Assembly (NCBI RefSeq): GCF_025642135.1
Contig: NZ_CP106793.1
Span: 4,034,001-4,098,000 of the forward strand
Direction: 5' to 3'
From: Streptomyces cynarae
Lineage (GTDB): Bacteria > Actinomycetota > Actinomycetes > Streptomycetales > Streptomycetaceae
DNA: 64,000 bases
The position numbers and the translations under genes were made by a program. Below are positions 1-64,000 of this stretch, piece by piece (the stretch's first letter is position 1; every line of letters begins with the position of its first letter). The notes beneath the pieces were generated by a model that worked only from the letters and a program-made list of their open reading frames with translations, ran no database searches and was not told the DNA's origin.

Positions 1-1002
1 CGAGGAGGAGGCGCGGCGGCTGCGGAAGGCCGTCGGGCTGTTGCAGCGGCCCGAGAGCCTGGATCTCGACCCCGCCCTGCGCACCCGTGTCCTGGCGAGT
101 TGCCTCGACCGGCGCCCGCCGCGCATCCCGGTGCCGGGGTGGGCCGCCCCCTACGACGCGGAGGCCGCGCGCCTGGACGCCCTGCTGCAGGACATCGGCG
201 AAGCCGAGTGGCACACCCCGGTCAGGCTGCGGTGGTTCGACGGGAAGGCAGCGGCGAGCCGCCGCACCACCGTGGCCGGGGTCATCGCCCATCTGCTCTC
301 CGTCGACGGCCTGGTCGCGGTGGCGCTCGGGCTGGAGGATCCCCTGGGGGACACCGCCGGGGACGAGGGCAGCCCCGAAGGGCGCACGGAGGCGTACTGG
401 CGCGCCTCCCACTTCCCTCCGACCCGCTCCATCCGCGTCCCGTGGCGCGACCAGACCCACCAGCTCGTCCGGGCGGTCTCCCTCACCGAAGACACCAGCG
501 GGGCGGTCCCGGTGTCGTACGGCGCCTTCGGGCTGTCGCTGCACGACGCGATGCTGGATCGGGCCTTCGAGTGCTGGGTGCACGCGGAGGACATCGCGAA
601 CGCCGTCGACTACCCCTACGACCCGCCGGCGCCGCGCCATCTCCACCAGATGTTCGACCTGGCGGTACGGATACTGCCGCTGACCCTGGCCGCCCGGCGG
701 CGCGCCGCCTCGCCGCGCCCCCGCGCGGCGGCCGGCACCTCGTTCCGGCGGGAGAGCCCGGGCGCAGTCTGCGCCTGGAGATCGAGGGCCTGGGCGGCGG
801 CGAGTGGCTGATTCCGCTCGACTCGCCCGGTGCGGTGGCCTCCGCCGAGCACGAGGTGGCGCACGTCGCGCTCGACGGGGTGGAGTTCTGCCGCCTGGCC
901 GCCGGCCATGTGCCACCGCAGGAGGCGGCCGCGGGGCAGGTCGGCGACCGGGAGGCGATCAGGGACGTGCTCTTCGCGGCGGCGTCCCTGAGCCGGATGT
1001 AG
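1..1002 (+). pseudogene. Mycothiol-dependent maleylpyruvate isomerase (MDMPI/DinB)-like protein, 5' partial, apparent frameshift
   Basis: The reading frame is already open at base 2, so the start lies outside the window. The product resembles actinobacterial MDMPI-N/DinB-fold proteins that usually carry an N-terminal zinc-finger or anti-sigma-like segment. Family-like segments are RWFDG near base 236, ECWVHAEDIANAVDYPYDPP near 570-630 and a C-terminal part with LEIEGLGGGEW and HVALDGVEFCRLAAGHVPP. The first part is in frame 2 and the C-terminal part in frame 1. The switch falls at about 690-760, in a C/G-rich stretch with a run of five C, and fits loss of one base. Without the shift the frame 2 product ends early at 811. 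The shift may be a sequencing error, so the gene could be intact. Its substrate is unknown. Confidence 0.7.
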
Positions 1003-1041
1003 CGGGACCTCGGGGACGGCCTCGGGGGGCCATGGGGAGCC

Positions 1042-1071
1042 CCTAGGGTCTTCCAAACGAGAGGCCCTAGG
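1042..1071. terminator. Hairpin terminator between convergent genes, overlapping the purU stop codon
   Basis: CCTAGGGTCT at 1042-1051 pairs with AGGCCCTAGG at 1062-1071 (one G-T pair), with a 10-nt loop. It lies between a plus-strand gene ending at 1002 and purU ending at 1067 on the minus strand. The distal arm contains the purU TAG stop, so it probably works in both directions. Confidence 0.6.
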
Positions 1072-1948
1072 CGAAGACCACCGTCCGGCGGCCGTTGAGC
1101 AGGATGCGGCGCTCCGCGTGCCACTTCACCGCGCGTGCCAGCGCCTGGCACTCCACATCCCGCCCCGTCGCCACCAGCTGGTCCGGAGTGACGTCGTGGC
1201 CGACCCGCTCGACCTCCTGCTCGATGATCGGGCCCTCGTCGAGGTCGGCCGTCACGTAGTGCGCGGTCGCGCCGATCAGCTTCACACCGCGCGCGTGGGC
1301 CTGGTGGTAGGGCTTGGCGCCCTTGAAGCTCGGCAGGAAGGAGTGGTGGATGTTGATGATCCTGCCGCTGAGCTGCTTGCACAGGTCGTCCGAGAGCACC
1401 TGCATGTAGCGGGCCAGGACCACCAGCTCGACGTCCAGCTCGCGCACCAGCTCCAGCAGCCGCGCCTCGGACTCGGACTTGGTGTCCTTCGTCACCGGGA
1501 TGTGGTGGAAGGGAATGTTGTACGAGCCCACCAGCTCGGCGAAGTCGGTGTGGTTGGAAACGACGGCCGCGATCTCGACGGGCAGCGCGCCGATCCGGGC
1601 GCGGAAGAGCAGGTCGTTCAGGCAGTGGCCGAACTTGCTGACCATGAGGATGACGCGCATCTTCTCGTCGGCCCGGTGGATCTGCCACTCCATCTGGAAG
1701 GAGTCACCGATCGCCGCGAAGCTCGCGCGCAGCTTGTCCACGGTCACCGGGGCCTCGGCGGAGAAGTGGACCCGCATGAAGAACAGTCCCGTGTCCTGGT
1801 CGCCGAACTGCTGGCTGTCGACGATGTTGCAGCCGGTCATGAACAGGTAGCTCGACACGGCGTGCACGATCCCCTGCTTGTCCGGGCAGGAGAGGGTGAG
1901 GACGTACTGGTCGGCCGGGGCCGAGGCTCGGGTGGACTGCTCGTTCAT
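1067..1948 (-). CDS. purU: Formyltetrahydrofolate deformylase
   Basis: Hydrolyses 10-formyltetrahydrofolate to tetrahydrofolate and formate, balancing one-carbon units for purine and glycine/methionine metabolism in the cytosol. The 293-residue product has an N-terminal ACT domain (about 12-90, with LSCPDKQGIVHAVS) and a C-terminal formyl-transferase fold. The latter carries the catalytic-region motif INIHHSFLPSFKGAKPYHQA and the late segment DLDEGPIIEQEV, and the length is normal for PurU. The open frame continues upstream, but the ATG at 1948 places the ACT domain at the usual distance, so it was chosen. The SCO4402-family gene lies upstream on the same strand after a 131-bp gap. The 3' end runs into a convergent terminator. 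Confidence 0.95.
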   Translation of the reverse strand: MNEQSTRASAPADQYVLTLSCPDKQGIVHAVSSYLFMTGCNIVDSQQFGDQDTGLFFMRVHFSAEAPVTVDKLRASFAAIGDSFQMEWQIHRADEKMRVILMVSKFGHCLNDLLFRARIGALPVEIAAVVSNHTDFAELVGSYNIPFHHIPVTKDTKSESEARLLELVRELDVELVVLARYMQVLSDDLCKQLSGRIINIHHSFLPSFKGAKPYHQAHARGVKLIGATAHYVTADLDEGPIIEQEVERVGHDVTPDQLVATGRDVECQALARAVKWHAERRILLNGRRTVVFA

Positions 1949-2079
1949 GCACGCCAGGGTCTCATGTCCGCGGGCCCGCGCGGACCGTCGTCCCGCAACC
2001 CGGACGGTCCGGCGGACGACGGGGCCCCGCCTTGCGGCAGGGCCCCCGAACGGCACGGGCCCACCCCGGACTAGCGGGT

Positions 2080-2580
2080 CTACGCGCTCCTCGTCAGGAT
2101 CCGCAACACCTCGAGCGTGCGCGGCGGCACGTCCGGGTCCTCCCCGTCGGCCACGGAGAGCCGTACATGAGCGTCCCGTGCCGCCCGCACGGCCTCCGGC
2201 CACGCCTGGTGGTTGAGGTAGGCGTCCACCGGCGCGTCCGGCCCGACCTGGTGCATGATCCGCAGCACTCGCAGGACGGCGGAGTCCACGAGGGCCGCCT
2301 CCTGCGAGTCCCGGAAGATCGTGCCGACGTACTTCTCGGCGGACCAGTTGTCCAGCCAGGTGTCCTCGACCAGGCGGTACACGGCGTCGGTGACGTCGCC
2401 GTACCCCTCGACACCGGCCAGCCAGACGTCCCGCTGGAAGACGGGATCGGAGAGCATGTGCAGCGCGGAGCGCACATTGCTGCGCCAGCGCCACCACGGC
2501 ATGTCGTTGAGTGGCATGCCGCCCATGGTGGATGAGCGACGACCGCGACGGGAAGGGTTCTCCGGAGCTTGCACGGTCAT
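2080..2580 (-). CDS. SCO4402 family protein of unknown function
   Basis: A 166-residue soluble protein matching the conserved streptomycete family named after SCO4402, which has no assigned function. Recognisable segments include MPWWRWRSNVRSALHML, DTWLDNWSAEKYVGTIF and LRVLRIMHQVGPDAPV. It is helical and rich in Trp in its first half. An internal ATG at 2526 is an alternative start (MGGMPLND), and the first 18 residues before it are basic and may not be translated. It sits upstream of purU on the same strand and is divergent from the lipoprotein gene, so the 2581-2691 gap must hold both promoters. No obvious catalytic motif is visible. Confidence 0.82.
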   Translation of the reverse strand: MTVQAPENPSRRGRRSSTMGGMPLNDMPWWRWRSNVRSALHMLSDPVFQRDVWLAGVEGYGDVTDAVYRLVEDTWLDNWSAEKYVGTIFRDSQEAALVDSAVLRVLRIMHQVGPDAPVDAYLNHQAWPEAVRAARDAHVRLSVADGEDPDVPPRTLEVLRILTRSA

Positions 2581-2697
2581 CGATCGTACGTTCCCTGTGA
2601 AACACGGATCATCGGACCCCGCAATTCACCTCGGCGCCACCTTCCGTTGACCTCCGATGACACGACGGTTAGTGGTGTGAGGGAATCGTGCGTGTCC

Positions 2698-4032
2698 ATG
2701 ACCGGCAGGCGACGCACCAGCTCCTCCCCCATCCGCCCCCGCGTTCCGGGCTCCGTCCCTGAAAAAGCGACTCCCCGCGTCAGGACCGTCCTGGTGTCCG
2801 CGGGCGCGCTGGTGGCAGTTGCGTCGATAGCGGTCGCCTGCGGGGTCGTCCCCGGTACCACGGGGGGTTCCGGGGACGACCGCGTGACCGTCATGACCTG
2901 GGCACCCGACAAGACCTCGGCGACCGACAAGCCGGGCATGCCGGCGATGGCGCAGGCCTACGCGCGCTGGGTCAACGCCCACGGCGGTCTGAACGGCCGC
3001 AAGCTCGAGGTCCTGACCTGCAACGACCACAACGACTACGTGGACGCCGCGAAGTGCGCCCGGCTCGCCGTGAAGGAGAACGCGGTCGCGGTCGTCGGCT
3101 CCTACAGCCAGTACGCCGGCTCCTTCCTCTCCCCGCTGGAGTCGGCGGGCATCCCCTACATCGGCGGGTACGGCCTGACCGACGACGAGTTCAAGAGCGT
3201 GCTGTCCTATCCCGTCAACGGCGGCCAGCCCGCGCTGCTGGCCGGCCTCGGCGAGGAGCTCGGCCGGACCTGCGGCCGCGTCGCCCTGGTGCGCCCCGAC
3301 ACGGTCGCCGGCGACGAGCTTCCCCTGCTGCTCGACGCCGGACTGAAGGCGGCGCACCACGCCTCGGCGGCCGACGTGCGCGCCGCAGAGGACGCCACCG
3401 CCCTGGACGACCAGGCGCGGCAGGCGCTGGAGGAGGCGACCGCGGACCCCCGGAAGAAGGGCTGCGTGGTCCCGGCGCTCGACGAACGCACCGGCACCTT
3501 CATGGACTCCTTCCGCCGTCTGAGCGCCGACTACCGGCCGGTGCGCACCGCGTCCGTGCTCGGCAGCGTCGACCAGTCGGTGATCGACTCCTCCGGCGGC
3601 GGCTCCGGACCCTACGAGGACGCGTACGTCACCGGCTGGTACCCGGAGGCGTCGGATCCGCGCTGGAACGAGATGAAGGAAGTGATCAAGGAGCAGGCCT
3701 TCGACGACGACCGGATCGATCCGGCGGACGCGGGCGTGCAGACCACATGGATCGCGTACACGGTCCTCAAGAAGGTCGTCGAGTCGCTCGGCGACGGCGA
3801 GGTGTCGGCCCGCACGATCCGCATTGCCCTCGACAACGGCCTGAAGGTCGACACCGGCGGCCTCACCCCGACGCTGCGCTGGCGCTTCCAGGACCTGACC
3901 GCGGTCGTCGACTTCCCCCGCCTGATCAACTCCGAGGTGACCTTCCAGATCGTGCGCGACGGGCGGCTGGTGGCGGCACGCAAGGGCTTCGTGAACGTGT
4001 CGAAGACGCTGGAGAGCACGGACAGCGAGTGA
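2698..4032 (+). CDS. Solute-binding lipoprotein, branched-chain amino acid ABC transporter type (Peripla_BP_6)
   Basis: Probable surface lipoprotein of 444 residues. A basic N-region is followed by a hydrophobic stretch ending in SIAVAC, with the lipidated Cys near residue 48. The rest looks like a Leu/Ile/Val-binding-protein fold, with QAYARWVNAHGGLNGRKLEV and VAVVGSYSQYAGSFLSPLES typical of this family's first lobe. No permease or ATPase genes are adjacent, so it is an orphan receptor and its ligand is unknown. In-frame GTG codons at 2677 and 2692 are alternative starts. The one at 2692 has a GAGGGA sequence at better distance than the ATG, so the true start may be 2692. Confidence 0.78.
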   Translation: MTGRRRTSSSPIRPRVPGSVPEKATPRVRTVLVSAGALVAVASIAVACGVVPGTTGGSGDDRVTVMTWAPDKTSATDKPGMPAMAQAYARWVNAHGGLNGRKLEVLTCNDHNDYVDAAKCARLAVKENAVAVVGSYSQYAGSFLSPLESAGIPYIGGYGLTDDEFKSVLSYPVNGGQPALLAGLGEELGRTCGRVALVRPDTVAGDELPLLLDAGLKAAHHASAADVRAAEDATALDDQARQALEEATADPRKKGCVVPALDERTGTFMDSFRRLSADYRPVRTASVLGSVDQSVIDSSGGGSGPYEDAYVTGWYPEASDPRWNEMKEVIKEQAFDDDRIDPADAGVQTTWIAYTVLKKVVESLGDGEVSARTIRIALDNGLKVDTGGLTPTLRWRFQDLTAVVDFPRLINSEVTFQIVRDGRLVAARKGFVNVSKTLESTDSE

Positions 4033-4083
4033 GGCGTGCCGGTGCACGCCGCCCCGTTCACCGGGCGGCGCGCACCGCCGTGC

Positions 4084-5524
4084 TCACAGCTGCGTCGGCC
4101 GGCGCTCGGTCAGGCCGTACTTCTGCGCGATGACGTTCCATATCTGTGCCGCCTTCGCCTTCTGGGCGCTGGCGGTGCCGCTGTCCCGGTTGCCCGCCTG
4201 GGCCTGGGGGGTCACGCGCGCCTGGCCCGTCTTGCAGCCCTTCTTGCCCGAGACCTGGTCGGCCCAGGCCGCGTAGTGGGTGTCGGCGGACGCGGACGCC
4301 TTCCAGGCGCTGGTGAGCGCGGCGGTCAGCGCGGCGTGGTCGGGGAGCCTCTCGACCTGGAGTCCGGACAGCCGGCTCACCAGGTCGTTGCGCTGCTTGG
4401 CCGCGTCCCGCAGGTCGCCGGCCGACTGGTCGAGGTTCTGGCACGCCTTGACGTTCGCGACCGCCCTGATCACCGCATCGCGGCTGTTGCCACTGTCGGC
4501 GAGGAGTTTGTCCAGGGCGACGGCCTGCGCCCGGGCCGGGTCGGCGGCACCCGACCCCGAGGCGTCCGGAGCGGGCCCGGTCGCGGCGACGGACTTGCTG
4601 TCGTCGCTCTTGCCGTCGCTGCCGCCACCACCGCTGAGCAGGGCGCCGGCCCCGATCCCGAGGACGACTATGCCGACGCCGACGGCCGCGATGAGGGGGA
4701 CGCGCGAGCGGGTACGGCCACCACGCTGGTCGGCCTCCCGGCCCCCGGGTGCGCCGGGGCGTCCGCGCCGTCGAACCGCGGCAGGTGCTGGGTGGATGCG
4801 GCGAACCCACCCGCGCCGTCACGGAAGAGGTTGTCGAACTCGGCGGCGGCGCCTGCCCGGGCGCGCCGGGCGCCCCGGGCCGCACGGCGTAAGGCTGGCC
4901 GGGCACGGGCGGAAGGTACTGCGTGGCCTGGGCGTCGGGGTCGGCGGCGGGCGGCAGCGGACCGGCGGCGCGTCCGAGGATCTGGGTGGCCTGGTCGGCA
5001 GGCATCTCCGGGGGCAGCGCGCCCGGGCCCATCGGCGGGATGTACTGGGTGGCCCCCTCGTCGGGAGAGGCGGCCACCGGGGGTATGTACTGCGTCGCAC
5101 CCTCGTTCGGGGCGGCGGCGACGGGCGGCAGGTACTGCGTGGCGCCTTCGTCGGCGGAGCCGGCCGCCGGGGGCAGGGGCCCGGCACCGGCGCTCTGCTG
5201 CGGGGGCAGCGGCTGTCCCGAGCCGGCCGACGGCTGCCTGCCCCAGACCGAGCGCGGGTCCGAGCCCTCCCAGGACGGCTGCGTGCCCCACTGCTGGTTC
5301 TGGTTCTCCTGGTGCTGGTGCTGGGCAGCCTGCCCCGGCCCCCAGGGCTGTCCCCATGCCTGCCCGCCGGTGGGGCCGGGCGCGGGTGCCTGCGCCGGGG
5401 GTATGGAACCGTTCACTCCGCCCATCTGGCCCGGCAGCAGGGGCGCGCCGCCGTCGGAGGGCAGCACGATGCCTTCGCGCGCGGGCTGCGCCGAGGGCTC
5501 CTCGCCCTGTCCACTCTGCGTCAC
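4084..5524 (-). pseudogene. Pro/Gln-rich single-pass membrane protein, apparently with two frameshifts
   Basis: Three overlapping minus-strand frames together give one streptomycete-type protein. Residues from 5524 to about 4845 form a Pro/Gly/Gln-rich cytosolic region with repeated EGATQY[IL]PPV motifs. The next frame gives AEFDNLFRDGAGGF and QHLPRFDGADAP. The third frame, from about 4750 to the TGA at 4084, gives a basic stop-transfer (GGRTRSRVPLIAAVGVGI), one membrane helix, an Ala/Asp linker and a conserved extracytoplasmic domain with HYAAWADQVSGKKGC and WNVIAQKYGL. Both shifts (near 4842 in a CCGCCGCCG run and near 4745 in a CCGGGGGCC run) fit loss of one base. They may be assembly errors. 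Function is unknown; the architecture suggests a wall-facing domain with a phospho- or partner-binding tail. Confidence 0.65.
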
Positions 5525-5610
5525 CGGGACTCCTACGAATGGGGGACCTTCGGAATCGTCGGCTCACGCTACCGGGTCCCCCTGACCAGTGCTACGCCGG
5601 ACAGGGGGAG

Positions 5611-5664
5611 GCGCCCCACAGGGGCGCGGGGCACTGCGCGCCCAGCCACGAACGATCCGCACCA
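5611..5664. repeat. Dispersed Streptomyces hairpin repeat, copy A
   Basis: GCGCCCC, 3 nt, then GGGGCGC form a hairpin, followed by GGGGC, a GCGCGCCCAGCCACGA-like block and GATCCGCAC. The same layout recurs at 8164-8208 and 26118-26197. The rest of 5525-5785 shows no gene; a GGGGC-GGA-GCCCC hairpin lies at 5706-5718. Confidence 0.5.
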
Positions 5665-5785
5665 ACGAGACATCCGTCACCCTTACGGCGATACCCCCGG
5701 GGCCCGGGGCGGAGCCCCGCGACGGCACCCCTGGCCCCGGGCACGTCACACAACCACCGGTGACGTCACGCAACCGCCGGAGGCG

Positions 5786-7168
5786 TCACGCGGCTGCCAG
5801 ATCCAGCCGCGCCCCGAACTCCCGCACCACGGCCTCCTCCCGATACGGCTCCAACCGCTGCTGCAGGTCCTCGAGATACTCCGCCCCCCGACTGGAGCGC
5901 AGCGTGCCGAGCAGTTCCACGGCCTTCAACCCGGTGTGGCACGCCTGCTCCACCTCCCGCTGCTGCACCTGCGCGGTGGCGAGCAGCACCAGCCCGATCG
6001 CCCGCCGCCGGGCCCGGGACTCGGGATGCCCGGCGAGTGATTCCTCCGCCCGCCGGGCCGCAGCCTCCGCCTGCCCCAGATCCCGGTGACAGTGCGCCAG
6101 CTCGTCCGCCAGGTACGCCTCGTCGAAGTGTGCGATCCACGCCGGATCGTCCCCGGACGCCGCGTCGGCCGACTCCAGCGCCGTCACCGCCCGCCCGGAC
6201 GCGATCTGCGTGGCGCGCACATCGCCCATCAGCGCATGCCCGCGCGCCTCCGCCGCGTAGAACATCGCCTCCGCGCGCGGGGTCACGCGCCCCCGCGCCC
6301 CCTCCTGCGCCGCCCGCGCCAACTGCGCGATCTCACGCGGGTTTCCGAGCTGCGCCGCGAGGTGGCTCATCGACGCGGCGAGCACATAGCCGCCGTACCC
6401 CCGGTCACCGGCCGCCTGCGCGAGCCGCAACGCCTGGATGTAGTACCGCTGCGCGAGGCCCGGCTGTCCGGTGTCGACCGCCATGTACCCCGCGAGCTCG
6501 GTCAACCGCGCGACCGCCCCGAACAGTTCGCGTCCCACCGCGTCCCGGTACGACCCGGCCAGCAGCCCGGAGACGACGCTGTTGAGGTAGTGCACGACGA
6601 CCGGCCGCACATGCCCGCTGCCGTACTGGTGGTCCAGTTCGACCAGGGCCTGCGTCATGGCCCGCACCGCGTCCACGTCCGACTGACCCACCCGTGGCCC
6701 GGCCGACCGCGCGACCTGCGGGTCCGGCCCGGAGATCAGCCAGTCACGGCTCGGCTCGACGAGCGCGGAGGCCGCGACGGAGGACCCCGACAGGAAGTCC
6801 CGGCGTCCGACGTCGCTGCGCCACAACTCGCAGACCTGCTCGATCGCTCCGAGCACCGTGGGCGAGAACTGCAGGCCCACGCCCGACGCGAGGTTCTTGC
6901 CGTTGGCCATGCCGATCTCGTCGATCGTGACCGTGCGCCCCAGTTTGCGGCCGAGCGCCTCCGCGATGATCCCCGGGGCGCGGCCCCGCGGCTGCTGTCC
7001 GCGCAGCCAACGAGCCACGGACGTCTTGTCGTAGCGCAGGTCGAGGCCGTGCTCCGCGCCGCACATGTTGACCCGGCGGGCGAGTCCCGCGTTCGAGCAG
7101 CCCGCTTCCTGAATGAGCGCCTGCAGTCGTTCGTTCGGCTGCCGCGCGACAAGAGGCCTGGCGGCCAT
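5786..7168 (-). CDS. HTH plus TPR-type transcriptional regulator (NsdA/NsdB-like class)
   Basis: A 460-residue probable cytosolic regulator. The N-terminus (about 12-75) contains a helix-turn-helix-like region with CSNAGLARRVN and KTSVARWLRGQQPRG. The rest is an Ala-rich all-helical array, with TPR-like pairs such as QRYYIQALRLAQAAGDRGYG and AHCHRDLGQAEAAARRAEES. In Streptomyces, proteins of this organisation influence development and antibiotic production (NsdA and NsdB are the named examples); assignment to either is not claimed. The ATG at 7168 was chosen because AGGGGG lies about 6 nt upstream and because residues coded further upstream look non-family. It is divergent from the prim-pol gene across a 340-bp gap. 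Confidence 0.75.
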   Translation of the reverse strand: MAARPLVARQPNERLQALIQEAGCSNAGLARRVNMCGAEHGLDLRYDKTSVARWLRGQQPRGRAPGIIAEALGRKLGRTVTIDEIGMANGKNLASGVGLQFSPTVLGAIEQVCELWRSDVGRRDFLSGSSVAASALVEPSRDWLISGPDPQVARSAGPRVGQSDVDAVRAMTQALVELDHQYGSGHVRPVVVHYLNSVVSGLLAGSYRDAVGRELFGAVARLTELAGYMAVDTGQPGLAQRYYIQALRLAQAAGDRGYGGYVLAASMSHLAAQLGNPREIAQLARAAQEGARGRVTPRAEAMFYAAEARGHALMGDVRATQIASGRAVTALESADAASGDDPAWIAHFDEAYLADELAHCHRDLGQAEAAARRAEESLAGHPESRARRRAIGLVLLATAQVQQREVEQACHTGLKAVELLGTLRSSRGAEYLEDLQQRLEPYREEAVVREFGARLDLAAA

Positions 7169-7509
7169 GGCGTACCCCCTACTTCCTGGCTCGGTTCGCC
7201 GAGTGGCCGGTGCAGCGAAAAGATCCGGCCTTGAAGATCGATGCCCAGCGGACATTCCTCTGATGCGAGACATGCGAAGATTGCCGGGGTAAAGGCTGGT
7301 CCCGCACCCCCCACCTGGATACCCAGCCCCCGCCGCGGTTCCCCGTGCGCGCCCCCACCCGTGCATCCATGCGCCCCACCCGCGGGGACGGTGCTCCTCC
7401 CCGGCGCATGTGGGATGAAAAGGACGTGCTCAAAAAGCATCGGTCCACATCGAGACGGCCCCCGGTGAGCGGGGCGTAACCCCCGGTGATCGCTAGAGTT
7501 GAGTTCATC
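7169..7509. other. Intergenic region between divergent genes
   Basis: No convincing gene. It must hold promoters for the HTH/TPR regulator (minus) and the prim-pol protein (plus). A TAGAGT box at about 7494-7499 lies about 10 nt before the GTG at 7510, which would suit a leaderless or very short-leader transcript. The G/C-rich half near 7320-7400 shows nothing recognisable. Confidence 0.4.
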
Positions 7510-8163
7510 GTGGAAGAGACCATCGCGGGCCCTGAAGCTGCCCACATCCCGAAGCAGCGCGGCGAATCGCTCCTGGACGCCGCCGTCCGTTACGTCGAGG
7601 AGCGTCACTGGGACGTGTTCCCCGGCACCTGGCTGGATGCCGTCGACGGGATGCACCGCTGCTCCTGCGGTCAGTCCGCGTGTCCCGCGCCCGGAGCGCA
7701 CCCGGCACGCGACGACTGGGCGACGCAGGCGACCGGCAGTGCCACCGTCGCGCGCGGTCTGTGGTCCGAGCGGCCGACCGCGTCGATCCTGCTGCCCACC
7801 GGGCGCACGTTCGACGCGATCGACGTCCCGGAGACCGCCGGCTTCCTCGCCCTCGCGCGCATGGAGCGCATGGAGCTGACGCTCGGTCCGGTGACGCTGA
7901 CGCCGGCGCGGCGCATGCAGTTCTTCGTACTGCCGGGCGCGTCCGCGAAGGTGCCGGACCTGCTGCGCAAACTGGGCTGGCAGGCCGCCTCACTCGACCT
8001 GGTCACGCTCGGCGAGGGCGCGTACGTCGCCGCGCCGCCCACCCGGTTCGGATCGCGGGGGGCCGTGCAGTGGGCGCGGCGGCCCACGTCCGCGAACCGG
8101 TGGCTGCCGGACGCGGAGGAACTGGTGTCGCCGTTGGCCTATGCGTGCGGCAGGGATCGGTAG
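7510..8163 (+). CDS. Bifunctional DNA primase/polymerase (prim-pol) N-terminal domain-like protein
   Basis: A 217-residue protein related to the N-terminal AEP (archaeo-eukaryotic primase) domain of mobile-element primases, but present in streptomycete chromosomes as a stand-alone protein. The signature is HWDVFPGTWLD followed by the Cys/His-rich CSCGQSACPAPGAHPARDDW, the loop seen in prim-pol proteins. Catalytic acidic pairs of active primases are not obvious, so it may be a non-catalytic descendant. A GTG at 7510 was preferred over the ATG at 7486 because the latter would overlap the likely promoter box. Downstream lies a hairpin repeat and an ABC transporter pair. Its role is unknown. Confidence 0.72.
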   Translation: MEETIAGPEAAHIPKQRGESLLDAAVRYVEERHWDVFPGTWLDAVDGMHRCSCGQSACPAPGAHPARDDWATQATGSATVARGLWSERPTASILLPTGRTFDAIDVPETAGFLALARMERMELTLGPVTLTPARRMQFFVLPGASAKVPDLLRKLGWQAASLDLVTLGEGAYVAAPPTRFGSRGAVQWARRPTSANRWLPDAEELVSPLAYACGRDR

Positions 8164-8208
8164 GCGGAGCCGTATACAGGCACTGTCCCGCGCCCCTTCC
8201 AGGGGCGC
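8164..8208. repeat. Dispersed Streptomyces hairpin repeat, copy C
   Basis: GCGCCCC at 8190-8196 and GGGGCGC at 8202-8208 form a hairpin, preceded on the plus strand by GGCGGAGCCGTATACAGG. Read on the minus strand it has the same layout as copies A and B. It follows the prim-pol stop directly and could act as its terminator. Confidence 0.5.
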
Positions 8209-8230
8209 CCCCGCGCCGTAGGGTTCTCAC

Positions 8231-9022
8231 ATGAACGAGGGAACAGTGACCGCTCCTGCCGCTGTACGCGTGCATGACCTGTGGAAGCGGTTCGGGGAAC
8301 ACGTCGCCGTCGCCGGGGTCGATCTCGAGTTGCCCGCCGGGCGGTTCATCGGGCTGGTCGGGCCCAACGGGGCCGGGAAGACCACCACGCTGTCCATGGT
8401 CACCGGGCTGCTCAGACCCGACCGCGGCACCGTCGAGGTCGTCGGGCACGACGTGTGGCGCGACCCGGCCCAGGTGAAGGCCCGTATCGGGGTGCTGCCC
8501 GAAGGGCTGCGGCTCTTCGAGCGGCTGTCCGGGCGCGAACTCCTCGCCTACACCGGCCGGTTGCGCGGACTGCCCGGCGCCGAGGTCGACAAGCGGGCCA
8601 CCCAGCTCCTCGACGTCCTCGATCTGGCCGGTGCCCAGCACAAGCTCGTCGTCGACTACTCCACCGGGATGCGCAAGAAGATCGGCCTCGCCGCCGCGCT
8701 GCTGCACAACCCCGAAGTCCTCTTCCTGGACGAGCCGTTCGAGGGCGTCGACCCGGTCTCCGCGCAGACCATCCGCGGCGTCCTGGAGCGGTACACCGCC
8801 TCCGGCGCCACCGTCGTCTTCTCCTCCCACGTCATGGAGCTGGTCGAGTCGCTGTGCGACTGGGTGGCCGTCATGGCCGCGGGCCGCATCCGCGCGCACG
8901 GCCCGCTGGCCGACGTACGCGGCGACGCGCCCACCCTCCAGCAGGCGTTCCTGGAGCTGGTCGGCGCGCACGGCCGCACCGCGGGCGCCGACCTCGACTG
9001 GCTCGGCGGCGGCGCCCGATGA
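8231..9022 (+). CDS. ABC transporter ATP-binding protein
   Basis: A 263-residue ABC ATPase of the CcmA/NatA type that energises the membrane partner downstream. Visible motifs are Walker A GPNGAGKTT (near residue 44), a signature loop YSTGMRKK (a degenerate form of LSGGQ), Walker B VLFLDEP followed by the Glu-containing FEGVDP, and the switch His in FSSHVMEL. The start ATG at 8231 is preceded by few RBS-like bases (TAGGGTTCTCAC), so a short leader is likely. The stop overlaps the permease start by ATGA, implying translational coupling. The substrate cannot be told from sequence. Confidence 0.92.
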   Translation: MNEGTVTAPAAVRVHDLWKRFGEHVAVAGVDLELPAGRFIGLVGPNGAGKTTTLSMVTGLLRPDRGTVEVVGHDVWRDPAQVKARIGVLPEGLRLFERLSGRELLAYTGRLRGLPGAEVDKRATQLLDVLDLAGAQHKLVVDYSTGMRKKIGLAAALLHNPEVLFLDEPFEGVDPVSAQTIRGVLERYTASGATVVFSSHVMELVESLCDWVAVMAAGRIRAHGPLADVRGDAPTLQQAFLELVGAHGRTAGADLDWLGGGAR

Positions 9023-10605
9023 CCGGTCTGACGGCCGTCGTCGTACGGCTGAAGCTGTCCCTGCTGCGGAACGGGCTGCGGCGGTCCGCCGGGCGGCGCG
9101 CCGCGTACGTCACGTCCCTCGTCATGGTCCTGCTGTTCGCCGCCACCCAGTTGCTCGGCCTGATCCTGCTGCGCGGCAACGCGCACGCCGCCTCCGTCGC
9201 CGTGCTCGGCATCGAGGTCGTCGCGCTCGGCTGGGCGGTGATGCCGCTGTTCTTCCCCAGCGGCGACGAGACGCTCGACCCCACTCGCCTGGCGATGCTG
9301 CCGCTGCGCCCCGGGCCCCTCGTCCGGGCCCTGCTGGTGGCGTCCCTGGTGGGCATCGGGCCGCTGTTCACGCTCTGCATGGCCGTCGGCTCGGTGATCT
9401 CCGTGGCACACGGGGCGGCGGCGTACGGCACCGCGGTCGTCGCCGTCGTGCTCACGCTGCTGGTCTGCGTCACCCTCGCGCGGGCCGTCGCCGCCGCCAA
9501 CATCCGCCTGCTGACCAGCCGCAAGGGCCGCGACCTCGCCGTACTGAGCGGGCTGGTCGTCGCCGTCGGCGCGCAGCTCGTCAACTTCGGCGCCCGCGAG
9601 CTGGGTATGGCCGGGCTGTCGCGGCTGGGGCCGGTGGGCGACGTCGTGCGCTGGGTGCCACCCGCCTCCGCGATCGGCGCCGTGGACTCCGCGAGCAAGG
9701 GGTCGTACGGCGTCGCGGCCGCCCAACTCGCGCTGAGCGCGGTCGCGTTGGCGGGCCTGCTGGCCGTGTGGTCGCGCAACCTCACGAAGCTGATGACCGC
9801 ACCGGACTCCTCCACGCTCCAGGCCGCCGAACCGGGGCCCCGGGAGCGGGCCTCCAGGGGCCTGTCCCGGCTGCTGCCCGCGGGCCGCACCGGCACGGTG
9901 GCCGAGCGCAGCCTGCGCTATGTCTGGCGCGACCCCAAGACGAAGGCGGCGTGGGTGACGTCGCTGGCCATCGGGCTGATCGTGCCCGTCTTCAACGCCC
10001 TCCAGGGAACCGGCTCCGTCTACTTCGCCTGCTTCGCGGCCGGCATGCTCGGCATCCAGATGTACAACCAGTTCGGGCAGGACACCTCCGCGTTCTGGAT
10101 GGTCGCGATGACGATCTCCTCCAACCGCGACGCCCACGCCGAACTGCGCGGCCGGGCGCTGGCCCTGCTGCTGATCACCCTGCCGTACGCCGCCCTCGTC
10201 ACCGTCGCCACCACCGCCCTGCTCGGCACCTGGGACAGGCTGCCCGAGGTTCTCGGACTGTCCCTCGCGCTGCTCGGCGCGATGCTGGCCACCGGCGCCT
10301 GGTCCTCGGCCCGCTTCCCGTACTCGATACCGCAGGAGGGCTACAAGAACGTGGTCCCCGGGCAGGCGGGGCTCGCCTGGATCTCCATCCTCGGCGGCAT
10401 GGTCTCCGCCGCCCTGCTCTCCGCGCCCGTGATCGCGGCGACGATCTGGCTCAACGTCACCGCGAACGGCGACGACTGGACCTGGCTCCTGCTGCCCGCG
10501 GGCGCCGCCTACGGCGCCCTGATCACCCTCCTCGGCCTCCGCCTCGCGGCCCCCCGAACGGCCCGCCGGCTGCCGGAGATCCTGGCGGCGGTCAGCAAGG
10601 GCTAG
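9019..10605 (+). CDS. ABC transporter membrane protein (exporter permease)
   Basis: A 528-residue polytopic membrane protein coupled to the preceding ATPase by an ATGA overlap. It begins with a short amphipathic segment and then has about ten to twelve hydrophobic helices in two halves, separated by a cytosolic linker near residues 250-310 (SRNLTKLMTAPDSSTLQ and the following basic region). The conserved-looking loop YVWRDPKTKAAWV resembles transporters annotated as ABC-2-type membrane proteins. No substrate-binding protein is nearby, which favours export or a role in envelope maintenance. Confidence 0.88.
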   Translation: MTGLTAVVVRLKLSLLRNGLRRSAGRRAAYVTSLVMVLLFAATQLLGLILLRGNAHAASVAVLGIEVVALGWAVMPLFFPSGDETLDPTRLAMLPLRPGPLVRALLVASLVGIGPLFTLCMAVGSVISVAHGAAAYGTAVVAVVLTLLVCVTLARAVAAANIRLLTSRKGRDLAVLSGLVVAVGAQLVNFGARELGMAGLSRLGPVGDVVRWVPPASAIGAVDSASKGSYGVAAAQLALSAVALAGLLAVWSRNLTKLMTAPDSSTLQAAEPGPRERASRGLSRLLPAGRTGTVAERSLRYVWRDPKTKAAWVTSLAIGLIVPVFNALQGTGSVYFACFAAGMLGIQMYNQFGQDTSAFWMVAMTISSNRDAHAELRGRALALLLITLPYAALVTVATTALLGTWDRLPEVLGLSLALLGAMLATGAWSSARFPYSIPQEGYKNVVPGQAGLAWISILGGMVSAALLSAPVIAATIWLNVTANGDDWTWLLLPAGAAYGALITLLGLRLAAPRTARRLPEILAAVSKG

Positions 10606-10753
10606 TTCCCAGGAGACGGGAACCCGCGGCGCAAGGATTTCGCCCAATCTTTTGTGAAGGAGATGTGGGCTGGGTCACGGTCGAGTTGAATGTGGTCGAG
10701 AGAGCGGACGAGCGTGCCGTATGGGCGGACGCGCAGGCTGCAGGGGGGTTCGG

Positions 10754-12145
10754 GTGAGTGCTTCCCGGCGGAGGGGGACCACGGACGAGCCGGTGCCGGA
10801 CGAGCCGGAGCGGGATGGTTCGGATCTTCTCGCCGCGCTCCTCGACGGGATGGACGCGGCCTTGTGCGCCTTCGACGCGGACGGGGTCGTGACCCACTGG
10901 AACCGTGAGGCCGAGCGGATTCTCGGGTGGTCGGCGGCCGAGGCGGTGGGGCGGCGCGGCTTCGCCGGGTGGGCCGTGCGCAGCGCCGACGCGGCCGAGG
11001 TCGAGGCGTGGCTGATGTCCGCGATGCAGGCCTCCGGGCGGCAGGTGCACGAGTTCGCGCTGCTGACCAAGGACGGCGGGCGGGTGCTCGTACGGACCCA
11101 GTCCGCGGCGGTGCGCGGGCCCGACGGCAAACCCGCGGGTGTGTACTGCGCGTTCAGCGAGGTGCACGCGCAGATCGATCTGGAACGGTCGATCGCGCTC
11201 AGCGAGGCCCTTTTCGAGGACGCGAGCTGGGGTGTCGTGCTCGTCGACGCGGACCTGCGGCCCGCCGTCGTCAACGCCCACGCGGCCCGGGCGCTCGGCA
11301 TCGGGCGTACCGCCGTGCTGGGACGGCCCCTCGGGGACCTGCTCGCACGGGGCGTCGAGGAGCTGGAGAGCGCGCTGACCCATGTGCTCGCCGAAGGGGC
11401 GCCGCCGGCGCCCGCCGAGATCTGGGTGAGCGTGCGGACCGCGGACGGCGAGAAGCGGCGGTGCTGGCGGAGCGGGTTCCTGCGGCTGGCCTCACCGCTG
11501 GCGGAGGAGCCGGTCCCGCTCGGGGTCGGGTGGCTGTTCCAGGACGTCACCGAGACCAAGCAGAGCGAGCAGGAGGCGGCCCTGCTGCGCTTCCGCTCCA
11601 ACCAGCTGCACCGAGCCGCGCGGGCGGCCGCCGAGTGCGAGGACCCCGGCGAGGCGGCCACGATCCATCTGGACTTCGCCCTCGCCGGATTCGCCGACCA
11701 CGCCCTGATCGACCGGGTGGCGGGCGGCTGGGTGGCGGACGGGGCGGGACCGGTACGGCTGGTGCGGGCCGCCGAGACGCCGTCCGGAGCCCCCGGCCCG
11801 AGCATGCTCACCGGGAAGGCGGGACTGCCGGTGCGGTACGACGACGGCCATCCCGCCCTGCAGTGCGTGGAGCGCTCCGGGACCGTACGCGCCGACGCGG
11901 GCGCCGCCGACCCGGCCCAGACGCGCGCGTGGGCGCTGGCCCGGCAGTGGCCCGCGGACGCGGTGCACGCCCTGTGCGCGGTGCTGCGCAGCCGGGGGCG
12001 GACGCTGGGTGTGGTGACATTCCTGCGGGGGGCCGGGCGCAGCCGGTTCGAGCGGGTGGACGCGGTGTACGCGGAGGACGTGGCGGTACGGATCGCCGCG
12101 GCGCTGGACCTGTCCGACGTGGTGACCGGGCGGGCCGCGAAGTAG
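10754..12145 (+). CDS. PAS-PAS-GAF sensor protein without an output domain
   Basis: A 463-residue cytosolic protein. It has a first PAS domain (about 28-135, with DAALCAFDADGVVTHWNREA), a second PAS domain (about 150-275, with WGVVLVDADLRPAVVNAHAA) and a C-terminal GAF-like region to residue 455. Streptomycete proteins with this front end often continue into a PP2C phosphatase or histidine kinase, but here the chain ends after the GAF domain. It may therefore act by protein-protein contact. The GTG at 10754 was chosen because GGGGGG lies 5-10 nt upstream; an in-frame ATG at 10721 would add 11 residues of unlikely composition. Confidence 0.78.
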   Translation: MSASRRRGTTDEPVPDEPERDGSDLLAALLDGMDAALCAFDADGVVTHWNREAERILGWSAAEAVGRRGFAGWAVRSADAAEVEAWLMSAMQASGRQVHEFALLTKDGGRVLVRTQSAAVRGPDGKPAGVYCAFSEVHAQIDLERSIALSEALFEDASWGVVLVDADLRPAVVNAHAARALGIGRTAVLGRPLGDLLARGVEELESALTHVLAEGAPPAPAEIWVSVRTADGEKRRCWRSGFLRLASPLAEEPVPLGVGWLFQDVTETKQSEQEAALLRFRSNQLHRAARAAAECEDPGEAATIHLDFALAGFADHALIDRVAGGWVADGAGPVRLVRAAETPSGAPGPSMLTGKAGLPVRYDDGHPALQCVERSGTVRADAGAADPAQTRAWALARQWPADAVHALCAVLRSRGRTLGVVTFLRGAGRSRFERVDAVYAEDVAVRIAAALDLSDVVTGRAAK

Positions 12146-12160
12146 GGCCGTGGGACGCGG

Positions 12161-12949
12161 CTACGCCTGGCGGTAGAAGATCCGGTCGGCGTACTCCGTC
12201 AGTACCCGGGCGTTCCACTCATGACCGCCGTCGACGTTCCCCGACCGCAGCAGGGGCGGTTCGATGCCGCGCTCCGCGAGGACACCGGCCGCCGTGGCCA
12301 TGACCGCCTGCAGCAGGGCCGTGGTGACGACGGTGGAGGCGGGTGCGAAGGGCGCCGGGATGGTGTCGAGGGTGAGCTCCGCGTCCCCCACCGCGATCTT
12401 CGAGTCCAGGACGAGGTCGCAGTGGTCCTTCAGGTACGTGCCGGAGGCGTGCCGGGACTTCGTCTCCGCCGCGTACGCCACCGAGGTCACGCCGATGACC
12501 TTGATGCCGCGCGCGCGGGCGGTCATCGCCATCTCCACCGGCAGCTCGTTGCGGCCGGACAGGGAGATGATCACCAGGAGGTCGCCGGAGCGCAGGGGGC
12601 TCGTGTCGAGGACCGCGCTCGCCAGGCCGCCGACCCGCTCCAGCGCGGAGCCCAGCGTCGTCGGCATGACGTCCACGCCGACGACTCCCGGCACCGCGAG
12701 AAGGTTCATCAGGGCCAGGCCGCCCGCGCGGTAGACCAGGTCCTGCGCGGCCAGCGAGGAGTGCCCGGCACCGAAGGCGAACAGCCGGCCGCCCGCGGCC
12801 ACGGTGTCCGCGATCAAGGTGCCGGCCGCCGCGATCTCCTCCGCGTCCTCGTCCCGCACGCGCCGCAGCAGCCCGATCGCCGCGTCGAAGAACCGCTCCG
12901 CCGACGTGCTCCCGCCCCGCGGCTGCCCACCGCTCGGCCCTGCGCTCAT
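12161..12949 (-). CDS. SIS (sugar isomerase) domain protein
   Basis: A 262-residue cytosolic protein with a single SIS fold, the phosphosugar-binding domain of isomerases and of sugar-sensing regulators. Support comes from LFAFGAGHSSLAAQDLVYRA, the phosphosugar loop LVIISLSGRNELPVEMA, and RARGIKVIGVTSVAYA. It lacks a DNA-binding or glutaminase domain. The ligand is probably a phosphorylated amino-sugar, by family analogy. It is convergent with the PAS protein (15-bp gap) and divergent from dmdR1, the same neighbourhood as in S. coelicolor as far as I recall. Confidence 0.85.
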   Translation of the reverse strand: MSAGPSGGQPRGGSTSAERFFDAAIGLLRRVRDEDAEEIAAAGTLIADTVAAGGRLFAFGAGHSSLAAQDLVYRAGGLALMNLLAVPGVVGVDVMPTTLGSALERVGGLASAVLDTSPLRSGDLLVIISLSGRNELPVEMAMTARARGIKVIGVTSVAYAAETKSRHASGTYLKDHCDLVLDSKIAVGDAELTLDTIPAPFAPASTVVTTALLQAVMATAAGVLAERGIEPPLLRSGNVDGGHEWNARVLTEYADRIFYRQA

Positions 12950-13245
12950 CGGCGACGCCCCTTCGAAGTCGGCCCGTGTCGCGGATCACGTTGCGGTCTG
13001 GACCAGCGGGATGTCAATACGGCCCGCCCGGCGCCGGGGCTGCGCGACCCGGGGGATGGTGCGCGGTCGGGGCTCGGCTCGCGGCCCCCCTTGAGGCGCG
13101 CCGGGAGCCGTGCCGACGCGCCCCGCAGCCCGTGGTCCACTCGCCGCGCCCCGGTTGTCAGTGGGATGAGTCAGAATTGAATCCAGGGCCAGCGCACACG
13201 CCGGTGAGCAGTCGAGCCTCCGGCAGATCTCTTCGAGGGGCACGT
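12950..13245. promoter_or_regulatory. Divergent promoter region of the SIS gene and dmdR1
   Basis: No gene fits here. TTGTCA at about 13154-13159 followed 16 nt later by TTGAAT is a candidate promoter for dmdR1, and CGAGGGG at about 13234 is a plausible RBS for its ATG. I did not find a TTAGGTTAGGCT-type iron box, so autoregulation by DmdR1 is not evident. Confidence 0.35.
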
Positions 13246-13947
13246 ATGTCCGGACTGATCGACACCACGGAGATGTATCTCCGCACCATCCTCGAGCTCG
13301 AGGAGGAAGGCGTGGTCCCCATGCGCGCCCGGATCGCCGAGCGGCTCGACCAGAGCGGCCCGACCGTCAGCCAGACGGTGGCGCGAATGGAGCGCGACGG
13401 CCTGGTGTCGGTCGCCGCCGACCGTCACCTGGAGCTCACGGACGAGGGCCGCCGCCTGGCCACCCGCGTCATGCGCAAGCACCGCCTCGCCGAGTGCCTC
13501 CTGGTCGACGTGATCGGGCTGGAGTGGGAGCAGGTGCACGCCGAGGCGTGTCGCTGGGAGCACGTGATGAGCGAGGCGGTCGAGCGCCGCGTCCTGGAGC
13601 TGCTGCGCCACCCCACCGAGTCGCCGTACGGAAACCCGATCCCGGGCCTGGAGGAGCTCGGCGAGAAGGAGATGGCGGACCCGTTCCTTGACGAGGGCAT
13701 GGTCTCGCTGGCCGACCTGGACCCGGGCACGGACGGCAAGACGGTCGTCGTACGCCGTATCGGCGAGCCCATCCAGACGGACGCGCAGCTCATGTACACG
13801 CTGCGGCGGGCGGGCGTGCAGCCCGGCTCGGTGGTCAGCGTGACGGAGTCGGCGGGCGGTGTCCTGGTCGGCAGCGGCGGCGAGGCGGCGGAGCTGCAGG
13901 CGGACGTGGCGTCCCACGTCTTCGTGGCCAAGCCCTGACACAGGCAC
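13171..13947 (-). other. adm: Full-length antisense ORF over dmdR1 (adm-like)
   Basis: A continuous 258-codon minus-strand ORF covers dmdR1 completely. An antiparallel gene pair dmdR1/adm has been reported in S. coelicolor, where the antisense product Adm affects siderophore and antibiotic production. The composition (rich in Arg, His, Leu, Gln) is that expected of a shadow of a GC-rich gene. Conservation of the open frame alone does not prove translation. It is listed because of the published precedent. Confidence 0.35.
13246..13938 (+). CDS. dmdR1: Iron-dependent transcriptional repressor DmdR1 (DtxR/IdeR family)
   Basis: A 230-residue Fe(II)-dependent repressor that, when metal-loaded, shuts off siderophore and iron-uptake genes. 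An N-terminal winged HTH (1-73, with SGPTVSQTVARMERDGLV) is followed by the dimerisation/metal domain with HRLAECLLVDVIGLEWEQVH and AEACRWEHVMS. Metal ligands expected for DtxR proteins are present: Met10, His79, Glu83, His98, Cys102 and His106. A C-terminal SH3-like domain starts near residue 150. Length and start match the S. coelicolor protein. Siderophore genes are not in this window, so regulation acts in trans. Confidence 0.93.
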   Translation: MSGLIDTTEMYLRTILELEEEGVVPMRARIAERLDQSGPTVSQTVARMERDGLVSVAADRHLELTDEGRRLATRVMRKHRLAECLLVDVIGLEWEQVHAEACRWEHVMSEAVERRVLELLRHPTESPYGNPIPGLEELGEKEMADPFLDEGMVSLADLDPGTDGKTVVVRRIGEPIQTDAQLMYTLRRAGVQPGSVVSVTESAGGVLVGSGGEAAELQADVASHVFVAKP

Positions 13948-14246
13948 CGAGGCCCCACAGGACCTCTTGCCCCCTCTCCGTCCCTCTTGCTCCTCCGTCC
14001 AGCCGTGTCCCCCTCACCCCACCCGGCCCTCCACAACTCATGTACGTTCTGGGGCGGTTGTGATGATTCCGCGATCGTACTGCAATCAAGATTCAGTGAG
14101 CGGAATCGCAGCGCTCGGACCGTTCGCATGCGAGGCTGTCGCGTGAGGCATATGACCTGAGGGCTCTTGGCCGGAGATGGCAGCGATGTCAACGGCCGGG
14201 AAGGGGAGGGAGGATGTGCCCCGGACGCGACCCCGGACCTGGGGAG

Positions 14247-14274
14247 GGCCCCGGCACCCATCGGCGCCGGGGCC
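14247..14274. terminator. G/C-rich hairpin, possible terminator
   Basis: A 9-bp perfect stem (GGCCCCGGC/GCCGGGGCC) with a 10-nt loop, 300 bp after dmdR1. There is no T-tract, so termination is only a possibility. Confidence 0.35.
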
Positions 14275-14440
14275 TGTCCTCCCCTGTTTCGACCCGGAGC
14301 CCCGAGCTCTCAGGGTCGCCCCCTCGGACCGGTTTTCCCCGAGCGGTCCGCCTCCCGCAGAAGATCTCCCCGCGCAGACGGCGGCCAATCCTCGAGGGAG
14401 GTCACTCGAAGGTGGGGTGTTGCCGCGGGAAACGGCGGTT

Positions 14441-14456
14441 TCGAATAGTCATTCGA
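14441..14456. promoter_or_regulatory. Palindromic operator candidate upstream of the TTA-containing hydrolase
   Basis: TCGAAT, 4-nt spacer, ATTCGA is a perfect inverted repeat in an AT-richer stretch about 230 bp before the hydrolase ATG. No cognate regulator can be named. Confidence 0.35.
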
Positions 14457-14682
14457 TAGCGTGGGCGGTGATGATCTCGCCAGGCCGGGCGCTGTACCGA
14501 TGACGCGTCCGTCACACAGCGAGCACTGGCACCACCGCCCGGCGGCGACACCCGGCGGCGGTGCCCACCGACACCAGCAGAAGCAGCACGACAGCGGAAG
14601 TACGACCAGTACGAAAAGCGCGCGGACCGACCGCCCGACGCGGAAGCGAGCGGTCCCGGCCGAGCAGGGGGGTGCCAGGACG

Positions 14683-15537
14683 ATGCGTCGCATCGACGTG
14701 ACCGGAGCGGGCGGCGTACGCCTCGCCGCATGGGAGTTCGCCGACCCGCCCAAGACCGGCGACGGCGAGCAGACGCCGGGCCTGCTGTTACTGCACGGGC
14801 TCATGGGCCGCGCCTCGCACTGGGCGCCCACCGCCCGCCTGCTCGCCGAACGGCACCGCGCCGTCGCTCTGGACCAGCGCGGCCACGGCCAGAGCGACAA
14901 GCCCGCCGACGGCTACACCCGTGAGGCCTACATCGACGACGCAGAAGCCGCTCTCGAACAACTCGGCCTCGCCCCGGCCGTCCTCATCGGCCACGCGATG
15001 GGCGCCCTGACCGCTTGGCAGCTCGCCGCCAAACGCCCCGACCTGGTACGCGCGCTGATCATCTGCGACATGCGGGCCTCCGCACTCGGCGCCGCCTCCC
15101 AGCGCGAATGGGAGAACTGGTTCAAGTCCTGGCCCCTCCCCTTCGCCACACTCGCCGACGTACGCAAGTGGTTCGGAGAGGACGACCCCTGGGTCGAACG
15201 CCCGAACCCCGCCCGCGGCGAGTTCTACGTCGAGGTGATGACCGAGTCCCCGGACGGCTGGCGCCCCGTCTTCAAACCAGAGCACATGCTGAGGTCCCGC
15301 GAGACCTGGGTGTACGACGCGCACTGGGAGGAACTGGCGCAGGTGCGCTGCCCCACCCTGGTCGTCCGAGGCCTGGACGGCGAACTGGGCCGCGCGGAGG
15401 CCCAGGAGATGGTCCGCGTCCTCCCCCACGGCCAGTACGCGGAGGTCCCCGACGCCGACCACTTCCTCCACCACGCCCAGCCGGAGGCATGGCGAGCCGC
15501 GATCGAGCCGTTCCTTACCGCCGTGCTGTCTCCCTGA
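14683..15537 (+). CDS. Alpha/beta hydrolase with a TTA (bldA-dependent) codon
   Basis: A 284-residue alpha/beta-hydrolase-fold enzyme. The oxyanion region is LLLLHGLMGRASHW. The nucleophile-elbow position reads GHAMGA, with Met or Ala where Ser is expected. LDQRGHGQSDKP is the strand-4 motif, PTLVVRGLDGELG carries a late acidic position, and ADHFLHH provides the His. The elbow lacking Ser/Cys/Asp resembles cofactor-independent or non-hydrolytic members, so the reaction is uncertain. Codon 36 (14788-14790) is TTA, so translation should need the bldA tRNA and be tied to development. The ATG at 14683 has a CAGG-like RBS; an upstream ATG at 14500 would add 61 low-complexity residues. Confidence 0.82.
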   Translation: MRRIDVTGAGGVRLAAWEFADPPKTGDGEQTPGLLLLHGLMGRASHWAPTARLLAERHRAVALDQRGHGQSDKPADGYTREAYIDDAEAALEQLGLAPAVLIGHAMGALTAWQLAAKRPDLVRALIICDMRASALGAASQREWENWFKSWPLPFATLADVRKWFGEDDPWVERPNPARGEFYVEVMTESPDGWRPVFKPEHMLRSRETWVYDAHWEELAQVRCPTLVVRGLDGELGRAEAQEMVRVLPHGQYAEVPDADHFLHHAQPEAWRAAIEPFLTAVLSP

Positions 15538-15617
15538 GCGCCACCGGGCCTCTCCGGCCGCCCGGCCGGCATGACGACCAGCGGCTGTCCTCGCCGAGCC
15601 GTCCAGGCGGCCGGCCG

Positions 15618-15662
15618 AGCACAGGCACCTCCCGTACCGGCTGGACGGGAGGTGCCTGTGCT
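15618..15662. terminator. Long bidirectional hairpin terminator
   Basis: An 18-bp perfect inverted repeat, 15618-15635 with 15645-15662, separated by 9 nt. The left arm begins AGCACAGGCACC. It lies between the plus-strand hydrolase (ends 15537) and the minus-strand surface protein (ends 15673), an ideal place for a shared terminator. Confidence 0.75.
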
Positions 15663-15672
15663 GCTTCCGAAG

Positions 15673-16911
15673 TCAGGCCCTCGTGCGGCGGCGTAGGACC
15701 ACGACGCCCAGCGCCCCGGCTCCGGCCAGGAGGAAGGCGCCGGCCGCTGCGGCGATCGTGGACGTCCCGCCGCTTCCGGTCTTGGCCAGCTGCGAGCTCG
15801 CCCCGGACGTGCCGGAGGTCGTGCCCGAGGTCGCGGACGGGGCCGCGGTCGAGGTGGACGGCGAGGTGGAGGGGGTCGGTGTCGCGGAGGCGGTCGGGGT
15901 CGCGGAGGCGGTCGGGGTGGGCGTGCCCCCGGGGGTGGAGCCGGTGGAGCCCGCCGCGAGCACCGTCAAGGTCGCCTGCCCTCCGCAGAACGTGGTGCCG
16001 CGGAACGGTATCGACCCCTCGTTGACGAATGCGCAGGGCTGCAACGTGGCCTTCCCGGTGGGCGCGTCCTTGCGGTAGGTCACCCGGACCTTGGCGGCCG
16101 TGCTGCTGTGCGCGGCGAGGGAGGCGTCCTTTCCGATCACGTCGAACCCGTACACCTCGGCCTCGGCGTTCGACGTGACCGGCGTGAGGGTCTTCCAGGT
16201 CCCGGAGCGCAGTACCTGCACGGAGGCGTACCTGCTGGTGATCAGCGTGTCCGTGACGTTCTCGTACCTCGACGCGGTGGGGTTGGTCACCGTGGCCTCG
16301 AAGCTGACGGCGGGGCCGCCGGCGGTCACGGTGGCGGGGACGCCGGACAGCCCGGTGCTGAGGCCGTCGACCTTGATGGTGTCGTCGTCGCGGTCGGTGG
16401 CTGCTCCGGAGGCGCCGTAGGAGACGAAAGTGGTCAGCTTCAGCTGCTGGGTGCCGCCGTTGGTGTCGCCGTCGTGCGGGGTGCCCATGGGCACCCCGAT
16501 GCGCAGCTGCACGGTGCGGGACTTGCCCGCGGCGAGCGGGAAGGTCTCGGGCATCTCGCCGGAGAACTTGTGGTCGGCGTACGTCAGCGGCACCGTCTTC
16601 CACGCCGTGCCGCTGAGCCGGTACTGCAGGCTGACGGCGTTCGGCGGCAGGCCGGCTCCCCCGTCGACCTCGTAGATCAGCCGTGCCGACGAGGTGTCGT
16701 ACGAGCCGGTGTTGGCGACCTTGGTGGTGAAGGCGACCGGCAGGCCGCCCAGTCCGACCTCCGCGGGCGCGGCGGTGGCGACCGCCAGCATCGGCGGCTG
16801 CGATCCGTCCGCGGAAGCGGCCGGCGCGAGGCCGAAGCCCGCGGCGGCCAGCAGCAGGACCGTCCCCGAGACCGCGACCGACGAACGGACCTTGTGTGCA
16901 AGCGTGTTCAA
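15673..16911 (-). CDS. Secreted cell-wall protein with LAKTG sortase signal
   Basis: A 412-residue exported protein. The signal peptide is near the start (KVRSSVAVSGTVLLLAAAGF then APAASA), followed by two to three beta-rich domains with TKVANTGSYDTSSA and FEATVTNPTASRYENV repeats typical of CARDB/DUF11-like wall folds. A long Thr/Ser/Pro/Ala stalk, the motif LAKTG, a hydrophobic helix and the tail RRRTRA follow. Streptomyces class E sortases recognise LAxTG, so covalent anchoring to peptidoglycan is likely; no sortase gene is in the window. The start is probably a TTG at 16911 (GGGGGA lies 4-9 nt upstream), because the ATG at 16983 would precede the signal peptide by 24 residues. Confidence 0.82.
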   Translation of the reverse strand: MNTLAHKVRSSVAVSGTVLLLAAAGFGLAPAASADGSQPPMLAVATAAPAEVGLGGLPVAFTTKVANTGSYDTSSARLIYEVDGGAGLPPNAVSLQYRLSGTAWKTVPLTYADHKFSGEMPETFPLAAGKSRTVQLRIGVPMGTPHDGDTNGGTQQLKLTTFVSYGASGAATDRDDDTIKVDGLSTGLSGVPATVTAGGPAVSFEATVTNPTASRYENVTDTLITSRYASVQVLRSGTWKTLTPVTSNAEAEVYGFDVIGKDASLAAHSSTAAKVRVTYRKDAPTGKATLQPCAFVNEGSIPFRGTTFCGGQATLTVLAAGSTGSTPGGTPTPTASATPTASATPTPSTSPSTSTAAPSATSGTTSGTSGASSQLAKTGSGGTSTIAAAAGAFLLAGAGALGVVVLRRRTRA

Positions 16912-17154
16912 CGTATTCCCCCGGGTGCGCGTGTCGCGCGGTGTCGCCGCGCTCGGTGACGGCGGGCAGTGTGTCGTCGTCACGCACAGTTGGACCGACC
17001 GGCCCGGCAGCCAGTTGCGGGCTGTCGTGTCACAGCTCTGTCACCGGAGGAATCGAGTCTGCTGCCACCGTCAGGCACCTGTCGGAGGCTCAGCCGCTCG
17101 CCCTGCTTCAGGTGACCCACGTCACACCTGGCTCCTGTCAGCAATCGGGGCGCC

Positions 17155-17183
17155 GTCTCGTTCAAGGGGCACGCGAACGAGAC
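17155..17183 (+). promoter_or_regulatory. Hairpin in the leader of the FAD oxidoreductase gene
   Basis: GTCTCGTTC at 17155-17163 and GAACGAGAC at 17175-17183 form a perfect 9-bp stem with an 11-nt loop, ending just before the GACAGGAGC RBS. It could modulate ribosome access. Upstream, TGTCACA at 17028-17034 equals the -35 element described for ECF41 sigma factors, but no CGTC box sits at the expected distance. Confidence 0.4.
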
Positions 17184-17195
17184 AGGAGCATCGCC

Positions 17196-18386
17196 ATGAA
17201 GCACCGCATCGTCGTACTCGGCGCCGGATACGCCGGGGCCTTCGCCGCCGGAAACCTGGCCCGCCGGCTCTCCCCCGCCGACACCGAGATCACCGTCGTC
17301 AACGCCGTGCCCGACTTCGTCGAGCGGATGCGGCTCCACCAGCTCGCGACCGGCCAGGACCTCACGTTCCGGGGGCTCGCCGACGTATTCGCGGGCACCG
17401 GGGTGCGGCTGCGCCTGGCGCGCGTCACCGGCGTCGACCCCGAGCGCAGGACCGTCGCCCTGACCGGCGAGGACGGCGACGGCGAGCTCCCGTACGACAC
17501 GCTTCTCTATGCGCTCGGCAGCTCCGTGGCCCACCATGGCGTGCCCGGCGTGGCCGAGTACGCCTTCGATGTGACCGGCCGGTCATCGGCGCTGCGCCTG
17601 CGCGAGCGCCTGTCCGGCCTGGGCGAGGGCGGCACCGTGCTGGTCGTCGGTGAGGGGCTGACCGGCATAGAGACCGCCACCGAGTTCGCCGAGTCCCGGC
17701 CCGACCTCTCGGTCGCGCTCGCCGCCCGCGGCGAGCTGGGCGCCTGGCTCTCCCCGAAGGCCCGCCGCCACCTGCGCCAGGCCTTCGACCGGCTCGGCAT
17801 CACCGTCCACGAGCACACCGGTATCGAAGCCGTCGAGCCGAAACGGGCGATCGCCGCCGACGGTACGTCCATCCCTGCTGACGTGACCGTGTGGTCGGCC
17901 GGGTTCACCGTGCATCCCATCGCGGCCGCCGGCGGCCTGGAGGTCGCCGAGACGGGCCAGATCGTCGTCGACCGCACCATGCGGTCGGTCTCGCACCCGG
18001 ACGTCTACGCCGCCGGTGACTGCGCCTACGCGATCGGCGACAACGGCCGGCCACTGCCGATGTCGTGCGCCTCGGCCGGCTACACCAACATGCAGGCGAC
18101 CGCCGCGATCGTCGCACGCCTGACGGGCGGCGAGGTCCCGACCGTCGGGCTGAAGTACCACGGCAACCACATCAGCCTCGGGCGGCGAGACGCGATCTTC
18201 CAGATGGTGGATGAGGACGTCCGGTCGAAGTCCTGGTACCTGGGCGGCCGGACCGCCGCGTGGCTCAAGTCGGGCGTGCTCAAGGGAGCCGGGTGGGGCA
18301 TCGCCCACCCTACCTTCGGCATGCCGAAGCGCCGGCGCCGTCTGGCCACCGCGCCTGACCGGGCCGGTGTGAAGGCCGCCGCATAG
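17196..18386 (+). CDS. NAD(P)/FAD-dependent oxidoreductase (type II NADH dehydrogenase-like)
   Basis: A 396-residue flavoprotein of the pyridine nucleotide-disulphide oxidoreductase family. The first dinucleotide fold has VVLGAGYAGAFAAGNLA and the second VLVVGEGLTGIETATEFAE. VYAAGDCAYAI is the FAD-binding GD motif near residue 270. The C-terminal 60 residues (YLGGRTAAWLKSG, then a basic tail) could associate with membrane, as in NDH-2 enzymes. Electron acceptor is unknown. The ATG at 17196 follows AGGAGC. An ECF sigma factor gene follows after 10 bp, the common pairing of ECF41 factors with an oxidoreductase, so it may be the target gene. Confidence 0.88.
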   Translation: MKHRIVVLGAGYAGAFAAGNLARRLSPADTEITVVNAVPDFVERMRLHQLATGQDLTFRGLADVFAGTGVRLRLARVTGVDPERRTVALTGEDGDGELPYDTLLYALGSSVAHHGVPGVAEYAFDVTGRSSALRLRERLSGLGEGGTVLVVGEGLTGIETATEFAESRPDLSVALAARGELGAWLSPKARRHLRQAFDRLGITVHEHTGIEAVEPKRAIAADGTSIPADVTVWSAGFTVHPIAAAGGLEVAETGQIVVDRTMRSVSHPDVYAAGDCAYAIGDNGRPLPMSCASAGYTNMQATAAIVARLTGGEVPTVGLKYHGNHISLGRRDAIFQMVDEDVRSKSWYLGGRTAAWLKSGVLKGAGWGIAHPTFGMPKRRRRLATAPDRAGVKAAA

Positions 18387-18396
18387 GCTCCAGCGC

Positions 18397-19335
18397 ATGG
18401 ACAGCGCAGCCATCGATCGATTCGAGGCCGGCCGGGGCCGGCTGGCCTCGCTCGCGTACCGTCTGCTCGGCTCGGCGGCCGACGCCGAGGACGCCGTGCA
18501 GGACACCTTCCTGCGCTGGCAGGCCGCGGACCGGGAACACATCGAGGTGCCGGAAGCGTGGCTGACCAAGGTCGTCACCAATCTCTGCCTCGACCGGCTC
18601 CGCTCGGCGCAGGCGCGCCACGAGCGAGCGGCCGGTGCCTGGCTGCCCGAGCCACTCCTCGAGGGCGACCCGATGCTCGGCCCTGCCGACACCTTCGAGC
18701 AGCGCGAATCGGTGTCCTTGGCCGTACTGACCCTCATGGAGCGCCTCTCGCCGGTCGAGCGGGCCGCTTACGTCCTGCGCGAGGCCTTCTCGTACACCCA
18801 CTCCGAGATCGCGGGGATCCTCGACATCACCGAGTCCGCGAGCCAGCAGCATGTCCACCGGGCCCGACGCCGGGTCGCCGCCGAGCGCCGCGGCGGCGGA
18901 GAGGTGGACCCCGCGTCCGCGCGCCGGATCGTCGAGGAGTTCCTCGTCGCCGCCACGTCGGGGCGCACCGAACGACTGGTGGCGATGCTCACCGCCGACG
19001 CGACCGCGGTCTCGGACGGATACGGACTGGCCAGGCGGCTGCTGCGGTACACGACGCGCGAGCGCATCGCCTCCTACGTGCGGGCCGGCTTCAAGCCCAC
19101 TCCGGCGAAGCGGCGGCTGGCCGGCGGCTCCCCCGCGTTCCACATCGCGCTGGTCAACGGCTCCCCGGCCGTCATCGCCGTGGTCGAAGGCCGGGTCGTG
19201 GGTGCCGTGGCGTTCGAAGTGAGCGACGGCAAGATCGCGTATCTGCGCGGCATCGCCGCCGCGGACCGGCTCGCGCGCCTCGATGAGGCCTGGCGGCGGC
19301 ACGAACCCGACGCGCCCGTCATCAGCGCATGGTGA
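18397..19335 (+). CDS. ECF sigma factor with C-terminal SnoaL-like domain (ECF41/SigJ-like)
   Basis: A 312-residue alternative sigma factor. Sigma-2 spans about 8-75 (YRLLGSAADAEDAVQDTFLRW), sigma-4 about 108-160 (LSPVERAAYVLREAFSYTHSEIA), and a C-terminal SnoaL-like domain about 172-300. The linker carries WLPEPLLEGDP, matching the WLPEP motif of group ECF41. These factors lack anti-sigma proteins and use the C-terminal extension as a built-in regulator. Here the usual DGGGK motif reads DGYGL and the NPDKL motif is not recognisable, so control may differ. It lies 10 bp after the FAD oxidoreductase, probably co-transcribed. Confidence 0.87.
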   Translation: MDSAAIDRFEAGRGRLASLAYRLLGSAADAEDAVQDTFLRWQAADREHIEVPEAWLTKVVTNLCLDRLRSAQARHERAAGAWLPEPLLEGDPMLGPADTFEQRESVSLAVLTLMERLSPVERAAYVLREAFSYTHSEIAGILDITESASQQHVHRARRRVAAERRGGGEVDPASARRIVEEFLVAATSGRTERLVAMLTADATAVSDGYGLARRLLRYTTRERIASYVRAGFKPTPAKRRLAGGSPAFHIALVNGSPAVIAVVEGRVVGAVAFEVSDGKIAYLRGIAAADRLARLDEAWRRHEPDAPVISAW

Positions 19336-19433
19336 GACGTCTCCCATGGGAACCTGTGGCACCTGCGGCGAGGCGACGCGTACGGCTTCGACACCCGCCC
19401 AGAACCCGCGCCGTCAACATCTCGAAAAACCGA

Positions 19434-19462
19434 TTGATTACGTTCCAACCGCTTCTTAGGGT
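19434..19462 (+). promoter_or_regulatory. Housekeeping-type promoter of a candidate small gene
   Basis: TTGATT at 19434-19439, a 17-nt spacer and TAGGGT at 19457-19462 match a sigma-HrdB-type promoter. It sits about 100 bp after the ECF gene, in an AT-richer patch, and is followed 14 nt later by AAGGGAGG. Confidence 0.5.
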
Positions 19463-19494
19463 GTGAGGTACACGGAAGGGAGGTGGTTCGGCAG

Positions 19495-19672
19495 ATGTAT
19501 GACAACCGGACGCGTGAGGTGACTGCGGGCTAGCGGCCCGCCGTCGTACTCAGTTCGGCGCCGGACCAGCGCGTGCGAGATGCGCGCAGCCGGCCAATCC
19601 AACGCAGTCACCCGGCCCGCGGGCTCGCCGGTACGTCCGGCCGGCTCCTTCGTCTTCTGGCGGAGGACCTGA
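19495..19672 (+). pseudogene. Candidate small gene, two frames joined by a one-base shift
   Basis: After a promoter and AAGGGAGG, an ATG at 19495 opens MYDNRTREVTAG and then a TAG at 19531. If one base is skipped there, an open frame continues to a TGA at 19670, giving a basic 58-residue product with SYSVRRRTSACEMRAAGQSN and ending GSFVFWRRT, with high GC3. It could be a real small gene with an indel, a leader peptide, or a small RNA. No function is proposed. The remaining bases of 19336-19705 show nothing else. Confidence 0.3.
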
Positions 19673-19705
19673 GCTCGCGGGTCGTCTGCGTTTCCGGGCA
19701 CCGGA

Positions 19706-20488
19706 TCAGGGGCTGAGGCGCTCCACCCGCCAGGTGCCGTCCGGTTCCGCGACGTAGCGGAGGCGGTCGTGGAGGCGGTTTTCGCGGCCCTGCCAGAACT
19801 CGACCGTCGAGGGTGCGATGCGGAAGCCGCCCCAGTGCGGGGGGACCGGGACCTGGGCGCCCTCGGGGTAGCGGGCGGTGAGTTCCCGGTAGGTGGCGTC
19901 GAGTTCGGCGCGGGAGTAGACGACCGAGGACTGGGAGCTGGCCCAGGCGCCGAGTTGGGAGCCGTGGGGGCGGGTGCGGAAGTAGGCGGCTGTCTCCTCG
20001 CGGCCGGTGCGGCGGGCGGTGCCGGTGACGATCACCTGGCGGGCCATGGGGTGCCAGGGGAAGAGCAGCGAGACGTAGGGGTTGGCGGCGAGGTCCTGTG
20101 CCTTGCGGGAGTCGTAGTTGGTGTAGAAGACGAAGCCCTGTTCGTCGTACTGCTTCATCAGGACGGTCCGGGAGCTGGGGCGTCCTTCGGCGTCGGCGGT
20201 GGAGACGACCATCGCGTTCGGTTCGTAGATCATTCCGGCGATGGCGGCCTGGGCTGCTTGTTTGAACCAGCGGGCGAACTGGTCCATGGGGTGGGGTGCG
20301 AGGGCGGATTCGTCGAGGCCTTCGGCGCGGTAGTGGGCTCGCATTTCTGCGGGGTTGGCGGACAGGTCCTCGGCGGGACCTTCGGCCGCGTGTTCGACGA
20401 TGGGTTCGATAACCGGGTCCGTCGTGGATTTGGCGGCAGGGTGAACGGGGTGCTGGGCTGCGGGTTCGTCCGGGTAGCGGTCGGTCAC
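19706..20488 (-). CDS. pdxH: Pyridoxamine 5'-phosphate oxidase
   Basis: FMN-dependent enzyme that oxidises pyridoxamine- or pyridoxine-5'-phosphate to pyridoxal 5'-phosphate, the last step of vitamin B6 synthesis and salvage. The 260-residue product shows the FMN-binding core [19 protein letters not shown] and [19 protein letters not shown], and the C-terminal signature [19 protein letters not shown] then RLHDRL. A GTG at 20488 gives an N-terminus of about 45 variable residues before the conserved [20 protein letters not shown]; the open frame extends upstream but without family similarity. It is divergent from the citrate synthase gene across 284 bp. Confidence 0.95.
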
Positions 20489-20772
20489 GTCGTCATCTTG
20501 CCGTACGTTCCCGGGGCCCTCGGCGGCTTGTGGACGGCGGGCACGGCGAGAGTGCGGTTCATCACTGTGTGGCACTGAGTGCCGCTTGGTCTCCCCAAAG
20601 GTGGCACTCGGGGATATCGTGCAGATGCCGTTCGGGTTGGGTGACCGCCGACCGATCGGGGCATCAACCGGGGTGACCGTTTCGGACCGCGAGTTTTCGA
20701 GAACGACCGCTACAGACCGTGGAGCCGGGGCGGCGCACCCTTTCCGCCGTACACATCACGAGGAGCCGCCTG
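20489..20772. promoter_or_regulatory. Divergent promoter region of pdxH and citrate synthase
   Basis: 284 bp with no gene. CACGAGGAGC at about 20757-20766 is the RBS of the citrate synthase. No clear operator was recognised. Confidence 0.35.
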
Positions 20773-21873
20773 ATGTCCGATTTCGTACCCGGGCTCGAGG
20801 GAGTCGTCGCGTTCGAGACGGAGATCGCCGAGCCGGACAAGGAGGGCGGTGCCCTGCGGTACCGGGGCGTCGACATCGAGGACCTGGTCGGCCATGTCTC
20901 GTTCGGGAACGTGTGGGGGCTGCTCGTGGACGGCGCCTTCAACCCCGGACTGCCGCCCGCCGAGCCGTTCCCGATCCCGGTGCACTCCGGCGACATCCGC
21001 GTGGACGTGCAGTCCGCGCTGGCCATGCTCGCCCCGGTGTGGGGCCTGAAACCGCTGCTGGACATCGACGTCGAACAGGCCCGCGACGACCTGGCCCGGG
21101 CCGCCGTCATGGCGCTGTCGTACGTCGCCCAGTCGGCGCGCGGCCAGGGTCTTCCGATGGTGCCGCAGCGGGAGATCGACAAGGCGCGGTCCGTCGTGGA
21201 GCGGTTCATGATCCGCTGGCGGGGCGAGCCGGACCCGAAGCACGTCGCGGCCGTCGACGCCTACTGGACGTCGGCTGCCGAGCACGGCATGAACGCCTCC
21301 ACCTTCACCGCGCGGGTGATCGCCTCCACGGGCGCGGACGTGGCCGCGGCGCTGTCGGGGGCCGTGGGTGCCATGTCGGGGCCGCTGCACGGCGGTGCGC
21401 CCTCCCGGGTCCTCGGCATGATCGAGGAGATCGAGCGCACCGGGGACGCGGAGGCGTACGTGAAGCAGGCCCTGGACCGGGGCGAGCGGCTGATGGGCTT
21501 CGGCCACCGGGTGTACCGGGCCGAGGACCCGCGGGCGCGCGTGCTGCGCCGTACCGCCCGTGAGCTGGGCGCGCCGCGTTTCGAGATCGCGGAGGCGCTG
21601 GAGAAGGCGGCTCTGGAGGAGCTGCACAACCGCCGTCCGGACCGTGTCCTCGCCACGAACGTGGAGTTCTGGGCGGCGATCGTGCTGGACTTCGCCGAGG
21701 TGCCGGCGCACATGTTCACGTCGATGTTCACGTGTGCCCGTACGGCCGGCTGGTCGGCGCACATCCTGGAGCAGAAGCGCACGGGCCGCCTGGTGCGTCC
21801 GTCGGCCCGCTATGTGGGTCCGGGGTCGCGCAGCCCGCAGGAGATCGAGGGGTACGCGGACATCGCGCACTGA
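20773..21873 (+). CDS. Citrate synthase (second, citrate-synthase-like paralogue)
   Basis: A 366-residue enzyme condensing oxaloacetate with acetyl-CoA (or an acyl-CoA homologue). The catalytic residues of the family are visible: His in GPLHGGAP, His in GFGHRVYRAEDPRA, and Asp in the segment IVLDFAEVPAHMFTSMFTCA, followed by ARTAGWSAHILEQ. Streptomyces usually has another main citrate synthase, and 2-methylcitrate synthases share this fold, so the physiological substrate is uncertain. The ATG at 20773 follows GGAGC at 7 nt. The stop codon region is tandemly repeated immediately downstream. Confidence 0.9.
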   Translation: MSDFVPGLEGVVAFETEIAEPDKEGGALRYRGVDIEDLVGHVSFGNVWGLLVDGAFNPGLPPAEPFPIPVHSGDIRVDVQSALAMLAPVWGLKPLLDIDVEQARDDLARAAVMALSYVAQSARGQGLPMVPQREIDKARSVVERFMIRWRGEPDPKHVAAVDAYWTSAAEHGMNASTFTARVIASTGADVAAALSGAVGAMSGPLHGGAPSRVLGMIEEIERTGDAEAYVKQALDRGERLMGFGHRVYRAEDPRARVLRRTARELGAPRFEIAEALEKAALEELHNRRPDRVLATNVEFWAAIVLDFAEVPAHMFTSMFTCARTAGWSAHILEQKRTGRLVRPSARYVGPGSRSPQEIEGYADIAH

Positions 21874-22043
21874 CGGCGAGCGGCCCGGAACCTCCCGCGC
21901 TGACGGCGAGCGGCCCGGAACCTCCCGCACTGACGACGGCGCGGCCCGCGACCTCCCGCACTGACGACGGCGCGGCCCGGAACCTCCCGCACTGACGACG
22001 GCGCGGCCCGGAACCTCCCGCACTGACGACGGCGCGGCCTGGG
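21871..22043. repeat. 30/31-bp tandem repeat containing the citrate synthase stop codon
   Basis: Five full units and one partial: 21871-21900, 21901-21930, 21931-21961, 21962-21992, 21993-22023, then 22024-22043. Each starts TGACGRCGG or TGACGGCGAG and ends CCTCCCGCAC or CGCGC. The first TGA is the citrate synthase stop, so the gene end has been duplicated outward towards the convergent TetR gene. Confidence 0.85.
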
Positions 22044-22049
22044 CTGTCC

Positions 22050-22655
22050 TCAGCCCAGCGTCTCCTCCAGCAGCGCCGCCCACTGCGCCACCACCCGTTC
22101 GCGGCGGGCGGCGTCGTCGGTGAGGAGGTTCGCGAGGCCCAGGCCGCGGGCCATGTCCAGCAGGCCCTGGACCGTTTCACGGACGCCCGGCCTCCGCTCG
22201 TCGGCGCGGAGCAGGTCGACGGCGATGCGGTGGGTCTCGCGGCCGACGCGGGCCTCCAGCTCGGTCACACGGGGGCGCAGCTGCTCCTCGTTCGAGGCGG
22301 CGACCCACAGGTGCAGGGCCGCCCGGAACAGCGGCCCGGTGTAGAGGTCGACGAGGGCCGCGACCACCGCTCGGCGGTCGGCGGCCCCGTGCGGGAACAG
22401 GGCCCTCAGCGCGGTGGAGCGCTCCTCGGCGACGTACTCGACGGCCGCCGTGAACAGGTCCTCCCGGGTCGGGAAGTGGTGCTGGGCGGCGCCCCGGGAG
22501 ACGCCGGCGCGTTCGGCGACGACCAGGACGGTGGAGCCGGCCCACCCGTGGTCGGCGAGGCATGCCACGGCGGCCTGGAGGAGCCGTTGCCGGGTGGCCC
22601 GGCTGCGGTCCTGCTTGGGCACGCGCTCGCGTTCGACTGTGTTCACACCACCCAT
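22050..22655 (-). CDS. TetR family transcriptional regulator
   Basis: A 201-residue TetR-type repressor. The N-terminal HTH reads TRQRLLQAAVACLADHGWAG, then RAGVSRGAAQHHFPTREDLF; the C-terminal ligand domain is variable. It is the last gene of the acyl-CoA catabolic operon and overlaps the enoyl-CoA hydratase stop. Two starts are possible: the ATG at 22655 or a GTG at 22646 that makes a GTGA overlap. By position it probably represses this operon in response to an acyl-CoA intermediate, and the 14-bp palindrome at 32302-32315 is its likely operator; this is inference. Confidence 0.88.
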   Translation of the reverse strand: MGGVNTVERERVPKQDRSRATRQRLLQAAVACLADHGWAGSTVLVVAERAGVSRGAAQHHFPTREDLFTAAVEYVAEERSTALRALFPHGAADRRAVVAALVDLYTGPLFRAALHLWVAASNEEQLRPRVTELEARVGRETHRIAVDLLRADERRPGVRETVQGLLDMARGLGLANLLTDDAARRERVVAQWAALLEETLG

Positions 22656-23380
22656 TGGGGGTCCCGTCGTTCCAGGAAGGCCGTCATTCCCTCGCGGGCC
22701 TGCGGGGAGGAGAACAGCCGGGCCGAGAGCGCGGTCAGGTCGGCCGCGTCCCGGTCGAAGGTCTGCAGCACAGTAGCGGTGAGGAGTCGTTTGGTCTCCG
22801 CCAGGGCCTGGGGTGCGGCCCGCCGCAGTCCGTCGAGCATGGGTTCGAGCACTTGGTCGACGTCGTCGCCGGCGGCGGTGAGCAGGCCGGTGCGTACGGC
22901 TTCGGGGGCGTCGAAGCGTTCGCCGGTGAGGTAGTGGCGGGTGAGGGCGCGGGGGTCGGTACGCGGCAGCAGGGGCAGGGAGATCACGGCGGGGGCGACC
23001 CCGATGCGCACCTCGGTGAAGGCGAAGGTCGCCGCGGTGGACGCGGCGGCGATGTCGCAGGCGCCCAGCAGGCCGAGGCCGCCCGCCCGTACGTGCCCGG
23101 TCACCCGGGCGACGACGGGTCGGGACAGCTCGACGATCTGCCGCAGCAGCCCGACCAGGGCCTCCGGGGGCGGTGGGTCGCGCAGGTCGGCGCCCGCGCA
23201 GAAGGTGGTGCCGGTGTGGGTGAGGACGACGGCGCGTACGTCGCGGTCCTTGCCGCAGGCGGTGAGCGCGTCGGCCAGGCCGCCGACGAGTGCGGCCGAC
23301 AGGGCGTTGCGGTTGCCGGGCGAGTCGAGGGTGAGGGTGCTGATGCCGCGGTCGTGGGCGGTGCGGACGAGGTCGGTCAT
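22643..23380 (-). CDS. Enoyl-CoA hydratase/isomerase family protein
   Basis: A 245-residue crotonase-fold enzyme hydrating a trans-2-enoyl-CoA. LDSPGNRNALSAAL is the N-terminal family motif, TFCAGADLRDP the first oxyanion-hole loop and HVRAGGLGLLGACDIAAAS the second. Where many hydratases have catalytic Glu pairs, here EVRIGVAPAVIS is seen, so one acid (E of TEVRIGV) may be retained and the other is unclear. It overlaps the acyl-CoA ligase stop (ATGA) and TetR start, so it is translationally coupled on both sides. Confidence 0.88.
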   Translation of the reverse strand: MTDLVRTAHDRGISTLTLDSPGNRNALSAALVGGLADALTACGKDRDVRAVVLTHTGTTFCAGADLRDPPPPEALVGLLRQIVELSRPVVARVTGHVRAGGLGLLGACDIAAASTAATFAFTEVRIGVAPAVISLPLLPRTDPRALTRHYLTGERFDAPEAVRTGLLTAAGDDVDQVLEPMLDGLRRAAPQALAETKRLLTATVLQTFDRDAADLTALSARLFSSPQAREGMTAFLERRDPQWVV

Positions 23381-24942
23381 ATCCGCTCCCTGAGCTGCCG
23401 GCGGAGGATCTTCCCGGAGGCGGCACGGGGCACGCCGTCGATGAAGGTGACGTTGCGGACGCGTTTGTAGGGGGCGACGCGTTCGGCGACGTACATCATG
23501 ACCTCGCCCTCTGAGAGGTCGTCAGCGCCCGCCCGGCGGACGACGAAGGCGTGGGGGACCTCGTTGTGGTCGTCGTTGTAGACGCCGATGACGGCGGCGT
23601 CCGCGATGCGGGGGTGGGTGAGGAGGAGGGCTTCGAGTTCGGCGGGGGCCACCTGGAAGCCCTTGTACTTGATGAGTTCCTTCACGCGGTCGACGACGAA
23701 CAGCCAGCCGTCGGCGTCGACGTACCCGACGTCCCCGGTGTGCAGCCAGCCGTCGCGGTCGATCATCGCGTCGGTGGCTTCGGGCCGCCCCAGGTAGCCC
23801 TTCATCACCTGGGGGCCGCGGAAGGCGATCTCGCCGGCCTCGCCGACGCCGAGGTCCTTGTCGGGGTCGTCGAGGGACAGGACGCGCATCTCGGTGCCGG
23901 GGACCAGTTTGCCGACGGTGCCGGGGGGCGCGTCGCGGGCGTCGAGGGGGACGACGTGGGTGCACGGGGACAGTTCCGTCATGCCGTACCCCTGGCCGAT
24001 GGGCGGCAGGCCGAGGCGCTCGGCGCAGGCCACGGCGAGCTTGGCGTCCAGGGGCGCCGCGGCGCTGATGATGTACTTCAGCGACGACAGGTCGTACTGG
24101 GCGACGACCGGGTGCTTGGCGAGGGCGAGCACGATCGGCGGGGCCACGTACAGGCCGGTGATGCGATGGTCCTGGATGGCCGCGAGGAAGGAGTCCAGGT
24201 CGAAGCGGGGCAGCACGACGACGGTGGCGCCCTGCCGCAGGGGGGCGTTCATGAGAGCCGTCATGCCGTAGATGTGGAAGAAGGGCAGCACGGCGAGGAT
24301 GCGCTCGCCGGGCCCCGTGCCTATGAGAGGCCGGATCTGGGCGAGGTTGGTGGCGATCTGGCGGTGGGTGAGCATGACGCCCTTGGGGATGCCGGTCGTC
24401 CCGGACGAGTACGGGAGCGCGGCGATGTCCTGCACCGGGTCGATGACGACCTGGGGCTCCGGCGCGGCGGAGGCCAGCATGTCGATCAGCGACCGGTGGC
24501 CGGGCGCGCTGTCGCAGACGAGGATCTCCTCGACGCCGCCCGAGAGTTCGGCGGCGCGGCGGGCCGTCTGAAGGAGCGGTGAGACGGTGATGATCCAGCG
24601 GGCCGCGGAGTCCCGCAACTGCTTGGCGAACTCCTCGGCCGTGGCCTGCGGGTGCACGGTGGTGACGGAGGCACCGGCGCGCGTGGCCGCGTAGAACGCG
24701 AGCGGGAAGGCGATCGTGTTCGGGCTGTGCAGCGCGAGCACGTCGCCCTTGCGCACACCCGCCTCGGCGAGCGCGGCCGCGATCCGCCGGTGGAAACGGT
24801 CCAGTTGTTCGTAGGTGAGGGTGGTGCCGTCCGTGCCGTCGATCAGCGCGGGCAGCTCGCCGAACTCGGCGGCCCGGCCCAGCACGGCGTCGTGGATGGG
24901 GAGTTCGACGGGCGGGACGTCTGCGTACTCGCTGCGGAACAC
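23377..24942 (-). CDS. 4-coumarate:CoA ligase-like acyl-CoA synthetase
   Basis: A 521-residue ANL-superfamily enzyme that adenylates a carboxylic acid and transfers it to CoA. Box I is SSGTTGIPKGVMLTH and Box II is GYGMTELSPC. GWLHTGDVGYVDADGWLFVV precedes the hinge and VKELIKYKGFQVAPAELE; the catalytic Lys is in RAASGKILRR. The S. coelicolor gene at this syntenic position was characterised as a cinnamate:CoA ligase (SCO4383), so an aryl or medium-chain acid is a reasonable substrate. It precedes the enoyl-CoA hydratase with an ATGA overlap and follows an acyl-CoA dehydrogenase. Confidence 0.92.
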   Translation of the reverse strand: MFRSEYADVPPVELPIHDAVLGRAAEFGELPALIDGTDGTTLTYEQLDRFHRRIAAALAEAGVRKGDVLALHSPNTIAFPLAFYAATRAGASVTTVHPQATAEEFAKQLRDSAARWIITVSPLLQTARRAAELSGGVEEILVCDSAPGHRSLIDMLASAAPEPQVVIDPVQDIAALPYSSGTTGIPKGVMLTHRQIATNLAQIRPLIGTGPGERILAVLPFFHIYGMTALMNAPLRQGATVVVLPRFDLDSFLAAIQDHRITGLYVAPPIVLALAKHPVVAQYDLSSLKYIISAAAPLDAKLAVACAERLGLPPIGQGYGMTELSPCTHVVPLDARDAPPGTVGKLVPGTEMRVLSLDDPDKDLGVGEAGEIAFRGPQVMKGYLGRPEATDAMIDRDGWLHTGDVGYVDADGWLFVVDRVKELIKYKGFQVAPAELEALLLTHPRIADAAVIGVYNDDHNEVPHAFVVRRAGADDLSEGEVMMYVAERVAPYKRVRNVTFIDGVPRAASGKILRRQLRERI

Positions 24943-24971
24943 TGTTCCTCCTCGCGCCGGCGCGCCGGCCG

Positions 24972-26105
24972 TCAGTACGACTTGGGCAGGCCCAGACTCT
25001 GGTGGGAGACGTAGTTGAGAATCATCTCCCGGCTCACCGGTGCGATACGAGACACGCGCGCGACCGTGATGAGGGAGGCGAGCCCGAACTCGCGGGTGAG
25101 GCCGTTGCCGCCGAGGGTGTGCACGGCCTGGTCGACGGCCTTCACACAGGCCTCCCCGGCCGCGTACTTGGCCATGTTGGCGGCCTCCCCGGCGGCCGTG
25201 TCGTCCCCGGAGTCGTAGAGGAAGGCGGCCTTCTGCATCATCAGGCGGGCCAGTTCCAGGTCGATGTGCGCCTGCGCCAGAGGGTGCGCGATCGCCTGGT
25301 GGGCGCCGATGGGCTGCCGCCAGACGGTACGGTCGCGCGCGTACTCCACGGCACGGGAGACCGCGTAGCGGCCGAGGCCGATCGCGAAGGCGGCCGTCAT
25401 GATGCGTTCGGGGTTGAGGCCGGCGAAGAGCTGGAGGAGCCCGGCGTCCTCGTCGCCGACGAGGGCGTCGGCGGGCAGCCGTACGTCGTCCAGGGTCAGC
25501 TCGAACTGCTTCTCCCGGCCGGTGAGTTCCATGTCGATCTGCCGCCGCTCGAACCCGGGCGCGTCGCGGGGGACGATGAACAGGCAGGGCTTGAGGTTTC
25601 CGGTGCGGGCGTCCTCGGTGCGGCCGACGATGAGGGTCGCGTCCGCGATGTCGACGCCGGAGATGAACACCTTGCGGCCGTTCAGGATCCAGTCGTCGCC
25701 GTCGCGGCGGGCGGTGGTGGTGATGCGGTGGGAGTTGGAGCCGGCGTCGGGTTCGGTGATGCCGAAGGCCATGATGCGAGTGCCCTCGGCGATTCCAGGG
25801 AGCCAGGTCTGTTTCTGTTCCTCGGTGCCGAAGCGGGCTATGACCGTGCCGCAGATGGCGGGTGAGACGACGAGCATGAGCAGGGGGCAGCCGGCTGCGC
25901 CCAGCTCTTCGAGGACGATGGAGAGGTCGGCTATGCCGCCGCCTCCGCCACCGTGTGCCTCCGGCAGGTTGACGCCGAGGTAGCCGAGCTTGGCGGCTTC
26001 CGACCAGAGTTCGACGGGGTCGTGGTTGCGGCCGTGGCGGGTGCCGAGGGTGGCTACCGCTGCGCGGAGGGCTTTTTGTTCTTCGGATTCGATGAGGGGG
26101 CTCAT
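24972..26105 (-). CDS. Acyl-CoA dehydrogenase
   Basis: A 377-residue FAD enzyme introducing the alpha-beta double bond in an acyl-CoA. Family motifs: AFGITEPDAGSNSHRITTTA (FAD/substrate loop), WILNGRKVFISGVDIADA, the helical domain YARDRTVWRQPIGAHQAIAH, and VHTLGGNGLTREFGLASL near the C-terminus. The ATG at 26105 has GGGAGA 6 nt upstream. It lies between the carboxylase and ligase genes in the operon, separated from the carboxylase by a 96-bp gap that holds a hairpin repeat. Confidence 0.92.
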   Translation of the reverse strand: MSPLIESEEQKALRAAVATLGTRHGRNHDPVELWSEAAKLGYLGVNLPEAHGGGGGGIADLSIVLEELGAAGCPLLMLVVSPAICGTVIARFGTEEQKQTWLPGIAEGTRIMAFGITEPDAGSNSHRITTTARRDGDDWILNGRKVFISGVDIADATLIVGRTEDARTGNLKPCLFIVPRDAPGFERRQIDMELTGREKQFELTLDDVRLPADALVGDEDAGLLQLFAGLNPERIMTAAFAIGLGRYAVSRAVEYARDRTVWRQPIGAHQAIAHPLAQAHIDLELARLMMQKAAFLYDSGDDTAAGEAANMAKYAAGEACVKAVDQAVHTLGGNGLTREFGLASLITVARVSRIAPVSREMILNYVSHQSLGLPKSY

Positions 26106-26117
26106 TGTTGTCTCCCG

Positions 26118-26197
26118 GGTGCGGGTCCGTTTTGGTTGCTCGCGCTCACGCGGCGGTGGCCGCATATCGATACAGCCCCGCGCCCCTGACGGGGCGC
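26118..26197. repeat. Dispersed Streptomyces hairpin repeat, copy B
   Basis: GCGCCCC at 26180-26186 and GGGGCGC at 26191-26197 form the hairpin. On the minus strand the remainder reads GGGGCTGTATCGATATGCGG, then GCGTGAGCGCGAG and CAAAACGGACCCGCAC, a widespread streptomycete repeat. It is inside the operon, between the biotin carboxylase and acyl-CoA dehydrogenase genes, and may attenuate transcription. Confidence 0.6.
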
Positions 26198-26201
26198 TTC
26201 C

Positions 26202-28067
26202 CTACTCGGTGCTTTGAACCACTGCCAACAGAGCCCCAACCTCGACCTGCTGGCCAAGAGCGGCGTGCAGGGCCGTGACCGTCCCTGTGGCCGGGGCTGT
26301 GATCTTGTGTTCCATCTTCATCGCCTCCAGCCAGAGCAGGGGCTGCCCGGCCTGTACCGTCGCGCCGGCCGTCAGCCCCTCCGCGATCCGTACGACCGTG
26401 CCGGGCATCGGGGCCAGCAGGGAGCCCGGGGCATGGGCCGCCGTGGGTTCGTTGAAGCGGGGCAGGGCCGCCAGGGCCGTCGAGCCGACGTACACCTCGT
26501 CGCCGTAGCGGGCCACCGGGAACCTCCTGCGTACGCCGTCCACCTCGAGGATCACCAGGTGCGCGTCGGCGTGCACCACCCGCGCCCCGTCCGCCGCCAG
26601 GCCCCCGCGCGTGTGCCGGTAGTGGACCTCGTGCTCCTCGCCCGCCATGCGGTACCGCTTGGTCTGCGGCTGCGACGGCAGATTGCGCCAGCCGCCGAAC
26701 CGTGAGCGGCCGTGGGCGTCCGCGAGCGCGGCGGCCAGGGGGGCGTACGGGTCGGGGGCGGACTCGGTGAGGACGGCGAGGTGGCGGTCGTAGAAGCCGG
26801 TGTCCATCCGCGCCGCCGTGAACTCCTCGTGGCGCAGGGAGCGGACCAGCAGGTCCCGGTTCGTCACCGGACCGTGGACCTCGGCGCGCTCCAGGGCACC
26901 CGCCAGCTTCCGGATCGCCTCCGCGCGGGTGGGGGCGTGGGCGACGGCCTTGGCGAGCATGGGGTCGTAGTGGACGCCGATGGTGTCGCCGTCCGTGTAT
27001 CCCGTGTCGAGGCGTACCCCGGGTACGGCCATGCGGTGGAGGGTGCCGGTCTGCGGGGCCCAGTCCCGGGCCGGGTCCTCGGCGTAGAGGCGGGCCTCGA
27101 TCGCGTGCCCGCGCACGCGTGGCGGCTCGTCGTCCAGTGCCGCGCCTTCCGCGACCCGGATCTGCAGGGCCACCAGGTCGATCCCGAACACCGCCTCGGT
27201 GACCGGGTGTTCCACCTGGAGACGGGTGTTCATCTCCAGGAAGTGCGCCCTGTCCCCGGCGACCAGGAACTCGACCGTGCCCGCGCCCACATAGTCGACG
27301 GCACGGGCGGCCCGTACGGCCATCGAGCGCAGGGCTTCCTCGAGTTCGGGGGCCAGTCCGGGGGCGGGGGCCTCCTCGATCACCTTCTGGTGGCGGCGCT
27401 GGAGGGAGCAGTCCCGGGTGCCGAGCGCCCACACCGTGCCGTGGGCGTCGGCGAGGATCTGCACCTCGACGTGGCGTCCGCCCTCGACGTACGGCTCGAT
27501 GAACACCTCGTCGTCGCCGAAGGCGCCGCGTGCCTCCGCACGTGCGGCCGTCAGTTCGGCGTCCAGGTCGGCCAGTCGCCGTACGATCCGCATGCCGCGT
27601 CCGCCGCCGCCCGCCGCCGCCTTCACCAGGACCGGCAGGTCGGCCTCCGTCACGGAGGTGAGCGGTTCGAGGCCCATCAGCTTCTTCGCGCGTGTCTTGG
27701 ACGCCATCGCCTCGATCGCCTCCGGCGGCGGCCCGATCCACACCAGGCCCGCGTCCCGCACGGCGCGCGCGAAGTCGGCGTTCTCGGAGAGGAAGCCGTA
27801 GCCGGGGTGCACGGCGTCGGCGCCGGACGCGAGGGCGGCCTCGACGATCAGGTCGCCACGCAGATAGGTGTCGGCGGGTGCCGCGCCGGGAAGGCGTACG
27901 GCCGCGTCGGTCACGCGCGCGTGGAGCGCGTTCTCGTCGGCGTCCGAGTGCACGGCGACCGTACGGATGCCCAGGTCGCGGCAGGTGCGGGCGATACGGC
28001 AGGCGATCTCGCCGCGGTTCGCCACCAGGACGGAAGTGATCACGGGCCTCGAGGGCATCGGGGGCAT
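26202..28067 (-). CDS. Acyl-CoA carboxylase alpha subunit (biotin carboxylase plus BCCP)
   Basis: A 621-residue biotin-dependent subunit that carboxylates its own biotin with bicarbonate and ATP. It has the biotin carboxylase domain (about 6-450: VLVANRGEIACRIARTCRDL, the Gly-rich KAAAGGGGRGMRIV, EMNTRLQVEHPVTEAV), a linker, and a C-terminal biotinyl domain with the lysine in WLEAMKMEHKI. Compared with relatives, the segment between SKTRAKKLM and VTEADLPVLVKA is short; about six residues (usually AAGVPV-like) appear to be missing from the ATP-grasp region. The ATG at 28067 has GTGAGG upstream; ATG 28058 is an alternative. It lies 7 bp after the carboxyltransferase gene. Confidence 0.92.
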   Translation of the reverse strand: MPPMPSRPVITSVLVANRGEIACRIARTCRDLGIRTVAVHSDADENALHARVTDAAVRLPGAAPADTYLRGDLIVEAALASGADAVHPGYGFLSENADFARAVRDAGLVWIGPPPEAIEAMASKTRAKKLMGLEPLTSVTEADLPVLVKAAAGGGGRGMRIVRRLADLDAELTAARAEARGAFGDDEVFIEPYVEGGRHVEVQILADAHGTVWALGTRDCSLQRRHQKVIEEAPAPGLAPELEEALRSMAVRAARAVDYVGAGTVEFLVAGDRAHFLEMNTRLQVEHPVTEAVFGIDLVALQIRVAEGAALDDEPPRVRGHAIEARLYAEDPARDWAPQTGTLHRMAVPGVRLDTGYTDGDTIGVHYDPMLAKAVAHAPTRAEAIRKLAGALERAEVHGPVTNRDLLVRSLRHEEFTAARMDTGFYDRHLAVLTESAPDPYAPLAAALADAHGRSRFGGWRNLPSQPQTKRYRMAGEEHEVHYRHTRGGLAADGARVVHADAHLVILEVDGVRRRFPVARYGDEVYVGSTALAALPRFNEPTAAHAPGSLLAPMPGTVVRIAEGLTAGATVQAGQPLLWLEAMKMEHKITAPATGTVTALHAALGQQVEVGALLAVVQSTE

Positions 28068-28074
28068 CAGGGCC

Positions 28075-29673
28075 TCACATCCGGAAGACGCCGAACCCGC
28101 CACGCGCGCCCTGGTAGGGCGCGGTGTGGATCGCGGACAGGCACAGGCCGAGGACGGTGCGGGTGTCGCGCGGGTCGATGACCCCGTCGTCGTACAGCCG
28201 CCCGGAGAGGAACATCGGCAGGGACTCGGACTCGATCTGCTGCTCCACCATGGCGCGCAGGGCGGCGTCGGCGTCCTCGTCGTACGGCTGCCCCTTGGCC
28301 GCCGCCGACTGCCGGGCGACGATCGACAGGACGCCCGCGAGCTGCTGGGGGCCCATGACCGCCGACTTGGCGCTGGGCCAGGCGAACAGGAAGCGCGGGT
28401 CGTAGGCCCGTCCGCACATGCCGTAGTGCCCGGCGCCGTACGAGGCGCCCATCAGGACCGACAGGTGCGGCACCGTCGAATTGCTGACGGCGTTGATCAT
28501 CATCGCGCCGTGTTTGATGATGCCGCCCTGCTCGTACTCCCTGCCGACCATGTAGCCGGTGGTGTTGTGCAGGAAGAGGAGCGGGATGTCGCGCTGGTTG
28601 GCGAGCTGGATGAACTGGGCCGCTTTCTGGGACTCCTCGCTGAACAGCACCCCCTGGGCGTTCGCCAGGATGCCGATCGGGTAGCCGTGCAGGGCGGCCC
28701 ATCCGGTGCACAGGCTGGTCCCGTACAGCGGTTTGAACTCGTCGAAGTCGGAGGCGTCGACGATGCGGGCGATGACCTCGCGCGGGTCGAAGGGCACCTT
28801 CAGGTCGCCGGGCACGACCCCGAGGAGTTCCTCCTGGTCGTACTTCGGAGGGGCCGCCGGGCCCGGGTCGGCGTACGCCTTGCGGTGGTTCAGGCGGGCG
28901 ACCACACGACGGGCCTGCCGGATAGCGTCCTGCTCGTCGACCGCGTAGTGGTCGGCGAGGCCCGACACACGCGCGTGCATCTCGGCGCCGCCCAGGGACT
29001 CGTCGTCACTCTCCTCGCCGGTGGCCATCTTCACCAGCGGCGGCCCGCCGAGGAACACCTTGGCGCGCTCCTTGACCATGATCACGTGGTCGGACATGCC
29101 GGGGATGTACGCGCCCCCGGCCGTGGAGTTGCCGAAGACGACCGCGAGGGTCGGGATGCCGGCGGCGGACAGGCGGGTCAGGTCCCGGAAGACGGCGCCC
29201 CCGGGGATGAAGATCTCCTTCTGGGACGGCAGGTCGGCGCCCCCCGACTCCACGAGGCTGATGCAGGGCAGCCGGTTGGCGAGCGCGATGTCGTTGGCGC
29301 GCAGGGCCTTCTTCAGGCTCCACGGGTTGCTGGCGCCGCCCCGCACGGTGGGGTCGTTGGCGGTGATCAGGCACTCGACGCCCTCGACCACCCCGATGCC
29401 GGTGACGAGGGAGGCGCCGACCGTGTAGTCGCTGCCCCAGGCGGCCAGCGGGGACAGTTCGAGGAACGGTGTGTCGGGGTCGAGGAGGAGTTCGATCCGC
29501 TCACGGGCGAGCAGCTTGCCGCGTGCGCGGTGGCGGGCGACGTACTTCTCGCCGCCGCCCGCCAGCGCCTTGGCGTGCTCGGCGTCCAGCTCGGCGAGTT
29601 TGGCGAGCATGGCGTCGCGGTGGGCGAGGTGGTCGGGGCTTCGGGGGTCCAGCGCCGACGACAGGACGGTCAC
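28075..29673 (-). CDS. Acyl-CoA carboxylase carboxyltransferase (beta) subunit, methylcrotonyl/geranyl type
   Basis: A 532-residue carboxyltransferase transferring CO2 from biotin to an acyl-CoA. HRARGKLLARERIELLLDP and VECLITANDPTVRGGASNP open the N-terminal domain. NSTAGGAYIPGMSDHVIMV and FLHNTTGYMVGREYEQGGII mark the methylcrotonyl-CoA carboxylase-like branch, with GASYGAGHYGMCGRAYDPRF at the C-terminal oxyanion region. This branch acts on 3-methylcrotonyl- or geranyl-CoA-like substrates rather than acetyl- or propionyl-CoA. A GTG start at 29673 overlaps the preceding gene's stop (GTGA). Confidence 0.92.
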   Translation of the reverse strand: MTVLSSALDPRSPDHLAHRDAMLAKLAELDAEHAKALAGGGEKYVARHRARGKLLARERIELLLDPDTPFLELSPLAAWGSDYTVGASLVTGIGVVEGVECLITANDPTVRGGASNPWSLKKALRANDIALANRLPCISLVESGGADLPSQKEIFIPGGAVFRDLTRLSAAGIPTLAVVFGNSTAGGAYIPGMSDHVIMVKERAKVFLGGPPLVKMATGEESDDESLGGAEMHARVSGLADHYAVDEQDAIRQARRVVARLNHRKAYADPGPAAPPKYDQEELLGVVPGDLKVPFDPREVIARIVDASDFDEFKPLYGTSLCTGWAALHGYPIGILANAQGVLFSEESQKAAQFIQLANQRDIPLLFLHNTTGYMVGREYEQGGIIKHGAMMINAVSNSTVPHLSVLMGASYGAGHYGMCGRAYDPRFLFAWPSAKSAVMGPQQLAGVLSIVARQSAAAKGQPYDEDADAALRAMVEQQIESESLPMFLSGRLYDDGVIDPRDTRTVLGLCLSAIHTAPYQGARGGFGVFRM

Positions 29674-31448
29674 AGAAGGGCCTCCGGTATCTCCAGGTGG
29701 CGGGCGCGCAGCCATTCGCCGAGGCCCTTGGCCTGCGGGTCGAACCGGTGCCGCGCGGCGACGCCCTCGCCGAGGATGCCCTCGACGACGAAGTTCAGGG
29801 CGCGCAGGCCGGGCAGGACGTGGCGTACGACGGGCAGGTTGGCCGTCTCCGGGAGCAGTGCGCGGAAGCGGTCGACGGTGAGGGCGTGGGCGAGCCAGCG
29901 CCAGGCTTCGTCGGTGCGGACCCAGACTCCGACGTTGGCGCTGCCGCCCTTGTCGCCGCTGCGGGCTCCTGCCACGAGACCGAGGGGTGCGCGGCGGGTG
30001 GGTCCCGGGGGCAGCGGCTCGGGCAGGGGCGGTTCCGGCACGTCGTCGAGTACGCGGGTGTTCTGGGCCGACGGCACGGGGATACGGCGGCCGTCGTGGA
30101 GGACCGCCACATGGTCTACGGCACCACGGTCGACGGTGGCCGACTCGAAGACTCCATACGGTTCGCCCTTCCCCGGTGGGGCGACCACATGGAAGCCGGG
30201 GTAGCTGGCGAGCGCCAGTTCGACGGCGGCGCCGGTGAGCGCACGGCCCACGGCCTCCTGGACCGGGTCCCGTACGACGAGCCGCAGCAGGGCGCTCGCG
30301 GTCTCCTCGGTGGGCGCGTCCGGGTGATCGGTGCGGGCCAGCTCCCAGCGCACCTCGGCGATGGGGGTCCCCCCTGCTCGAGCGGAGCCGAGAGCTTGAG
30401 GGAGGGATTTGGCCGCGTCCAGGGCCGCCTCCATCTGCGCCCTCACGAGCGCGGCCTTGGCCTCGATGTCGAGCCCGGTCAGCACGAAGGTGACCTCGTT
30501 GCGGAAGCCGCCGAGCCTGCTGAGGCCGACCTTCAGGGTGGGCGGCGGTGCCTCCCCCCGCACGCCGTCGATCCGCACCCGGTCGGGCCCCTCCTGGGTG
30601 AGCCGGACGGTGTCCAACCGGGCGGTGACGTCGGGGCCCGCGTACCGGGCGCCGGCCGTCTCGTACAGCAGCTGTGCGGTGACCGTGCCGACGTCCACGA
30701 CGCCGCCGGTGCCGTCGTGCTTGGTGATGACGCTGCTGCCGTCCTCGTGCAGTTCGGCGAGCGGGAAGCCGGGCCGGTGCAGCCGCTCGGGCGGATGGTC
30801 GGCGAAGAAGGCGTAGTTGCCGCCGGTGGCCTGCGCCCCGCACTCCAGGACGTGCCCGGCGACGACCGCGCCCGCCAGCCGGTCGTACTCCTCGGGCCCC
30901 CACCCGAAGTGGGCGACGGCAGGCCCGGTGACCAGCGCCGCATCCGTCACGCGCCCGGTGACCACGACGTCGGCGCCCTCGCGCAGACACGCGGCGATCC
31001 CGTGCCCGCCGAGGTAGGCGTGGGCGGTGAGGGCGCCGGTGGGGGTCCCCCCTGGTCTAGCGAAGTCGAGACCTTGGGGGAGGGACGCGGTGAGGTCGTC
31101 GCCCTCGACGTGCGCCACCCGGACGGGTATGCCGAGACGCCCCGCCAACTCCCGTACCCGCTCGGCGAGACCGGCCGGGTCGAGGCCGCCCGCGTTGGCC
31201 ACGATCCGCACGCCCCGCTCGTGGGCGAGGCCGAGGCACTCCTCCAACTGACCGAGGAACGTGCGCGCGTAGCCGCCGCCGGGGTTCTTCAGGCGGTCGC
31301 GGCCGAGTATCAGCATGGTCAGCTCGGCGAGGTAGTCGCCGGTGACGACGTCGAGGGGGCCGCCGGTGAGCATCTCGCGCAGGGCGTCGAAACGGTCGCC
31401 GTAGAAGCCGGAGGCGTTGCCTATGCGCAGGGCAGGCGGGGTCGTCAC
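29670..31448 (-). CDS. AtuA-like acyclic terpene utilisation protein (DUF1446 plus DUF4387-like)
   Basis: A 592-residue protein matching the DUF1446/AtuA family first noted in the acyclic terpene (citronellol) degradation cluster of Pseudomonas; the reaction is unknown. Support: RIGNASGFYGDRFDALREML, NAGGLDPAGLAERV, GADVVVTGRVTDAALVTGPA and ECGAQATGGNY. The C-terminal part, with RSGDKGGSANVGV, corresponds to the small subunit often fused here. Two short palindromic elements are inserted in frame (30362-30407, 31040-31085), giving the related peptides SLPQALGSARAGGTP and SLPQGLDFARPGGTP. A GTG start overlaps the upstream stop. Confidence 0.88.
   Translation of the reverse strand: MTTPPALRIGNASGFYGDRFDALREMLTGGPLDVVTGDYLAELTMLILGRDRLKNPGGGYARTFLGQLEECLGLAHERGVRIVANAGGLDPAGLAERVRELAGRLGIPVRVAHVEGDDLTASLPQGLDFARPGGTPTGALTAHAYLGGHGIAACLREGADVVVTGRVTDAALVTGPAVAHFGWGPEEYDRLAGAVVAGHVLECGAQATGGNYAFFADHPPERLHRPGFPLAELHEDGSSVITKHDGTGGVVDVGTVTAQLLYETAGARYAGPDVTARLDTVRLTQEGPDRVRIDGVRGEAPPPTLKVGLSRLGGFRNEVTFVLTGLDIEAKAALVRAQMEAALDAAKSLPQALGSARAGGTPIAEVRWELARTDHPDAPTEETASALLRLVVRDPVQEAVGRALTGAAVELALASYPGFHVVAPPGKGEPYGVFESATVDRGAVDHVAVLHDGRRIPVPSAQNTRVLDDVPEPPLPEPLPPGPTRRAPLGLVAGARSGDKGGSANVGVWVRTDEAWRWLAHALTVDRFRALLPETANLPVVRHVLPGLRALNFVVEGILGEGVAARHRFDPQAKGLGEWLRARHLEIPEALL
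30362..30407. repeat. Short palindromic element, copy 1, in frame inside the AtuA-like gene
   Basis: Plus strand begins TGGGGGTCCCCCCTGCTCGA and ends GCTTGAGGGAGGGA. Terminal G-run and C-run pair, and a central CTCGAGCGGAGCCGAGAG forms an inner hairpin. The coding strand reads it as SLPQALGSARAGGTPI. It is 46 bp with preserved frame. Confidence 0.8.
31040..31085. repeat. Short palindromic element, copy 2, in frame inside the AtuA-like gene
   Basis: Plus strand begins TGGGGGTCCCCCCTGGTCTA and ends ACCTTGGGGGAGGGA. It aligns with copy 1 over its full length, with changes mainly in the inner hairpin (compensatory GTCTAGCGAAGTCGAGAC). The coding strand reads it as SLPQGLDFARPGGTP. Confidence 0.8.
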
Positions 31449-32239
31449 CGGGAGGCTCCCTTCGCCGGGCGTCCGCTGCCCGGTGGGCCCGCGAAGGCCT
31501 GCGCGATGTCCAGCCAGTGGTCGGCGTCCGGGCCCTCGGCGCGCAGGGCGAGGTCGGCGCGGTGGGCGCGTTGGGTGACCAGGAGGCAGAAGTCGAGGGC
31601 GGGTCCGGTGACGCGCTGCGGGGCGTCTTCGGGGCCGTACGTCCACACGTCCCCGTTCGGAGCGAGGAGTTCGACGTGGAACGGGTCGGCGGGAGCGGGC
31701 AGTCCGTGGACCGCGTAGGAGAAGTCGCGGGTGCGGAATCCGAGCCGGGCGATGTGCCGGAGCCGGGCCGTGGGCGCGGGCGCCACACCGAGCGCGTCCG
31801 CCACGTCCAGGCCGTGGGCCCAGGTCTCCATCAGGCGGGCGGTGGCCATGGAGGCGGTCGACATGGGCGGCCCGTACCAGGGGAAGCGGGCGCCGCGCGG
31901 TGCCTGGCGCAGGGCCCGGTCGAGCGCGGCGCGGCCCTCGCGCCACCGGGCGAGCAGTTCGGCGGGCGGGCGCCCGGCTTCCTCGCGTGCGGCCTCGTCG
32001 ACCCAGGTGCCGGGCGACGCGAGGGCCTTCTCGACCTCCGTCGCGAAGGCCTCCGGGTCCGTGACGGCCAGCAGGGCGGCGCGGTCGGTCCAGGCGAGGT
32101 GCGCGATCTGGTGGGCGATGGTCCAGCCCTCGGCGGGGGTGTCCAACGCCCAGCCGTCCTCCCCCGACTCGGCCACCAGTCGGTCGAGTTCCTCGCTCTC
32201 CCGGCCCAGGTCGTCGATCACGGACGATACGTCGGACAC
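31445..32239 (-). CDS. TIGR03084 family metal-binding MDMPI-like protein
   Basis: A 264-residue DinB/MDMPI-fold protein of the TIGR03084 family. GWTIAHQIAHLAWTDRAALL supplies the first metal-ligand His, MATARLMETWAHGLDVADAL the second His-containing helix. The family is found next to acyl-CoA carboxylase/AtuA genes in actinobacteria, and MDMPI relatives use mycothiol, so a role in the same catabolic route is likely though unproven. A GTG at 32239 was chosen because GAGGGGAG lies 6 nt upstream. This is the first gene of the eight-gene operon; its stop overlaps the AtuA-like start. Confidence 0.86.
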   Translation of the reverse strand: MSDVSSVIDDLGRESEELDRLVAESGEDGWALDTPAEGWTIAHQIAHLAWTDRAALLAVTDPEAFATEVEKALASPGTWVDEAAREEAGRPPAELLARWREGRAALDRALRQAPRGARFPWYGPPMSTASMATARLMETWAHGLDVADALGVAPAPTARLRHIARLGFRTRDFSYAVHGLPAPADPFHVELLAPNGDVWTYGPEDAPQRVTGPALDFCLLVTQRAHRADLALRAEGPDADHWLDIAQAFAGPPGSGRPAKGASR

Positions 32240-32301
32240 GATGCGCTCCCCTCGGGGCACGACGGTGTGCGTGGGGAGCATGGCAGCGGGCGGAGAAACA
32301 A

Positions 32302-32315
32302 GCAAGCGTGCTTGC
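32302..32315. promoter_or_regulatory. Palindromic operator at the catabolic operon promoter
   Basis: GCAAGC-GT-GCTTGC is a perfect palindrome 63 bp before the operon's first start codon. On the minus strand, TTGCTT within it could be the -35 hexamer, with CATGCT 17 nt later as -10. A repressor bound here would block transcription; the operon's own TetR protein is the obvious candidate. Confidence 0.55.
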
Positions 32316-32485
32316 ATGGATCGTCGACGCTCAGGGGGCTCACAGGCAGGGGCCTCGGGAACAACCAACGCTCAGCTTCCGTGACCGACTGCCAGCAATT
32401 CCCAAGGTTTTCACAGCCCCCGTTTGCAGTTCCTTGCCGTTTTGCGGTCCCGGGCCGTGTAAGTTCTTCCGTGTCGGGCGGCGAA

Positions 32486-32538
32486 GGAATTCCCGGGACA
32501 AGCGATCCGGAATTCCCGCTCCGTCCGCCGAGAATTCT
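32486..32538 (+). promoter_or_regulatory. Three phased GAATTC-centred palindromes upstream of the Pro/Lys-rich peptide gene
   Basis: GGAATTCC at 32486-32493, GGAATTCC at 32509-32516 and AGAATTCT at 32531-32538. Centre spacings are 23 and 22 bp, about two helical turns, so all three face the same side of DNA. A TAAGTT box at about 32459-32464 precedes them, which places them near or just after a transcription start. They could be a cooperative operator or folded leader RNA. Confidence 0.5.
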
Positions 32539-32578
32539 CGCACCACGGCAATATCGAGAAACCCGCAAGGAGACGGAA

Positions 32579-32707
32579 ATGAGCTTCAAGAAGCTTGCCC
32601 CGCTGCCCCCGAAGCCCAAGGCCAAGCAGCTCCCGCCCCCGCCGAAGCCGAAGAAGAAGCACCAGCCGAAGCCGCTGCCCCAGCCGCTGCCCGGCCACGA
32701 CCACTGA
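32579..32707 (+). CDS. Small Pro/Lys-rich peptide (42 residues)
   Basis: ATG at 32579 with AAGGAGACGGAA just upstream, a strong RBS at ideal distance. The product begins MSFKKLAPLPPKPKAK, continues with PPPP and KPKKKHQPKP blocks, and ends PLPGHDH. It has 14 Pro and 10 Lys in 42 residues, no Cys, no acidic residue except Asp41, and no signal peptide. An intrinsic terminator starts 24 bp after the stop, so it is a monocistronic unit. An ABC exporter gene follows. I do not recognise the family; it may be a secreted or membrane-active cationic peptide, a modified-peptide precursor, or a nucleic-acid-binding peptide. Confidence 0.68.
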   Translation: MSFKKLAPLPPKPKAKQLPPPPKPKKKHQPKPLPQPLPGHDH

Positions 32708-32730
32708 ATCCGGTAATCCGGTAACCGCGA

Positions 32731-32764
32731 AGAGGGCCGACGGGTACACCGTCGGCCCTCTTTC
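32731..32764 (+). terminator. Intrinsic terminator of the small peptide gene
   Basis: AGAGGGCCGAC at 32731-32741 and GTCGGCCCTCT at 32751-32761 form a perfect 11-bp stem with a 9-nt loop, followed by TTT. It separates the peptide gene from the ABC exporter. Confidence 0.85.
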
Positions 32765-32855
32765 GCGCTTTTCCCGGCCGATTTCGGCTGCATTTCACAG
32801 CCTGTGCCGAGATCACTCAAAGGGCCGACCAATCCCCGTGACAGAACCTCTGGGC

Positions 32856-34898
32856 ATGACCAGGACTGATCAGTACGAGGACCACGCGGACGAGTACGCG
32901 GACCGCGAGGAGAACGACACCCCCACGATCCCCGCCCGCACCGCCTTCCGGCGCTTCTGGCCGATGACCAGGGGGCTGCGGGGCCGGCTGGCGATCGTCT
33001 GGGGGTGCACGGTGCTCGCCGCGCTCGCCGAGACCGCCGCCATCCTGCTGTTCAGCGAACTCACCGACCACGCGCTGCAGAAGGGCTCGCTGAGCGCGTT
33101 CTGGGCGCCGGCCGCCGAGTGGCTCGTGGTCGCCGTGCTCGGCGCGGCCATCGGGTACGCGGGCAACTCCCTGGCCACCTGGATCACCGAGCGTTTCGTG
33201 ATGCGGCTGCGCGAGCACGTCTTCGACCACGTCCAGCAGTTGCCGCCGCACTTCTTCCAACGCCACCGGCAGGGCGACCTGCTGTCCCGGCTGACCGGCG
33301 ACGTCGAGGCGATCGAGACGATGGTGGTGTCCGGGCTGGTCGGAGCCGCCTCGGCCGCTTTCAGCGCCGTCTTCTACGCGGCCGCCGCGTTCTGGCTGCG
33401 CTGGGACCTCGCGGCGGCGACCTTCGTACTGGCGCCGCTGTTCTGGCTGGCCGCCCGGCGCTTCTCGGGAAGCATCAAGACGGTCTCGCGCGAGGGCCGG
33501 GTCGCGGACGGCGCGATCACCTCCGTGGTGGAGGAGTCGCTGGGCAACATCGTGCTCACCCAGGCGTACGACCGCCGCGCCGCCGAGCGGCGGCGGCTCG
33601 GGCAGGAGGCGAACGCCTGGTTCCGGGCGTCGGTGCGCTCGGCCCGACTGAGCGAGTTGTACGAGCAACTCGTGCAGGTCATCGAGACCGTGTGCGTGCT
33701 CACGGTGATCGGGCTCGGCGCCTGGGAGATCTCCGCGGGGCGGATGACGCTCGGCCAGTTGCTCGCGTTCGCGGCCTTCCTCGGCTACCTCTACCCGCCG
33801 GTGCGGGGCCTCGCGCAGCTCGGGCTCACGGTGACGGCCGCGACGGCCGGGGCCGAACGGCTGATCGAGATCCTGGACGTACGGCTGGCGGTGAGCGATC
33901 CGGCGCGTTCGGACCGGGCGCCGGCGGGGCGGCCCGACGGGTCGGTGGAGGTGCGGGACGTGTACTTCCGCTACCCGGGGGCGGACCGGATGGCGTTGGA
34001 GGGACTGTCGTTCTCCGTGCGCCCCGGCGAGTTGGTGATCATCACCGGACCGAGCGGCGCCGGTAAGTCCACGGTCTCCAAGATGCTGCTGCGCTTCTAC
34101 GACCCCGACTCCGGCGCGGTGTTCCTCGACGGAACCCCGATCGGCGACTTCCCGCTGGCACGGCTGCGCGAGTACGTCACGCTGCTGCCGCAGGAGACCC
34201 TCGTCCTGCACGACACGGTCCGCGCGAACATCGCCTGCGGCCGGCCCGGCGCCGGCGAGCAGGCGATCATCGAGGCGGCACGGGCGGCGGACGCGCACGA
34301 CTTCATCATGCGGCTCCCCGAGGGGTACGGGACCAAGGTCGACCCCAACTCCGCCCGGCTGTCCGGCGGTCAGCTGCAACGGCTCGCGATCGCGCGCGCC
34401 ATCCTGCGCGACGCGCCCGTCCTCGTGCTGGACGAACCGACGACGGGCCTGGACGCGATGGCGGCACGCCGGGTCGTCAAACCGCTGCGGCGCCTGATGA
34501 CCGGCCGTACGACGATCATGATCACGCACGATCTGAACCTGGCGCCCGACGCCGATCGCATCCTCGTCGTCGACCAGGGACGCATCGTCGAGACGGGCCG
34601 CCACGAGGTGCTGCTGGCGTGGGGCGGAGCGTACTCCCGGCTGCACCGCTCGCAGAACAACGTGAACATGGACACGGCGGAGCTGCGGCTGCCGCTGTTC
34701 CCTGAACCGGCGGAGGTGCCCGCAGCGGTTCCGGCGGAGTACGCGGCCGGGGCCCCGGCGGGGCAGCAGGTCGGCCGGCCGGCACCCGACCCGTACGTGC
34801 CGTACGGGTTCCCCGGGAAATCCCCCGGGGCCGTGCCCCACCAACTCCCGGACGGCCGCCCGCTCTTCCGTGACGAGCGGCCCCGGCACGGAGGCTGA
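32856..34898 (+). CDS. ABC exporter, fused membrane and ATPase domains
   Basis: A 680-residue half-transporter likely working as a dimer in the cytoplasmic membrane. An acidic N-terminal tail (about 1-35) precedes a six-helix ABC membrane domain (about 40-330, with coupling segment LPPHFFQRHRQGDLLSRLTG) and an ATPase domain (about 365-605). The ATPase has Walker A GPSGAGKST, signature LSGGQLQRLA, Walker B VLVLDEPTTGLD and switch His in ITHDLNL. The C-terminal 75 residues are Pro/Ala-rich. Type IV exporters of this shape move lipids, drugs or peptides. The start ATG at 32856 has no clear RBS; a GTG at 32838 is an alternative. It follows the small cationic peptide gene. Confidence 0.9.
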   Translation: MTRTDQYEDHADEYADREENDTPTIPARTAFRRFWPMTRGLRGRLAIVWGCTVLAALAETAAILLFSELTDHALQKGSLSAFWAPAAEWLVVAVLGAAIGYAGNSLATWITERFVMRLREHVFDHVQQLPPHFFQRHRQGDLLSRLTGDVEAIETMVVSGLVGAASAAFSAVFYAAAAFWLRWDLAAATFVLAPLFWLAARRFSGSIKTVSREGRVADGAITSVVEESLGNIVLTQAYDRRAAERRRLGQEANAWFRASVRSARLSELYEQLVQVIETVCVLTVIGLGAWEISAGRMTLGQLLAFAAFLGYLYPPVRGLAQLGLTVTAATAGAERLIEILDVRLAVSDPARSDRAPAGRPDGSVEVRDVYFRYPGADRMALEGLSFSVRPGELVIITGPSGAGKSTVSKMLLRFYDPDSGAVFLDGTPIGDFPLARLREYVTLLPQETLVLHDTVRANIACGRPGAGEQAIIEAARAADAHDFIMRLPEGYGTKVDPNSARLSGGQLQRLAIARAILRDAPVLVLDEPTTGLDAMAARRVVKPLRRLMTGRTTIMITHDLNLAPDADRILVVDQGRIVETGRHEVLLAWGGAYSRLHRSQNNVNMDTAELRLPLFPEPAEVPAAVPAEYAAGAPAGQQVGRPAPDPYVPYGFPGKSPGAVPHQLPDGRPLFRDERPRHGG

Positions 34899-35018
34899 CA
34901 CCGTTCGGCGGCCGGGGGTACAGGCCCATAACCGCTTCACACACATGACGAAGTCCACTACCCTGGACTTCCAGGTACACCAAGCTGCACGATCTCCGCA
35001 CAGCACCTGGAAGGCCCC

Positions 35019-35975
35019 GTGAACACGCCCAGCACCGCAGCCTCCGCCGCCTCTCCGGCGGCGCCCCCCGCCTCGACCGCTCCGGTGGCGCCCGGCGGTC
35101 CTCGGCTGCGGGGTTCCCTCGGGCCCGTCGGCCTGGTGCTCGCCGGAGGCGTCTCGGTCCAGTTCGGCGGCGCGCTCGCGGTGAGCCTCATGCCGCGAGC
35201 CGGTGCACTGGGGGTCGTCACCCTGCGACTGGTGGTGGCAGCGATCGTCCTGCTCCTGGTGTGCCGGCCCCGGCTGCGCGGGCACTCGCGCGCCGACTGG
35301 GGCACGGTCGTCGTCTTCGGCGTCACCATGGCCGCGATGAACGGCCTCTTCTATCAGGCCGTCGCCCGCATCCCGCTGGGCCCCGCCGTCACGTTGGAGG
35401 TCCTCGGCCCGCTGGCCCTCTCGGTGCTGGCCTCCCGCCGCGCGGTGAACGTGGTCTGGGCGGCCCTCGCCCTGGCCGGCGTGTTCCTGCTGGGTGGCGG
35501 AGGCTTCGGCGACCTGGACCCGGCGGGTGTCGCCTTCGCCCTGTCGGCGGGCGCGATGTGGGCGGCGTACATCGTCTTCAGCGCCCGTACCGGACGGCGC
35601 TTCCCGCAGGCCGACGGCCTGGCGCTCGCGATGGCGGTCGCGGCGGTGCTGTTCGTGCCGCTGGGGATCGCCGAGTCCGGCACGAGGCTGCTCGTACCGG
35701 TGACGATCGGACTCGGCGCGGCCGTGGCGATGCTCTCCTCGGTCCTGCCCTACACCCTGGAGCTCCTCGCCCTGCGCCGCCTGCCCGCCTCCACCTTCGC
35801 GATCCTGATGAGCCTGGAGCCGGCCCTCGCGGCGACGGCGGGCTTCCTGATCCTCGGCCAGTCCCTGACCGCGACCCAGGCGGTGGCGATCACGTTGGTC
35901 ATCGCGGCGAGCATGGGGGCGGTGCGGACGCAGGTCGGGCGGGGCAGGGTGAGGACGGCGGAGCCGGAGGCATAG
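35019..35975 (+). CDS. EamA/RhtA-type DMT transporter
   Basis: A 318-residue inner-membrane exporter of the drug/metabolite transporter superfamily, with ten predicted helices in two EamA repeats (about 33-165 and 170-300) and a Pro/Ala-rich N-tail. [20 protein letters not shown] and [20 protein letters not shown] resemble RhtA-like amino acid/metabolite exporters. The GTG at 35019 follows GGAAGG at 9 nt. Upstream, an imperfect palindrome TACCCTGGACTTCCAGGTA at about 34959-34977 may bind a regulator, though none is encoded beside it. Confidence 0.88.
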
Positions 35976-36147
35976 GCCCCGGGGCGGCTGTCGGCGAGGA
36001 CGGCTTCGCGCCCGGCCTCCGGCGTCGGGACGGACGGGCGAGCCGCCGCCCCATCGCGGAGTGCGGCGGGTTGCGCGGCGGCGGTGCGACACATTTCCCG
36101 AAGGTGTCGCAGTTCAGCCGGTACACCCCCTCCGTGGACACGTCCGC
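35976..36147. other. Gene-free stretch before the CPT remnant
   Basis: Nothing recognisable apart from an imperfect hairpin, GCGACACATTTCCCGAAGGTGTCGC at about 36087-36111 given here as two arms GCGACAC and GTGTCGC, which might be a terminator or an operator. Confidence 0.3.
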
Positions 36148-36252
36148 GCGCACATCGGGCCGGCGTTCCGCGAGCTGGAAGCAGCATGGAGGGAAGGGGG
36201 CGCCGCCATGGCCCGTGCGGCTGCCCGGGTCGTCGTCGATGACGTCTTCCTC
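36148..36252 (+). pseudogene. Remnant of a chloramphenicol 3-O phosphotransferase-like gene
   Basis: In frame 1, [33 protein letters not shown] aligns with the middle of the S. venezuelae chloramphenicol phosphotransferase as I remember it (IGPEFRALEGAWAEGVVAM, then ARAGARIIIDDVFLGG). The P-loop-bearing N-terminus and the C-terminal half are missing, and the frame is closed soon after by unrelated sequence. It is a decayed fragment of about 35 codons wedged between the EamA gene and the phosphoesterase gene. Resistance function is not expected. Confidence 0.6.
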
Positions 36253-36280
36253 ACGCCCGACGGCCCTGCCCGCCTGGCCA

Positions 36281-37060
36281 TCACTCCCGCTCCGGCGCCG
36301 CTCCCCGCGCCTCCATCCGTCCGAACACCTCCAGCACCTCCGCGTCGCCCGCCCGTGCGTTGAGGAAGTAGTCCGCCCACTCGGCGATGTCCTCGTACGC
36401 CGACTCCCGGGTCAGGCGGGCGATGGCGGACGGAATGTCGAAGAGCGTTCTGCGCAGGTCCACGCCGGGACCGAGCAGGCACCAGTGGGCGCCGGGGCGG
36501 CCGTAGGGCATGCCGACGCTGCCGGGGTTGACCACCTGGCGGCCGTGGGCGAGCCGGACGTACGGCATGTGGGTGTGGCCGCACACCACCGTGCCGATCG
36601 TGTCCGGCAGCTTCTCCCACACCTGAGCCCAGCGGGTGAGGGGCGAGTCGACGAGGACGACCTCCTCGTCGTTCCTCGGTGTCGCATGACAGAACAGGAC
36701 CTCGCCGAGGCCGCGCACCGGGAGTGTCACCGTCAGCGGCAGTCCGGCGAGGAAGTCGACCTGCTTCTCGCGGAGCCGGGAGGCCGCGTAGGGGCCGATG
36801 GGGTCGGGGATCTCCGTCCGCTGTCCGCGGCGGTATTCGACGAGTTCCCGGTCCGCGTTCCCCGCGACCCAGACCACCCGCCCGCCCTCGCGCGCCAGCA
36901 GGTCCAGGACCTCGGCCGGCTGCGGGCCCGCCGTGATGTCGCCCGTCACCACGACGCGGTCGGCGGCGGCGACCTCCGGCTCCGCGAGTACCGCTTCCAG
37001 GGCGGGCAGTACGCCGTGGATGTCGGAGAGGACCGCCACCCGGTCCAGTACGTCGCTCAC
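36281..37060 (-). CDS. Metallophosphoesterase (YfcE-like)
   Basis: A 259-residue calcineurin-type phosphoesterase with the dimetal motifs in order: [49 protein letters not shown] and [10 protein letters not shown]. This set resembles YfcE-type phosphodiesterases; the natural substrate is unknown. A GTG start at 37060 overlaps the stop of the large dehydrogenase gene (GTGA), so the two are co-translated. The C-terminal tail ends in a Glu/Arg-rich stretch. Confidence 0.92.
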
Positions 37061-39966
37061 TTACTCGTCCCCCTCCTTGTCGATGACCTCTCCAGCCCTT
37101 CCGCCAGCACCTCCGCCAGATGCCGTGCCCTGACGCCCGCCAGCTGCTGGAGCTGGGTGCGGCAGGAGTAGCCGTCCGCCAGGATCACCGCGTCCTCGGG
37201 TGCCGAGCGCACCGACGGGAGCAGTTGTTCCTCCGCGCAGGCCGTCGACACCTCGTAGTGGCCCTTCTCGAAGCCGAAGTTGCCCGCGAGGCCGCAGCAG
37301 CCGCCGGTGAGTTCGCCGGTCAGGCCCGCCGCCGTGCGCAACCGGCGGTCGGCCGTGTCGCCCAGGACCGCGTGCTGGTGGCAGTGGGTCTGGCCGGCCA
37401 CCGGGCGGTCGAGGCGGGGCGGTGTCCAGTCGGGGGCGTACCTCTCCAGAGCCTCCGCGAACGTCACCACCGCCGCCGCGAGACGCTGCGCGCGTGGGTC
37501 GTCGTGCAGCAGCTCGGGGAGGTCCGTGCGCAGAGCGGCGGCGCAGCTCGGTTCGAGGACGACCACCGGGGCGCCGGCCGCCAGCACCGGTTCCATCAGG
37601 CCGAGGGTGCGGCGCATGACGGTGCGGGCGCGGTCCAGTTGGCCGGTGGAGACGTAGGTCAGGCCGCAGCAGACCCTGCGCCGGCGGCCCGGGGGCAGGG
37701 CCACCCTGAGGCCCGCCGCCTCCAGCACCCGTACCGCCGCGCGGCCCACCGACGGCGACAGGTGTTCCGTGAAGGTGTCCGGCCAGAGGGCGACCAGCGG
37801 GCCCGCCGTCCGGGGGCGTCCGCCGGTCGTCCGCCTCCACCAACGGCTGAAGGTCTCCTGCGCCAGTCGGGGGAGGCGGCGCTCCGGTGCGATCCCGCCC
37901 AGACGCTTCGCGAGCGACGCAAACGGGTCCACCGACGCGAGGGCGTTGACCAGCGGCGCCGCGCGGGTGCGGGCCACCGACCGGAGCCACAGCGGCAGCC
38001 ACCCCATCGCGTAGTGCGCGGCCGGGCGGCGGCGGTCCGCGTAGTGGTGGTGCAGGAACTCCGCCTTGTAGGTCGCCATGTCGACGCCGACCGGGCAGTC
38101 CGTACGACAGCCCTTGCAGGACAGGCACAGGTCGAGGGCGTCCCTGACCTCCGTCGAGCGCCAGCCGTCCGTCACCACCTCGCCCGCCAGCATCTCGTGC
38201 AGCAGCCGGGCGCGGCCCCGCGTGGAGTGCTCCTCCAAGCCCGTCGCCCGGAACGACGGGCACATCACCGAAGAGCCGGACACCGTCGTCGTACGGCACT
38301 TGGCGACGCCCACGCACCGGCGGACCGCCGCCGAGAAGTCGCCGCCGTCCGACGGATAGCCGAAGGCGACCTCGACCCGCTCACGGGGCAGCACCGCGAA
38401 CCTCAGGTTCTCGTCCAGGCGGGCCGGGCGGACCAGCATGCCCGGGTTGAGCAGGCCGTCCGGGTCCCACAGGTCCTTGGCGCGGGTGAACAGTGCGACC
38501 AGATCGGGGCCGTACATCTTCGGCAGCAGCTCCGCGCGCGCCTGCCCGTCACCATGCTCCCCCGACAGCGAGCCGCCATGGGCGACGACCAGGTCCGCGA
38601 GGTCCTCTGAGAAGCGGCGGAAGCGGGCGACGCCCTCCTCGGTCAGCAGGTCGAAGTCGATCCGGACGTGGATGCAGCCGTCCCCGAAGTGGCCGTACGG
38701 AGTGCCGCGCAGGCCGTGGTCCCTCAGCAGGCGCCTGAAGTCGCGGAGATAGTCGCCGAGTCGGGCCGGGGGTACCGCGCAGTCCTCCCAGCCGGGCCAG
38801 GCCTCTCCCCCACTCTCGGCTCCGCTCGAGCGGGAGGGGCCCCCTCCGTCGGGCATGCGGGTCGCCGTACCGGCGGCGTCCTCCCGCAGCCGCCACAGCG
38901 CGCGCTGTCCGGCGGGGTCGGTGACCACCGTGGCGTCCGTGACGTCCGCCGCCCGGACGATGGCCTCCGCACGCGCGCGTGCCTCCGCCTCATCCCCGCC
39001 GCCCGCCTCCACGAACAGCCAGGCGCCGCCGCGCGGCAGCCCCGCCGACGGTGGTACGAGATCGGCGGCCATGCCCTCCACCGTCAGCGGGCCGAGCGGC
39101 AGCAGCCCGGCCGCCGCCTGGGCCGCCGCCGTCTCGTCCGCGTACCCCAGCACGGCGAGCGCACGCGCGCGGGGTGCCTCGACGAGGCGCACGACCGCCT
39201 CCGTCAGGACGCCCAGCGTGCCCTCGGAGCCGCAGAAGGAGCGGGCCACATCCGAGCCCTTCTCCGGCAGCAGCGCGTCCAGGGCGTAACCGGAGATACG
39301 GCGCGGGAGGGACGGGAAGCCCGTGCGCAGGAGCGCCAACTCACCCTCGAGCAGCGTCCGCAGCCCCTCGGGGGCGCCCTTCCAGCCCGGCCCGAGGGTC
39401 AGCGGCTCGCCCCGCGCGGTGAGCACCGACAGCTCCCGTACGTTGTCCGCCGTCGTCCCCCAGGCCACCGAGTGCGAGCCGCACGCGTTGTTCCCGATCA
39501 TTCCGCCCAGCGTGCAGCGGGCGTGGGTGGAGGGGTCCGGGCCGAAACGCAGGCCGTGCGGGGAGGCGGCCTCCTGGAGGCGGTCGAGGACCAGGCCCGG
39601 CTGCACCACCGCCGTGTGCGCCTCGGGGTCCAGGGACACGATCCGGTTCATGTGGCGGGTGAAGTCGAGCACCACCCCGGTGCCCGTCGCCTGCCCGCCG
39701 ATCGACGTGCCGCCGCCGCGGGCGACGACCGGCACGCCGTGCGCCCGGCACACCGCCAGCGCCGCCGCCACGTCGTCCGCGTCCCGGGGCGCCACCACGC
39801 CGAGCGGGACGCGCCGGTAGTTCGACGCATCCATGGTGTGCAGCGCCCGCACGGTCGTGTCGAACTCGACCGCACCGCGCACCGCCGCGCGCAGCTCCCG
39901 ACTCAGCGCACCGACGTCGGCGACGGCACCCGCCGCCTGCTGCCCTCGCACCACAGGATCCGTCAT
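37057..39966 (-). CDS. FAD-linked oxidase/Fe-S oxidoreductase fusion (YdiJ-like D-2-hydroxyacid dehydrogenase)
   Basis: A 969-residue fusion of a GlcD-type flavoprotein with a GlcF-type Fe-S/CCG protein. The FAD-binding domain (about 45-230) has VARGGGTSIGGQATG and GMIGNNACGSHS; the oxidase domain includes HFGDGCIHVRIDFDL and SGEHGDGQAR. A 4Fe-4S motif CLSCKGCRTDCP lies near residue 625, and CCG modules read VCCGLTYVSTGQ and GGCCGLAGNFGFE. In E. coli, YdiJ oxidises D-2-hydroxyglutarate, so D-2-hydroxyacid oxidation is likely. A short palindromic element (38805-38847) is inserted in frame near residue 380, giving GGGPSRSSGAESGGE. The ATG at 39966 is a choice among several in-frame starts. Confidence 0.9.
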   Translation of the reverse strand: MTDPVVRGQQAAGAVADVGALSRELRAAVRGAVEFDTTVRALHTMDASNYRRVPLGVVAPRDADDVAAALAVCRAHGVPVVARGGGTSIGGQATGTGVVLDFTRHMNRIVSLDPEAHTAVVQPGLVLDRLQEAASPHGLRFGPDPSTHARCTLGGMIGNNACGSHSVAWGTTADNVRELSVLTARGEPLTLGPGWKGAPEGLRTLLEGELALLRTGFPSLPRRISGYALDALLPEKGSDVARSFCGSEGTLGVLTEAVVRLVEAPRARALAVLGYADETAAAQAAAGLLPLGPLTVEGMAADLVPPSAGLPRGGAWLFVEAGGGDEAEARARAEAIVRAADVTDATVVTDPAGQRALWRLREDAAGTATRMPDGGGPSRSSGAESGGEAWPGWEDCAVPPARLGDYLRDFRRLLRDHGLRGTPYGHFGDGCIHVRIDFDLLTEEGVARFRRFSEDLADLVVAHGGSLSGEHGDGQARAELLPKMYGPDLVALFTRAKDLWDPDGLLNPGMLVRPARLDENLRFAVLPRERVEVAFGYPSDGGDFSAAVRRCVGVAKCRTTTVSGSSVMCPSFRATGLEEHSTRGRARLLHEMLAGEVVTDGWRSTEVRDALDLCLSCKGCRTDCPVGVDMATYKAEFLHHHYADRRRPAAHYAMGWLPLWLRSVARTRAAPLVNALASVDPFASLAKRLGGIAPERRLPRLAQETFSRWWRRTTGGRPRTAGPLVALWPDTFTEHLSPSVGRAAVRVLEAAGLRVALPPGRRRRVCCGLTYVSTGQLDRARTVMRRTLGLMEPVLAAGAPVVVLEPSCAAALRTDLPELLHDDPRAQRLAAAVVTFAEALERYAPDWTPPRLDRPVAGQTHCHQHAVLGDTADRRLRTAAGLTGELTGGCCGLAGNFGFEKGHYEVSTACAEEQLLPSVRSAPEDAVILADGYSCRTQLQQLAGVRARHLAEVLAEGLERSSTRRGTSK
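38805..38847. repeat. Short palindromic element, copy 3, in frame inside the dehydrogenase gene
   Basis: On the minus strand it reads GGAGGGGGCCCCTCCCGCTC, then GAGCGGAGCCGAGAG and TGGGGGAG. The core CTCGAGCGGAGCCGAGAG is identical to copy 1. It sits opposite in coding orientation to copies 1 and 2 and keeps the frame open with a different peptide, PSRSSGAESGGE. Confidence 0.7.
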
Positions 39967-40147
39967 GCCACCAGCATGCCTTCCGCCACTGACGGTGACC
40001 GTCCCGGGGCACACCGGAGCCGTCTCGCAGGACGGTGGGCGGCTGCGGTCGCCGGGTGGTGGCCACTGCGGCCGCCGAGCTGTCGCGCGGCAATCACACG
40101 CCCAATCACTCTTATAGTGACGCCACTTGAGGCCGAGGACACCATTC
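39967..40147. other. Intergenic region with divergent promoters
   Basis: No gene. An AT-rich block around 40089-40125, with CACTCTTATAGTGACG, contains a TATAGT box and probably was the promoter of the P450 gene now reduced to a remnant. Confidence 0.35.
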
Positions 40148-40428
40148 ATGACCGCCCCCGTACCGCCCGGCGGGTCGTCCCGGCGGGTGACGCGCTGATC
40201 GTGTCGTACGGGGCGATCGGGCGGGACGAGAAGGCGCACGGTCCGACCGCGGGCGTCTTCGACGTCACCCGGGAAACAAAGAACCGGCACATCTCCTTCG
40301 GGCACGGTCCGCACGTGTGCCCCGGGGCGGCGCTGTCCCGTCTTGAGGCGGGGGTGGCGCTTCCGGCGCTGTACGCCCGTTTCCCGGACCTGGCGGTGCC
40401 GACGAGCGAGCTGCGGCTCGGCGGCTGA
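40148..40428 (+). pseudogene. Cytochrome P450 remnant (start plus C-terminal end, middle deleted)
   Basis: An ATG at 40148 opens MTAPVPPGGSSRR, a typical P450 N-terminus, then stops at a TGA at 40196-40198. In the neighbouring frame, from about 40165 to the TGA at 40426, the product is the P450 C-terminus: VPAGDALIVSYGAIGRDE and the heme-binding loop ISFGHGPHVCPGAALSRLEA. The I-helix and ExxR region are absent. A deletion of about 1 kb has joined the two ends out of frame. It lies directly upstream of serC. Confidence 0.72.
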
Positions 40429-41805
<1,377 letters not shown>

Positions 41806-41832
41806 GACTCGGGCGACCTCATCGCGCACGAC

Positions 41833-41867
41833 GGAAGGGGCGTCCGGTGTCACCGGGCGCCCCTTCC
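41833..41867. terminator. serC terminator hairpin
   Basis: GGAAGGGGCGTCCGG at 41833-41847 pairs with CCGGGCGCCCCTTCC at 41853-41867 around a 5-nt loop (one T-G pair), followed by a CCTTCT tract. It sits between serC and the convergent propeller gene. Confidence 0.75.
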
Positions 41868-41876
41868 CGTCCTTCT

Positions 41877-42869
41877 CTAGCGCGGGGTGCGGCGCAGCAG
41901 GCGTTTGAGGACCAGGACGAGGGCCAGGCCGGCGGCGAGGACCAGGGCGCCCACCTTGTAGTCGGCGTTCAGCGGTGAACCGCTTCCGGCCCCGGTCTGC
42001 GTACTCCCCTTCCCCGAGGGCGACTTGGACGACCGGTGACCGGGCACCTTCTCGGGCTGCACCGGGCTGTCCGCGCCCTCGCTCCCGTACAGGAGCTCGG
42101 AGCCGTCGAGCGTGTACGTGACCGACTCGCCCTGCCGCTGCAGAGGGACGTCGAGGCGGGTCTGCTTCTTGATCCGCCCGCCGTTCCACGCGTACGCGAT
42201 GCCGCCGAAGTAGCCGCGCACGGCGAGCTGTTCGCCGTCGGGCGAGAAGGCGGCGTCGGTGGCCCACAGGTCGACGGCGGCGGTGGGGCGGAAGACGTTC
42301 GTCCCCGTGGCGGACAGCCTGGCCGGGCCCTCGTAGAGGTGGCCGCCGTCCTCCTTCTTGTCGATGATGTAGACGCGCCCGGTCTTCGGGTGGACCAGCA
42401 GGGACTCGGCGTCCCTGGGGCCGTCCGCGTACTTCACGACGTACTGGGTGGCGCGGATCGTCTGGTCCTTGAGCACCTTCGGCTCGGGCAGCTTGTAGAT
42501 CCACACGTACGGCCACTTGCCGCCGAAGTTGTCGCCGATGTCGCCGAGGTAGATCTCGTTGCCCGGGCCCATGGAGACGGCCTCCACGTCACGCGGGGTG
42601 CCGATGCCGCGGAGGGTGAGGGTGGCCACCGTCTTTCCGGTGCGGCCGTCCACCGCGTAGACGTACGGGCCGTCGTCGCTGTCGTTGTGCGTCCAGTAGA
42701 TCCCCGGGTGGAGACGGGAGGCGGCGAGCCCGCTCGACTCGGTGATCCGGGGATCCTTGATGGTGAAGCCCCCGTCGTCGGCGGACGCGGGCGCCGACGC
42801 GACGAGCGCGAGCACACCGGCGAGCAGGGCCCCGAAGAGGCCGGAGAGGAACGCGGACGATCGACGCAT
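41877..42869 (-). CDS. Secreted beta-propeller (WD40-like) protein with C-terminal membrane anchor
   Basis: A 330-residue exported protein. A signal peptide (SAFLSGLFGALLAGVLALVA, then APASA) precedes a propeller-like body with repeats such as IYWTHNDSDDGPYVYAVDGR and DVEAVSMGPGNEIYLGDIGD. A Ser/Gly linker, one hydrophobic helix (VGALVLAAGLALVLVLK) and a basic tail follow. It therefore faces outside and is tethered at both ends of processing. The family is found in actinobacteria without assigned function; the propeller resembles esterase-like or PQQ-like folds. The ATG at 42869 starts the signal peptide exactly. Confidence 0.82.
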   Translation of the reverse strand: MRRSSAFLSGLFGALLAGVLALVASAPASADDGGFTIKDPRITESSGLAASRLHPGIYWTHNDSDDGPYVYAVDGRTGKTVATLTLRGIGTPRDVEAVSMGPGNEIYLGDIGDNFGGKWPYVWIYKLPEPKVLKDQTIRATQYVVKYADGPRDAESLLVHPKTGRVYIIDKKEDGGHLYEGPARLSATGTNVFRPTAAVDLWATDAAFSPDGEQLAVRGYFGGIAYAWNGGRIKKQTRLDVPLQRQGESVTYTLDGSELLYGSEGADSPVQPEKVPGHRSSKSPSGKGSTQTGAGSGSPLNADYKVGALVLAAGLALVLVLKRLLRRTPR

Positions 42870-42980
42870 GGCCCCAGCGTGCCATCCCGTGATCGGCGGG
42901 CGTCGCGCGTGTCGATCCTCACACCCACCCCATCCCATACGTCCCACGCCGTTTCCCCGCTGATCGTCCATCATGAGCGG

Positions 42981-43664
42981 ATGCTCAGGTTCATGCCCGT
43001 AGGCGACTCCCAGACGATCGGCAGCGCGGGCGAACACACATGGCGTTACCGGCTGTGGCGGCATCTCTGCACGACGTACGGCGGCCCGTGCACGCTCGTC
43101 GGTCCGCGCGAGACGCTGTACGACAAGGCGGCGGACGCGCCGACGTCGCACGCCTACGCCGAACCCGACTTCCCCCGCGCCCACCTGGCGGGCTGGGGCG
43201 AGGGCTGGTTGCACATGGCGCCGCTGATCGCGGACGCGGTCCGCGCGTCGCGGGCGGACGTGCTCCTGGTCTCCCTGGGCCTGATCGACCTGGGCTTCTA
43301 CACGAACGCGGAGCAGACGGCGGAGAACGTGCGCCGCTTCGTGACTCAGGCGCGGAGCGCCAACCCTCGTGTCCGGATGGTCCTGCTCCCGGTGATCCCC
43401 AACATCCGGGCGCAGGCGGACGCGCTCTTCGGGGCCCAGGTGGCCCTCTTCAACGAACTTCTGGCGAAGGCGGCTGCCGACCTGGACGAGCCCCGCTCGC
43501 CGATCCTGCTGGCCTCGCCGCCGCCGTCGTACGACATCCACGTCGACACGTACGACGGTACGCATCCGAATGCCTCCGGCGAGCACAAGATCGCGGCGGC
43601 GTTCGCGGGGGCGATGTGGGAGGCGTGGGGGATCGGACAGGTGTACGCGGCCGGAACAAGTTGA
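42981..43664 (+). CDS. SGNH/GDSL hydrolase
   Basis: A 227-residue esterase/lipase-fold protein. The nucleophile block is FMPVGDSQTIGSAGEHTWRY, and the catalytic Asp-His block is YDGTHPNASGEHKIA near the C-terminus. LLVSLGLIDLGF stands where the GxND block III is expected, with D in place of N, a variant. There is no signal peptide, so the enzyme is cytosolic as read. It starts 111 bp from the divergent propeller gene. Confidence 0.85.
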   Translation: MLRFMPVGDSQTIGSAGEHTWRYRLWRHLCTTYGGPCTLVGPRETLYDKAADAPTSHAYAEPDFPRAHLAGWGEGWLHMAPLIADAVRASRADVLLVSLGLIDLGFYTNAEQTAENVRRFVTQARSANPRVRMVLLPVIPNIRAQADALFGAQVALFNELLAKAAADLDEPRSPILLASPPPSYDIHVDTYDGTHPNASGEHKIAAAFAGAMWEAWGIGQVYAAGTS

Positions 43665-43751
43665 CCGATTTCCGGCGTCTCCTCGTCACCGTGCGTATCG
43701 TTGAACAGCGCGGCTGCACTCGTCCGTGGGCAGCCGGGGAGGAGCGCCACG

Positions 43752-44345
43752 ATGACCGTCCTTGAAGACAGGATCGAAATGGCCGACGCCGACGCCAACA
43801 CCAAGCGTCTGGACGAGTGGTTCGAGCGTCTTGAGCGCATGCCCGTCCCCGAGGGATACAGGGTCGAGATCGTCGGGGGCAACGTCCATATGACGCCGCA
43901 GCGGGACACTCATTGGCTGATCATCCGCGAGTTCCTCTGGGCTCTCGAGGACAGGTTCGGGAGGAAGGTCAAGGTGTTCTCGGACGTCCGCATCGACTTC
44001 CCGGGCCACGAAAACGGCTTCTGCCCGGACGTCGCCCTGCTCAAGAGCTCGGCAAAGCCGGACGACACGGGCCACTGGCGTTACCAGGACGTCGAGTTCG
44101 TCGCCGAGGTCATCTCCCAGGGCACGGCTCAGAACGACTACGGCCCGAAGAGGGCCGCCTACGCTGACGCCGAGGTCCCTGTCTACGTCATCGCCGATCC
44201 CTACCAGGGACGGTGCTACGTCTACACCGACCCCAAGGACGGCGACTACGAGAACAGGACGCCGGTGGACTTCGGCACCGACATCGACCTGACCGGCACC
44301 GTGGTCGACCTCGTCCTCAAAACCGACGACTTCCCTCGCGACTGA
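43752..44345 (+). CDS. Uma2 family (PD-(D/E)XK-like) protein
   Basis: A 197-residue member of the Uma2/DUF820 family, which has a restriction-endonuclease-like fold and is expanded in streptomycetes and cyanobacteria; biological roles are unclear. NGFCPDVALLKSSAKP holds the first acid, VEFVAEVISQGTAQNDYGPK holds the E-x-K pair, and YAEAEVPVYVIADP-like sequence (YADAEVPVYVIADP) closes the core. The ATG at 43752 was preferred to 43701 because GGGAGGAGC lies 6 nt upstream. Confidence 0.85.
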   Translation: MTVLEDRIEMADADANTKRLDEWFERLERMPVPEGYRVEIVGGNVHMTPQRDTHWLIIREFLWALEDRFGRKVKVFSDVRIDFPGHENGFCPDVALLKSSAKPDDTGHWRYQDVEFVAEVISQGTAQNDYGPKRAAYADAEVPVYVIADPYQGRCYVYTDPKDGDYENRTPVDFGTDIDLTGTVVDLVLKTDDFPRD

Positions 44346-44404
44346 TCCGCCCGCTCCCCGACCCCCTTGCCTAGAGCGCACTCCACGCCGTTGGCTAAGC
44401 AGTC

Positions 44405-45394
44405 ATGAAGTACACGCAGCTCGGACGCACGGGACTCAAGGTCAGCCGGCTCGTTCTCGGGACCATGAACTTCGGTCCGCAGACCGAGGAAACCGACAGT
44501 CACGCGATCATGGACGCGGCCCTGGACGCGGGGATCAACTTCTTCGACACCGCCAACGTGTACGGCTGGGGCGAGAACAAGGGCCGTACCGAGACCATCA
44601 TCGGCAACTGGTTCGCCAAGGGCGGCGAGCGGCGCGACAAGGTCGTGCTCGCCACCAAGGTGTACGGCAACATGGGCCCGGACGGGGAGGCCTGGCCCAA
44701 CCACGACAAGCTCTCCGCCGTGAACATCCGGCGGGCGGTCGACGCCAGCCTCAAGCGCCTCCAGACCGACTACATCGACCTGTACCAGTTCCACCACATC
44801 GACCGGAACACTCCCTTCGAGGAGATCTGGCAGGCCCTGGACGTGCTGGTCCAGCAGGGCAAGGTCCTGTACGTCGGCTCCAGCAATTTCCCCGGCTACA
44901 AGATCGCGCAGGCGAACGAGACCGCCGCCCGGCTCGGCTCGCTGGGACTGGTCAGCGAGCAGTGCCTGTACAACCTCTTCGAGCGCCGCGCCGAGATGGA
45001 GGTCATCCCGGCCGCGCAGGACTACGGCGTCGGAGTCATCCCGTGGTCGCCGCTGCACGGCGGAATGCTGGGCGGCGTCATCAAGAAGGAGGTGCAAGGC
45101 GGACGCCGGGCCGGCGGGCGCACCGCCGACTCGCTCGCCGATCCCGCTGTGCGGTCGCAGATCCAGTCCTACGAGGACCTGCTGGAGAAGCACGGCCTGG
45201 AGCCCGGCGAAGCGGCTCTCGCCTGGCTGCTGACCCGCCCCGGCGTCACGGGACCGATCGTCGGCCCGCGCACCGCCGAGCAGCTTGAGTCCGCGATCAG
45301 GGCGGTGGAGCTGGAGCTGACGGAGGAGGTCCTGGCGGGCCTGGAGGAGATCTTCCCCGGTCCGGGCCCGTCTCCGGAGGCCTTCGCCTGGTAG
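44405..45394 (+). CDS. Aldo/keto reductase
   Basis: A 329-residue NADPH-dependent oxidoreductase with the (beta/alpha)8 AKR fold. MKYTQLGRTGLKVSRLVLGT is the typical start. The catalytic tetrad is visible: Asp in NFFDTANVYGWGE, Tyr in the same segment, Lys in VVLATKVYGNMG, and His in LYQFHHIDRNTP. NADPH-loop residues lie in IVGPRTAEQLE. Substrate unknown. The start ATG has TAAGCAGTC immediately upstream and little room for an RBS, so a short-leader mRNA is possible. Confidence 0.9.
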   Translation: MKYTQLGRTGLKVSRLVLGTMNFGPQTEETDSHAIMDAALDAGINFFDTANVYGWGENKGRTETIIGNWFAKGGERRDKVVLATKVYGNMGPDGEAWPNHDKLSAVNIRRAVDASLKRLQTDYIDLYQFHHIDRNTPFEEIWQALDVLVQQGKVLYVGSSNFPGYKIAQANETAARLGSLGLVSEQCLYNLFERRAEMEVIPAAQDYGVGVIPWSPLHGGMLGGVIKKEVQGGRRAGGRTADSLADPAVRSQIQSYEDLLEKHGLEPGEAALAWLLTRPGVTGPIVGPRTAEQLESAIRAVELELTEEVLAGLEEIFPGPGPSPEAFAW

Positions 45395-45494
45395 CCCGCC
45401 CGGCGGGACGCGGATGCGGGACGCGGGTGGTGTCCGCGGGCCGGGAAGGTCTGGCCCGGGGCACCTCGCCCGCGTCCGCGCGGTACCCCTGGAT

Positions 45495-45584
45495 CTACTT
45501 CCCGACCGCCGCCGCCAGCGCCACCACTGCGAACATCAGCACGAGCACACCGGCCATGATCCGGTTTCGGGTCTTCGGGTCCAC
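45495..45584 (-). CDS. Small single-pass membrane protein (29 residues), leaderless
   Basis: GTG at 45584 opens MDPKTRNRIMAG then a 17-residue hydrophobic helix (VLVLMFAVVALAAAV) and ends GK. A TAGGCT -10 box ends 6 nt before the GTG, giving a leaderless transcript in the 23 bp between this gene and the ThpR stop. Orientation is probably N-in because the short N-terminus is basic. Similar tiny membrane proteins are, as far as I remember, conserved in streptomycetes. Function unknown. Confidence 0.7.
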   Translation of the reverse strand: MDPKTRNRIMAGVLVLMFAVVALAAAVGK

Positions 45585-45607
45585 GTATCGAGCCTAACCG
45601 GGCCTCG

Positions 45608-46177
45608 TCACTCCCCTGCGCCGAGCCCCCACCGCTCCACCGTCTCGTAGCGCGGCTGCTCCCCCGGCACGCCCGACCTCGGCAGGCGGCTGCGCACGAG
45701 GGTCAGGTCGGCGACCCTCCACTCGCGGCCCGCGAACTCCCGCAGTGCCGCCACATACGGCCGGAGGTCCGCCGGGCCCCGGCTGCGGGCCAGGGTCAGA
45801 TGCGGGCGGTAGGGGCGGTGCTCCCCCATCTCCACGCCCGCCTTGCGCGCCGCGGACTCCACACGGTCGGCGAGCAGCCGAAGCGCCCGTACGTCCCCGG
45901 ACGCGCCCACCCACAGTGCCCGGTCCCCGAAGCGCCCGCCCCCGGACACGGACAGCGGGAACGGCTCGGTGTGCCGGGCCGCCCGGGCGAGCCGCTCGGA
46001 CAGGTCCGGTACGACGTCCTCGGACACCTCACCGTAGAAGGCCAGGGTGAAGTGCCAGGCCGGCCGTTCCGTCCAGCGCAGTGAGCGCGCCCCCGGCAGC
46101 CCCTCCAACTCCTTCACCGCCGAGGCCAGTTCCCGGAGGGCGTCCGGGGGCGGCAGCACCGCGGCGAAGAGTCTCAT
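45608..46177 (-). CDS. thpR: RNA 2',3'-cyclic phosphodiesterase (2H family)
   Basis: A 189-residue 2H phosphoesterase that opens 2',3'-cyclic phosphate RNA ends and shows 2'-5' RNA ligase activity in vitro in relatives. Both signature tetrapeptides are present: WHFTLAFYG and RPHLTLAR. RLFAAVLPP at the start and WRVADLTLVRSRL near the end fit ThpR. The ATG at 46177 has GGTGAGG upstream; the longer frame to 46213 lacks family similarity. It follows the MFS gene after a terminator hairpin. Confidence 0.92.
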   Translation of the reverse strand: MRLFAAVLPPPDALRELASAVKELEGLPGARSLRWTERPAWHFTLAFYGEVSEDVVPDLSERLARAARHTEPFPLSVSGGGRFGDRALWVGASGDVRALRLLADRVESAARKAGVEMGEHRPYRPHLTLARSRGPADLRPYVAALREFAGREWRVADLTLVRSRLPRSGVPGEQPRYETVERWGLGAGE

Positions 46178-46234
46178 GACCTCACCTTCGCAGGGATCGG
46201 GTTCCCCGGCCACACCGGTGACCAGGCGCGAAGA

Positions 46235-46260
46235 GGGGCGCCCACGCCCCGGGGCGCCCC
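46235..46260 (-). terminator. Hairpin terminator of the MFS gene
   Basis: GGGGCGCCC at 46235-46243 and GGGCGCCCC at 46252-46260 form a 9-bp stem with an 8-nt loop, just beyond the MFS stop on the minus strand and followed there by TCTTCGCG. Confidence 0.55.
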
Positions 46261-46267
46261 GAACCCC

Positions 46268-47929
46268 TCAGGCCGGCACCGGCTCCTCGCGCGGCACGAA
46301 CCGCACCCGCGGGTGTCCCCGGTGCCAGCCCACCGTCAGGCGCAGGCCGCTCGCACGGGCCAGGATCAGGCCGATGGTCGCGGCGGCCAGGGCCGAGATC
46401 AGGCCGCCCAGGGCGAACCCGACCCGGGCGCCGTACGCGTCCGTGATCCAGCCGACGACGGGCGCCCCGAGCGGTGTACCGCCCATGAAGACCATCATGA
46501 ACAGGGCCATGACGCGGCCGCGCATCGCCGGGTCCGTGCCCATCTGGACGGCCGTGTTCGCCGTGACGTTCACCGTGAGGCCGAAGATCCCTATCGGCAC
46601 CATCAGCAGCGAGAACAACCACAGGGACGGCGCCCCGGCCGCCACGACCTCCAGCGTGCCGAAGAGGGCCGCCGCCGCGATCAGCACCCGCAGCCGGGCC
46701 GTGCCGCGGCGGGCGGCGAGCAGCGCGCCGGTCAGCGAGCCGATCGCCATCAGAGTGTTGAAGAGGCTGTAGGCGCCGGCGCCCGCGTGGAAGACGTCGT
46801 CCGCGTAGGCCGACAGCCACACGGGGAAGTTGAAGCCGAAGGTGCCGATGAACCCGACCAGCACGATCGGCCAGATCAGCTCCGGGTGCCCGGCGACATA
46901 GCGCAGGCCCTCGCGCAGCTGGCCCTTGCCGCGCGGTGCGCGATCCACGGCGTGCAGATCACGGGAGCGCATCAGCAGCAGGCCGGCGATGGGCGCGAGG
47001 AAGGACAGGCCGTTGAGCAGGAAGGCCCAGCCGGTGCCCATGCCGGTGATCAGGACACCGGCGACGGCGGGGCCGACCAGGCGGGCGGACTGGAAGTTCG
47101 CCGAGTTCAGGCTGACCGCGTTCTGCAGGTGCTTCGGGCCGACCATCTCGGAGACGAAGGACTGCCGGGCCGGGTTGTCGAGGACCGTGGCGAGTCCGAC
47201 GGCGAAGGCGGCCACGTAGACGTGCCAGACCTGGACGTGCCCGGTCAGGGTCAGGAAGGCGAGGACGAGGCCGGTGGCTCCCATCGCCGACTGCGTGACG
47301 AGCAGCGTCGGGCGCTTGGGCAGACGGTCGACGAGGACGCCGCCGTACAGGCCGAACAGCAGCATCGGCAGGAACTGCAGCGCCGTGGTGACACCGACGG
47401 CGGTGGAGGAGCCGGTCAGGCTGAGCACCAGCCAGTCCTGGGCGATGCGCTGCATCCAGGTGCCGGTGTTGGAGACGACCTGGCCGAGGAAGAAGAGCCG
47501 GTAGTTACGGATGCGCAGCGAGCTGAACATCGATGACTTGCGGGGCTCGGTCGGGACGGCGGTCTCGGCGCGTTCGACGGACTCGGCCGGCAGGACGGGC
47601 TCGGTCCGCGCGTCGGGCTCGGCCGGCGGCACGGGCCCGGTCCGTGGGACGGGCTCGGTCCGTGGGACGGGCTCGGTCCGTGGGACGGGGCCGGTCTGCG
47701 TGACGGGCGCGGTCCTTGCGACGCGGCCGGTCCGTGCGACGGGCTTGGTGCGTGCGACGGTCTCGGTCCGCTCGACGGTCCCGGTCCGTGCGACGGTCCC
47801 GGTCCGCTCGGCAGGCTCGGGGCCCTCGGCGGCGGTGGGGGGTTGTGCCGGTTGTGCGGTCTCGTGGGCGGGCGGGGAGTAGTGGGTGGCTGGTGCGGGG
47901 GCGGAAGCTGCTCCGGTTCCCGTACTCAA
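46268..47929 (-). CDS. MFS efflux transporter with hexapeptide-repeat N-terminal extension
   Basis: A 553-residue transporter. The core (about 130-545) has twelve predicted helices and MFS_3-like (enterobactin-exporter type) features: NYRLFFLGQVVSNTGTWMQR, FDRLPKRP-like motif A seen as GVLVDRLPKRPTLL, and TMLDNPARQSF-like AVGLATVLDNPARQSFV. The N-terminal 115 residues are a cytosolic Pro/Thr-rich tail containing twelve hexads of the type xRTxPV (residues 41-112). A TTG start at 47929 is inferred from the AAGGAGG 9 nt upstream. It lies 142 bp after a MarR gene on the same strand, suggesting MarR control of drug efflux. Confidence 0.88.
   Translation of the reverse strand: MSTGTGAASAPAPATHYSPPAHETAQPAQPPTAAEGPEPAERTGTVARTGTVERTETVARTKPVARTGRVARTAPVTQTGPVPRTEPVPRTEPVPRTGPVPPAEPDARTEPVLPAESVERAETAVPTEPRKSSMFSSLRIRNYRLFFLGQVVSNTGTWMQRIAQDWLVLSLTGSSTAVGVTTALQFLPMLLFGLYGGVLVDRLPKRPTLLVTQSAMGATGLVLAFLTLTGHVQVWHVYVAAFAVGLATVLDNPARQSFVSEMVGPKHLQNAVSLNSANFQSARLVGPAVAGVLITGMGTGWAFLLNGLSFLAPIAGLLLMRSRDLHAVDRAPRGKGQLREGLRYVAGHPELIWPIVLVGFIGTFGFNFPVWLSAYADDVFHAGAGAYSLFNTLMAIGSLTGALLAARRGTARLRVLIAAAALFGTLEVVAAGAPSLWLFSLLMVPIGIFGLTVNVTANTAVQMGTDPAMRGRVMALFMMVFMGGTPLGAPVVGWITDAYGARVGFALGGLISALAAATIGLILARASGLRLTVGWHRGHPRVRFVPREEPVPA
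47594..47809. repeat. 18-bp tandem repeats encoding hexapeptides in the MFS N-terminus
   Basis: Twelve imperfect 18-bp units of the GGTCCGTGGGACGGGCTC type. Three adjacent units at about 47640-47695 are almost identical, while flanking units diverge. The period keeps the frame. Encoded hexads include ERTGTV, ARTGTV, PRTEPV and ARTKPV. Confidence 0.85.
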
Positions 47930-48071
47930 AGGGATTCGCCTCCTTGCGATGACGGCTTCGTACGTACGCGGGTGGGGGCCGCGTCGGTCACGGTGGGCGT
48001 CCGGCACGGGCACGCATCCGTGGCCGCGACACCCCGGCTCGGGGTGCCGCAGGGCCCCGGATGCGGCCCGG

Positions 48072-48509
48072 TCACAGGTGCGCGAGCTTCTCGAGGACGG
48101 GGGCCGCGGCGCGCAGTGCCGCCCACTCGTCCTCGTCCAGGCCCTCGATCAGTCCGGCCAGGAACGCGTTTCTCTTGCGGCGGCTCTCCTCGAGCATCGC
48201 CTCGGCACGCTCGGTCTGGGTGACCACCTTCTGGCGCCGGTCCTCGGGGTGGGGCTCCAGGGCGACCAGACCCTTGCTCTCCAGCAGCGCCACGATGCGG
48301 GTCATCGAGGGCGGCTGGACGTGCTCCTTGCGGGCCAGCTCACCCGGGGTCGCGGAGCCGCAGCGGGCCAGGGTGCCGAGCACCGACATCTCGGTCGGGC
48401 TCAGCGACTCGTCGACCCGCTGGTGCTTGAGTCGGCGCGACAGGCGCATCACGGCGGAGCGGAGAGCGTTCACAGCGGCAGCGTCGTCGCCATGGGTCAG
48501 GTCAGGCAT
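48072..48509 (-). CDS. MarR family transcriptional regulator
   Basis: A 145-residue winged-helix repressor. ESLSPTEMSVLGTLARCGSA, then TPGELARKEHVQPPSMTRIV is the recognition region, and ALEPHPEDRRQKVV is the wing with the usual D-x-R pair. The C-terminal helices provide the dimer interface. The ATG at 48509 sits 3 nt from a 30-bp inverted repeat, implying autoregulation, and the MFS efflux gene follows on the same strand, a common drug-responsive arrangement. Confidence 0.92.
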   Translation of the reverse strand: MPDLTHGDDAAAVNALRSAVMRLSRRLKHQRVDESLSPTEMSVLGTLARCGSATPGELARKEHVQPPSMTRIVALLESKGLVALEPHPEDRRQKVVTQTERAEAMLEESRRKRNAFLAGLIEGLDEDEWAALRAAAPVLEKLAHL

Positions 48510-48512
48510 GCT

Positions 48513-48542
48513 CTTTAGGATAACTCATTACCTTTCCTAAAG
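48513..48542. promoter_or_regulatory. MarR operator candidate
   Basis: CTTTAGGA at 48513-48520 and TCCTAAAG at 48535-48542 form perfect 8-bp arms with a 14-nt AT-rich spacer containing TAACTCATTACC. It directly abuts the marR start codon. The TTAGG arms resemble half of a DmdR1 iron box, but the spacing and centre do not match that site. Confidence 0.65.
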
Positions 48543-48631
48543 ACCACCCGGACGCACGCCCACAAGGGTGACTCCGACCACTTCCGCAGCGGCACGACCG
48601 GGACCAGGCAAGAAACCCCTGAGCTGCCTAC

Positions 48632-48649
48632 ATCACTCGAATGAGTGAT
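48632..48649. promoter_or_regulatory. Palindrome upstream of the RHH protein gene
   Basis: ATCACTC-GAAT-GAGTGAT, perfect 7-bp arms with a 4-nt spacer, 54 bp before the RHH gene's ATG. A ribbon-helix-helix protein could bind it for autoregulation. Confidence 0.5.
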
Positions 48650-48702
48650 CCGGCAGCGGAACGTGACCCCTCGCGTGCCCGGGTCGGGCAACCCTCGTCG
48701 CC

Positions 48703-48897
48703 ATGGGGACCAGCGTGCTCAGCGTGCGTATAGACAGGGAACTGCTCGAGCGGCTCCGGCACCACGCCGCCAGAAGGGGAATGAGCGTCCAGGACTATGT
48801 CGTCCGGACGCTCATTCGGGATGACTTCGACCAGCGGTTCGAGGCCGCCGTCGAGGAGACGGAACGGTTCTACAACGGCTCTACGCCGGTCACCTGA
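48703..48897 (+). CDS. Ribbon-helix-helix (Arc/CopG-like) small DNA-binding protein
   Basis: A 64-residue protein. VLSVRIDRELLERLRHHAAR forms the beta-strand and helix A, RGMSVQDYVVRTLIRDDF the turn and helix B, as in Arc/MetJ-type antitoxins and regulators. The last 20 residues are acidic. No toxin gene is beside it: the next gene is a convergent purine permease. It is therefore an orphan regulator or antitoxin-like protein. Confidence 0.75.
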   Translation: MGTSVLSVRIDRELLERLRHHAARRGMSVQDYVVRTLIRDDFDQRFEAAVEETERFYNGSTPVT

Positions 48898-48930
48898 CCG
48901 TCGCCCGGCCCCGGAGGCCGGCCCGGCGGA

Positions 48931-50382
48931 TCAGGTCAGGCCCAGCGCCGGCATCAGGTAGTAGAAGGCGAAGACCGCCGCCACCACGTACATCGCCGCC
49001 GGGACCTCACGCCCGCGGCCCGCGGCCAGGCGCAGCAGGGCGAAGGTGATGAAGCCCATGCCGATGCCGTTCGTGATGGAGTACGTGAACGGCATCATCA
49101 GCATGGTCACGAACGCGGGGATGGCGATCGTGTGGTCCGCCCAGTCGATCTCCTTGATCGAGTTGGACAGGATCAGGAAGCCCACCGCGACCAGGGCCGG
49201 GGTCGCCGCCTGGGACGGGACCATCGTGGCGACCGGGGTGAGGAAGAGCGCCACCGCGAACAGCAGGCCCGTGACGACGTTCGCGAAGCCCGTGCGCGCC
49301 CCCTCGCCGACACCGGCCGTGGACTCCACGAAGCAGGTGGTGGCCGAGGAGGAGCTGGCTCCGCCCGCCGCGACCGCGATGCCGTCGACGAAGAGGACCT
49401 TGTTGATGCCGGGCATGTTGCCCTCGGCGTCGGTCAGCTTGGCCTCGTCGCTGATGCCCATGATCGTGCCCATCGCGTCGAAGAAGCACGACAGCAGGAC
49501 CGTGAAGACGAACAGAATGCCGGTCAGCACGCCGACCTTGCCGAAGCCTCCGAACAGGCTGACCTTGCCGATCAGACCGAAGTCGGGGCTGGCGACCGGG
49601 TTGCCGGGCCACTTCGGGACGGTCAGCCCCCAGCTGGGGATCTTGGCTACGGCGTTGAGGACCACCGCGAGGACCGTCATCGCGACGATCGAGATCAGGA
49701 TCGCACCCGGAACCTTGCGGACGATCAGCGCGAAGGTGAGCAGCGCGCCGAGGACGAAGACCAGCACCGGCCAGCCGCTCAGGTGGCCGTTCACGCCGAG
49801 CTGGAGCGGGACCGTGGTCTGGGCGACGTCGGGGATACGGGTCACGAAGCCGGAGTCCACGAGACCGATCAGCATGATGAACAGGCCGATGCCGATCGAG
49901 ATGCCCTTGCGCAGGCCGAGCGGCACGGCGTTCATCACGCGCTCGCGCAGACTGGTGGCGACGAGGAGCATCACCACGAAACCGGCGAGGACGACCATGC
50001 CCATCGCGTCCGGCCACGACATGCGCGGGGCGAGCTGGAGGGCGACGACCGTGTTCACGCCGAGGCCGGCGGCGAGGGCGATCGGGACGTTGCCGATCAC
50101 GCCCATGAGCAGCGTGGTGAAGGCGGCCGTCACGGCCGTCGCGGTGACGAGCTGGCCGTGGTCCAGGTGGTGCCCGTACATGTCCTTCGCGCTGCCGAGG
50201 ATGATCGGGTTCAGCACGATGATGTACGCCATCGCGAAGAAGGTGGCGAAACCGCCGCGGATCTCACGGGACAGCGTGCTGCCCCGCTCGGAGATCTTGA
50301 AGTAGCGGTCGAGGGCGCCGGACGGCGGCCGGGTGCCCGGCTGCTGCTGGGCGGAGGCCTTGGCGGGGGCCGAGGTGGGCAT
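48931..50382 (-). CDS. NCS2 family purine permease (AzgA-like)
   Basis: A 483-residue membrane transporter for adenine, guanine or hypoxanthine uptake coupled to protons. EIRGGFATFFAMAYIIVLNP is the AzgA-type first helix, NVPIALAAGLGVNTVVALQL carries TM3, and the TM8-10 segment has CFFDAMGTIMGISDEA, GGASSSSATTCFVESTAGVG and ARTGFANVVTGLLF. The ATG at 50382 was preferred to 50394 because GAGG lies 6 nt upstream. A 9-bp leader hairpin upstream (50453-50484) may regulate it. Confidence 0.92.
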   Translation of the reverse strand: MPTSAPAKASAQQQPGTRPPSGALDRYFKISERGSTLSREIRGGFATFFAMAYIIVLNPIILGSAKDMYGHHLDHGQLVTATAVTAAFTTLLMGVIGNVPIALAAGLGVNTVVALQLAPRMSWPDAMGMVVLAGFVVMLLVATSLRERVMNAVPLGLRKGISIGIGLFIMLIGLVDSGFVTRIPDVAQTTVPLQLGVNGHLSGWPVLVFVLGALLTFALIVRKVPGAILISIVAMTVLAVVLNAVAKIPSWGLTVPKWPGNPVASPDFGLIGKVSLFGGFGKVGVLTGILFVFTVLLSCFFDAMGTIMGISDEAKLTDAEGNMPGINKVLFVDGIAVAAGGASSSSATTCFVESTAGVGEGARTGFANVVTGLLFAVALFLTPVATMVPSQAATPALVAVGFLILSNSIKEIDWADHTIAIPAFVTMLMMPFTYSITNGIGMGFITFALLRLAAGRGREVPAAMYVVAAVFAFYYLMPALGLT

Positions 50383-50662
50383 GCGGGACCTCAATGTGCA
50401 CGGGGATCACGGGGATCGCGGACAAACGTGATCGAGTCTCGCCGTCGACTGTCACCAACAGGTTCCCCCACGCTTCTGTTGGTGCTTCATACGAACGTAA
50501 GCGGCCAGACTCGAACCGTTTCAGTATGAACATATAAGGCCCTGATCGCTATCTCCGCGCGTAGACCCTTGGCGCGCAAGGCCCCCAGGGCCGCGTCCGC
50601 GTCGCGCCGGGTCGGGGTCGGGTCGGCGTCGGAGCGGTTTCGGCTCCTCGTAAGCTGTGCGC
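50383..50662. other. Divergent intergenic region of purine permease and DUF2530 gene
   Basis: No gene. TAAGCT at about 50651-50656 precedes the DUF2530 ATG by 6 nt (leaderless). The leader of the permease contains a separate hairpin. No purine riboswitch was recognised. Confidence 0.4.
50453..50484 (-). promoter_or_regulatory. Leader hairpin or operator of the purine permease gene
   Basis: CACCAACAG at 50453-50461 and CTGTTGGTG at 50476-50484 make a perfect 9-bp inverted repeat with a 14-nt spacer rich in C on the plus strand. It sits about 70 bp before the permease start. Confidence 0.5.
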
Positions 50663-50935
50663 ATGGCGAAGTGGACCCCCAGGCACGAGGCGCCGGAGCC
50701 CCTTGAGGGCCCCGTGGCGCCCGTCGTCACCGGCGGCACGATCCTCTGGTTGCTGATGTTCCTGGTCCAGTTGCCGTTCTACGGCTGGTTCGCCGACCAC
50801 GGGCACACATGGTGGCTGTGGACGTGCCTGGCGGGAGCGGGGCTGGGCTGCGTGGGCATCTGGTACGTGCGCAAGCGGGACGCGGCGATCAAGCGGGACA
50901 CGGCGATCAAGCGGGCCGCCGACGCCGAGCGGTGA
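50663..50935 (+). CDS. DUF2530 domain membrane protein
   Basis: A 90-residue protein matching the DUF2530 family of actinobacteria. Two hydrophobic helices (GGTILWLLMFLVQLPFYGWF and WWLWTCLAGAGLGCVGIWYV) are separated by a short loop with ADHGHTW, and a basic C-tail contains the near-repeat AAIKRDTAIKRAAD. A TAAGCT box 6 nt before the ATG at 50663 suggests a leaderless mRNA. Function is unknown. Confidence 0.85.
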   Translation: MAKWTPRHEAPEPLEGPVAPVVTGGTILWLLMFLVQLPFYGWFADHGHTWWLWTCLAGAGLGCVGIWYVRKRDAAIKRDTAIKRAADAER

Positions 50936-51054
50936 CTTTCGCAGTACCTCTCCCGCGCTCCCTCCGACCCCCGCATGAGCCGCCCTCCTCCCCTGGTCGG
51001 ATCTTTGAAGTGCTCGGCGGGTGAAGGCGCAAATCCGCACGTACCGTCGAATGC

Positions 51055-53448
51055 ATGACGCACATCGACGCGGGCGCCGAACTCGATCCCGTGCACCCCG
51101 CCCCGATGCCCGTGCGGACGCGCGGCCTGACCGCCGCCGAAGTGGCCGAGCGGGTCGCCCGCGGTGACGTCAACGACGTTCCCGTGCGCAGCAGCCGCTC
51201 CCTCGGCGAGATCGTCCGCGCGAACGTCTTCACCCGCTTCAACGCGATCATCGGTGTGCTGTGGCTGATCATGCTGTTCGTGGCGCCGTTCCAGGACAGC
51301 CTGTTCGGATACGTCATCATCGCGAACACCGGGATCGGCATCATCCAGGAGTGGCGGGCCAAGAAGACCCTGGACTCCCTCGCGGTGATCGGCGAGGCAC
51401 GGCCGACCGTGCGCCGGGACGGGACGGCGGCCGAGATCGGTACCTCCGAGATCGTGCTGGACGACGTCATCGAGATCGGGCCGGGGGACAAGATCGTCGT
51501 CGACGGCGTCTGCGTCGAGACCGACGGGCTGGAGATCGACGAGTCACTGCTCACCGGAGAGGCCGACCCCGTCGTCAAACGGCTCGGTGACCCTCTGATG
51601 TCCGGCAGCTTCGTGGTCGCGGGCGGTGGCGCGTTCCAGGCGACCAAGGTGGGCCGCGAGGCCTACGCCGTCCAGCTCGCCGACGAGGCGAGCCGTTTCA
51701 CACTCGTGCACTCCGAGATGCGCACCGGCATCTCGACCATCCTCAAGTACGTCACCTGGATGATGGTCCCGACCGCGGTCGGCCTGGTGATCAGCCAGCT
51801 GGTGACGACGCAGCACGGGATCAAGGACTCCGTCGCCCGCACGGTCGGAGGCATCGTGCCCATGGTCCCCGAGGGGCTGGTCCTGCTGACCTCCGTGGCC
51901 TTCGCGATCGGTGTCATACGGCTGGGCCGCAAGCAGGTCCTCGTCCAGGAGCTGCCCGCCATCGAGGGGCTCGCCCGCGTCGACACCGTCTGCCTCGACA
52001 AGACGGGCACCCTCACCGAGGGCGGCATGGACGTCACCGAGCTGCGACCGCTCCAGGGCGCCGACGAGACCTACATACGCAAGGTCCTCGGCGCCCTCGG
52101 CGAGGCGGACCCGCGTCCGAACGCCTCCCTCCAGGCGATCATCGACGCCTACCCCGACAGCGAGGACTGGCGCTGCCTCGAGGCCCTGCCCTTCTCCTCC
52201 GCCCGCAAGTACAGCGGCGCCTCCTTCAGCGAGGGCGACGGCCAGACCGGCACCTGGCTCCTCGGCGCCCCCGACGTCCTCCTCGACCCCGACGACCCAG
52301 CGCTGACCGAGACCGAGCGGCTGAGCGAGCAGGGGCTGCGCGTGCTGCTGCTGGCCCGCGCCTCCCGGGACCTGGACGACCCGCGGGTCACGGCCGGCGT
52401 CCGGCCCACCGCGCTGGTCGTCCTGGAGCAGCGGCTGCGCCCGGACGCCGCCGACACCCTGCGCTACTTCGCCGACCAGAACGTCCGCGCCAAGGTCATC
52501 TCCGGCGACAACGCGGTGTCGGTGGGCGCGGTGGCCGGAAAGCTCGGCATCCGTGGCCAGGTGATGGACGCCCGGCACCTGCCGCAGAACCAGGACGAGA
52601 TGGGGAAGTCCCTGGACAAGGGCACCGTCTTCGGCCGGGTCACCCCGCAGCAGAAGCGGGACATGGTGGGCGCGCTCCAGTCGCGCGGGCACACGGTGGC
52701 GATGACGGGCGACGGCGTGAACGACGTGCTGGCGCTCAAGGACGCGGACATCGGGGTGTCGATGGGCTCCGGCTCGGAGGCGACCCGGGCCGTGGCGCAG
52801 ATCGTGCTGCTCGACAACAGCTTCGCGACGCTGCCGTCGGTGGTCGGCGAGGGACGGCGCGTCATCGGGAACATCACGCGGGTCGCGACGCTGTTCCTGG
52901 TGAAGACGGTGTACTCGGTGCTCCTGGCGGTGCTGGTGGTGTGCTCGCAGGTGGAGTACCCCTTCCTGCCCCGGCACCTGACCCTGCTGTCGACCCTGAC
53001 GATCGGCGTCCCGGCGTTCTTCCTGGCCCTCGCGCCGAACAACGAGCGGGCGAGGCCCCACTTCGTCCGGCGGGTGATGCGGTACTCGATCCCGGGCGGG
53101 GCGGTGGCGGCGGTCGCCACGTTCGTCACGTACCTGATCGCCCGCCACCACTACAGCGGTCCCGGCTCCCTGGAGGCGGAGACCAGCGCGGCGACCCTCA
53201 CGCTGTTCCTGATCGCCATGTGGGTGCTGGCCATCGTCGCCCGCCCCTACACCTGGTGGCGGATCGGTCTGGTGGCCGCGATGGGCGTGGCGTTCGTGTG
53301 CGTGCTGGGGGTGCCGTGGCTGCAGCACTTCTTCGCCCTGAGGCTGGTCGGGGAGACGATCCCCTGGGTCGCGGTGGGCATCGCGGCGGTGTCGGCGGCC
53401 GCCCTGGAGCTGCTCTGGAAGCGGGTCGACCGCCGGTTCCCCGCATGA
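51055..53448 (+). CDS. P-type cation-transporting ATPase (CtpE-like)
   Basis: A 797-residue ion pump. The actuator loop is DESLLTGEADPVVK, helix M4 has GIVPMVPEGLVLLTSVAFAI (PEGL, as in Ca2+ and related pumps), the phosphorylation site is CLDKTGTLTEGG, and the hinge is MTGDGVNDVLALKDADIGVS. About ten membrane helices are visible. It resembles mycobacterial CtpE, reported to import Ca2+, rather than heavy-metal pumps, since no N-terminal metal-binding domain or CPC motif exists. A TACCGT box 7 nt before the ATG suggests a leaderless mRNA. The stop codon merges with an 18-bp tandem array. Confidence 0.92.
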   Translation: MTHIDAGAELDPVHPAPMPVRTRGLTAAEVAERVARGDVNDVPVRSSRSLGEIVRANVFTRFNAIIGVLWLIMLFVAPFQDSLFGYVIIANTGIGIIQEWRAKKTLDSLAVIGEARPTVRRDGTAAEIGTSEIVLDDVIEIGPGDKIVVDGVCVETDGLEIDESLLTGEADPVVKRLGDPLMSGSFVVAGGGAFQATKVGREAYAVQLADEASRFTLVHSEMRTGISTILKYVTWMMVPTAVGLVISQLVTTQHGIKDSVARTVGGIVPMVPEGLVLLTSVAFAIGVIRLGRKQVLVQELPAIEGLARVDTVCLDKTGTLTEGGMDVTELRPLQGADETYIRKVLGALGEADPRPNASLQAIIDAYPDSEDWRCLEALPFSSARKYSGASFSEGDGQTGTWLLGAPDVLLDPDDPALTETERLSEQGLRVLLLARASRDLDDPRVTAGVRPTALVVLEQRLRPDAADTLRYFADQNVRAKVISGDNAVSVGAVAGKLGIRGQVMDARHLPQNQDEMGKSLDKGTVFGRVTPQQKRDMVGALQSRGHTVAMTGDGVNDVLALKDADIGVSMGSGSEATRAVAQIVLLDNSFATLPSVVGEGRRVIGNITRVATLFLVKTVYSVLLAVLVVCSQVEYPFLPRHLTLLSTLTIGVPAFFLALAPNNERARPHFVRRVMRYSIPGGAVAAVATFVTYLIARHHYSGPGSLEAETSAATLTLFLIAMWVLAIVARPYTWWRIGLVAAMGVAFVCVLGVPWLQHFFALRLVGETIPWVAVGIAAVSAAALELLWKRVDRRFPA

Positions 53449-53535
53449 TGCCTCAGTCGAACGTGATGCCTCATTCGAACGTGACGCCCTAGTCGAACGT
53501 GACGCCCTAGTCGAACGCGACGCCCTAGTCGAACC
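53446..53535. repeat. 18-bp tandem repeat joining two convergent gene ends
   Basis: Five units: 53446-53463, 53464-53481, 53482-53499, 53500-53517, 53518-53535, of the type TGACGCCCTAGTCGAACG. The first unit starts with the stop codon of the P-type ATPase gene. The last contains the stop and final codons of the sacsin-like gene (minus strand), so the array is again made from gene 3' ends. Confidence 0.85.
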
Positions 53536-56500
53536 AGCGGTCCCGCGCCAGTTCCTCGGTGCGGGACGGGTCCTCCAGCAGCGCCGCCACCTCGAAGCGG
53601 CGCGGCCACTGGCCCGCCGCCCAGGCCAGGCCCGCCGCGACGCCCTCCAGGGTGGCCGCGTGCAGCACACCGTCGGACGTCAGGCGCCAGTCCAGCTCGA
53701 CCCCGTCGACGACGAGTACCTCGTGCTCCACGTACGTCCGCGGCGTCCGCGGTCCGAGCAGGACCCGCACCGAGTCCGGTACGTCGTGCTCGACGCCCTC
53801 GGAGCTCACCTCGCCCGTCACCGACTCGCTCAGCCGCCGCACCTGGAACAGCTCGGCCAGGTCGGCGGCCCGGGCCGGGCGGACCGGCAGCAGGGGGACG
53901 CCCTCGGTGAAGGGCAGCAGGTCGGGCGAGTCGACGACCACCGCGTCGGCGGCGTCCACGACCGTCACCCGCCCGTCGACCACCGCCCGCAGCTCCTCCG
54001 GCAAGGTCACCTGCTGCGGATCCAGCTCGGCCAACGCGCCGTACAGCGCGTGCAGTTGAGCGGCCGTGACGGCGCGGTCCGGGTCGGCGAGCCGGTCGAG
54101 GAGTTCCGCGGCGCCGCCGGGCTCGTCGAGGAGGGCGGCGACCGACGTCCGTACGCCGAGGGCGCGCAGCACCTGCTCGTCGTCGAAGCCGGTGGCGTCC
54201 GCCTCGTCGTACAGGCCGTGCAGCAGCGGGTCGCCGCCCGCCGCGCGCAGACCGGCCGGGCGGCGACCGTCCAGCACCGGGTGGCCGCGCAGCCACCAGG
54301 CCGCGTAGGGGCGTACGACCTCGTGCGTGCCGTCCGGCAGCAGCACCCGCACCGGCTGGGTGAGCGCGTCCCTGAGCGGGGGCCGCGAGAGCAGGGCGAG
54401 GGCCTGCGGCCAGCGGTCGTCGTCGACCAGGTCCAGGTCCCGTACCGCGACGATCTCGGTCGCCACCGGCGGTACCGGTGTGTCGGGCAGCCGGTCGAGG
54501 ACGTCCTCGCACCACACGTCGACCGCGTCGAGCAGCCCCACGTCGTCGGGTTCGGCGAAGTCGGAGTCGCGGGGCTCCAGTTCGTCCGGGTCCAGGACGA
54601 CGTCGGTGGCGCGGACGAGGGCGAAATCGGCGAGCACGCCGCAGGCGGCCAGCGGCTGCTCGCCCCAGCGTTCGGCCAGGTCGGCGTCCACGAAGGCCAG
54701 TTCGCCCTCGCGCATGACGCTCGCGAACGGGCTGCCGGGCAGCGCGAGTTCCCCGGCGGGCGCGAGTTCGCCGTCCTCGTCGGGCAGCGCGAGCGCGCCG
54801 AGCCACGGCTCGTCACCGGGGTCGAGGGCCGCCTCGCGGACGAGGGCGAGCACGGTGTCCGCCAGCTCCTCCGCGTCCAGACCGTCCTCCTCCCAGCCCG
54901 CGCCCTCGTCCTCGAGGGAGGCGGCGACGGCGGCCCGCACCTGCGGGGTGGTGAGGATGGCCCGCGGGGTGGCCGGGAGCGCGCCGAGCTTCTCCAGCAG
55001 CGGATGGGCGCCGTCCGCGTGGGCGACCTTCAGTCCCAGCCGGGCCAGCGCCTCCGGAGCCACCGGCGGCCCGTCGAAGGTCGGCAGCAGGACCTGCCGG
55101 GGCCCGATCGTGGTCCGCCCGTCGGCCAGCGGCACCGGCAGCCCGGACAACCGGTCCGGGTCGACCCCGGCCAGGCTGTCGTACAGCCGCCACCACCACT
55201 CCGGCGCCTTCTCCAGCCCCGCGAGCCGGTCGATCGCCTCGGTCAGCGGCACCCGGGCCACGCCCAGCGTCCGCAGCTCCACGCGGCGTTCGAGGCCCGC
55301 GGGCAGCAGGCAGGGCAGCACCTCGGCGAGGACCCGCACGGTCCCGGTCCCGGCGCCCTCGACGATCTCGGCGTCCCGGGGGCGCAGCGCCTCGGGCAGT
55401 TCGTCGTCGTCGCCGGGCTCGTTCGCGGGCGGCAGGAAAGCGGTGCGCGGCAGCCGCTCCAGGATGGCCCCGCGCAGCGCGCCGTCCAGCTCGCCCTTGC
55501 CCAGCGGCCCCGGCACCAGGTCGAGGATGCCGGGGGTCACCGGGCGCCAATCGGCGAGGAGTTCGGCGTAGGCGTCGGCCGCGCGCTCCACCAGGAAGTC
55601 GGTCAGCGGGCCGGGCGCGGCGTGGCGGCGGCTGGTGTCCAGCGGGAACGAGGCGATGAGCAGGGCGGGCACCCCGAGCGGCTCGTCGCTGGGGGTCGGG
55701 GCGTGCACCACCGGGGCGGTGCGGGGACGGCCCGGGGTGCCGTCGGCCTCAGCGGGGACGGCCCAGGTGACGGACCAGTGGGGGCGCAGCCGCTCCTCGA
55801 CCGGGCGGTCGGCGAGCAGGTCGGGGGTGAGGGGGCCGTGCTGGGAGACGGTGCGCCAGCGGGTGGTGCCGTCCCGGGAGTCCTCCACGACGGTGTCGGT
55901 GCCCTCGGTGCGGCGGACCAGCGTGCGAGGGCTCTCGTCGTGGATCTCGACGACGACCTCTTCGAGGCCGGGCAGGGCGAGCAGCAGCGCGTCGTCGACG
56001 GCCCCCAGCAGCCGCTCGGCCAGATCGGCGGCCGCCGCGTCGCGCAGCGGGAGGATGACGGCGGTGTCGTACGGGTCCGGGGCGGTGCCCTCGGCGGCGA
56101 ACGGCAGCCTCAGCAGCGGTACGTGCCCGTCGCGGCGGCGGATCTCGTCGCCGAGGCCGGGGCTGTGCCGGGCGGTCTCGGTGGCGAGTTCCCGGGCCTC
56201 GGACAGGGACCAGCGCACCCCTCCGTGCCGGCCGACGACCGCGGGGTCGTCACTGACGGAGAGGACGGCCGCGAAGCCGACGCCGAAGCGGCCGACGGCC
56301 TGCTCCCGTTCGTCGCGCTTGGCGGAGGCCCGCAGGGTGGAGAGCGACTCGACACCGGCCGCGTCGAGCGGGGCACCGGTGTTGGCGGCGACGAGCACGC
56401 CCTCGCGGAGGGTCAGCCGGAGCCGTCCCGGGACCCCCGCCCGGGCCGCGGCGTCGGCGGCGTTCTGTGCGAGCTCCACGACGAGGCGGTCGCGGTAACC

Positions 56501-56641
56501 GCCGAGGACGAGGTCCTCCTCGGCGTTGGCGTCCTCGCGGAACCGGGCCGGGCTGGTCGCCCAGGCGTCCAGCACGCCGCGGCGCAGGCGGGCCGTGCCG
56601 AACGGGTCGCCTTCGGCTGCCGGTCGCACGAACTTGCTCAC
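53525..56641 (-). CDS. Sacsin N-terminal ATP-binding (GHKL) domain-like large protein
   Basis: A 1038-residue cytosolic protein. The first 250 residues form a GHKL/HSP90-type ATPase: N-box VVELAQNAADAAARAG with the catalytic-type Glu and Asn, then AGVESLSTLRASAKRDE, and the G2-type loop AVGRFGVGFAAVLSVSDD. The remaining 790 residues are Leu/Asp/Pro-rich without a recognised domain; they could be a client-binding or nuclease-regulating module. Sacsin/HSP90-like proteins act as chaperones or in DNA-defence systems, but no partner genes are here. A GTG start at 56641 has GAGGGAG at 8 nt. Confidence 0.82.
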   Translation of the reverse strand: MSKFVRPAAEGDPFGTARLRRGVLDAWATSPARFREDANAEEDLVLGGYRDRLVVELAQNAADAAARAGVPGRLRLTLREGVLVAANTGAPLDAAGVESLSTLRASAKRDEREQAVGRFGVGFAAVLSVSDDPAVVGRHGGVRWSLSEARELATETARHSPGLGDEIRRRDGHVPLLRLPFAAEGTAPDPYDTAVILPLRDAAAADLAERLLGAVDDALLLALPGLEEVVVEIHDESPRTLVRRTEGTDTVVEDSRDGTTRWRTVSQHGPLTPDLLADRPVEERLRPHWSVTWAVPAEADGTPGRPRTAPVVHAPTPSDEPLGVPALLIASFPLDTSRRHAAPGPLTDFLVERAADAYAELLADWRPVTPGILDLVPGPLGKGELDGALRGAILERLPRTAFLPPANEPGDDDELPEALRPRDAEIVEGAGTGTVRVLAEVLPCLLPAGLERRVELRTLGVARVPLTEAIDRLAGLEKAPEWWWRLYDSLAGVDPDRLSGLPVPLADGRTTIGPRQVLLPTFDGPPVAPEALARLGLKVAHADGAHPLLEKLGALPATPRAILTTPQVRAAVAASLEDEGAGWEEDGLDAEELADTVLALVREAALDPGDEPWLGALALPDEDGELAPAGELALPGSPFASVMREGELAFVDADLAERWGEQPLAACGVLADFALVRATDVVLDPDELEPRDSDFAEPDDVGLLDAVDVWCEDVLDRLPDTPVPPVATEIVAVRDLDLVDDDRWPQALALLSRPPLRDALTQPVRVLLPDGTHEVVRPYAAWWLRGHPVLDGRRPAGLRAAGGDPLLHGLYDEADATGFDDEQVLRALGVRTSVAALLDEPGGAAELLDRLADPDRAVTAAQLHALYGALAELDPQQVTLPEELRAVVDGRVTVVDAADAVVVDSPDLLPFTEGVPLLPVRPARAADLAELFQVRRLSESVTGEVSSEGVEHDVPDSVRVLLGPRTPRTYVEHEVLVVDGVELDWRLTSDGVLHAATLEGVAAGLAWAAGQWPRRFEVAALLEDPSRTEELARDRWFD

Positions 56642-56796
56642 GGTTCACTCTCCCTCTGGCGGCGGGGGGCTGCCGCCGGACGAAGGTACCGTGCGGGAGC
56701 GTGGCCGACATTCGGACAGGTGCCGTCCGTCGGGCGCGCCGCTCCTGGGGCGCCGCCCCCAGGTCCCCGTATCGGCCTGAACGGGCTCGTCCTAGG

Positions 56797-56831
56797 TCTC
56801 CCCCAAGCTCCACGAGCAGGGGGGACCCCCA
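56797..56831. repeat. Short palindromic element, copy 4, intergenic
   Basis: Plus strand TCTCCCCCAAGCTC, CACGAGCAGGGGGGACCCCC. It matches the coding-strand sequence of copies 1 and 2 but has a shorter central hairpin. It lies between the sacsin-like gene and the DUF3027 gene. Confidence 0.65.
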
Positions 56832-56870
56832 GACGGGCCGGTGATGCCGGACCAGGCTCCGGCCGTGCTC

Positions 56871-57791
56871 CTAGGAGTGTCCCAGCTCCGCCGACGACTC
56901 GTCCGCCACCGCCGGCACCGACCCCTCCGGCGACGGCCGCAGCGGGAACGGTTCGACCTTCGTCTCGTCGACCACCGGCGGAGCCGGGCGCGGCGTCTTC
57001 GGCATGACCGCCGCCTCCGAGTGGCCGCCGCAGCCGTACGACAGCGAGACCACGCGGCCGTCCGCCGGGGAGAACTCGTTTGCGCACACCCCGAAGGCCT
57101 GTCCGAGCGAGCCGCCGATCGGGACCAGGAAGCCGCAGGAGACACAGGAGGCGGGAGCCGCCTGTGCCATCGGCGTCTTGGCGCCGAACGCCTCCTCCCA
57201 GCGGTCGGCGGCGACGTGCAGTCCATAGCGGGACAGGACCCGGGCGCGGCGCATGCCCAGCTCCTCAGCCACCGCGGAGATCGAACCGCGCGACGGGGCG
57301 ATCGGCAGGTTCGCCGGGGTCCCGCCGGTCACCTCCGCGTCCTCCGCCTCGACCAGTTCGGCCATCTCGCCGGAGACCGCCGCGTTCGGCGGCGGCTCCT
57401 CCTCGCCGGTGAAGCCGGGCTCCAGGCGCAGGTCCTCGGCGTCCGTCGGCAGCAGGTCGCCCGGACCCAGGTCGCCGGGGCGCAGCCGCTCGCTCCACGG
57501 CACCCACTCCGGGGCGAGCAGTGCGTCGGGGCCGGGCAGCAGGACCGTCTCGTCCACCGTGACGACCTTCGCGCGCGAGGCCCGCGCGACCGTCACCGCC
57601 CAGCGCCAGCCCCGGTACCCCAGTTCCTTGCACTCGAAGAAGTGCGTGACAACACGGTCACCCTCGGAGACCATCCCGGAGTGCTCGCCGACGACGCCGG
57701 GCGCGGCGGCCTCCTCGGCGGCGGTACGTGCGAGGTCGATCGCCTCGGCGCACAGGCGGTCGGGGGTGCGGCTTCGCGTTGTCGCGCTCAC
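56871..57791 (-). CDS. DUF3027 family protein
   Basis: A 306-residue protein of an actinobacterial family with unknown role. Segments such as DRVVTHFFECKELGYRGWRW and AEEDAEVTGGTP-like acidic linker (VEAEDAEVTGGTPANLP) precede a C-terminal Cys-rich module, CVSCGFLVPIGGSLGQAFGV, then CANEFSPADGRVVS and SYGCGGHSEA. The four Cys and the His suggest a zinc site. The GTG at 57791 follows AGGAGAG at 12 nt; the frame extends upstream but in a region with no similarity. Confidence 0.85.
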   Translation of the reverse strand: MSATTRSRTPDRLCAEAIDLARTAAEEAAAPGVVGEHSGMVSEGDRVVTHFFECKELGYRGWRWAVTVARASRAKVVTVDETVLLPGPDALLAPEWVPWSERLRPGDLGPGDLLPTDAEDLRLEPGFTGEEEPPPNAAVSGEMAELVEAEDAEVTGGTPANLPIAPSRGSISAVAEELGMRRARVLSRYGLHVAADRWEEAFGAKTPMAQAAPASCVSCGFLVPIGGSLGQAFGVCANEFSPADGRVVSLSYGCGGHSEAAVMPKTPRPAPPVVDETKVEPFPLRPSPEGSVPAVADESSAELGHS

Positions 57792-58168
57792 AGGTATCGC
57801 TTCTCTCCTACGCCGTCTCACGGGTGCGCCCTTCCTCGGCTGGGTGCGGACGGAGCGGACCTGAGGGCCGCGTCGACGTCCGCGCCCGATCGCGCTCGGG
57901 CGCACCCACACCATCCATTCTGCGGGATGGATTTCAGGCGCGCGGCCGAGAACAATCGCCACGGCGCGCTACGCACGCTACCCTCTCCGAGCCCCGGCGC
58001 CCACACCGAGTCGCTGCGCTTTCCCGGAGCCCGGCCCTCCGCATGCCGTTCCGGACGTGTCGCCGCGGCCCCTCCAGGCGGGCGCGTCCCGCCCCCTGTA
58101 CGACACCGGTCGATCCCGTACGTGCGGTAACGGCACTACACCCGCGCTTCTCGGGGCACTATGACGGG
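57792..58168. other. Divergent intergenic region
   Basis: About 380 bp without a gene. It must carry the promoters of the DUF3027 gene (minus) and the MFS gene (plus). CACTAT at 58158-58163 is 5-6 nt before the MFS GTG, a leaderless-type -10. Otherwise nothing recognised. Confidence 0.35.
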
Positions 58169-59602
58169 GTGGCAGCCGCGAGGTCGTCCCAGGGAACCAC
58201 CGGGGTCGGTGGGGTCGGGGGGCGCAGCCGAGGTGGCGGTTCGGGCCGGTTCGGCGGGCCCGTCCGCGCGGTCGGCCGTGCCGTGCGCCGTCCGCTCACC
58301 GGTGTCGCCCGCGGCATCCGGAAGGCCACGCACGCGCACGGCGCGGGCGAGTCCGGTCTCGGCAAGCTGATCGAACTGCACGCGGTGAACGGCGCCGGCG
58401 ACGTCATGATCACCGTCGCCCTCGCCTCCACCGTCTTCTTCTCCGTGCCGACCGACGAGGCCCGCGGGCGCGTCGCGCTCTACCTCGCCATCACCATGGC
58501 GCCGTTCACGGTGCTCGCCCCCGTGATCGGCCCCCTCCTCGACCGCCTCCCGCACGGCCGGCGGGCCGCGATGGCGGGCGCGATGCTCGCCCGCGCCCTG
58601 CTCGCTCTGATCATCTCGGGGGCGGTGGCGAGCGGAAGCCTGGAGCTGTACCCGGCGGCGCTCGGCGTCCTCGTCGCGTCGAAGGCGTACGGCGTCGTCC
58701 GCAGCGCCGTGGTGCCACGGCTGCTGCCGCCCCACTTCTCCCTGGTGAAGGCCAACTCCCGGGTCACCCTCGGGGGCCTGCTCGCCACCGGGCTGGCCGC
58801 CCCGGTCGGAGCCGCGCTGCACGCCGTCGGTCCCAGCTGGCCGCTGTACGGCGCCTTCGTACTGTTCGTCGCGGGGACGTTCCTGTCGTTCTCGCTCCCG
58901 CCGAAGGTCGACTCGGCGAAGGGGGAGGACCGCGCGCTGCTCGCCTCGGACGAGGAGCATCTGCACGGCCCCGAGCGCAAGGCGGCCTCACGCCGGCCCG
59001 GGCTGCGTACCGTGGGCCCCGCCGTCATCCACGCCCTGGTCGCCAACGCCGCGCTGCGCTCCCTGTCCGGCTTCCTGATCTTCTTCCTCGCCTTCCTGCT
59101 GCGCGAGCACCCCCTCACCGGGGAGAGCGCGGCCGTGTCGCTGGGCATCGTGGGCGTGGCGGCGGGCACGGGCAACGCGCTCGGTACGGCCGTCGGCGCC
59201 TGGCTGAGGTCGCGCGCACCGGAAGTGATCATCGTGACGGTGGTGGCGATCGTGCTGGGCGCGGCGATCACCGCGGCGGTGTTCTTCGGAGCGTTCCTGG
59301 TGGCGTGTCTGGCGGCGGTCGCCGGGTTCGCGCAGGCACTCGCCAAGCTGGCGCTGGACGCGCTGATCCAGCGGGACGTGCCGGAGCTGGTGCGCACGTC
59401 GGCGTTCGCGCGCTCGGAGACCTTGTTGCAGATGGCGTGGGTGCTGGGCGGCGCGATCGGGATCGTGCTCCCCCTCAACGGGGTGCTGGGGCTCTCGGTC
59501 GGCGCGGCCATCGTCGCGACGGGCTGGCTGCCGACGGTACGGGCACTGCTGACCTCGGCACGGCGCGAGGGCACGGCCCCGGCCCGGGTGCCCGGGGCCT
59601 GA
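58169..59602 (+). CDS. MFS transporter
   Basis: A 477-residue membrane protein with a Gly/Arg-rich basic N-tail (first 55 residues) and about twelve helices in two bundles. The conserved region GPLLDRLPHGRRAAMAGAML is motif A, and VPRLLPPHFSLVKANSRVTL and ELVRTSAFARSETLLQMAWV recur in the family. It resembles conserved streptomycete MFS proteins with no known substrate. A GTG at 58169 downstream of a CACTAT box was chosen; other starts in the same frame are further upstream and lack family support. Confidence 0.82.
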   Translation: MAAARSSQGTTGVGGVGGRSRGGGSGRFGGPVRAVGRAVRRPLTGVARGIRKATHAHGAGESGLGKLIELHAVNGAGDVMITVALASTVFFSVPTDEARGRVALYLAITMAPFTVLAPVIGPLLDRLPHGRRAAMAGAMLARALLALIISGAVASGSLELYPAALGVLVASKAYGVVRSAVVPRLLPPHFSLVKANSRVTLGGLLATGLAAPVGAALHAVGPSWPLYGAFVLFVAGTFLSFSLPPKVDSAKGEDRALLASDEEHLHGPERKAASRRPGLRTVGPAVIHALVANAALRSLSGFLIFFLAFLLREHPLTGESAAVSLGIVGVAAGTGNALGTAVGAWLRSRAPEVIIVTVVAIVLGAAITAAVFFGAFLVACLAAVAGFAQALAKLALDALIQRDVPELVRTSAFARSETLLQMAWVLGGAIGIVLPLNGVLGLSVGAAIVATGWLPTVRALLTSARREGTAPARVPGA

Positions 59603-59673
59603 TCGCGGGAGCGGGCGGCACGTCGTCCACCCCGCGTGGGGGGCGCTCCGGCCGTGCCCGATAGCCTTCGGCC

Positions 59674-60135
59674 ATGACCGCACTGCGTTCCCGTCGCGCC
59701 GTAGCCGCCTTCGGCGCCGTTTCCGCCGGACTGCTCCTGCTGTCCGCCTGTGAGAAGCCTTCGCCGCTGGCGACCATCACGGTCGGCACGAACTCGGTGA
59801 GCTCCCAGACCGACTGCTACAACGACGGCAAGGAAGTCCCCTCCGCCGATCTGGCGAAGTGCCTGAAGTCGAAGGACATCAAGTCGATCAAGGTCGATCC
59901 CGACGAGACGGTCCGCTTCGGCGTCGACCCGGCCATCGCGGACAAGGGCTGGACGATCCTGATGAACGGCCAGCCGCTGACCGAGTCCAGCACCAAGACC
60001 TACCGCACGATCCCGGGCAGCGTGTTCTTCAACGCCCAGTACGGGGCGAGCGGCAACTCCACGCTCGTCTCCATCAAGGAGGGCGAGAGCAAGGTGACGG
60101 GACTGTGGTCCTTCAAGCTCGAGAAGGCTTCCTGA
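59674..60135 (+). CDS. DUF2771 family lipoprotein
   Basis: A 153-residue predicted lipoprotein. The basic N-region (TALRSRRAVAAFGAVSAGLL) leads to the lipobox LLSAC with Cys near residue 26. The mature domain has TDCYNDGKEVPSADLAKCLK, which could form a disulphide, and a beta-rich C-terminus. DUF2771 proteins are conserved in streptomycetes with no known role. The stop overlaps the mqnB start by CTGA, so it heads a small operon with the futalosine genes. Confidence 0.85.
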   Translation: MTALRSRRAVAAFGAVSAGLLLLSACEKPSPLATITVGTNSVSSQTDCYNDGKEVPSADLAKCLKSKDIKSIKVDPDETVRFGVDPAIADKGWTILMNGQPLTESSTKTYRTIPGSVFFNAQYGASGNSTLVSIKEGESKVTGLWSFKLEKAS

Positions 60136-60848
60136 TCACGTCCTCCCCAGCGCGGGTCCTGGTGGCCACCGCGGTCCCCGTGGAACGGGACGCGGTGGCC
60201 GGGGCCTTCGCATCCCCGGCCGCCGAGGTACGGCTCCCCGGGGTGACCCTGCACCGCACCGGCGCCTACGACCTGCTCGCCGCCGGGGTGGGGCCCGCCC
60301 TCGCCGCCGCCTCCACCGCCACCGCGCTCACCGCCGCCGCCCTCGACGGCACCCCCTACGACCTGGTCGTGTCCGCCGGCATCGCAGGCGGCTTCGCGCC
60401 CGACGCGCCCGTCGGCTCGCTCGTCGTCGCCGACGACATCGTGGCCGCCGACCTCGGCGCCGAGACAGGAGACGGTTTCCTGCCGGTCACCGAACTCGGC
60501 TTCGGGACCGTCAGCCATCGGCCGCCGGAATCACTCGTACGAGAGCTCGTCGCCGCCACCGGGGCGCCGGCCGGGACCGTGCTCACCGTCTCCACCGTGA
60601 CCGGCAGCGCCGTGCGCGCCGCCGAGTTGCGGGCCCGGCATCCGCGGGCGCTCGCGGAGGCGATGGAGGGGTTCGGGGTCGCGGAGGCGGCCGCCGCGCA
60701 CGGCACGCCCGTCATGGAGGTCCGGGCCGTCTCCAACCCGGTCGGCCCGCGCGACCGCGCCGCCTGGCGCATCGGTGACGCGCTCACGGCCCTCACGGAG
60801 GGCTTCGGGAAGCTAGCGCCCGTATTGGAGAGTTGGGAGTCAGCATGA
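60132..60848 (+). CDS. mqnB: Futalosine hydrolase
   Basis: Cleaves futalosine to dehypoxanthinyl futalosine and hypoxanthine in the futalosine route of menaquinone synthesis. The 238-residue product belongs to the PNP/UDP phosphorylase superfamily, with VVSAGIAGGFAPDAPVGSLV and the base-binding EAMEGFGVAEAAAAHGTPVM and EVRAVSNPVGPRDRAAW motifs. No ATG or GTG fits well: translation probably begins at a CTG at 60132, which overlaps the lipoprotein stop and has GAAGG 5 nt upstream. The stop overlaps mqnD. Confidence 0.87.
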   Translation: MITSSPARVLVATAVPVERDAVAGAFASPAAEVRLPGVTLHRTGAYDLLAAGVGPALAAASTATALTAAALDGTPYDLVVSAGIAGGFAPDAPVGSLVVADDIVAADLGAETGDGFLPVTELGFGTVSHRPPESLVRELVAATGAPAGTVLTVSTVTGSAVRAAELRARHPRALAEAMEGFGVAEAAAAHGTPVMEVRAVSNPVGPRDRAAWRIGDALTALTEGFGKLAPVLESWESA

Positions 60849-61699
60849 CCGCATCCGCCGAGCCCCTGAAGATCGCCTACTCCCCCTGCCCGAACGACAC
60901 GTTCGTCTTCGACGCCCTCGCCCACGGCCGCGTGCCCGGCGCGCCGGCGCTCGACGTGAGGTTCGCCGACATCGACATCACCAACGGGATGGCCGAGCGC
61001 GGCGAGCTCGACGTGCTGAAGGTGTCGTACGCCGTCCTGCCGTACGTCCTGGACGAGTACGCCCTGCTGCCCTGCGGCGGCGCGCTGGGGCGGGGCTGCG
61101 GGCCGCTGGTGCTCACGCGCGAGGAGGGGGCCGATCTCACCGGCAAGACGGTCGCCGTGCCGAGCGAGAGGTCCACGGCGTACCTGCTCTTCCGCCTGTG
61201 GGCGGCGGACACCGTCCCCGGCGGGGTCGGGGAGATCGTGGTCATGCCCTTCCACGAGATCATGCCGGCCGTGCGGGACGGGAAGGTCGACGCGGGGCTG
61301 GTCATCCACGAGGCGCGGTTCACCTACAAGAACTACGCTCTGCACAAGCTCGCGGACATGGGCGAGCACTGGGAGGACACCACCGGCCTGCCGATCCCGC
61401 TGGGCGCGATCATCGCCAAGCGGTCGCTGGGCGCGGACGCGCTGAAGCTGCTCGCCGACTCGATCCGCACATCCGTACGGGCGGCCTGGGACGACCCCGA
61501 GACCTCACGCCCGTACGTCATGGAGCACGCCCAGGAGATGGACCCGGCGGTGGCGGACCAGCACATCGGCCTGTACGTCAACGAGTTCACCGCCGACCTG
61601 GGCGAGGACGGCTACGCGGCGGTCCGGGGCCTGCTCACACGCGCGGCGGCCGAGGGGCTGGTTCCGCCCCTCGGCCCGAATGCGCTCGCGTTCCCCTGA
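60845..61699 (+). CDS. mqnD: 1,4-dihydroxy-6-naphthoate synthase
   Basis: Converts cyclic dehypoxanthinyl futalosine to 1,4-dihydroxy-6-naphthoate in menaquinone synthesis. The 284-residue product has the periplasmic-binding-like MqnD fold: IAYSPCPNDTFVFDALAHGR, VSYAVLPYVLDEYALLPCGG, and HEARFTYKNYALHKLADMGE with the catalytic His region. It starts with an ATG in an ATGA overlap with mqnB. MqnA and MqnC are not in this window, as in other streptomycetes. Confidence 0.93.
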   Translation: MTASAEPLKIAYSPCPNDTFVFDALAHGRVPGAPALDVRFADIDITNGMAERGELDVLKVSYAVLPYVLDEYALLPCGGALGRGCGPLVLTREEGADLTGKTVAVPSERSTAYLLFRLWAADTVPGGVGEIVVMPFHEIMPAVRDGKVDAGLVIHEARFTYKNYALHKLADMGEHWEDTTGLPIPLGAIIAKRSLGADALKLLADSIRTSVRAAWDDPETSRPYVMEHAQEMDPAVADQHIGLYVNEFTADLGEDGYAAVRGLLTRAAAEGLVPPLGPNALAFP

Positions 61700-61724
61700 C
61701 GGGGCCGGTGCCCTGTGCGCGTGG

Positions 61725-62108
61725 TCAGACGTCCAGCTGATCGGCGACCGCGCGCAGCAGGCCCGCGATCTTCTTGCCGGAGGCCTTGTCGGGGTAGCGG
61801 CCCTTCTCCAGCATCGGGGTGATGTTCTCCAGGAGGGTCGTCAGGTCCTGGACGATGGACGCCAGTTCGTCCGGCTTCTTGCGCTGCGCGGCGGCGACCG
61901 AGGGGGTCGGCTCCAGAAGGGTGACGGACAGGGCCTGGTCGCCGCGCTGGCCGGCGACCACCCCGAACTCCACGCGCTGTCCCGGCTTCAGGGAATCCAC
62001 TCCGGCGGGGAGAACCGAGGAATGGACGAAGACGTCGCCGCCGTCGTCGCGGGAGAGAAAGCCGAAGCCCTTCTCGCTGTTGAACCACTTGACCTTGCCG
62101 GTAGGCAC
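61725..62108 (-). CDS. Cold-shock domain protein with C-terminal helical extension
   Basis: A 127-residue RNA/ssDNA-binding protein. The N-terminal cold-shock domain (1-68) has GKVKWFNSEKGFGFLS (RNP1) and DVFVHSSVLPAG (RNP2). The last 55 residues form helices (QRKKPDELASIVQDLTTLLE) absent from short CspA proteins. A GTG at 62108 fits because the domain begins right there and GAGGAC lies 4 nt upstream. A TGCTCT-GG-AGAGCA palindrome at 62166-62179 is in its upstream region. Confidence 0.9.
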   Translation of the reverse strand: MPTGKVKWFNSEKGFGFLSRDDGGDVFVHSSVLPAGVDSLKPGQRVEFGVVAGQRGDQALSVTLLEPTPSVAAAQRKKPDELASIVQDLTTLLENITPMLEKGRYPDKASGKKIAGLLRAVADQLDV

Positions 62109-62283
62109 GTCTGTCCTCGTCCTCGTACTCGTCGGAAACTGCGTCTGCAAAGTGTTTCGGAAAACTGCTCTGGAGAGCACTGCAGCGGGCCGCGCGGACC
62201 CGCCGGTACCAAGGCTAATGGTCCCCGGGCCGGTGACAAGACGTCGCTGAGTGGTTCCTCGCGGTGGGAACTACCCTGGTCCA

Positions 62284-62538
62284 GTGCGTGACAAAACCCA
62301 AGCGAATTCCGCCGCGGCCGGCGACCGGCTGATCCGTGCCGGCGCCATCGTGTTCTTCCTCGGGGCCGTGTCCACTTTGGTCACCGTGGCCCCGTTGCTG
62401 CTGGGGACGAAGCCTTTCCCGACATACATGTACGGCCTGTGCATGCTCATGGGAGTGGGCTTCCTGATGGCCGGGGCCGGGGTGCTGCAGTCGATCGCGG
62501 AGGGGCGCAGGCAGGCGCGCGGAGCGGGGCAGCGGTAG
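62284..62538 (+). CDS. Small two-helix membrane protein
   Basis: An 84-residue protein with two hydrophobic helices (AGAIVFFLGAVSTLVTVAPL and YMYGLCMLMGVGFLMAGAGV) joined by a short loop, and a basic C-tail. TACCCT lies 6 nt before a GTG at 62284, a leaderless arrangement. Family is conserved in streptomycetes next to the cold-shock and HAD genes, function unknown. The ATG at 62251 is less likely, since it lies upstream of the promoter box. Confidence 0.78.
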   Translation: MRDKTQANSAAAGDRLIRAGAIVFFLGAVSTLVTVAPLLLGTKPFPTYMYGLCMLMGVGFLMAGAGVLQSIAEGRRQARGAGQR

Positions 62539-62557
62539 GGGTGGCGGTAGCGGGTCG

Positions 62558-63175
62558 CTACCGAGCCCGGTACGTCGCGAGCCAGGCCGGGAACTCGGTG
62601 AGGTCGGCGAGGACGACGTCCGCGCCCGCGGCCCGCAGCTCGTCGGCGTCGCAGGGGCCTGTGGCGACGGCGACGGAGTGGGCCCCCGCCGCACGGGCGC
62701 CGCGTACGTCCCCCGTGTGGTCGCCGACGTAGACCGCCGCGCCGTGGTCGAGCAGGGCCTCCGCCTTGCGCTCGGCCCACAGGTCGCCGATCACCGCGTC
62801 GGGTTCGATGCCGAGGTGCTCCAGGTGCAGCTTGGCGTTGGGCTCGTACTTGGCGGTGACGACGATCGCGCGCCCGCCGGCCGCCCGTACGGCGTCGATC
62901 GCCTCGCGGGCGCCGGGCAGGGCGGGCGTCGCCGCGATGGCGATGGTGGGGTACATCTCACGGTAGAGGTCGGCCACGGCGTCGATCTCCTCGACCGGGA
63001 ACCAGTTCACGAGCTCCTCCGCGAGCGGCGGCCCGAGCCGGGTGACGGCCAGGTCGGCGTCGATGTACGTGCCGGTCCGGGCGGAGAGTGCCTGGTAGCA
63101 GGCGTGGATTCCGGGCCGGGAGTCGATCAGCGTCATGTCGAGGTCGAAGCCGACGGTGAGGGCGTGAGAGGTCAT
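62558..63175 (-). CDS. HAD family hydrolase (phosphatase)
   Basis: A 205-residue haloacid dehalogenase-superfamily phosphatase. Motif I is FDLDMTLIDSR (nucleophile and acid Asp), motif II is RAIVVTAKYEPN with Thr, and motifs III/IV are YVGDHTGDVRGARAAG. The cap is helical (about 18-85), as in phosphoglycolate phosphatases. The substrate is not evident. The ATG at 63175 is chosen as it begins just before motif I; upstream ATGs would add residues without similarity. Confidence 0.9.
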   Translation of the reverse strand: MTSHALTVGFDLDMTLIDSRPGIHACYQALSARTGTYIDADLAVTRLGPPLAEELVNWFPVEEIDAVADLYREMYPTIAIAATPALPGAREAIDAVRAAGGRAIVVTAKYEPNAKLHLEHLGIEPDAVIGDLWAERKAEALLDHGAAVYVGDHTGDVRGARAAGAHSVAVATGPCDADELRAAGADVVLADLTEFPAWLATYRAR

Positions 63176-63327
63176 GTCGGCGATTGTTCCAGGGGAGAAC
63201 ATGCCCAAAGGGCTCAAATCATCCCATCAGTGACATCATGAGTAGTGAATTCCGTATCACGACGGTCGTCCGACGGGACGACACCTGAGCCCTTTCCTGC
63301 CTGTCAGCACGGGAAGGCGGTGAGCAC

Positions 63328-63750
63328 GTGAGCGACACCGAGCAGGAGCCCACTGCGGCCGAAGGGACAGAGGCGGAGAGCACCCCCGAGCAGGCGCCGG
63401 ACACCGGGACGGAAGAGCCCGAGACCACTGGGGCCGAGGGCGTCGGGGGCGAGGAACCGGAAACCGCCGCGGCCGAAGAGACCGCGACCGAAGGGCCTGA
63501 GGCCACGACGGCCGGGGAGACCGCGACCGGAGGAGCCGAGGCCACCACGGCGACCGAGGAGACCGGAGAAACCGGGGCTGGGGAACCTGAGGCCACCACG
63601 GCGACCGGGGCGACCGGGGAGACCGGGGAGACCGGGGAGACCGGGGCTGAGGGACCCGCGACCACCGCGGCCGAGGACACCGGGGCTGAAGCACCCGAGA
63701 CCGGCGCGGCCGAGGAGAGCGGGAGCGAAGACACCGGCACGGAGGAGTAG
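63328..63750 (+). CDS. Acidic Glu/Thr/Ala/Gly low-complexity protein
   Basis: A 140-residue, strongly acidic and disordered protein, starting GTG with MSDTEQEPTAAEGTEAES and made of blocks such as EETGETGAGEPEATTATGAT. It has no membrane segment, Cys or recognisable domain. The same bases are open on the minus strand (63219-63740), which encodes a Ser/Pro/Val/Ala-rich product. The plus-strand reading is preferred because an intrinsic terminator follows at 63795-63823 and a GGAAGGCGG sits before the GTG. Function unknown. Confidence 0.55.
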   Translation: MSDTEQEPTAAEGTEAESTPEQAPDTGTEEPETTGAEGVGGEEPETAAAEETATEGPEATTAGETATGGAEATTATEETGETGAGEPEATTATGATGETGETGETGAEGPATTAAEDTGAEAPETGAAEESGSEDTGTEE

Positions 63751-63794
63751 AGGAGCAGAGGAGCAGAGGAATAACGGAGGATCTAGTAATGAAC

Positions 63795-63823
63795 GGCCCC
63801 GGCTCCCGTGAGCCGGGGCCTTT
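63795..63823 (+). terminator. Intrinsic terminator of the acidic protein gene
   Basis: GGCCCCGGCTC at 63795-63805 and GAGCCGGGGCC at 63810-63820 form a perfect 11-bp stem with a 4-nt loop, followed by TTT. The stop of the next minus-strand gene is at 63830, so it may serve both. Confidence 0.82.
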
Positions 63824-63829
63824 GCGGTG

Positions 63830-64000
63830 TCACCGGTGCCGCTGTGAGCGCCAGACCAGGAACAGGGCCGAGGCGACGGCGGCGCCGCGGACCACCCAGG
63901 GCCAGGTCTGGGCGATCGCGTCGTTCATGTGCCCCTCCGGGACGGGGGTGCCCCAGCGGCCGTCCGTGCGGCCCCACAGCCAGACGATGCCGGCGGCCGC
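63830..64000 (-). CDS. Membrane protein, C-terminal part (5' end outside window)
   Basis: A minus-strand frame open from the window edge gives 56 C-terminal residues. It contains AAGIVWLWGRTDGRWGTPVP, then GHMNDAIAQTWPWVVRGAAV and ASALFLVWRSQRHR, ending in TGA at 63830. There are two hydrophobic stretches and a basic end, consistent with the C-terminus of an integral membrane protein. The family cannot be named from this piece. Confidence 0.62.
   Translation of the reverse strand, partial: AAAGIVWLWGRTDGRWGTPVPEGHMNDAIAQTWPWVVRGAAVASALFLVWRSQRHR

What the first reader, a model, noticed from the sequence alone, without database searches (positions are those of the whole stretch)
32486..34898. 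Pro/Lys-rich 42-residue peptide gene with phased leader palindromes next to an ABC exporter
The unit has its own strong RBS, an intrinsic terminator and three GAATTC-centred palindromes 22-23 bp apart in the leader. The product is 14/42 Pro and 10/42 Lys, has no signal peptide, and is followed by a type IV ABC exporter. A dedicated peptide-export pair, or a PR-type (proline-rich) antimicrobial or modified peptide system, is possible; no modification enzyme is nearby, so this is speculative. Proline-rich peptides of such composition often bind ribosomes or nucleic acids.
Basis: partly seen in the sequence, partly recalled or inferred. Interest (0 to 1): 0.72.

Follow-up and report, generated by a model that had tools for sequence, protein, structure and literature searches.

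The report
Polycationic peptide with dedicated ABC exporter
A 42-residue lysine- and proline-rich peptide gene in a Streptomyces chromosome belongs to a widespread, apparently undescribed family of tiny, mostly positively charged peptides that sit beside one particular kind of membrane pump, which most likely carries them out of the cell.

Summary
In detail: a 42-aa peptide ORF (32579-32707; 14 Pro, 10 Lys) with a good ribosome site, three GAATTC palindromes 22-23 bp apart, a strong hairpin, then a type IV ABC exporter (32856-34898). Of 246 Streptomyces genomes, all 19 with the orthologous exporter have the peptide, and it was detected in no other. More distant exporters of the clade are mostly preceded by other short, low-complexity, mostly basic peptides, up to five tandem copies. 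Bodies vary (Lys/Pro, Asn/Arg, Arg/Asp, Gly/Arg, His-rich), but most start MSFxK[ILV]xP. None of 16 other PF00664 exporters in this genome has such a neighbour. The clade carries acidic transmembrane-domain residues that these mostly lack, as expected of a polycation path. No third shared gene was found. Best reading: a secretion pair; the exporter, without C39 protease, exports polycationic peptides recognised by their N-terminus. Export and function are inferred; the antimicrobial idea is untested. The phased triple palindrome is local, but at least one GAATTC stands in 49 of 53 leaders.

The parts
32410..32416 (+). TTCACAG box upstream of the peptide promoter, conserved among type A leaders
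   Evidence: alignment of 53 leaders, >90% conserved
32457..32477 (+). Promoter/start box GTGTAAGTTCTTCCGTGTCGG; related boxes (TANTGTTTTCC-N-TGTCG) precede many type C and D peptides
   Evidence: only match at up to 3 mismatches in the 9.36-Mb genome (reversed-pattern control also gave 1); conserved; box of one of five hand-made patterns before the first peptide in 74 of 97 loci
32487..32537 (+). Three GAATTC palindromes (32487-32492, 32510-32515, 32532-32537), likely operator in the 5' UTR
   Evidence: at least one GAATTC in 49 of 53 type A leaders, mean 1.23 vs 0.07 expected
32567..32572 (+). Ribosome binding site AAGGAG
32579..32707 (+). Type A peptide gene, 42 aa, Pro/Lys-rich, N-terminal signature MSFKKLAP
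32730..32762 (+). Hairpin (14-bp perfect stem), probable intrinsic terminator between peptide and exporter
   Evidence: consensus scan did not list it
32856..34898 (+). ABC exporter, 680 aa, type IV half-transporter (probable homodimer), no C39 peptidase
32856..32924 (+). Acidic, variable, low-confidence (probably disordered) N-terminal tail of the exporter (residues 1-23)
32997..33794 (+). Transmembrane domain (residues 48-313) carrying the clade-enriched acidic residues E59, E112, E154, D184, E226, E244, E277, E291
33996..34445 (+). Nucleotide-binding domain (PF00005 match); Walker A, LSGGQ and Walker B inside it, H-loop just after (34521)

Best explanation
The locus is a two-gene secretion module. 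A dedicated promoter makes a short polycationic peptide in excess; a hairpin after the peptide gene limits transcription into the exporter gene. The exporter, an MsbA/TmrAB-like homodimer without a peptidase domain, recognises the peptide in the cytoplasm through its conserved N-terminus (MSFxK[ILV]xP) and its positive charge, and moves it out through a cavity with clade-enriched acidic residues. Outside, the peptide acts through bulk composition (polycation binding to polyanions), which would explain why the body can be Lys/Pro, Arg/Asp, Gly/Arg or His-rich while N-terminus and exporter are kept. Shown here: gene architecture, co-occurrence, synteny, shared N-terminal signature, acidic residues, no other shared partner found. 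Inferred: promoter strength, export, recognition, stoichiometry, extracellular role.
For: 19 of 19 genomes with a >=85% identical exporter TMD have the type A peptide, and it was detected in no other of 246. Strong type B hits occur only in the two genomes with the 79% identical exporter. By coordinates 53 of 54 type D hits lie beside an exporter, the other beside a shortened one. 95 of 111 clade loci meet a fixed small-basic-ORF criterion against 0 of 16 other PF00664 exporters of the window's genome. Selected by composition alone, 101 of 133 unique ORFs start M[SAG][FL]; K5 in 101, P8 in 103. Tandem copies lie between promoter box and hairpin, before the exporter. Types A, B and D each fit one origin on the exporter tree. 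Acidic TMD residues: E59 97% vs 6%, E154 100 vs 6, E277 97 vs 0, E291 88 vs 0, D184 82 vs 0 (40 clade rows vs 16 controls). D/E in six TM segments median 7 vs 3. No third gene found shared.
Against: No transcript, secretion or activity data. There is no recognised secretion leader, and the peptide could stay inside. Clade exporters are related, so the charge comparison is one evolutionary contrast, not 110, and the 12 positions were chosen because they are acidic in the clade. The acidic residues are also kept in exporters beside which I saw no peptide (L212, L216, L217, L227, L231, L235: 7-12 of 12), and in L236, whose peptide is net acidic (9 of 12). No recognisable peptide was seen at L212, L216, L217, L218, L227, L231, L235, and composition alone selects an ORF in only 114 of 147 loci. 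The model is of middling confidence (pLDDT 67) and does not show which residues face the cavity. The acidic N-tail is not charge-matched to the peptide (rho +0.33, wrong sign) and is missing in most type D exporters.
Confidence: 0.6

Rival explanations
1. The peptide stays in the cell as a small regulatory subunit of the exporter: the basic peptide docks on the exporter (in type A on its acidic N-terminal tail) and tunes transport of some other substrate, as small proteins do for other transporters.
For: 51 of 53 type A exporters have a net acidic N-tail (median -7; start codons picked automatically) beside a peptide of +8 to +12; tail of the window exporter is low-confidence/disordered; no signal peptide seen; peptide and exporter type co-vary.
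Against: Most type D exporters have almost no N-tail although type D peptides are in more genomes than type A (34 vs 18 of 246); charge magnitudes do not track (rho +0.33); up to five tandem peptide genes per exporter (L169) suit a cargo better than a subunit; peptide bodies change composition completely.
Confidence: 0.2
2. The peptide is an intracellular polycation (nucleic-acid, ribosome or polyphosphate binding) and the exporter is linked for an unrelated reason.
For: Composition resembles histone H1 tails (one UniRef label 'Histone H1'); no secretion leader.
Against: Near-obligate linkage to one exporter clade in several genera; the only profile hit of types A and D away from a full exporter sits beside a shortened one; the exporter clade has special acidic transmembrane-domain residues.
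Confidence: 0.09
3. The ORF is a regulatory leader peptide: slow translation of Pro/Lys or Arg runs controls read-through of the hairpin into the exporter gene (attenuation).
For: ORF, hairpin and exporter stand in that order in the window and in the loci printed; PPPP and KKK stretches are slow to translate (general knowledge).
Against: An N-terminal signature, not one stalling motif, is what the types share; tandem repeats of complete peptide genes precede one hairpin; in 32380-32780 the hairpin arms pair with each other and no competing upstream partner was listed; pN<pS over the ORF.
Confidence: 0.06

Closest known systems
Leaderless bacteriocins (aureocin A53 / lacticin Q group) with ABC transport genes
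   Same: small, highly cationic, no leader, sometimes several core peptides per operon, ABC export nearby (PMC11580447, passages read)
   Different: those are about 51-52 aa and Trp-bearing with a shared tertiary structure, commonly with PH-domain proteins; here low-complexity, no Trp in the window peptide, no shared partner gene found; activity unknown
Double-glycine peptide exporters (PCAT1 / bacteriocin_ABC, TIGR01193)
   Same: type IV ABC fold, peptide cargo encoded next door; PCAT1 core is among the Foldseek hits
   Different: no C39 peptidase domain, no GG leader in the peptide; TIGR01193 scores 252 against a cut-off of 524
Proline-rich antimicrobial peptides (apidaecin/oncocin type; recalled)
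   Same: Pro-rich cationic linear peptide
   Different: only some of the peptide types are Pro-rich; no uptake or ribosome evidence; bacterial origin
MsbA / TmrAB / P-glycoprotein-like exporters
   Same: closest solved relatives by sequence and fold (TM-scores about 0.5)
   Different: clade-enriched acidic transmembrane-domain residues, neighbour peptide gene; lipid A is not expected in Streptomyces (general knowledge)
BldC direct-repeat operators of Streptomyces
   Same: two of the three GAATTC sites read AATTNNNNC as in the BldC consensus (PMC5859096, passages read)
   Different: 22-23 bp spacing instead of one helical turn; sites are palindromic; binding untested

Membership tests
Type IV ABC half-transporter exporter | PF00664 + PF00005 with intact Walker A/B, LSGGQ and H-loop | tested here: met
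Type IV ABC half-transporter exporter | transmembrane helices and fold like MsbA/TmrAB | tested here: met
   (pLDDT 67; Foldseek probability 1.00, TM-scores about 0.5, rmsd about 9 A)
Double-glycine (class II) bacteriocin system | C39 peptidase domain fused to exporter | tested here: not met
   Pfam scan lists none; ABC_membrane match starts at residue 48
Double-glycine (class II) bacteriocin system | leader ending in GG/GA | tested here: not met
   no GG in the window peptide; some type A relatives have GG only near the C-terminus
RiPP precursor | modifying enzyme encoded nearby | tested here: not met
   no neighbour shared across peptide groups but one pair (L179/L186) in 31 loci with about 3-5 kb flanks, ORFs of 130 aa or more; window neighbours are TIGR03084 and RhtA-like
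Leaderless bacteriocin | peptide active as translated | not testable with these tools
   needs bioassay
Leaderless bacteriocin | Trp-bearing core of the aureocin A53 type | tested here: not met
   no Trp in the window peptide; feature from PMC11580447 passages
Sec-secreted protein | hydrophobic signal peptide | tested here: not met
   GRAVY -1.40, no hydrophobic stretch (read by eye, no signal-peptide program run)
Proline-rich antimicrobial peptide | kills by binding the ribosome after uptake | not testable with these tools
   needs assays
BldC regulon | AATTNNNNC direct repeats at helical-turn spacing | tested here: inconclusive
   motif present twice, spacing 22-23

The most novel reading that the evidence does not exclude
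A large, undescribed actinobacterial secretion system for ribosomally made polycations: an ABC exporter clade with an anionic conduit recognises an N-terminal MSFxK[ILV]xP tag and exports low-complexity peptides whose function depends on composition rather than sequence, acting on extracellular polyanions (teichoic acid, DNA, polyphosphate, silica) as a ribosomal counterpart of epsilon-poly-lysine. The N-terminus could then serve as a portable export tag for arbitrary cationic peptides.
Probability: 0.3. Interest if true: 0.87.

Novelty: new variant of a known kind. Interest (0 to 1): 0.74.

Why it matters
Peptide genes of about 40 codons are easily missed; where the databases name these at all, they are called hypothetical, with one 'Histone H1' label. 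A whole family of them, tied to one exporter clade from Streptomyces into other actinobacterial families, would be a new class of secreted bacterial peptide and a new way for an ABC exporter to choose cargo (short N-terminal tag plus charge, no protease). It makes testable the question of how low-complexity cationic peptides cross membranes, and gives candidates for new antimicrobial, surface-coating or polyanion-binding peptides.

Tried and rejected
Charge pairing between peptide and acidic exporter tail as a general rule: rejected, since tails and peptides are not matched in size (rho +0.33) and most type D exporters lack the tail. Sigma-70 promoter with consensus hexamers: none found. Rfam element in the leader: none credible (best E 0.027, a snoRNA family far under its threshold). 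Structured 5' UTR RNA: fold not clearly better than shuffles (z -1.14). BldC operator: only a lead. Cyanophycin-associated transporter (NF052233): scores 340 against a cut-off of 880, rejected as membership.

Literature: ten searches in all. Seven aimed at the family and showed no description of it in their listings; one search matched 2,755 papers of which 8 were listed, so it is no proof of absence. Peptide strings gave 0 papers. The other three were on BldC, silaffin-like polycations and leaderless bacteriocins. A listing (PMC2614493, listing only) suggested the silica/polyanion idea; one search added nothing. PMC13118837 was looked at in passages only; those passages do not treat the family.

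Rows dropped before counting: 18 of the 78 loci (L080-L097), distant exporters not titled Streptomyces or Actinobacteria; 12 weak hits (E 5e-4 to 0.0096, six with an internal stop) were not counted as type B, 10 of the 14 genomes with a match had only weak compositional hits (E 0.010 to 0.083) and were not counted. Prefilters scored only some candidates per genome (29, 9, 27 and 31 at most), so presence counts are lower bounds; in fact missed G014. The counts were read by eye. In the tree L206 and L208 were labelled 'none seen'; later showed a GTG-started basic ORF in both.

Damaged copies were described only: L033 (peptide reading frame disturbed), L064 (peptide truncated, MAG), L136 (first peptide degenerate, second intact), L140 (peptide start missing), G193/L237 (exporter internally shortened).
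Full report
WHAT IS THERE. The described unit is present at the stated coordinates. The ORF 32579-32707 encodes 42 residues with 14 Pro and 10 Lys. Upstream are a box GTGTAAGTTCTTCCGTGTCGG (32457-32477), three GAATTC palindromes and AAGGAG. Downstream is a hairpin with a 14-bp perfect stem (the 91-nt stretch around it folds at -52 kcal/mol, z -5.9), though with a short T-tract that the consensus scan did not list. The exporter at 32856-34898 has the catalytic motifs, ABC_membrane and ABC_tran domains and no C39 peptidase in the Pfam scan. Its closest solved relatives are P-glycoprotein-like exporters, MsbA and Sav1866 by sequence, and MsbA, TmrAB, TM287/288 and PCAT1 core by fold (model pLDDT 67, TM-scores about 0.5).

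IS IT MORE THAN CHANCE. Two GAATTC 14-18 bp apart occur in this 9.36-Mb genome only here, and the promoter box occurs only here at up to three mismatches (the reversed pattern also hits once). In 47 aligned type A peptides the mean column identity is 70%, and pN is below pS in 94% of 1068 pairs with more than two synonymous differences, median ratio 0.61. The leaders of type A loci hold 1.23 GAATTC on average against 0.07 in simulated sequences, with at least one in 49 of 53. Three sites at 22-23 bp spacing are found only in the window and L020; L032 and L037 have pairs at 23 bp, L021 and L053 have two at 45-46 bp, and L065 has three unphased. So the palindrome is a conserved operator-like element, and its phased tripling is local.

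THE PEPTIDE IS TIED TO THE EXPORTER. An exporter query against GTDB genomes kept the best 80 of 200 matches, 78 distinct loci, of which the 60 titled Streptomyces or Actinobacteria (L020-L079) were examined. 53 of these 60 have an intact type A peptide upstream on the same strand. L057, L061 and L077 have another peptide there (type B, MSFR[VI][IV]APL...). L033, L046 and L064 show a disturbed, contig-cut or truncated type A peptide, and L079 is only a partial exporter match. In 246 Streptomyces genomes the type A profile hits 18; the 19 genomes with a >=85% identical exporter transmembrane domain are these 18 plus G014, which also has the peptide. Strong type B hits occur only in the two genomes whose exporter is 79% identical.

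A WIDER FAMILY. Exporters at 64-79% identity in other Streptomyces are preceded by type B, C and D peptides (type D: MSFHKIAPVKK...KRRPVGHKG and similar), in one to five complete tandem copies: five in L169, four in L174, three in L178 and L194. Others carry Arg/Asp-rich (L185, L186, L188), Gly/Arg-rich (L189-L192), His/Lys-rich (L195, L196; exporter 47% identical) or His/Gly-rich (L197) peptides. A type D profile gives 54 hits in 34 of 246 genomes. By coordinates 53 are beside an exporter, and one lies beside an internally shortened exporter frame. Of 26 further loci of the family inspected by eye, the 4 from Streptomyces all had such a peptide, and so had 18 of the 22 from other genera (none seen at L212, L216, L217, L218); of 11 loci from other families of the class, 8 had one (none seen at L227, L231, L235; the one at L236 is net acidic). 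L200, L202 and L204 (another genus of the same family) hold a type A-like and two type C/D-like peptides in front of one exporter (layout of L200). Three class-level loci (L228, L230, L232) have a type A-like peptide such as MPLKKILPPPPKPKKHKKPLPPPLPKKPFHG.

CONTROLS. With a fixed criterion (28-75 aa, low entropy, at least 20% K/R/H, ribosome site, within 1 kb) 95 of 111 clade loci are positive, against 0 of 16 other PF00664 exporters of the window's genome. Of the 16 clade failures, 12 have an intact peptide just outside the criterion (L057, L061, L077, L134-L136, L144, L159, L166, L177, L181, L191); L033 and L140 are damaged, L046 and L198 are cut by a contig end. When ORFs are chosen by composition alone, without asking for any start motif, 142 are found in 114 of 147 loci; of 133 unique ones 101 start M[SAG][FL], 101 have Lys at position 5 and 103 have Pro at position 8. 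These include a few overlapping or alternative starts and some near-copies, so they are not independent.

NO OTHER PARTNER. Among 31 loci of six peptide groups, with about 3-5 kb of flank and ORFs of at least 130 aa not overlapping the exporter, no gene was shared between groups apart from one pair, L179 and L186; smaller genes were not tested. The window's own neighbours are a TIGR03084 protein on the other strand and an RhtA-like transporter. On a tree of 69 exporters types A, B and D each need one change, the Arg/Asp and Gly/Arg groups three each, and all labels together 15 changes against 47 in shuffles (quick tree, support of 79, 99 and 68 for A, B and D, with long-branch warnings elsewhere). 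The peptide kind is thus largely inherited with its exporter.

MECHANISM. The order promoter box, peptide(s), hairpin, exporter suits a cargo made in excess over its transporter. The exporter clade carries acidic transmembrane-domain residues that the 16 other exporters mostly lack: E59 (97% of 40 clade rows, 6% of controls), E154 (100, 6), D184 (82, 0), E277 (97, 0), E291 (88, 0), E226 (97, 19), E112 (95, 31). Over 12 chosen positions, 38 of 40 clade rows have 9-12 acidic residues, L233 and L234 have 5 and 6, and controls have 1-6; 12 further clade rows have 7-12, among them six beside which no peptide was seen. Acidic residues in six predicted TM segments have median 7 in 110 clade rows against 3 in controls, and net TMD charge is +1.5 against +10. 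This fits a path for polycations, with the caveats that the clade is one lineage, the positions were picked for being acidic, and I could not see which residues face the cavity. The shared N-terminus with a changing body is the pattern expected of a recognition tag with variable cargo. Export itself is inferred.

WHAT SPEAKS AGAINST. No expression or secretion evidence exists here. The acidic N-tail of type A exporters (median net -7, 51 of 53 net acidic) suggested electrostatic docking, but tail and peptide charge are not matched (rho +0.33) and most type D exporters have no such tail, so this is at most a type A refinement. One class-level peptide (L236) is acidic. A few exporters of the clade have no visible peptide.

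RELATION TO KNOWN SYSTEMS. It works like a dedicated bacteriocin- or peptide-type ABC export pair but fails the defining features of the double-glycine class (no C39, no GG leader) and of RiPPs (no modifying enzyme found), and lacks the Trp-bearing core described for aureocin-like leaderless bacteriocins (PMC11580447, passages read). Seven paper searches aimed at the family showed no description of it in their listings. NCBIfam and Pfam gave no match for the peptides tested (two, five), and the exporter reaches no curated NCBIfam cut-off among the 25 best of 195 shown. The match of two GAATTC sites to the BldC consensus AATTNNNNC (PMC5859096, passages read) is a lead on regulation only.

Noticed in passing
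L169:6090-6979: Five complete tandem copies of a type D peptide gene (36-38 codons) before one exporter, some nearly identical: recent local duplication.
   Followed up: partly
window 32487-32537; L020 leader: Tripling of a GAATTC operator-like site at 22-23 bp spacing seen only in the window and L020; most relatives have one site 41-68 bp before the start codon.
   Followed up: partly
window 32820-32830: AAGGGCCGACC repeats the 5' arm of the hairpin downstream of it, just before the exporter gene (by eye).
   Followed up: no
L185, L186, L188, L190, L192, L209: Arg/Asp- and Gly/Arg/Tyr-rich short peptides before the same exporter clade, with a composition reminiscent of RGG proteins or cyanophycin; L189 and L192 have a different upstream box, TTGTTG, 17 bp, TAGTGTCG.
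   Followed up: no
L237 (G193:C14): Intact type D peptide gene beside an exporter frame shortened to 331 aa, in a genome that also has an intact type A pair.
   Followed up: partly
L216, L217, L212, L227, L231, L235: Exporters of the clade with 7-12 of 12 acidic signature residues but no recognisable peptide within about 1 kb upstream.
   Followed up: partly
several genomes (G149, G033, G011): Type A and type D modules lie about 160-210 kb apart on the same contig, suggesting an old duplication, while L200 still has both peptide kinds in one cluster.
   Followed up: no
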